From: Chlamydiota bacterium
GTDB taxonomy: Bacteria; Auribacterota; Tritonobacteria; UBA1439
Length of the DNA stretch: 21,799 nucleotides
Direction of reading: 5' to 3'
Assembly (NCBI GenBank): GCA_012729785.1
Contig: JAAYCL010000018.1
Span: 1-21,799 of the forward strand
In this document: positions 1-21,799 of the stretch, piece after piece
Layout of the letters: each line of letters opens with the position of its first letter
Position numbering within the stretch: position 1 is the first letter of the stretch
Made by a program: the position numbers and the translations under genes
The notes under the pieces: model-generated
The model's input: only the letters and a program-made list of their open reading frames with translations
Told to the model about the DNA's origin: nothing
Database searches by the model: none

Positions 1-202
1 ATCCCCCTTCTTCGTGCCCGTGGCGCCCGACTCCTTCTCCTCTGCGCCCGCCGTCTCCTTCCCCTTCCCGCCGGGCCCTTCACCTTTCGCGGCGCCCTTC
101 TCCACGCCTTTCCCGCCCGCCGTCTCCTCTCCCGCCTGACCCGAGCCGGCATCTCCCTTCTTCGTGCCCGCGGCGCCCGACTCCTTCTCCTCCGCTCCCG
201 CC
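1..202. repeat. Direct repeat with 150-base offset inside the low-complexity tail
   Basis: Bases 1-52 and 151-202 match with about four mismatches at an exact offset of 150 bases. Both copies encode an E-E-K-E-S-G-A-x-G-T-K-K-G-D type motif on the minus strand. Because the offset is a multiple of three, gain or loss of a unit would keep the frame. The array probably continues beyond the left edge. Confidence 0.75.
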
Positions 203-1374
203 GAACCGGAGGCGCCGCTTTTAGCCCCCTTCGAACCGGCGCCGCCGCCTTTGGCGTCCCCCCCCTCTTTCATCTCCCCGCCGCCGGATGCCGGAAGACC
301 TTCCGCCGCGCCTCCGCCCGGCGAACGATCACCGGCCTGAAGTCCGAGATCCTGAAGCGGGTTCTTCGTGCCGCCCGCCTCGTCTCCCTCGTGGCCGGCA
401 CCGTCGTCCTTCTTCCCCGCGCCGGCGCCTTTGGAACTGTCCGTCGACGCCGGCTCCTTCCCTTCGGCCGCGTCCCTGCCGCCGCCCGCGGCGCCCCCCT
501 CACCCTTCTTCCCCTCCCCGCTTGCATCCCCGGAGGCATCGTTCTGCGCCGCCCCGCCGGTGCCGTCGCCGGACGCCTTCTCCCCGCCCTCCGCCCCCTG
601 GCGCCGCCCCCGCTCCATCTGTTCGATCTGTCTCGAGATCCCCTGCATCATCTGGCGGAGTTCCTGCCGCATCCGGGCCATCTCCTGCTGCTCGGCGTAG
701 GCGGGGGCCTCCGGCTTTTGGGCTTCCGCAGCGGCGGCTTCCGGGGTCGGGGTCGGGGTGGGAACGGACTCCTCGTCCTCCTCGATCTCTCCGCCGGCGG
801 GGCGCTCCCGCTCCTCCGTTTCATCCCTCGGGGCGGGCGCGATGACGCCTGTCAGCGTCAGGGAGGCGTGGAGCAGAAACGCCATGGCGATGGCGAGGGC
901 GATGTAGGCGGACGGGGGCGTGCGGTGCGGCAGGATCGAGCGTATCCTCTCGGGTCCGAGCTCTTGGGCGATATCCTCGGCCAGACGGTCGAAAAGGCGG
1001 GGCCTGTCCCGCAACGCCGCGTATTCCCTGAAGGTGACGAGGCGCTGCTTCAGGTTCATCTCGCCGTCGATCAGGGCCGCGGCCGCGTCCCTGCCGGTCC
1101 AGCGCCGCGCCGCCGCGGCGATCCTCATCGCCGCGAATGCGACGGTCAGCAGGGCAAGGACAGCGGGGACGAAACGAGCACCGGGGAAGAGGCGCCCGAG
1201 GATGAACCCGGCGAAGAACGCGGCGAGGAGGGCGGCGAGGCAGTCGAACAAGGCGCGCTCCGCCCGCAGGAGGTTTGCGCGCGCGCGGACGCGCTCGAGG
1301 CGCTCCTCGATCATCGCCTCGGGCGAGGCGTTCGGCGCCGGATGCTTCGGGGTTGCGGGGCGCACCATCTTCAT
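1..1374 (-). CDS. Three-TM membrane protein with long disordered Gly/Ala/Glu/Lys tail (3' partial)
   Basis: Read from an ATG at 1374, the frame is open for 458 codons to the left window edge, so the C-terminus is missing. Residues about 20-40 form a charged helix. Two hydrophobic segments follow at about 44-62 and 68-88, then a soluble stretch with a D-G-E-M-N-L-K-Q-R-L-V-T-F-R-E-Y motif near 103-118, and a third hydrophobic segment near 156-178. Next come a TPTPTP linker, a Met/Gln/Glu coiled coil near 220-263, and at least 190 residues of Gly/Ala/Lys/Glu/Ser-rich low-complexity tail. The N-terminal layout resembles the poorly characterised membrane proteins found in MoxR/DUF58-type gene clusters, but that is only an impression. 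The gene starts 40 bases after the glycine-zipper lipoprotein gene and looks like the next gene of the same operon. I do not recognise a function. The alternative start at 1368 would remove only two residues. Confidence 0.75.
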   Translation of the reverse strand, partial: MKMVRPATPKHPAPNASPEAMIEERLERVRARANLLRAERALFDCLAALLAAFFAGFILGRLFPGARFVPAVLALLTVAFAAMRIAAAARRWTGRDAAAALIDGEMNLKQRLVTFREYAALRDRPRLFDRLAEDIAQELGPERIRSILPHRTPPSAYIALAIAMAFLLHASLTLTGVIAPAPRDETEERERPAGGEIEEDEESVPTPTPTPEAAAAEAQKPEAPAYAEQQEMARMRQELRQMMQGISRQIEQMERGRRQGAEGGEKASGDGTGGAAQNDASGDASGEGKKGEGGAAGGGRDAAEGKEPASTDSSKGAGAGKKDDGAGHEGDEAGGTKNPLQDLGLQAGDRSPGGGAAEGLPASGGGEMKEGGDAKGGGAGSKGAKSGASGSAGAEEKESGAAGTKKGDAGSGQAGEETAGGKGVEKGAAKGEGPGGKGKETAGAEEKESGATGTKKGD

Positions 1375-1414
1375 CGGATCGCACGAGGAAAGGTCGGAAC
1401 TTCGTCGCGCGGGT

Positions 1415-1939
1415 TCAAGGGTTCAGGGCGGCTTGGGGCGGCGCTTCCTCCACCCAGACCTTCTCCTCCTCCTCCATCCAGTGCCCGGAGGGGATGAGCC
1501 GCTCCTCGAAGTGCGCCTCGACGATCGTGCCGTCGACGACCTTCTCCTCGACCCAGACGCGCTTCTTCCGCGAGGTGTCGACCCACCGGCTCTTCTTCGC
1601 GACCTCCCAGCGGCCCGGACCCGCCGCGGCCGGCTTGGTCCTGCCGGTCAGCATATCCTGCTCGACCCCCTGGAGGAGGGCCTTCTCCGCCTTCTTCCTG
1701 CCGACGTTCTCGAAATGGCTCCCGGCCATCCCGCCCACCAGCGTCCCGGCGCCGGCCCCGAGCATCACCCCCTCGGCGACGTGCCCGGTCGCGGCGCCGA
1801 GAGCCACCCCCGCCCCCGCGCCCACCAGCGTTCCCACGGCCGCGAAGTTGCGCGTGTTCGCGAAATCGGCGCAGCCCGCCATCCCGGCGACGGCGAGCGC
1901 CGCCAGCGGCGGGAAGAGGAACCTGAACGGCATCGTCAT
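1415..1939 (-). CDS. Glycine-zipper lipoprotein
   Basis: This is a 174-residue exported protein. The N-terminus has a hydrophobic signal ending in a lipobox-like V-A-G-M-A-G-C, so Cys23 is the probable lipidated residue. Residues about 34-75 are a Gly/Ala-rich stretch with G-x-x-x-G spacing, typical of glycine-zipper (YMGG / 2TM-zipper) domains in outer-membrane lipoproteins. The second half is charged and rich in Trp/Val/Glu, with repeated W-V-E-E and W-M-E-E patterns that suggest beta structure. It lies 49 bases after the small exported protein gene and 40 before the three-TM protein gene, in the same operon. Members of this broad group affect envelope integrity or are of unknown role. The start could equally be Met3. 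Confidence 0.8.
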   Translation of the reverse strand: MTMPFRFLFPPLAALAVAGMAGCADFANTRNFAAVGTLVGAGAGVALGAATGHVAEGVMLGAGAGTLVGGMAGSHFENVGRKKAEKALLQGVEQDMLTGRTKPAAAGPGRWEVAKKSRWVDTSRKKRVWVEEKVVDGTIVEAHFEERLIPSGHWMEEEEKVWVEEAPPQAALNP

Positions 1940-1988
1940 GGCACCACCCCGGGAGGCGCGGCCCCGGCCCGGCGCCGAAGCGGCGGGT

Positions 1989-2414
1989 TCAGTAACGCCG
2001 CCCCCGGTAGTCGTAGTTCGGGGCGGGCATGTTCCGGTACCAATCGGCGCCTATCTGATCCCCGCGCCGGTCGATGTCGAGCCCGCCGCTGCGCATCCTT
2101 CCGTACGAGTCGGGGCGCGGGGCGGTCGGCGAGTAGTCGTAGTAGGTGCGGCTCGTCGGGTACCCGCCGTCCGGCTGCTGCGGATAGGTCCCCGGGGCGC
2201 CGCTGTACGTCCCGCCGAACGGCAGGGCCCCGCCCTGCGGATAGCCGGGGATCGGCCGGAGCGGCCGCCTCGTCGGCGGCGCCGGGCTCTCCTGGTCGAT
2301 GGACTGGTCCGGGTACCAGCCGCCGGACGCCTGATCGAGCCCCTGTCCCCGGGAGATCCCGCGGGCCATGCAGACGGATACGATCGCGGCCGCGACACAC
2401 CATGCCGCCCGCAT
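1989..2414 (-). CDS. Small exported Pro/Gly/Tyr/Arg-rich protein
   Basis: This is a 141-residue protein. I chose the ATG at 2414 because GGAGGTGAAG directly precedes it (2415-2424); a longer reading from 2459 lacks this support. The first ~25 residues form a signal peptide (M-R-A-A-W-C-V-A-A-A-I-V...). The mature part is low complexity, rich in Pro, Gly, Tyr, Ser and Arg, with repeated P-x-x-Y and D-Y motifs and the C-terminal end D-Y-R-G-R-R-Y. No catalytic domain is visible. It lies between the RsbW-like gene (41 bases upstream) and the lipoprotein gene, as part of the same operon. It may be an unstructured periplasmic or surface protein; no function can be assigned. Confidence 0.7.
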   Translation of the reverse strand: MRAAWCVAAAIVSVCMARGISRGQGLDQASGGWYPDQSIDQESPAPPTRRPLRPIPGYPQGGALPFGGTYSGAPGTYPQQPDGGYPTSRTYYDYSPTAPRPDSYGRMRSGGLDIDRRGDQIGADWYRNMPAPNYDYRGRRY

Positions 2415-2455
2415 CTTCACCTCCGCCCATATTCTACACCCCGCGCGGCGCCCCG

Positions 2456-2905
2456 TCAACGAGGCGGGGGCCCCTGCCCGCGCCCCTCTTCAGCGGGGCC
2501 GAGATCCTTCGTCATCGTCAGCAGGTTGGTCTCCCCGTCGCGCCGGTACTCGATCGAGTCCATCGAGTGCCGGACGAGGTAGATCCCCATCCCGCCCGGC
2601 TCCCGCTCGCCGAGGGGGCGGGAGATGTCGGGGGGCGGCACGCAGAGGGGGTTGAAGGGGACGCCGTCGTCCGCCACCTCGACGGAAAGGCCGCGGCCTT
2701 CCCGCGCGAGTCGGACGCGGACCAGATGCTCGTCCCGGTCGCGATAGGCGTAGCGGACGATGTTGGAGACCGCCTCCTCGAGCGCGAGACGCAGGTCGTG
2801 AACCGCCTCCTCCCCCAGTCCCGCCTCCTCGCCGAACAGCGTGACCTCCGCGGCGAGGCGGACCAGCTCGGCGGCGTCGTTTTTGAGCACAAGCTCGCGT
2901 TTCAC
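2456..2905 (-). CDS. RsbW-like anti-sigma factor serine kinase (HATPase_c_2)
   Basis: This is a 149-residue GHKL-fold ATP-binding protein. The N-box is L-E-E-A-V-S-N-I-V at about 42-50, the G1 box is D-D-G-V-P-F-N-P at 79-86, and the G2 box is G-G-M-G-I-Y-L-V at 104-111. These are the motifs of RsbW/SpoIIAB-type kinases, which bind a sigma factor or another target and phosphorylate a STAS-domain antagonist. The start is GTG, preceded by a G-rich Shine-Dalgarno (GGGGAGGGG). The STAS protein gene lies immediately upstream on the same strand (48-base gap), giving a complete kinase/antagonist pair. No sigma factor or PP2C phosphatase gene is in view, so the target is unknown. The Gly/Pro-rich last ~12 residues extend past the fold. 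Confidence 0.92.
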   Translation of the reverse strand: MKRELVLKNDAAELVRLAAEVTLFGEEAGLGEEAVHDLRLALEEAVSNIVRYAYRDRDEHLVRVRLAREGRGLSVEVADDGVPFNPLCVPPPDISRPLGEREPGGMGIYLVRHSMDSIEYRRDGETNLLTMTKDLGPAEEGRGQGPPPR

Positions 2906-2953
2906 CCCCGCCCCTCCCCGACGCGTCCGCCCGGCGCCGCCCGCCGCGGCGTT

Positions 2954-3316
2954 CTACGGCTCCCGCTGAATCGCGGCGAGATACCGGTCCATCTCCTCCG
3001 TGCTCTCGAAGATCTGCTCCCGCGGGAGGGCGTTGACGATCTCGAAGACCCTCCGCACCCTCGGCCTGAGGTTCACGATCAGCAGTTCCGCCTTCCCCCC
3101 CTTCATGACCTTCCGCGCCCGTATCAGCACGCTCAGCCCCGCGCTGCTGATATAGTCCACGCCGCTCATGTCGAGGATGAGGATCCGAGGGGACCCCGCG
3201 ATGACGGTCTCCATCTCCTTCTCCAAGACGGGCGCGGTGACCGTGTCGATCTCCCCGCACGGCGACACGATCGACACACCGTACTCCCTCCTGACCACGT
3301 TCACCGTCAGCGGCAT
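2954..3316 (-). CDS. STAS-domain anti-sigma factor antagonist
   Basis: This is a 120-residue single STAS domain of the SpoIIAA/RsbV type. The signature D-M-S-G-V-D-Y-I-S-S-A-G-L lies at about 49-61; Ser57 or Ser58 is the expected phosphorylation site for the partner kinase. I chose the ATG at 3316 because GGGGGG precedes it at good spacing; an upstream ATG at 3334 would add M-A-R-G-V-R and has no clear ribosome site. The gene is 43 bases after the P-loop NTPase gene and 48 before the RsbW-like gene. Known partner-switching pairs act in the cytoplasm: the dephosphorylated antagonist pulls the kinase off its sigma factor. Its intact Ser pair suggests this one is phosphorylatable. Confidence 0.92.
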   Translation of the reverse strand: MPLTVNVVRREYGVSIVSPCGEIDTVTAPVLEKEMETVIAGSPRILILDMSGVDYISSAGLSVLIRARKVMKGGKAELLIVNLRPRVRRVFEIVNALPREQIFESTEEMDRYLAAIQREP

Positions 3317-3359
3317 ACGCACCCCCCGTGCCATTCGCCGGTTGCGCCGCGCCCCGTCG

Positions 3360-3974
3360 TCAGAGCGCCGGCAACTCCTGGCTGCGGAGGCGGTCGTCGT
3401 CGATCCGCCTCCGCAGCCACTCCATCGTCTGCTCCAGGCGCTGCGGCAGATTCCCCCCCACCTCGATCTTGTCTCCGCGGAAATCGGCCCACGCGGCCCT
3501 GATGCGGCGCTCGATATCGAGCTGGAACTCCTCGTTGGTCGAGCGCACCCCGTCCTCCATCCCGCGGTTCCTGCTCAGCCGGAGGCAATCGTCCAGCCGG
3601 ATGCGGACGAGCAGGGAGTAGGTCCTCTGCCAGTTCGCGGCGACGTCGCGGATCAGGGCGGCGACGCCGGCGTCCACGTACCCGCGCTCGGCGCCGCGCA
3701 GGGCGAAGATGGTGTTGTCGAAGACGCAGCGGTCGCAGAGGAGGAAATCGGGCATCCGCTCCGCGTGCTCGAGCTCGAGCTGGATCTGTTCCTTCAGGAT
3801 CCAGTACTGCCCGCGCGTCACGGCGCCGCTCTCGTTGATGTCGTACGGACACAGGCGCGAGAGCTCGGGCACCATCTCCACCTGGAACGCCCGGTACTTG
3901 AGCTCGCTGAACAGCCGGTGTATGAAGGTGGTCTTCCCCACGCCGAACGTGCCGATGACGCCGATCTTGTGCAT
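3360..3974 (-). CDS. P-loop NTPase (AAA_28 / NadR-like ATPase)
   Basis: This is a 204-residue protein that starts directly with a P-loop: G-T-F-G-V-G-K-T-T at about residues 8-16. It continues with an alpha/beta kinase-like fold, including the acidic L-L-C-D-R-C-V-F-D-N-T segment near 78-88, consistent with Walker B or a substrate-binding Asp, and an Arg-rich later part. The layout resembles AAA_28 proteins (NadR C-terminal domain, thymidylate kinase-like folds), whose substrates are often unknown. The ribosome site AAAGGGGGATCTG precedes the ATG. It is the first gene of the minus-strand operon with STAS and RsbW-like genes. It may couple a nucleotide or metabolite signal to the partner switch, but that is inference. 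I see no GTPase NKxD motif. Confidence 0.75.
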   Translation of the reverse strand: MHKIGVIGTFGVGKTTFIHRLFSELKYRAFQVEMVPELSRLCPYDINESGAVTRGQYWILKEQIQLELEHAERMPDFLLCDRCVFDNTIFALRGAERGYVDAGVAALIRDVAANWQRTYSLLVRIRLDDCLRLSRNRGMEDGVRSTNEEFQLDIERRIRAAWADFRGDKIEVGGNLPQRLEQTMEWLRRRIDDDRLRSQELPAL

Positions 3975-3994
3975 CAGATCCCCCTTTGTAACTG

Positions 3995-4000
3995 ATTATA
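3995..4000 (-). promoter_or_regulatory. -10 element for the NTPase/STAS/RsbW operon
   Basis: A perfect TATAAT lies on the minus strand about 20 bases before the NTPase start codon, giving a short leader containing AAAGGGGG. No convincing -35 hexamer was found at 16-18 bases, so the promoter may be weak or activator-dependent. Confidence 0.5.
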
Positions 4001-4269
4001 GCACGCGGCGCGGGCGGCGAGGGCGGGTTGTCAGGCGCTTTTCCGGCAGGGCCGGATTTCGGACAGGGTACGCCCCGCCGGATGGACTGGAAGGCCGGCG
4101 GCATGGGCGGTTCCGAGTTGCCGGGGGGGGCCGATCCATATTCCCATCTAGGAATTATTCTCTTGCTTTCTCCCGATCGTTATGGTAGCTTTTTGAAACT
4201 GGACATCTCCACCGCGTAGTGCGGGAAGGAGCGACGTCCTGAATGGCTGTACGGCGGGAGGTTGATGTT

Positions 4270-4710
4270 ATGCGCGTCATGGTTGCGGTTGTGGCCCTCG
4301 CGGCCCTCGTGATTTCGATGGGGCTGGCGGGCGCTCAGGAGCAGAAGACGGAAGGCGTCATGGGAGCGATCAAGAATATCGTCCCCGGCGGCTCCGACGA
4401 GGCGGCGGCCAAGAAAGAGGGAGAGGGGATGCTCGATAAGATGAAGGGCATGCTCTCCGGCAGCGAGAAGAAGGAAGGCGAGGGGCTCCTGGACAAGGCC
4501 AAGAGCGCCGTCTCCGGCGAGAAGAAGGAAGGCGAGGGGCTGCTGGACAAGGCCAAGAGCGCCGTCTCCGGCGAGAAGAAGGAAGGCGAGGGGCTGTTGG
4601 ACAAGGCCAAGAGCGCCATCTCCTGTTCCGACAAGCCCGCCACCGAGGCCGAGGGCAAGGGGATGCTCGACAAGATGAAGGGCATGCTCCCCGGCGGCGA
4701 GAACAAGTAA
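4270..4710 (+). CDS. Exported protein with tandem 18-residue helical repeats
   Basis: This is a 146-residue protein. I chose the ATG at 4270 because GGGAGG lies eight bases upstream and a signal peptide follows immediately, with probable cleavage at A-G-A|Q-E near residue 25; an ATG at 4243 would add a charged extension. The mature protein is built of units of the form E-K-K-E-G-E-G-L-L-D-K-A-K-S-A-V-S-G: three near-identical 18-residue copies, flanked by a diverged copy on each side with L-D-K-M-K-G-M-L. Each unit is Lys/Glu/Leu/Ala-rich, predicting short amphipathic helices separated by Gly/Ser turns. This resembles LEA-like or apolipoprotein-like sequences in composition only. It is divergent from the NTPase operon and stands upstream of mscL, with a hairpin between them. 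A stress or envelope role is possible but not shown. Confidence 0.8.
   Translation: MRVMVAVVALAALVISMGLAGAQEQKTEGVMGAIKNIVPGGSDEAAAKKEGEGMLDKMKGMLSGSEKKEGEGLLDKAKSAVSGEKKEGEGLLDKAKSAVSGEKKEGEGLLDKAKSAISCSDKPATEAEGKGMLDKMKGMLPGGENK
4465..4626 (+). repeat. Three tandem 54-base repeats
   Basis: Units are 4465-4518, 4519-4572 and 4573-4626. Units 1 and 2 differ by a single base in a Leu codon, and unit 3 differs by a few bases near its middle and end. The unit length keeps the reading frame, so copy number could change without breaking the protein. Near-identity at synonymous sites indicates recent duplication. Confidence 0.9.
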
Positions 4711-4731
4711 CCGGCGTAGGGAAGGAGTTCG

Positions 4732-4764
4732 CGGGGGAGGGCGCTTAGCAGGCGTCCTCCCCCG
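4732..4764 (+). terminator. Candidate hairpin terminator after the repeat protein
   Basis: A nine-base stem (CGGGGGAGG at 4732-4740 pairing with 4756-4764) with a 15-base loop is followed by TTTCGTT. It sits 22 bases after the stop codon of the helical repeat protein gene. The T-run is short, so some readthrough into mscL is possible. Confidence 0.55.
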
Positions 4765-4809
4765 TTTCGTTGGCAGCCGCCCGCATACGGCGAACGAAAG
4801 GAGGCGATA

Positions 4810-5253
4810 ATGGCGGTCAAGGTGAAGGTCTTCGAAGAGTTCAAGGCGTTCCTGGTCAAGAGCAACGCCCTCGCGCTCGCCATCGGCGTCATCATCGGTG
4901 CCGCGATCGGGAAACTCGTGGGCTCCCTGGTCAACGACGTCCTGATGCCGGTCATCGGCCGGGTCACCGGCGGCATCGACTTCTCGAACCTCTACATCAA
5001 CCTCACCCCGAGCGTCGCGTTCGAGAACTACGCCAAGGCGAAGGAGGCGGGGGCCGCGCTGGGGTACGGCGTCTTCATCAACAACATCATCGATTTCGTC
5101 ATCATCTCGTTCGTCGTCTTCATGATCACGAAGGCGCTCCTGAAGGAGAAGCCCGCGCCTGCCGGCCCCGCCACCAAGACGTGCCGGGAATGCGGGGAGA
5201 CGGTTCTCGCGTCCGCGAGAAAATGCAAATGGTGCGGAAGCGCTCTTTCCTGA
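4810..5253 (+). CDS. mscL: Large-conductance mechanosensitive channel with zinc-ribbon tail
   Basis: This is a 147-residue MscL. The N-terminal amphipathic helix (F-E-E-F-K-A-F) leads into TM1 at about 19-47, with the typical A-I-G-V-I-I-G-A-A-I-G-K-L-V motif. A periplasmic loop with G-G-I-D-F follows, then TM2 at about 88-110 beginning Y-G-V-F-I-N-N-I-I-D-F. MscL opens as a homopentameric pore to release solutes on hypo-osmotic shock. The C-terminal cytoplasmic part differs from the E. coli helical bundle: it carries Cys125-x2-Cys128 and Cys139-x2-Cys142, a probable zinc ribbon. Such tails occur in some MscL homologues. The ribosome site AAAGGAGG is ideally placed before the ATG, and a strong terminator follows. 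Confidence 0.96.
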   Translation: MAVKVKVFEEFKAFLVKSNALALAIGVIIGAAIGKLVGSLVNDVLMPVIGRVTGGIDFSNLYINLTPSVAFENYAKAKEAGAALGYGVFINNIIDFVIISFVVFMITKALLKEKPAPAGPATKTCRECGETVLASARKCKWCGSALS

Positions 5254-5320
5254 CCTCCGCGATGGCGCGCGCCTGCCCACGGCAGTGAACGCGCGGTAAC
5301 CGCGTAGTGAGCAACACACA

Positions 5321-5350
5321 AGCGCCCGGCGGGATTTCCCGCCGGGCGCT
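5321..5350 (+). terminator. Intrinsic terminator after mscL
   Basis: A perfect 13-base-pair GC-rich stem (5321-5333 with 5338-5350) closes a four-base ATTT loop and is followed by TCGTTTCATT. This is the clearest terminator in the window and ends the mscL transcript. Confidence 0.88.
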
Positions 5351-5717
5351 TCGTTTCATTCAGATTTCACGATGGAATGCCGATAGCGTCTATACGTTCG
5401 AGTTGAATTGATATATACAATATAATATATTTTAATACTTTGGATTAACACATGCAAAACAAATATATGCTCATAAGCATAATGTTATACATATTATGGT
5501 ATGTTTTGCAAAGATTTCGGATTTTGCACTGGACTCTTCCATCGGATATGCTACTCTTTACTGACGATCCTTGAAGCGCTGGATCGTGGCATCACAACAC
5601 CGGGTAGAAGGAAGCACCTTCCAGGCCACCGGTTCCGGGGGCCCTGCGGTTTCGCCTTATTGAGCTTTTACCTTCGGTTTGCCGGGCACACGTATTCGTT
5701 CGAGGAGATACAACGCG
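5351..5717. other. Gene-free AT-rich intergenic island
   Basis: About 365 bases without a supported gene lie between the mscL terminator and the rlpA-like gene. Bases about 5370-5515 are strikingly AT-rich against GC-rich surroundings and hold nested inverted repeats. A possible sigma-70 promoter, TTGATA (5408-5413) with a 17-base spacer and TTTAAT (5431-5436), points toward the rlpA-like gene. AT-richness makes such matches likely by chance. Bases 5520-5700 return to ordinary composition and would be leader sequence. Confidence 0.6.
5453..5510. repeat. Nested inverted repeats in the AT-rich island
   Basis: TGCAAAACA (5453-5461) pairs perfectly with TGTTTTGCA (5502-5510). Inside lies a second hairpin, TATGCT (5466-5471) with AGCATA (5476-5481), and an alternative pairing, CATAAT (5478-5483) with ATTATG (5493-5498). 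It could be a protein-binding site, a structured leader, or a recombination site. The sequence alone does not decide. Confidence 0.55.
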
Positions 5718-6110
5718 ATGAGATACCTTGCGGCCGCCATCATCCTTTTCGCGGCGCTTCACCATACCGCCGCGGACGCCACGCAGACCCTCGCGAACGG
5801 GGGGCACTCCTCCGTGGGGATAGCTTCGTGGTATTCGCGTTCGGATCGCGGCATCCGAAAGACCACCGCCAACATGGAGAGATTCTCCGACAAGAAGCAC
5901 ACCTGCGCGGCATGGCATCTGCCGTTCAACACGATGCTCCGGGTGACCAACCTCCAGAACGGCAAGTCGGTGATCGTGCGCGTCAACGACCGGGGTCCCG
6001 CCAAGCGGCTGGTCCGGAAGGGGCGCATCATCGACCTGACGAAGGCCGCCTTTCTCCAGATCGCCGATCCCGGCGACGGCCTCATCCCGATCCAAATCTG
6101 CCGGCTCTAG
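5718..6110 (+). CDS. RlpA-like double-psi beta-barrel protein
   Basis: This is a 130-residue exported protein. I chose the ATG at 5718 because GAGGAGA lies upstream and a signal peptide follows at once (M-R-Y-L-A-A-A-I-I-L..., cleavage near residue 20). The mature part is a single RlpA domain: G-I-A-S-W-Y at about 34-39, then T-T-A-N-M-E-R-F, a conserved L-P-F-N-T block, R-V-T-N-L-x-N-G-K-S-V-I-V-R-V-N-D-R-G-P, and G-R-I-I-D-L. Glu54, His67 and Asp91 match the positions thought to be catalytic in RlpA lytic transglycosylases that cut peptidoglycan strands lacking stem peptides. There is no SPOR domain and no lipobox, so it is a minimal soluble periplasmic form. It is convergent with the lamin-tail-like gene. 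Confidence 0.88.
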   Translation: MRYLAAAIILFAALHHTAADATQTLANGGHSSVGIASWYSRSDRGIRKTTANMERFSDKKHTCAAWHLPFNTMLRVTNLQNGKSVIVRVNDRGPAKRLVRKGRIIDLTKAAFLQIADPGDGLIPIQICRL

Positions 6111-6297
6111 ACGCCTCCCCTGCCGGCGCGCCCGCCCCGCCAAGGGCCTCCCCATCCCCTCCGAGACGCATGCCGCGGCGCCACGCCGCACGGGGGCCGC
6201 TGCCTGCGGCGATCGGTCCCGAGGGATGGCCACGGCGCGCATACCGCCCGGGAACCCAGAATCCCCCCTTCCCCTGGAAGATACCGAATGCGCCGTT

Positions 6298-6981
6298 CTA
6301 CTTCGACAATACCGGCGACACGGTCGTATCCTTTGCGAGGGGGTCCCGATGGTTGTACCAGCCGGGTGTCCATGGCAATCTATACCAGGTGCCGACAAAC
6401 TGCCATGATTGATAGTCCGGCATGGACGTTCCCAGATTCCACGCCACCTTCGACGCCACCGCAACGCGCACATCGCCGTCCGGCCGAATCACGTAGGCAT
6501 CCCCCACGACGCCGAGCTGGTCCTCGCGGTTGTGCAACCCGTCGCCGATCGCATCGTCCGCCGGGCACAGGAATATCACCTTGTTCTGCATCGAGTGGGC
6601 ATATATATAGTCACACACCGCGTCGTACGTCTTCCCCTCGATGTACTCTCCCTCTTCCTTCATATCCATCACGATGGCAAAACCATGTGGCGGAATGATC
6701 ATCCCGGGGACAAACGGATCGTACGGGTAATCCTCCAGCGCCTGATCGAATGTGTTGTTGTCGTAGATCCCGAGCTCCGAGATATCAAACGGATACCCGT
6801 GTGGATTAAAGATCTCGATCCACTCCCCGGTCTCCTCGTAGGCCTCAAGGGCACGAGGAGCTACCTCGTTCAGATACCTGAAATTCGGAATGACGTAGGG
6901 CCCGCTCCCGGGATCCGCCTCCACCCCGCCCGCCGCCAACGCCAGCACCGCAATCGCCGCAATCATGCATCCGTATTTCAT
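6298..6981 (-). CDS. Exported lamin-tail-domain-like protein
   Basis: This is a 227-residue protein with a signal peptide ending near residue 22 (A-G-G-V-E-A|D). GGGAGGTTGAG precedes the ATG at 6981. Residues about 50-165 have the pattern of a lamin-tail domain: E-W-I-E-I-F-N-P near 53-60, a D-I-S-E-L-G-I-Y turn, and later I-I-P-P-H-G-F-A-I-V. Bacterial lamin-tail domains are Ig-like modules on secreted proteins, often with nucleases or surface proteins; none is fused here. The C-terminus is Trp/Tyr/Pro-rich with no membrane anchor. It is the last gene of the minus-strand PilZ cluster, about 120 bases after the frameshifted GloVer gene. Base composition is slightly less GC-rich than in neighbours. 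The exact domain call is moderate. Confidence 0.72.
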   Translation of the reverse strand: MKYGCMIAAIAVLALAAGGVEADPGSGPYVIPNFRYLNEVAPRALEAYEETGEWIEIFNPHGYPFDISELGIYDNNTFDQALEDYPYDPFVPGMIIPPHGFAIVMDMKEEGEYIEGKTYDAVCDYIYAHSMQNKVIFLCPADDAIGDGLHNREDQLGVVGDAYVIRPDGDVRVAVASKVAWNLGTSMPDYQSWQFVGTWYRLPWTPGWYNHRDPLAKDTTVSPVLSK

Positions 6982-7101
6982 CTCAACCTCCCGGACCTTG
7001 TTGTTTCTCCGTTCCGCACGGTTTCACGAGTAACGCTTGACTGTTCTGCCGGCTGCCTCCTTTCTTGTGCGTTCCGCCGCACGCCGCCGCACGCACGGGC
7101 G

Positions 7102-7623
7102 CTACCGTTTTCCCCGCAACGTGAGAATCCCCCCCCAGGGCCATGCGCCGCCGAACGTGTCGCCGATGTCGATCACCCACGGGCGGGCAGCGGAGGGTAC
7201 TCGGCCGGCTGAAAATCGATTCGCACCGGCGTGGGCGTGGGTTCCGGAGCACGACTGAATGAGTATACCGTCCCCTTGTCGCTCGCTCCGCCCAGCCCCG
7301 TCACCCCGTGGAGCGCATCGCCGTTCAGTATCAGGGGTCCCCAGGGATACTCCCCATCCGCGCCCGCGGACTCGTGCAGAAGCGTGAAATCCCCGCCGTC
7401 TGTTCGGATGGAAAAGATCGTCCCCTTCCCCTGCGCGCCGCCTTCGGCCGTCGTCCCGTAGAGCGTACTCCCGTCGGATACCAGGCCGTGCCCGGGCCCC
7501 TCCCCGTCGCCTGTCGCGCCCGCGAAGCTGCGCAGAATCGTGTGCGACGCGCCGGCGGCCCCCCCCCGCCGTCACGGCGGCCACGCTCAGTATCAACGCG
7601 ATCCCCCTCGCCCATTCAGTCAT
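7102..7623 (-). pseudogene. Frameshifted secreted GloVer-repeat protein
   Basis: The ATG at 7623 (GGAGAGAGG upstream) opens a signal peptide, M-T-E-W-A-R-G-I-A-L-I-L-S-V-A-A-V-T-A. At a run of nine G (minus strand; 7559-7567) the meaningful frame shifts by one base. In the shifted frame I read two GloVer-type repeats with the motifs S-D-G-S-T-L-Y-G-T-T-A-E-G-G-A and L-H-G-V-T-G-L-G-G-A-S-D-K-G-T-V-Y, then a P-T-P-T-P linker and V-R-I-D-F-Q-P. That frame stops at 7173-7175. Meanwhile the original frame recovers a fitting end, W-V-I-D-I-G-D-T-F-G, and stops at 7102. Two opposite shifts therefore keep the total length open. It may be a decaying gene, a sequencing or assembly error, or a phase-variable gene. 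The protein is short for a GloVer family member, which usually has many repeats. Confidence 0.7.
7559..7567 (-). repeat. Nine-base poly-G tract at the frameshift
   Basis: Nine G residues (read on the minus strand) lie just after the signal peptide coding region of the GloVer gene. Eight G would bring the signal peptide and the repeats into one frame. Such tracts are hot spots for slipped-strand change and also for sequencing error. Confidence 0.85.
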
Positions 7624-7720
7624 GACGCCCCTCTCTCCTCCAGCTATCCGGCTGTGCGTTCGCGCACGGCACACAGCCGGGACCGTTCCCGGCATTCCGT
7701 GCTCAACCGTCAACCGCGCA

Positions 7721-8131
7721 TCATTCAGGCATACCGACACTGCCCCCCCCCTCGATCGCCCCCCCTACACCGCGACGCACCTCGCGCTCCCCGCCCTTGC
7801 TCGGCCCGATGAAATCGCTCCTGTGCACGACCTTCACACGGTAACGACACCCCGGCCCGGGACCGAATCCCCCGCCCGATCTCGATCCGTCAAACTCGAC
7901 ATGCAGCAGGGAGCCCACGGGGTACTCCCGGCAGGCGAGGAAATAGAGCCCCCCCGCGCTCACGTTCACCGTGCAGGTCGACTCGCCGTGCGACGCCGAA
8001 ACGGCATCCTCTCTCCATACCCTGATCGGGAGATAGAGATTGCACCGAATATGTCTGCGCCTCTCTCCGACGACCGCGGCTGTGTCCGCCGCCTCCGCCC
8101 CGGCGACGCACATCGCCTTCTCCTGTCTCAT
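7721..8131 (-). CDS. PilZ-domain protein
   Basis: This is a 136-residue cytoplasmic protein. The R-R-x-x-x-R motif (R25-x3-R29 within E-R-R-R-H-I-R) and N-V-S-A-G-G at 56-61, matching (D/N)-x-S-x-x-G, are the two c-di-GMP contacts of PilZ domains. The following L-x-F-x-x-x-x-x-x-P-V-G-S-x-L pattern also fits. The last ~25 residues are Gly/Arg-rich and outside the fold. The start is placed at 8131, where ATGA overlaps the stop of a small upstream ORF; a start at 8113 preceded by AGGAG is equally good. It stands upstream of the frameshifted GloVer gene (97-base gap). PilZ proteins relay c-di-GMP levels to motility, secretion or surface-polymer systems; the partner here is unknown. Confidence 0.85.
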   Translation of the reverse strand: MRQEKAMCVAGAEAADTAAVVGERRRHIRCNLYLPIRVWREDAVSASHGESTCTVNVSAGGLYFLACREYPVGSLLHVEFDGSRSGGGFGPGPGCRYRVKVVHRSDFIGPSKGGEREVRRGVGGAIEGGGSVGMPE

Positions 8132-8343
8132 CTCCCCGCCCTCCGCCCCGCCGCCGTCTCCCGCTTTTTCGCGCCTGGCGTTTTCCGTGCAGCCGCGAAG
8201 AGGGACGAAATGAACGCATCCTGCGTCGATTCAACGCGCGACTCCGTCACGCGTCTCATGAGCTCGTCGGCGTTCCTGAAGTCGTTCCTTTCACGCGCTC
8301 CTTTTCGAATCTGCGCGTCGTATCCCGAAACGGAGGAATACAC
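8128..8343 (-). CDS. Small hypothetical protein coupled to PilZ
   Basis: A 71-residue reading frame starts at a GTG (8341-8343) preceded by GGGAGGAGGG, and ends in a TGA that overlaps the PilZ ATG (ATGA). The product is mostly polar and helical-looking, with a D-E-L-M-R-R-V-T-E-S-R-V-E segment and a basic C-terminus. No domain is recognised. The ribosome site, the four-base overlap and the upstream sigma-54-like promoter support it. The overlap in another reading frame with a 65-codon ORF further upstream, and the lack of any known homologue, weaken it. Confidence 0.42.
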   Translation of the reverse strand: MYSSVSGYDAQIRKGARERNDFRNADELMRRVTESRVESTQDAFISSLFAAARKTPGAKKRETAAGRRAGR

Positions 8344-8409
8344 ACAATACCCTCCTCCCAATTTAGTACCGTCGCCGGAATGCACAGTACTTCACCCATT
8401 TGGAGTATT

Positions 8410-8425
8410 AGCACCTTCCATGCCA
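8410..8425 (-). promoter_or_regulatory. Candidate sigma-54 (-24/-12) promoter of the PilZ cluster
   Basis: On the minus strand, TGGCATGGAAGGTGCT matches the sigma-54 consensus TGGCAC-G-N4-TTGCW, with the invariant GG and GC at the correct ten-base separation. The differences are T for C and G for T. Initiation would fall near 8399, about 55 bases before the small coupled ORF. A sigma-54 activator is encoded in this window, at 13116-15902. Confidence 0.55.
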
Positions 8426-8607
8426 AGGCGTCGACATAGAATCGGCAGGCCAATATGCCCTTAACATCCTCTCCCGCTATAGATTGCGAATAGATGCCGG
8501 CCGCGCATCGCCGTTCGGATTTGGAAGGTGGCTCCTGATGGGAACTTAGTTACCGCCGATGATGCGCAATCGCTTCAAACGATAAGCTCCATATCGCGAA
8601 TACACGC

Positions 8608-8647
8608 CATGCCGTTACCGGAAGGCGGCAACCGGTCATTCGGCATG
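8608..8647. repeat. Two-tier stem-loop in the intergenic region
   Basis: CATGCCG (8608-8614) pairs with CGGCATG (8641-8647), and inside it ACCGG (8617-8621) pairs with CCGGT (8632-8636), with a ten-base loop. There is no adjoining T-run on either strand, so it is not an ordinary terminator. Confidence 0.55.
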
Positions 8648-8866
8648 ACTTCCTTATTGCCTTTCCCCTGAGAAGACCGATTCCCGCCGCGCATAATTGG
8701 CCGGGCGCGAAAAGCCGGCGTCGACAGCGTCGTCCGTACGACTGTTTCAGATACCCGCGTGCCACCGCCGGCCATGCGCGGTTACGCCCGTGCCCGTCGT
8801 CCACCTGCGCCGATTTCCGAAGCCGCACCTCTCACGAAAGCACCCCGCTCCTCCTTCTTCAGGGTG

Positions 8867-8875
8867 TGGTATACT
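8867..8875 (+). promoter_or_regulatory. Extended -10 promoter for the double-propeller gene
   Basis: TGGTATACT is an extended -10 (TG-N-TATACT). It lies 28 bases before the ATG at 8904, giving a leader of about 20 bases that contains AGGAGG (8890-8895). The -35 region is weak, as is usual for extended -10 promoters. Confidence 0.6.
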
Positions 8876-8903
8876 GATTTCGGACAACCAGGAGGCCCTC
8901 TCC

Positions 8904-11459
8904 ATGCACGGCATCGGTGTCCTCTCCATCCATGCGTTATGCCTCTCGGTGGCCTTCCTTTCCCCGGATGATCGAGCGCTCGCTGCATCCGCGTCCTGGC
9001 CGATGTTCAGACGGAACCCGTCACGCACGGGCCACACCATGGTCAACGGGCCGTCCCAGGGTTTTCTCGTCTGGAGCTACCGGACCGGGGATCTGATCAT
9101 CTCGTCCCCGGCGGTCGACGACGCGGGGCGTATCTGCATCGGTTCCTCCGACCACAGGATCTACAACCTTTCCGCATCCGGCACGCTCGCGTGGAGCTAC
9201 CGAACCGGCGACAGCATATCCTCCTCCCCCGCGCTCGACGCCGACGGGAGGGCGCTAATCGCGTCGCGCGACGGAACCCTCTACGCGGTATCCTCTTCCG
9301 GCGATCTGGTGTGGAGCTATGCGCTTTGGCAACCCGGAGCGGATGAAAAACTCTTCCTCTCCTCCCCCCTCCTCACGCCGGCGGGGGGGATCCGCATCGG
9401 GAGCGCAACAGGCATCTTCGCCCTGAACGCCGCGGGTTCACTGGAGTGGAGCTACGCAACGGGGGACTACACGGTGAGTTCTCCGTCGTGCGGCGCCGAT
9501 GGAACGGTCTACGCGGGAGGCACAGACAAGATCCTGTACGCGATCGGCCCGCGGGGCGCACTGGCGTGGAGTTACTCCGGGAGCGGCAAGATCGTCTCTT
9601 CCGCGGCGGTCGACCTGAACGGACGTGTGATTCTGGGGGAACACGGCGGACCGATATTCGATGGGGGGGCGCTTTTCTGTTTTGAGGCCTCCGGTACGTT
9701 TGCCTGGTCCTACGCGCACACATACGGCATCGATTCCTCCCCGGCGCTTGGAACGGACGGGGGCCTGTACTACGGCGGCTCCCTGGACAACACGATCTAC
9801 CGCCTCGAATCCGACGGCGCGCTGCGGTGGAGCTACATCACCGGAGAGATGCTCTTCTCATCCCCTGCGCTGGACCTGTGCGGGTCGGTCTACATCGGTT
9901 CTTCGTATTCGTATGTCGAAAACGGTTCTTCGTATGTCGAAATCGGGCAACCACCAGGCGCCGTCTACGCCATCGCTCCGGACGGCTCCCTTACCTGGAG
10001 CTACCGGACGGCGGGTGCGGTGATGTCGTCCCCGGCGATAGGCTCGGACGGCAGGGTGCACGCGGGGTCGTCTGATAACACCCTCTACGTCTTCGCGGGG
10101 CCCCCGGAGTACGCCTTCGCCGTCGTGAGCAACGCCGGCCTCCCGGCGCCCGCCGAGCCGGGCGACACGATCTCCTTCATCCGCTGCGACACGCACGGCG
10201 TCATCGATACGATCCCGGTGGGACGCCGTCCCCAGGGGGTCGAGATCACGGCTGACCGGCAGCGGATCTACGTCGCCAACGAGGACGATCGCACGGTCTC
10301 CATCGTGCACACCGGAGCCCGCGCGCCCATCGCGACCGTTCCGGTCCCGCTCGATCCTCGCGGCGTCAAGGAGAGCGCGGACGGCCGGCACGTCTACGTC
10401 ACCTGCGGGGCGGAGGGGGAAACGGGTCTCCTTGCGGTCATCGGCAGGGAGTCCGACTCCGTCGAGCGCGAGATCCCCGTGGGCGAGCGCCCCAGTTACG
10501 GGATCGTGGAGCTTCCGGAGGAGCGGGTGCTTTTCGTGAGCAACAGGAACTCCAACGATATCTCCGTGATCGACACGGACGAGTGGACCGAACTCGGGCG
10601 GATCCGCGGCCTGGACTGGCCGGTGGGGATGGCGCGCATCGGCGACGAACTGTACATCGCGAACTACGGCGAGGACGCAACGCGGCGCACGCCCCTCTCC
10701 GTCCTTTCCTGGGATTCCCCCCCGCGTTCCGTCGCCTCGGATAACGCATGGCAGATCCTCTCCTGTGGGGGGCTTGGGTACGCCACGAACTACAACGACG
10801 ACCGCGTCACCGTCCTTAACCCATCCTCGCGCCGCGTGGTGGCCTTTGCGGGAGGGATGTGCGGTCCCAACGGCATCGCGGCGAGCCGCGACGGTCGCCT
10901 GCTCTACGTGGTGAACTCAGCCTCATCGGAGCCGGCGTGCGGAGGCCAGGGGATCGTGGCGGTCCTGGACCGGGAGAATCTCGCCGTCGTCCGCCGGATC
11001 GCCGTGGGCGCGTACCCGTCGCAGATCGACGTCGCCGGTCCGGCGCGGGCGGACGACTGGCCGTGCGGCTGCCCGCCGCCGGGGGCCGGAGCGACACTCT
11101 GTGTGGCGGAACCGACCGCCTCCCGCGGGGGCACGGTCGCCCTGTCGTACAGGCTCGAACCGGGCCTCTCCGACGCGCCGGCGGACGCGCTCCTCGGCGT
11201 GGTCCTGCCGGACGGGAGCATCCACGCGTTCAGCTGGAACCTGTTCCGGCTCGAGGTCGTTCCCATGCCGGTCGATATCCGCCCCCTTGAACGTGTCGGG
11301 AGGTGGCTCGACATGTCGACCGGCGGAGGAGGGACGCTCTCCTTTCCTGTCCCCCTTGACGCCCCGCAGGGGGAGTACCGTTTCATCGGCGCCCTCGTCC
11401 GCGCGGCAACCGATGACGCGGAACAGGTCGTGTACTCCAACCGATTCCGCATACGCTGA
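8904..11459 (+). CDS. Large exported double beta-propeller protein
   Basis: This is an 851-residue protein. The ATG at 8904 is chosen for AGGAGG eight bases upstream and an immediate signal peptide (cleavage near A-L-A-A|S-A). S-W-P-M-F-R-R-N-P-S-R-T-G-H at about 31-44 is the typical entry of PQQ-like propellers. Eight blades follow, each with a W-S-Y motif and an S-S-P-A-(V/L/I) motif. From about residue 405 a second propeller of YVTN/lactonase type follows, with I-P-V-G-x-x-P and I-Y-V-A-N-x-x-D-D-R-T-V-S motifs. Residues about 730-851 are a beta-rich C-terminal module also seen in two other exported proteins here. PQQ-ligand and lactonase activities cannot be claimed; such propellers are often binding scaffolds. 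The next gene, a TPR plus barrel protein, starts six bases later. Confidence 0.88.
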   Translation: MHGIGVLSIHALCLSVAFLSPDDRALAASASWPMFRRNPSRTGHTMVNGPSQGFLVWSYRTGDLIISSPAVDDAGRICIGSSDHRIYNLSASGTLAWSYRTGDSISSSPALDADGRALIASRDGTLYAVSSSGDLVWSYALWQPGADEKLFLSSPLLTPAGGIRIGSATGIFALNAAGSLEWSYATGDYTVSSPSCGADGTVYAGGTDKILYAIGPRGALAWSYSGSGKIVSSAAVDLNGRVILGEHGGPIFDGGALFCFEASGTFAWSYAHTYGIDSSPALGTDGGLYYGGSLDNTIYRLESDGALRWSYITGEMLFSSPALDLCGSVYIGSSYSYVENGSSYVEIGQPPGAVYAIAPDGSLTWSYRTAGAVMSSPAIGSDGRVHAGSSDNTLYVFAGPPEYAFAVVSNAGLPAPAEPGDTISFIRCDTHGVIDTIPVGRRPQGVEITADRQRIYVANEDDRTVSIVHTGARAPIATVPVPLDPRGVKESADGRHVYVTCGAEGETGLLAVIGRESDSVEREIPVGERPSYGIVELPEERVLFVSNRNSNDISVIDTDEWTELGRIRGLDWPVGMARIGDELYIANYGEDATRRTPLSVLSWDSPPRSVASDNAWQILSCGGLGYATNYNDDRVTVLNPSSRRVVAFAGGMCGPNGIAASRDGRLLYVVNSASSEPACGGQGIVAVLDRENLAVVRRIAVGAYPSQIDVAGPARADDWPCGCPPPGAGATLCVAEPTASRGGTVALSYRLEPGLSDAPADALLGVVLPDGSIHAFSWNLFRLEVVPMPVDIRPLERVGRWLDMSTGGGGTLSFPVPLDAPQGEYRFIGALVRAATDDAEQVVYSNRFRIR

Positions 11460-11465
11460 GACCGC

Positions 11466-13073
11466 ATGGGCATGCCCCGACACGACTGGCGGACATCCTC
11501 GGCCGCGCACGGCCCCCCAGGATATCCCCGCCTGTTCGACAGCCCTGCGCGCGCGTGGCGATGCCCCTCCGCCGCCCTCATCGCGTGCCTCCTCGCCATG
11601 ATCCTGCCCGCGGCGGAGGCGGATAACGGGGACACCTCCCGCGCCATCCGCTTCTCCCGCGGCCTCTCCGCGTACGACGCCGGCCGCTACGGCGAGGCGG
11701 TCGCACTCTTCCGCACGCTGACGGATCGAAGTCCGGTCGACCGCGACGCGCAGTACTATCTCGGCCTGTCCCTCTCAGGCGCGGGCGACGCTGAAGCGGC
11801 CTGCGAGGTGTTGGGCGCACTGCACCGGGCCGCCCCCGACTTCTTCCCCGGCGGGGAGGAGTACGCGACCGCCCTGATCCGGACGCAACGATGGCGCGAG
11901 GCCGGAACGGTGATCGACGAACTCGAGGCGCGTCGGCCCGGCCGGGGGGAGCGTGACGCGATCCTCCTCCTCCGCGGTATCCTCGCGGGGGAGCAGGGGG
12001 ACCATGGGCGCGCCGTGGAACTGCTCGGGAGGGTGGCGCCGGAACGGCCCGACTACTGGGCCCGCGCCCGCTACTGCCGCGGGCGCTACCTCTCCAGGGC
12101 GGGGGAAACGCGGAAGGCCCTGGACGAATACTCCCTGATCCAGGAGGGTTTCCCCCTCTCCGAGATCGGCCGCGCCGCCGCGCAGGAGGCCGAGGCGCTG
12201 CGGGGCGCCGTCGAGAAGGAGAAGAACTGGTGGGGGCGCCTCTCGACCAGATACGAGTACGACGACAATGTCATCCTCATGCCGGACGACGCCCCGCTTC
12301 CCGGCGCCACGCAACAGGGCGACTGGCGGTTTCTGACTACCTTCGAGCTCGACGCCGTCCCCTTCTCGAGGGACGGGTTCGACCTGATCACCCGCTACAA
12401 TTTCATCCAGTCGGTACACAACCGGCTCGGAAATTTCAACTTGAACGGCAACGTCGCGGACGGCTTCATCCGCTACCGGCATCCGCTCCTCACCCCTTTC
12501 GCGGGGTACGAATTCGCGTACTACTTCCTCGACGACTGCAAGCAGGGGTATCTCCGCGGCAACCGCATCTTCGCCGGCGCCGAGCTCCCCCGCACCGCGC
12601 ACAGTCTCTACCGGGTCCTGTACGAGTGCGCCTTCGACGATTACCTGCTCCCGTTCTCCTCTCCCGAGGACGACTGGGACACCTCCCCCGCGAGCATCAT
12701 CACGCTCGAGCAGTTCCTGTTCCTCGGCGCGGCGCGGCAGGCGTTCTGGCGAACCGCGGTCGGCTACCGCAACAACAACGCGCGCGGGGACGACTTCTAC
12801 TACCACGGCTGCTCAATCGTCGGGGAGTTCTACTGCCCCCTCCCATGGCGCCTGAGCGCCGACTGCTCCGCGGAGTACCGTTTCAACGACTTCACGCGCG
12901 GCGCGGACGGCCGCCGCGACCGGTGTCTGCTGCTCAACGCGGAGCTCCGCAGGACGCTCCGCGAGGGGGTCGATATCGTCTTCAACTACGGCTTCACGAG
13001 AAACAGGTCCGACGTACCGCTCTACGAGTACCGGAGGGGTATCTACTCGATGATCCTGGATCTGTATTTCTGA
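11466..13073 (+). CDS. TPR plus outer-membrane beta-barrel protein
   Basis: This is a 535-residue protein. Residues about 33-53 are a signal sequence (A-A-L-I-A-C-L-L-A-M-I-L-P-A-A-E-A) behind an unusually long N-terminal leader, so the true start may be downstream; no clear ribosome site precedes the ATG at 11466. Residues about 58-235 are TPR-like, with L-S-A-Y-D-A-G-R-Y-G-E-A-V-A-L-F and Y-Y-L-G-L-S-L-S-G-A-G motifs. From about 245 to the end there are alternating aromatic strands, starting R-Y-E-Y-D-D-N-V and ending in a terminal Phe (I-L-D-L-Y-F), the outer-membrane insertion signature. This order resembles SLAM-type surface lipoprotein assembly modifiers and related TPR-porins. It is co-transcribed with the double propeller and may help place it on the surface (inference). 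Confidence 0.82.
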   Translation: MGMPRHDWRTSSAAHGPPGYPRLFDSPARAWRCPSAALIACLLAMILPAAEADNGDTSRAIRFSRGLSAYDAGRYGEAVALFRTLTDRSPVDRDAQYYLGLSLSGAGDAEAACEVLGALHRAAPDFFPGGEEYATALIRTQRWREAGTVIDELEARRPGRGERDAILLLRGILAGEQGDHGRAVELLGRVAPERPDYWARARYCRGRYLSRAGETRKALDEYSLIQEGFPLSEIGRAAAQEAEALRGAVEKEKNWWGRLSTRYEYDDNVILMPDDAPLPGATQQGDWRFLTTFELDAVPFSRDGFDLITRYNFIQSVHNRLGNFNLNGNVADGFIRYRHPLLTPFAGYEFAYYFLDDCKQGYLRGNRIFAGAELPRTAHSLYRVLYECAFDDYLLPFSSPEDDWDTSPASIITLEQFLFLGAARQAFWRTAVGYRNNNARGDDFYYHGCSIVGEFYCPLPWRLSADCSAEYRFNDFTRGADGRRDRCLLLNAELRRTLREGVDIVFNYGFTRNRSDVPLYEYRRGIYSMILDLYF

Positions 13074-13115
13074 CGGCCGCGTCCCGGGATGCACGCGCGT
13101 GGAAGAGGGGATGCG

Positions 13116-15902
13116 TCAGATCCGGATGTCGAGCCGCCGGATCATCTCGTCCAGCCCCCTCCTGCTGACGCCGAGCTCCTCGGCCGCCCTGCTCTTGTTC
13201 CCCCCCGAGTCGGTCAGCGCCCTGACGATCCACGTCCTCTGCACGAGGGCGATGGCCTCCTTCAGATTCACGCCGGGGGCCGCCGACACCTCAGCCGGGA
13301 ACTCGCCGCGGGGCAGGCCGGTGATCTTCTCGGAGAGGGACCGGGATTCGATCGTCCCCCCCTCGGGCGCCAAAAGCACGGCCCGCTCGATCTCGTTCTC
13401 GAGCTCCCGGATGTTCCCGGGGAACGGGTAGTTGCGCAGGCAGACCATCGCCTCCCGGCTGATCCCCTGCACCCGCTTGTCGAGCTTGCGGGAGAACCGC
13501 TCGATGAGGTGGGGGACAAGCAGATCCAGATCCCCCTCGCGCTGCCGGAGAGGCGGTACATGGATGACGATGGCGTTGAGCCGGTAGAAGAGGTCCTCCC
13601 GGAACCGCCCGGCCGCGACCTCCTCCTCCAGGTTCTTGTTCGTCGCGGAGATGATCCTGAGATCCACCCTCCGCTCCTCGACCCCCCCGACGGGACGCAG
13701 CGATCCCTCCTGCAGGACGCGGAGCAGCTTCGCCTGGAGCCCGGCGGACATGTCCGCGACCTCGTCGAGGAAGACGGTCCCGCCGTGGGCGAGTTCGAGG
13801 AGGCCCTTCTTGTCCTGGGCCGCCCCGGTGAACGCCCCGCGGACATGGCCGAACAGCTCGCTCTCCAGGAGCGACTCGGGGAGCGCGCTGCAGTTCTGCG
13901 CCACGAAGAGCTGGGCGCGCCGGGTACTCAGCGCGTGGATCGAGCGCGCGATAAGCTCCTTGCCGGTGCCGGTCTCCCCCTCGATAAGCACCGAGATGGT
14001 CGATCCCGCGGTCTTCTCGATGAGGGCGTACACCGCCTGCATGGCCTTGCTCTCCCCGATGAGCGAGGATCCACCCCACGCGGCCTGCCGCTCGATCTTC
14101 AAATAGACGTTCTCGCTCGCGAGCGCCTCCTCGTGCTCCCGCACCCGTGCGTAGAGGAATGCGTTCTCCATCGAGGTCGCGACCTGCCGCGCGAGCGAGG
14201 CAAGCACATCCACGTCGAAACCGAAGGGGGGGGGGACGGAGCCGCTGTCGACATAGATCATTCCCAGCGGCGCGCCTTTCCCCTTGAGCGGGATGCAGAG
14301 CAGGTACCGAGTGGGGGCGGCCGCGCCGCGCACGCGGGCCTTGCGCAGCGCACGCGGCACCGAGGGGATGGCGATGATCGAGCCCGAGGCCGCGCTTCGA
14401 CCGGCCATTTCGCGCGCGAACGCAAAGGCGGGACTCTCCCACTGCGCCTCGTCCAATCCGCGTCCCGCCGCCACGGCGGGACGCCGCTCCGCCCCCTCCG
14501 CAACGGTCAGGAGGCCGCGCTCAGCCGCGGTGATGCCCATGAACGCGTCCAGCACTTTGGGCAACAGCGCCGGCGGGTCAAGGATGGCCCCGAGCGCCGC
14601 GCTCAGCTCGAGGGCCGTGCGGCGCTGGAGGCGCTGGTGGGTCTCCCTCCTGTACCCGATGTACTTCGTGACGGCAAGGTATCCGGCGAATATGGAGAAG
14701 AGCGGGTAGAGGGTGGAGATGGTGCGGCGCAGGACGACAAACAAGGCGTAGTCGCAGGCGAGGAACGCCGCCGCGACGCCGAGGAATACGGCCAGTTCGC
14801 CGGTCGTCCTCCGTACCAACGGCAACAGGAGGCCGAGCAGGAGGGTGAACGCCACGACACAGGCGGCGGTCAGTCCCGCTCCCCTTATCCGCTGGTCGAG
14901 ATGAAAGCCGGTGAGGATGTTTTCGACCACGGTCGCCTGGATCTCGATGCTGGAGGTCATTGGGTTGAACGGGCTCACCCTCGATTCGAAGGCGCCCGGG
15001 GCGGTCCCGCCCACGAGAACGATCTTGCCCTCGATCCTCTTCCGGTCGAATGTGCCGTCGAGGATGCGCGCGGCGGATAACAACGGAAACCGCCGCCGGG
15101 GATCGGCGTAGTTGATGAAATAGAGCGCCTGCGAATCGCACGAGATCCTGTAATCCCCCAGGAGGACCTCCTTCGCCTCCGGACCGTCAAGTATGAGCTG
15201 CAGCACCCCCTGCCCCGGAAGCATGCGAAGCACCTCCAGTGCCAGCGAGGGATAGTACCCCCCCTGGGCCTGGATGAGGAGGGGCACCTGGCGTATCGAG
15301 CCGTCCAGGGCCGCCATCGCATTGTAGAATCCGACCCCTCGCGCGGCATCGTGGAGAGGCGCCGCATTCGCCTCGACCCCGTACGCCTGGAGGACGTGGG
15401 TGACCTCGGCGGGGGGGCCGGACTGGAGGACCGCGTTCACCCTCGATCCCGAGAGCGACGCGACGGCCGACTCGAACGCGGCCTGCGGCTGGTGCCGCGC
15501 CTCGTGCTGGTCCAGATAGAAGAAGATGGAGAGGACGGCGCGGTTCGATTCCCGGAGGGCGGCGGCGAGCGCCTCGCTGTCCGATGCGCCGCCCCCCGCG
15601 AAGAGCACGTCGAGGCCGATCGCCCTCGGGCGGCACTGCGAGATCGTCTCGACGAGGCGCGCCATCGTTTCGCGGGGCCATGGCCAGCGGGAGACGCCCG
15701 CGAGGCTCTCCTTATCGATGGCGACCAGCACGATTGCATCGCTCGGGGCGGACGCCGGACGGAGGCGGAACTTGGCGTCGAGGAGACGCAGGTTGAGCTG
15801 CTCGACGAGTGGATTCTTGAAGGGGATGAGGGCACACGAGACCGCCGCGACACAAAGGCCTATCTGCAGCCCTTTCAGCGACAGTCCCCATTTCATCGTC
15901 AA
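13116..15902 (-). CDS. CHASE2-GAF sigma-54-dependent transcriptional activator
   Basis: This is a 928-residue membrane-bound regulator. TM1 is at about 10-28, followed by an extracytoplasmic CHASE2 domain (about 35-335). Three TM segments follow at about 342-363, 369-392 and 395-413, then a GAF-like domain (about 429-584) and a short coiled coil. The sigma-54 AAA+ domain (about 612-840) has Walker A G-E-T-G-T-G-K-E (642-649), an intact G-A-F-T-G-A loop (689-694) and Walker B V-F-L-D-E (710-714). A Fis-type helix-turn-helix lies at the C-terminus (about 887-926). The GAFTGA loop contacts sigma-54, so this should activate -24/-12 promoters in response to an envelope or periplasmic signal. Its ATGA start overlaps the stop of the FecR gene, indicating coupling. 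The AAA+ and DNA-binding parts look complete. Confidence 0.95.
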   Translation of the reverse strand: MTMKWGLSLKGLQIGLCVAAVSCALIPFKNPLVEQLNLRLLDAKFRLRPASAPSDAIVLVAIDKESLAGVSRWPWPRETMARLVETISQCRPRAIGLDVLFAGGGASDSEALAAALRESNRAVLSIFFYLDQHEARHQPQAAFESAVASLSGSRVNAVLQSGPPAEVTHVLQAYGVEANAAPLHDAARGVGFYNAMAALDGSIRQVPLLIQAQGGYYPSLALEVLRMLPGQGVLQLILDGPEAKEVLLGDYRISCDSQALYFINYADPRRRFPLLSAARILDGTFDRKRIEGKIVLVGGTAPGAFESRVSPFNPMTSSIEIQATVVENILTGFHLDQRIRGAGLTAACVVAFTLLLGLLLPLVRRTTGELAVFLGVAAAFLACDYALFVVLRRTISTLYPLFSIFAGYLAVTKYIGYRRETHQRLQRRTALELSAALGAILDPPALLPKVLDAFMGITAAERGLLTVAEGAERRPAVAAGRGLDEAQWESPAFAFAREMAGRSAASGSIIAIPSVPRALRKARVRGAAAPTRYLLCIPLKGKGAPLGMIYVDSGSVPPPFGFDVDVLASLARQVATSMENAFLYARVREHEEALASENVYLKIERQAAWGGSSLIGESKAMQAVYALIEKTAGSTISVLIEGETGTGKELIARSIHALSTRRAQLFVAQNCSALPESLLESELFGHVRGAFTGAAQDKKGLLELAHGGTVFLDEVADMSAGLQAKLLRVLQEGSLRPVGGVEERRVDLRIISATNKNLEEEVAAGRFREDLFYRLNAIVIHVPPLRQREGDLDLLVPHLIERFSRKLDKRVQGISREAMVCLRNYPFPGNIRELENEIERAVLLAPEGGTIESRSLSEKITGLPRGEFPAEVSAAPGVNLKEAIALVQRTWIVRALTDSGGNKSRAAEELGVSRRGLDEMIRRLDIRI

Positions 15903-16780
15903 TCGGGAGGCGGTCTTCTCTGGAATGTGTCGCTTCGGATCGAGGGGGGTTTCGCCGCCGGCGGGGGAGCGGCGACCGCGGCTGAGGCAGGCACGCTGAG
16001 ATTCCGCGGATTGAGCGGACCGTCGCCGGAAACCACCGTCTGGGGGCTGACGCCATCCCGTCCGCCGGCGAGTCGCGCCGATCCATCCGTCCGGGAACCG
16101 CCGGGCAGCACCGCGTCCGCGGCGCCGCGCGCAACGGGGCTCTTTCGGCGCTCCTCGCTGAACTGGAGGCGCGTCTTCTCGATCTCCGAGGCGGTCAGCG
16201 GCGCCACACGGATCGGTCCGTCGGGCTTTTGTACCTCGGCCATCTCTTGCTCCCCGAGGATCCGAAGAAGGCCGGCCATGTTCCGCAGTTCGAGCGATCC
16301 TTCGTACACGTAGACCCGGGTGAATTCCCCGGGGAGGGTCTCAACGGTGAAATCGGTGCCGCGCACGCCGGCGATGGTGTTCCACGCCTTGACCTGGAAC
16401 GTGGAACCGGTTCCCAACTGGGGTTCGACCTGCGAACGAAGCATTCCCCTCGCGAGGCCGATAACGCTTTCGCAGAAGCCGGTATCCCGCGCGTAGCGGT
16501 GCCTCTCGAGCTTCAGTTCCGTGTTCTCCCCGACGGTGAGCACGGCCTTCTCGAAGACGAGCTTGGCCATCGAGGCGCCGGACGTCACCAGGGTCGCGCC
16601 GCCCGGCACGGTATCCCCGATCTTGAGCGGCGCCGGCGGGGCGTCGCCGGGCGCCGATACGGTGACGGTCCCGGTGAGCCCGATCACCGTCCCCTCGTCT
16701 CCCGCCCGCACGACCGAAGGGGTTCCCCAGATGCATACCGCAACGACTATCGCGATTGCCGGCAATCCGTTCGATATCAT
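15899..16780 (-). CDS. Exported FecR-domain protein
   Basis: This is a 293-residue protein with a signal peptide (I-A-I-V-V-A-V-C-I-W-G, cleavage near V-V-R-A|G). A FecR domain lies at about 50-165, with G-D-T-V-P-G-G-A-T-L-V-T, V-G-E-N-T-E-L and N-T-I-A-G-V-R-G-T-D-F motifs. About 100 Pro/Ala/Gly-rich residues follow. Unlike classic FecR of iron uptake, there is no cytoplasmic anti-sigma domain and no ECF sigma gene beside it; stand-alone FecR proteins are commonly paired with CHASE2 proteins, as here. The ribosome site GGGAGG precedes the ATG at 16780. It is first in a two-gene operon and may be the periplasmic partner of the CHASE2 sensor (inference from pairing). Confidence 0.92.
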   Translation of the reverse strand: MISNGLPAIAIVVAVCIWGTPSVVRAGDEGTVIGLTGTVTVSAPGDAPPAPLKIGDTVPGGATLVTSGASMAKLVFEKAVLTVGENTELKLERHRYARDTGFCESVIGLARGMLRSQVEPQLGTGSTFQVKAWNTIAGVRGTDFTVETLPGEFTRVYVYEGSLELRNMAGLLRILGEQEMAEVQKPDGPIRVAPLTASEIEKTRLQFSEERRKSPVARGAADAVLPGGSRTDGSARLAGGRDGVSPQTVVSGDGPLNPRNLSVPASAAVAAPPPAAKPPSIRSDTFQRRPPPD

Positions 16781-16819
16781 CCGCCGTCCTCCCGTTGCGC
16801 GCCGGCCGATTCACGCCTC

Positions 16820-16834
16820 GCACTATGATAGTGC
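16820..16834 (-). promoter_or_regulatory. Palindromic operator candidate over the -10
   Basis: GCACTATGATAGTGC is a palindrome with seven-base arms around one central base. It fully covers the -10 hexamer of the FecR promoter, so a bound dimer would block polymerase. The binding protein is unknown. Confidence 0.65.
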
Positions 16835-16853
16835 CCAACCGCGCGGCTGGCAA
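16825..16853 (-). promoter_or_regulatory. Sigma-70 type promoter of the FecR-CHASE2 operon
   Basis: On the minus strand TTGCCA (16848-16853) and TATCAT (16825-16830) are separated by 17 bases, the optimal spacing. The leader to the ATG at 16780 is about 38 bases. This is the best sigma-70 match in the window. Confidence 0.72.
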
Positions 16854-17189
16854 ACTAAAAAGCGCCGAACATCCGACAGCCGTGCGAGTTGCGGCGTCTT
16901 CCCATCCCGAGCCGTGACGAGCCGTCCCTGGTTGCGCCGCACGCCCCTCTGCTTCCCGTGCCCGGGGAGATGGGTTCCGGGATCGGCGTGTTCAGTACGG
17001 CGCGTACTGCGCGCGAGCAACGTCGACCACCAGACCGTCAGAAGAGGGCGTGCAGATGCCAGGACGGCACCAGACGCATACACCGCGGCGCGGCATTGCT
17101 TCACCTTCCGTTCAGTTCGGGCCCTCTGTCCTGGGCTCCCCCATCGACCGAAGTGAAGATGCCGCATACCCTCTCCGTGCGCGGCTCCC
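16854..17189. other. Intergenic region with no supported gene
   Basis: About 335 bases lie between the FecR promoter and the small membrane protein gene. Short ORFs on both strands lack ribosome sites and recognisable composition. The only clear structure is the palindrome at 16993-17009. Confidence 0.5.
16993..17009. repeat. Perfect palindrome CAGTACG-GCG-CGTACTG
   Basis: Two seven-base arms flank a three-base centre. No T-run follows on either strand, so it is not an intrinsic terminator. It lies about 140 bases upstream of the FecR promoter and might be a regulator site. Confidence 0.5.
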
Positions 17190-17351
17190 TCAGTTCCCTG
17201 TCCGCGCCGCGTTCGCGTTCTCCCCGGAGGAGCTATTGAGAATCTTCCTCAGGGAGGCCGCCACGACCACGTATCTGAGCAGGAGATAGACCTCCATTGC
17301 GATCGCCGAAAGAAGCACGATTACGACGAAGAGCTCGAAGAACCACGCCAT
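17190..17351 (-). CDS. 53-residue single-pass membrane protein
   Basis: An ATG at 17351, preceded by GAGGGGG at good spacing, opens a 53-codon frame ending in TGA at 17190-17192. It begins M-A-W-F-F-E-L-F-V-V-I-V-L-L-S-A-I-A and continues M-E-V-Y-L-L-L-R-Y-V-V-V, giving a hydrophobic helix of about 30 residues with one or two charged interruptions. A polar tail S-S-S-G-E-N-A-N-A-A follows. It is 115 bases after the seven-repeat propeller gene on the same strand, with a GC hairpin (17420-17434) between them. The composition strongly favours a real membrane peptide over a chance frame in GC-rich DNA. No family is recognised; it could be a small regulatory membrane protein or a toxin-like peptide. 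Confidence 0.7.
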   Translation of the reverse strand: MAWFFELFVVIVLLSAIAMEVYLLLRYVVVAASLRKILNSSSGENANAARTGN

Positions 17352-17466
17352 TGCCAAGCCCCCTCATATGCGATCGTCTCTCCGCTGCGTCGCCACGCAC
17401 CAGCGCCACTTGTCGCTGCGGCGGCTCGGCCGCCCCGCCCCCCGGCGCACCGGGCACCCGAAACAC

Positions 17467-19419
17467 CTACCTAACCTCCGTAACGTTCGACACCTCGACG
17501 GGGTATCGGCGGTTCACGAACTCGCCCGTATCGAGGAACCTGAACGCCGCCTCGAACACCCAGTCCCCACGGAACGACGGATCCGCCGGCACCCCGAACG
17601 TCATCTCGCCCGAGGTCGCCCCGTCCCAAAGCGGGAACGCCACCGCATCCCACGTCGCGGGGATGTGCAACGGGTCGAGCGGCGACGCCTCCAAAATGCC
17701 CCGCTCCGTCCCGAACAGGTACATCCGCTCGTTCGACAGCGCCTCCGCAACCGGCGCCAGGCCGTCCGTCGTCCCCTGCCCCCGCGCGACCGCGAAGTAG
17801 ATCCCCACCGGCCTCCCCATCAGCTCCCATATTCGATCCGGGTCCGCCGCCCACTCCAGCGTCACCGTCCCGCCGAGGACGGTCGCATCCTCCCTGATCT
17901 CGAGCTCCAGGAAGTTCGCCGGTACCGCCGTCGGCGTCGGCGTGGGCGTATTGTCGGCCGGTTCCACCGGTTCGACTGTCTGTGTCGGGGTGGGTGTCAG
18001 CATTCCCGGCGTCCTTGTCGGTATCGGTGTCAGGGGAATGAGCTCATGGGTATAGCGGTTTGCGAAGATCCGGCCCTCGGCACCGTAGACCAGAAGCGCC
18101 TCGCCGCTTGAATCGAGCCGCACGGTCACCGCATCGACCTGGAATGCATTGTCATCCGTGGCAACAAAGTCACGCCACGTTCCCCCGAAGCGACATGCAG
18201 CACGGGAACGCATGCCGCAACCCAAATCATACGACAGGAGGGCCAGAAGCGCGTCTCCGCGATCATTGCGGCTGACGTCCGGCGCGATGCTGGTGTGCCC
18301 CCCGGGACTCCTCTCCTCGGCCGGCGTCCACGTTTCGCCCGCCAGGGTTGAGAAGAAAACGGCATTTCTCCATCCGTCGAACACCTCGAACGCCGCCGAC
18401 GCTCCGCCCGCAGTGTCGACCGACACGCATGGGCGCGTCACCGCCTGCGCGTCGGGAGGGGTCAGCCGGCTCTTCTGCCATATTCCGCCCGACAGCACCG
18501 CGGCGCAGATATTCTCGTCGCCGGAATCAGCCCCGAAGCCGAACAAGACGACCGCCTTGCCCTGTGCGTTCATCGCGAGACGGGCCCCATCGACGAATCG
18601 CCACTGCGGCTGCTCGTTCAGCACGACCGGCTCTTCCCACCCGCCGTCCGTATAACGACGCACCGCGAGATCCTCCCCCAAATCGCCGGACCGAGCCCCT
18701 TCCCACATGGCCAGCGCACCGCCGTTTTCGTCAACGGCGACCTGCGCATCGTTCAGCGAGAAGTATACGCTCGAGGCGTCGAATATCTGGATCGGATCAT
18801 TCCAGACGCCCCGTCGCGCAATGACAAGTCTGCCGAGGAGCCGCAACCCCTCCGTCGAGGAGCGCTCCGCAAACACCACCATGCCCTCCCCCGCGGCGTT
18901 CAGATCCAGATCGGGCGGCTCCAGAGTCTCCGTGAACTCGGAGCAATGGAGCAGTTCCGGCATCGACCATATCCCTTCGGGGGTACCGTACATGCCGATG
19001 ATCACCGGGATTCTGTTCCACAATGTCCCACTGGCCGCGACCAGCGCGAATCCTTCCTCGTTGACGGCGACGGCGGGATCGCTGAGGTCTTTGACACCGT
19101 AAGTGGTAACGCTGATCGGATCTGTCCAAACGCCGCGCCTGAATCTTCTCACAAAGATCGCATCATGCCTGGCGGCAGCGACGATCGCCTCCACCCCCGA
19201 AGGAACCATTTCGAACACCGGCTTCCCGACGGCATCGTACCCCTCCGGGAGAAGCGGTCTCGCTCCCTCCCAATGGCCCGGCGCTTCCGATGAAGCCGGA
19301 AAGGGAAATGCAAATATGAAGAAGCCCACTGTCGCACAGACCATTCCACGCACAATCGACCTTCCGTTGCCCCGGCCGCGCGCCGTCTCCACCGCCGACT
19401 CGTTTCTGCCTTTCTCCAT
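17467..19419 (-). CDS. Exported seven-repeat propeller protein with TPTP linker
   Basis: This is a 650-residue protein. The ATG at 19419 is chosen for GGAGG seven bases upstream; the reading from 19461 would add 14 residues without support. A long charged N-region leads to a signal segment at about 25-45. Seven repeats of the form (V/L)-x-x-(N/D)-x-x-G-x-A-L/V-x-x-(W/F/Y) follow, for example A-V-N-E-E-G-F-A-L-V and A-V-D-E-N-G-G-A-L-A-M-W. This is a blade pattern resembling sialidase/Asp-box style propellers without the catalytic set. A Thr-Pro linker follows near 480-515 (T-P-T-P-T-P-T). The last ~130 residues form a beta-rich module similar to the ends of the double propeller and the protease. 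No anchor or sorting motif is visible. Function is unknown; surface binding is plausible. Confidence 0.82.
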   Translation of the reverse strand: MEKGRNESAVETARGRGNGRSIVRGMVCATVGFFIFAFPFPASSEAPGHWEGARPLLPEGYDAVGKPVFEMVPSGVEAIVAAARHDAIFVRRFRRGVWTDPISVTTYGVKDLSDPAVAVNEEGFALVAASGTLWNRIPVIIGMYGTPEGIWSMPELLHCSEFTETLEPPDLDLNAAGEGMVVFAERSSTEGLRLLGRLVIARRGVWNDPIQIFDASSVYFSLNDAQVAVDENGGALAMWEGARSGDLGEDLAVRRYTDGGWEEPVVLNEQPQWRFVDGARLAMNAQGKAVVLFGFGADSGDENICAAVLSGGIWQKSRLTPPDAQAVTRPCVSVDTAGGASAAFEVFDGWRNAVFFSTLAGETWTPAEERSPGGHTSIAPDVSRNDRGDALLALLSYDLGCGMRSRAACRFGGTWRDFVATDDNAFQVDAVTVRLDSSGEALLVYGAEGRIFANRYTHELIPLTPIPTRTPGMLTPTPTQTVEPVEPADNTPTPTPTAVPANFLELEIREDATVLGGTVTLEWAADPDRIWELMGRPVGIYFAVARGQGTTDGLAPVAEALSNERMYLFGTERGILEASPLDPLHIPATWDAVAFPLWDGATSGEMTFGVPADPSFRGDWVFEAAFRFLDTGEFVNRRYPVEVSNVTEVR

Positions 19420-19625
19420 CTTCAATCCTCCTCTCTTCCGGTTTGCATTGGGAGAAAGCATACGGCGTGCCGCCGGGGCGATATGTCCGCGTTTTCTGCG
19501 TTTGCCGTAATATCTTCATAAACAAGGCATTCGGAACAAATCGTTCCCCGGTATGAACCGCTGAAGGGGCGTTGTGACGGGAATTGGCACTCAGTGAGCA
19601 GTGCGAATGCGTATTCTTTGCCGCC

Positions 19626-21623
19626 CTATTGGGGCGGATGGGCCTCGTAGGAGACGCACGCGAGATTGCTGGCCCATCGGGAGGAATCCAGGGGGGACAC
19701 GGCCTTAGGAACCAGTACCCCGAAGACGCGGTAATCGCACCCCTCTTTCGGAACGGGCTTTCGCGCCGTTCCGATCAGGACAGTGCCGTTGGACACCTCG
19801 AATCCCTTCGCGAAGGGGATCAGGGATCCTTCATGACCCTTCCGATCCCCGAAAAAGAGCAACGGCCCTCCGGAAACGGACACCGCGACATAGGCGTCAC
19901 AGGCGTGATGGGGCGATCGGGCGCCTGGTTCCAAGGACGCAAAAAGCCGGATAGAGCCGGCTTCCTCCTCGACAAGGAAGGAAACACGGTGCGCCGCGGG
20001 GTCCTCGCATCCGGTCCGCGCCGACGCCGTGTTCGACGGCGGTGACGGATTGCCGCACCGGTCATACGCAACGATCTCGAAATGGTACGCGACGCCGCGC
20101 TCGAGGCCCTCCACCGCAAACTCCTCTTCCGCCCCGGACGCCGCCGCGGATCTGAGATAGTCCCACCGCTCGGCGTTCCAGCCGGCCGTTTCGTCGAGCG
20201 GATTGGTCGAGCATCCAATGCGGTAGCGAACCACCGCGCCGTCGGTATCCTCGGGGACGGACCATCTCAGCACCACGGTTCCCGGCCCCCCCCCCGCCGC
20301 CCGCAGGTCGGTGACCGGATCGGGCGGCGAACCGTCGCTCGACGGATCGAGCACCTTTAGAAGGTTCAGGCGCCCGCCCGAACGCACCCTGCCGGCAAGG
20401 GACGGCAGCGGCGTCGTCCCCCCGAGGAGCGCCGCAACAACCTCCGTGCACCCCAGGGAGGGATCGCGCGCCAGGAGCAGTGCGGCGGCCCCGGCTGCGT
20501 GCGGCGCCGCCATCGAGGTGCCGCTCTTCACCGCGTAGCCCCCGCCGGGGACGGTGCTCAGGATCGCGTCTCCCGGCGCCCCGAGGTGCACGGACGACCC
20601 GCCGTAGCAGGAAAACGGCGCGAGAAGATCCCGTCGGTCCGTGGCCGCCACCGCGACAAGGTTTGGGCAGTCGTAACCTGCGGGATAGAAGCGGGTTTGA
20701 TCGTTGTCGGATCCGCCGTTCCCCGCCGCGGCGATTACGACGATCCCCTCGGCCTGGGCGGCCAAGATCGCCTCCTCGAGGGCGCGCGAGCGGGAGGGCC
20801 CGCCCCAGGAGGCGTTGATCACCCGGGCGCCGCACCTCCGCGCATAGTGGATCGCCGCGACGGCATCCGCGATCGTCCCATACCCCGAGGCGCCGAGGAA
20901 TTTGAGCGGGACGATACGCGCCCTCCAGCAGACGCCCGCGACCCCGATGCCGTTGTCTCCCGCTGCGGCGATGATCCCCGCACAGTGCGTCCCGTGCCCG
21001 TAATCATCGTCGGGATCCGGATCGCCGTTGGCGAAGTCCCACCCCAGGAGGTCGTCGATGTAGCCGTTCCCGTCGTCGTCCACGCCGTTCCCAGGGATCT
21101 CGCCGTCGTTGCGCCAGATGTTCGGCGCGAGATCCGGATGGCGACAGTCGATGCCACTGTCGATCACCGCCACCACGACCCCTCCCCCGGTGGCGATCTC
21201 CCACGCCTGGGAGGCCCTGATGTCGGCGCCCTCGACCCCCCCGTCCGTCCCGCGGTTGAGGAGCGCGTACAGTTCCCCGAAGCGGGAGTCGTTTGGAACG
21301 GCCTGCGCCTTCACGAGGTAGTTCGGCTCGATGTACTCGATGGGGGATGCGCCGCCCGTCCGGCGCCTGTACACGAACTCCTCGAGCCGGAGCCCCTTCG
21401 GCGTTCTGATTCTATGGAGCGTTGCCCCGGGAGCGATCTCCTCCACCGCGCAGCCGGCGCCGGCGAAAAGAGATTCGACCTCGCCGGCGGCGGCGCCGGC
21501 CCGGATACCGCAGAGGTAGTCGCCCTCGACGCGATCGAGGAAGCGCATCGGCGGCGGCGCCGCGGCGCACGGCCGTGCAGTGCCCATGGCGAGTATGCAG
21601 AACAGTAGCCGATACAGCTTCAT
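19626..21623 (-). CDS. Exported subtilisin-like serine protease (S8) with FN3 domain
   Basis: This is a 665-residue protein. The ATG at 21623 (GGGAG upstream, then signal peptide K-L-Y-R-L-L-F-C-I-L-A-M) is preferred over a GTG at 21653. Residues about 30-110 are a prodomain of inhibitor I9 / fervidolysin type. The catalytic domain has Asp155 in V-I-D-S-G-I-D, His210 in G-H-G-T-H-C-A-G, Asn302 in A-A-A-G-N-G-G and Ser370 in S-G-T-S-M-A-A-P-H-A-A-G, so the triad and oxyanion Asn are intact. A Ca-loop-like segment G-V-D-D-D-G-N-G-Y-I-D-D lies between Asp and His. An FN3 domain (about 434-540) and a beta-rich C-terminal module follow. It is expected to cut proteins outside the cell or in the periplasm. 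A short hairpin overlaps the stop codon. Confidence 0.95.
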   Translation of the reverse strand: MKLYRLLFCILAMGTARPCAAAPPPMRFLDRVEGDYLCGIRAGAAAGEVESLFAGAGCAVEEIAPGATLHRIRTPKGLRLEEFVYRRRTGGASPIEYIEPNYLVKAQAVPNDSRFGELYALLNRGTDGGVEGADIRASQAWEIATGGGVVVAVIDSGIDCRHPDLAPNIWRNDGEIPGNGVDDDGNGYIDDLLGWDFANGDPDPDDDYGHGTHCAGIIAAAGDNGIGVAGVCWRARIVPLKFLGASGYGTIADAVAAIHYARRCGARVINASWGGPSRSRALEEAILAAQAEGIVVIAAAGNGGSDNDQTRFYPAGYDCPNLVAVAATDRRDLLAPFSCYGGSSVHLGAPGDAILSTVPGGGYAVKSGTSMAAPHAAGAAALLLARDPSLGCTEVVAALLGGTTPLPSLAGRVRSGGRLNLLKVLDPSSDGSPPDPVTDLRAAGGGPGTVVLRWSVPEDTDGAVVRYRIGCSTNPLDETAGWNAERWDYLRSAAASGAEEEFAVEGLERGVAYHFEIVAYDRCGNPSPPSNTASARTGCEDPAAHRVSFLVEEEAGSIRLFASLEPGARSPHHACDAYVAVSVSGGPLLFFGDRKGHEGSLIPFAKGFEVSNGTVLIGTARKPVPKEGCDYRVFGVLVPKAVSPLDSSRWASNLACVSYEAHPPQ

Positions 21624-21677
21624 AGGCCGGCCGCTCCCTGAAGAGCGTTTCACCTATCGCCGCATCGTTCATTTTTT

Positions 21678-21736
21678 GGGCTCATGACGGAATTTTGTGA
21701 GCCCAGGCCCATGGTTGGAAGCGTCCCATCCATGGG
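21678..21736. repeat. Inverted repeats at the 3' end of the transposase
   Basis: GGGCTCA (21678-21684) pairs with TGAGCCC (21698-21704), and CCCATGG (21708-21714) pairs with CCATGGG (21730-21736). The first lies at the transposase stop codon and may be near or part of the element's terminal inverted repeat; the other end is outside the window. Confidence 0.45.
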
Positions 21737-21799
21737 GTACAGGTTTGTATGATCTTGAGTTTCATGTACTCCTCGTCCCGATAGCCATAGGCACGACGG
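21682..21799 (-). CDS. C-terminal end of a probable ISL3-type transposase (5' partial)
   Basis: An open frame enters from the right edge and ends in TGA at 21682-21684, giving 38 visible residues. It begins R-R-A-Y-G-Y-R-D-E-E-Y-M-K-L-K-I, which matches the conserved C-terminal R-x-Y-G-(Y/F)-R-D-x-E-Y-x-x-L-K-I block of IS204/IS1001/IS1096/IS1165 (ISL3 family) transposases. The rest of the gene is outside the window, so intactness cannot be judged. Confidence 0.7.
   Translation of the reverse strand, partial: RRAYGYRDEEYMKLKIIQTCTPWMGRFQPWAWAHKIPS

Follow-up and report, generated by a model that had tools for sequence, protein, structure and literature searches.

A GloVer-repeat gene with two frame changes, probably decayed, and the C-terminal tail that it shares with many secreted proteins

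Poly-G tracts are a feature of phase-variable genes, for example in Campylobacter and Neisseria, and some secreted proteins of other bacteria end in short modules that direct their sorting. The known C-terminal sorting tags include PEP-CTERM and GlyGly-CTERM (PMC3237569) and MYXO-CTERM (PMC11980579). We analysed a stretch of 21,799 nucleotides (the window; contig JAAYCL010000018.1 of assembly GCA_012729785.1, a bacterium of the Auribacterota) in which a gene for a secreted GloVer-repeat protein has a nine-G run directly after its signal peptide and a tail-like module at its C-terminus. The original prediction offered sequence errors, gene decay or phase variation as explanations of its two frame changes. 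We find decay to be the best supported of these, because the loss of repeats and of the conserved Y-G-W end accompanies the two frameshifts. The frameshifts of the window would then be ordinary gene decay, for which the label 'phase switch' would mislead, and the tail is of greater interest: it is common to dozens of secreted proteins of an uncultured lineage, and no family model was found for it.

Layout and reading frames of the gene

The gene is located on the minus strand, from 7623 to 7102, and its parts are distributed over two reading frames as follows.

7637..7641, minus strand: Shine-Dalgarno-like site GGAGG, 13 bases before the ATG (read from the sequence)
7568..7623, minus strand: ATG start and signal-peptide-like N-terminus, frame 1, MTEWARGIALILSVAAVTA (translation and alignment)
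7559..7567, minus strand: nine-G run and first frame change, from frame 1 to frame 2; the GloVer frame starts at 7568
7371..7505, minus strand: first GloVer repeat, frame 2 (TIGR03803 match, residues 22-66 of the frame-2 protein)
7245..7370, minus strand: second GloVer repeat, frame 2 (one of the two stretches matching TIGR03803; alignment)
7173..7244, minus strand: TP-rich linker and first half of the C-terminal tail, frame 2, PVRIDFQPAEYPPLPA (tail profile match 7176-7244)
7135..7197, minus strand: second half of the tail, frame 1, without the usual terminal Y-G-W, RPWVIDIGDTFGGAWPWG (tail profile match 7135-7197)
7102..7134, minus strand: residues beyond the usual end of the tail, up to the TAG at 7104-7102 (translation)

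Translated from the ATG at 7623, frame 1 begins with MTEWARGIALILSVAAVTAGGG..., which looks like a signal peptide and can be aligned with those of intact GloVer proteins from this genome and its relatives; past the nine-G run the same frame becomes an arginine-rich, meaningless sequence. Between 7568 and the TGA at 7175-7173, frame 2 reads ...SHTILRSFAG...GLVSDGSTLYGTTAEGGAQGKGTIFSIRTDGGDFTLLH...NGDALHGVTGLGGASDKGTVYSFSRAPEPTPTPVRIDFQPAEYPPLPARG-stop and contains, in this order, the two GloVer repeats, the TP linker and RIDFQPAEYPPLPARG. The motif VIDIGDTFG is encoded back in frame 1 (7176-7150), and the second frame change is at about 7178-7190. The original prediction had described this arrangement of a signal peptide in one frame, GloVer motifs in the next after the nine-G run and a return to the first frame near 7180, and it is borne out in all three parts. 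A ribosome starting at the ATG would, on the sequence as it stands, make a signal peptide and then out-of-frame residues, but no functional repeats. Scans of the gene region for promoters and terminators found none. The roughly 660 bases at 7102-7765, where the broken gene and the last part of the upstream gene lie, contain four G runs of at least seven (8, 9, 9 and 7 long).

The coding evidence agrees with the GloVer frame. Only the frame-2 protein exceeds the curated cut-off of the NCBIfam model TIGR03803 (GloVer, Gloeo_Verruco), with an E value of 5.4e-19 and 67.7 bits against a cut-off of 44; the frame-1 protein has no match to this model. A 3-periodic coding model trained on the organism's own genome marks 7256-7545 as coding in the GloVer frame only, with a score of +0.08 per codon compared to about -0.40 in the other two frames. 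The score of the repeat part corresponds to the 7th percentile of intact gene windows, which is coding-like but weak. Frame 1, as had been pointed out earlier, is indeed open throughout, but this openness is weak evidence because the same relative frame is also open in 36% of 123-codon stretches taken from intact genes of this genome.

G runs in the genome

This genome, with a GC content of 66%, is rich in long G runs, and the window contains four runs of at least nine G or C where about one is expected. We examined 73 distinct tracts of at least nine, namely those from the first 100 genome places listed and the window's own. Among these, all 39 runs that are found inside predicted genes are in frame (39/39), including two runs of ten in the window and one run of nine in an intact GloVer paralogue on contig C27, where the run is not near the start of the gene. 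A per-tract frame comparison had suggested that several G runs break genes. This was rejected: ten runs located beside a coding-frame change or a short gap, when read residue by residue, turned out to be ordinary gene junctions, with the next start codon mostly within about 20 bases after the tract.

Runs of 9-12 G are often found at gene junctions, shortly ahead of the start codon of the following gene (loci L040, L046, L047, L051, L060, L084, L088, L091 and L092; a few bases away), and such junction runs look as if they were part of, or neighbour to, the ribosome binding site. The longest run seen by far, a G/C homopolymer of 17 bases, separates two predicted genes (L111, 1533-1549; G000 C27:33332-33348, G000 being the genome of the window).

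We surveyed about 211 kb of predicted coding sequence around the listed tracts, in which some loci overlap and short frame changes may be missed. The 126 same-strand gene junctions yielded seven borderline cases only: in six of them a stop follows within about 130 bases and the next gene has start codons of its own, and in the seventh the stop is at the junction itself. Nowhere else in these roughly 211 kb was a convincing frameshift found inside a gene.

Probable gene decay and the alternatives

The intact GloVer paralogue on C27 is 532 amino acids long from its start, and GloVer homologues of four relatives (G001-G004) are similar in size and have about 7-8 repeats, counted by eye. GloVer proteins of relatives span about 400-750 amino acids with many repeats, whereas the window copy has two and thus no long array; the second of these resembles the last repeat before the linker in the intact homologues. 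The GloVer array presumably folds like a propeller, for the closure of which two repeats would be too few. A search of flanking genes across the family revealed no syntenic copy and no orthologue of the window gene.

The tail permits a direct comparison across the second frame change. A search of the organism's own genome with the window tail retrieved C38 at an E value of 0.0086 and, far more weakly, C40 at 2.4. Their C-termini, PIRLNYQPPEYPAPPWFPHVDTGGAYGDHGWASWGWR-stop and MKINFQPDPETVSPPYGWMLDWVEGWEGAEILGWH-stop, respectively, are related tails, and both run uninterrupted through the point at which the window gene changes frame. The shift near 7180 is therefore a real break relative to homologues.

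Compared to its intact homologues, the gene has thus accumulated several lesions, as pseudogenes do: two frame changes, the disappearance of most repeats and the disappearance of the conserved Y-G-W end. We consider it probable that the gene once encoded a secreted GloVer-repeat protein and has decayed recently, and decay explains all of the lesions together. Its ancestor probably comprised a signal peptide, about 7-8 GloVer repeats, a TP-rich linker and a C-terminal NFQP...YGW tail; repeats may have been lost through recombination or slippage between copies, and frameshifts would then have accumulated once function was gone. The decay would be recent, as the start region and the codon pattern are still recognisable. 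Counter to decay, the GloVer part is free of internal stops and its conservation is good, a state to be expected of recent decay only. A short protein with two repeats might also, in principle, be a functional derivative.

The likeliest alternative is an otherwise intact short gene that assembly or consensus errors have broken in the sequence at two points, within the G run and near 7180. Homopolymers are the commonest site of such errors, and undoing both shifts produces one continuous frame that joins three parts that belong together. However, the in-gene runs of at least nine among the tracts examined are in frame without exception, the second break is outside any long homopolymer, and two errors within 400 bases would be a coincidence given that the survey contains no other convincing in-gene break. 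Furthermore, errors leave the presence of two instead of 7-8 repeats and the missing Y-G-W unexplained. We therefore regard this explanation as unlikely and less favoured than decay.

The original prediction also proposed a phase-variable surface protein that is switched by slippage at the nine-G run, the position of which, directly after the signal peptide of a secreted repeat protein, suits such a switch. Loss of one G would indeed join the signal peptide to the repeats, yet the TGA at 7175-7173 is reached before the tail is complete. Because the GloVer frame stops inside the tail, a one-base switch of the tract alone cannot yield the full protein. Tracts of at least nine G are, moreover, common in this genome, where those read are in frame inside genes or located at gene junctions, and the nine-G run of the intact GloVer paralogue is in frame and away from the start. 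This part of the prediction is not supported, and we consider phase variation very improbable. Programmed recoding, in which the ribosome or polymerase slips at both places in opposite directions and so joins the three parts into a full protein, is hardly credible, as it would be unusual for one short gene to have two programmed shifts, none of the intact homologues relies on them, and the second site, judged by eye, is not a recognisable slippery heptamer.

The C-terminal tail and known systems

An alignment of 14 tails gives the consensus [IV]R[IV]NFQP-x(6-8)-P-x-GY-xx-D-x-G-xx-YG-(x)n-YGW-[RLQ], in which N, Q, P, D and W are invariant and one G is nearly so. The tail is roughly 35 residues long and is borne at the extreme C-terminus by about 25 secreted proteins of the organism's own genome. 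A profile search of this genome found 32 places at E values up to 1. When 30 loci were read, 26 stop 0-4 residues after the tail match, most of them ending in G-W, two (L155 and L175) stop 14 and 22 residues after it, and two (L149 and L162) continue past the tail into a longer stretch. In the relatives, the tail is terminal at 19 of the 22 assignable loci. All ten tail proteins with a visible start (10/10) begin in a signal-peptide-like manner, as judged by a simple hydrophobicity test. The tail loci are L146-L175 in the organism's own genome and L116-L145 and L255-L273 in relatives. About ten tail-bearing genes, apparently an array of secreted proteins, are located on one strand within 23 kb at G000 C40:598-22901.

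Among 384 genomes, many copies of the tail are present only in G000, G001, G003 and G006, which belong to one class; G002 and G005, of the same family, have no tail at E values up to 1e-3. The few readable hits in G004, G026, G234 and G374 mark the start of a longer domain, and the tail resembles the initial 35 residues of that domain. The longer domain looks malectin-like, but Pfam, NCBIfam and PDB searches with it gave nothing to confirm this. Pfam and NCBIfam searches with the tails found no model either, and no report of such a tail was found in literature searches.

Considering (i) the placement of one module at the extreme C-terminus of many different proteins (26/30 loci) and (ii) the secretion signals of these proteins (10/10 N-termini), we tentatively suggest that the tail may be a new lineage-specific C-terminal tag for sorting or anchoring, about 35 residues in length and apparently derived from the N-terminal strip of the longer domain; some 25 secreted proteins here and many in G001, G003 and G006 have it. 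We regard this as a possibility somewhat short of probable.

Two known types of processing enzyme were considered, and neither follows the distribution of the tail. Exosortase (PF09721) is present only in G001 and G006 and does not track the tail, and the T9SS sortase model NF033707 has below-cut-off hits only, which also occur in the tail-less G002. An exosortase-type tag is rejected because the tail has no hydrophobic helix. Should the tail prove to be a sorting tag, it would suggest that this group uses an export or surface-attachment route not yet described, because exosortase does not follow the tail's distribution.

As a separate observation, a weak, below-cut-off match to the T9SS sortase model (a peptidase related by sequence) and a terminal YGW tail are combined in one long open frame in each of three genomes, at L157 (G000 C40:18869-21949), G003:C1:333891-336911 and G006:C122:6051-9101.

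The locus resembles three described systems and departs from each of them. Like GloVer proteins (TIGR03803), the product of the gene would be secreted and have the LYGTT..GG..GkGTiFs repeat motif, a TP-rich linker and a C-terminal module, but it has two repeats instead of about 7-8 and its gene has two frame changes; the C-terminal module also differs from that of the intact C27 paralogue. With the phase-variable genes of Campylobacter and Neisseria it shares an early poly-G tract and a secreted product, but a change in the tract alone does not restore the protein, and the other in-gene tracts of the genome are in frame. Finally, the tail is akin to PEP-CTERM, GlyGly-CTERM and MYXO-CTERM in that a short conserved module forms the very C-terminus of numerous secreted proteins of one genome that otherwise differ from each other, frequently behind a low-complexity linker, but the NFQP...YGW tail differs from them in that both the hydrophobic helix and the basic cluster are absent, as a reading of all 14 aligned tails confirms.
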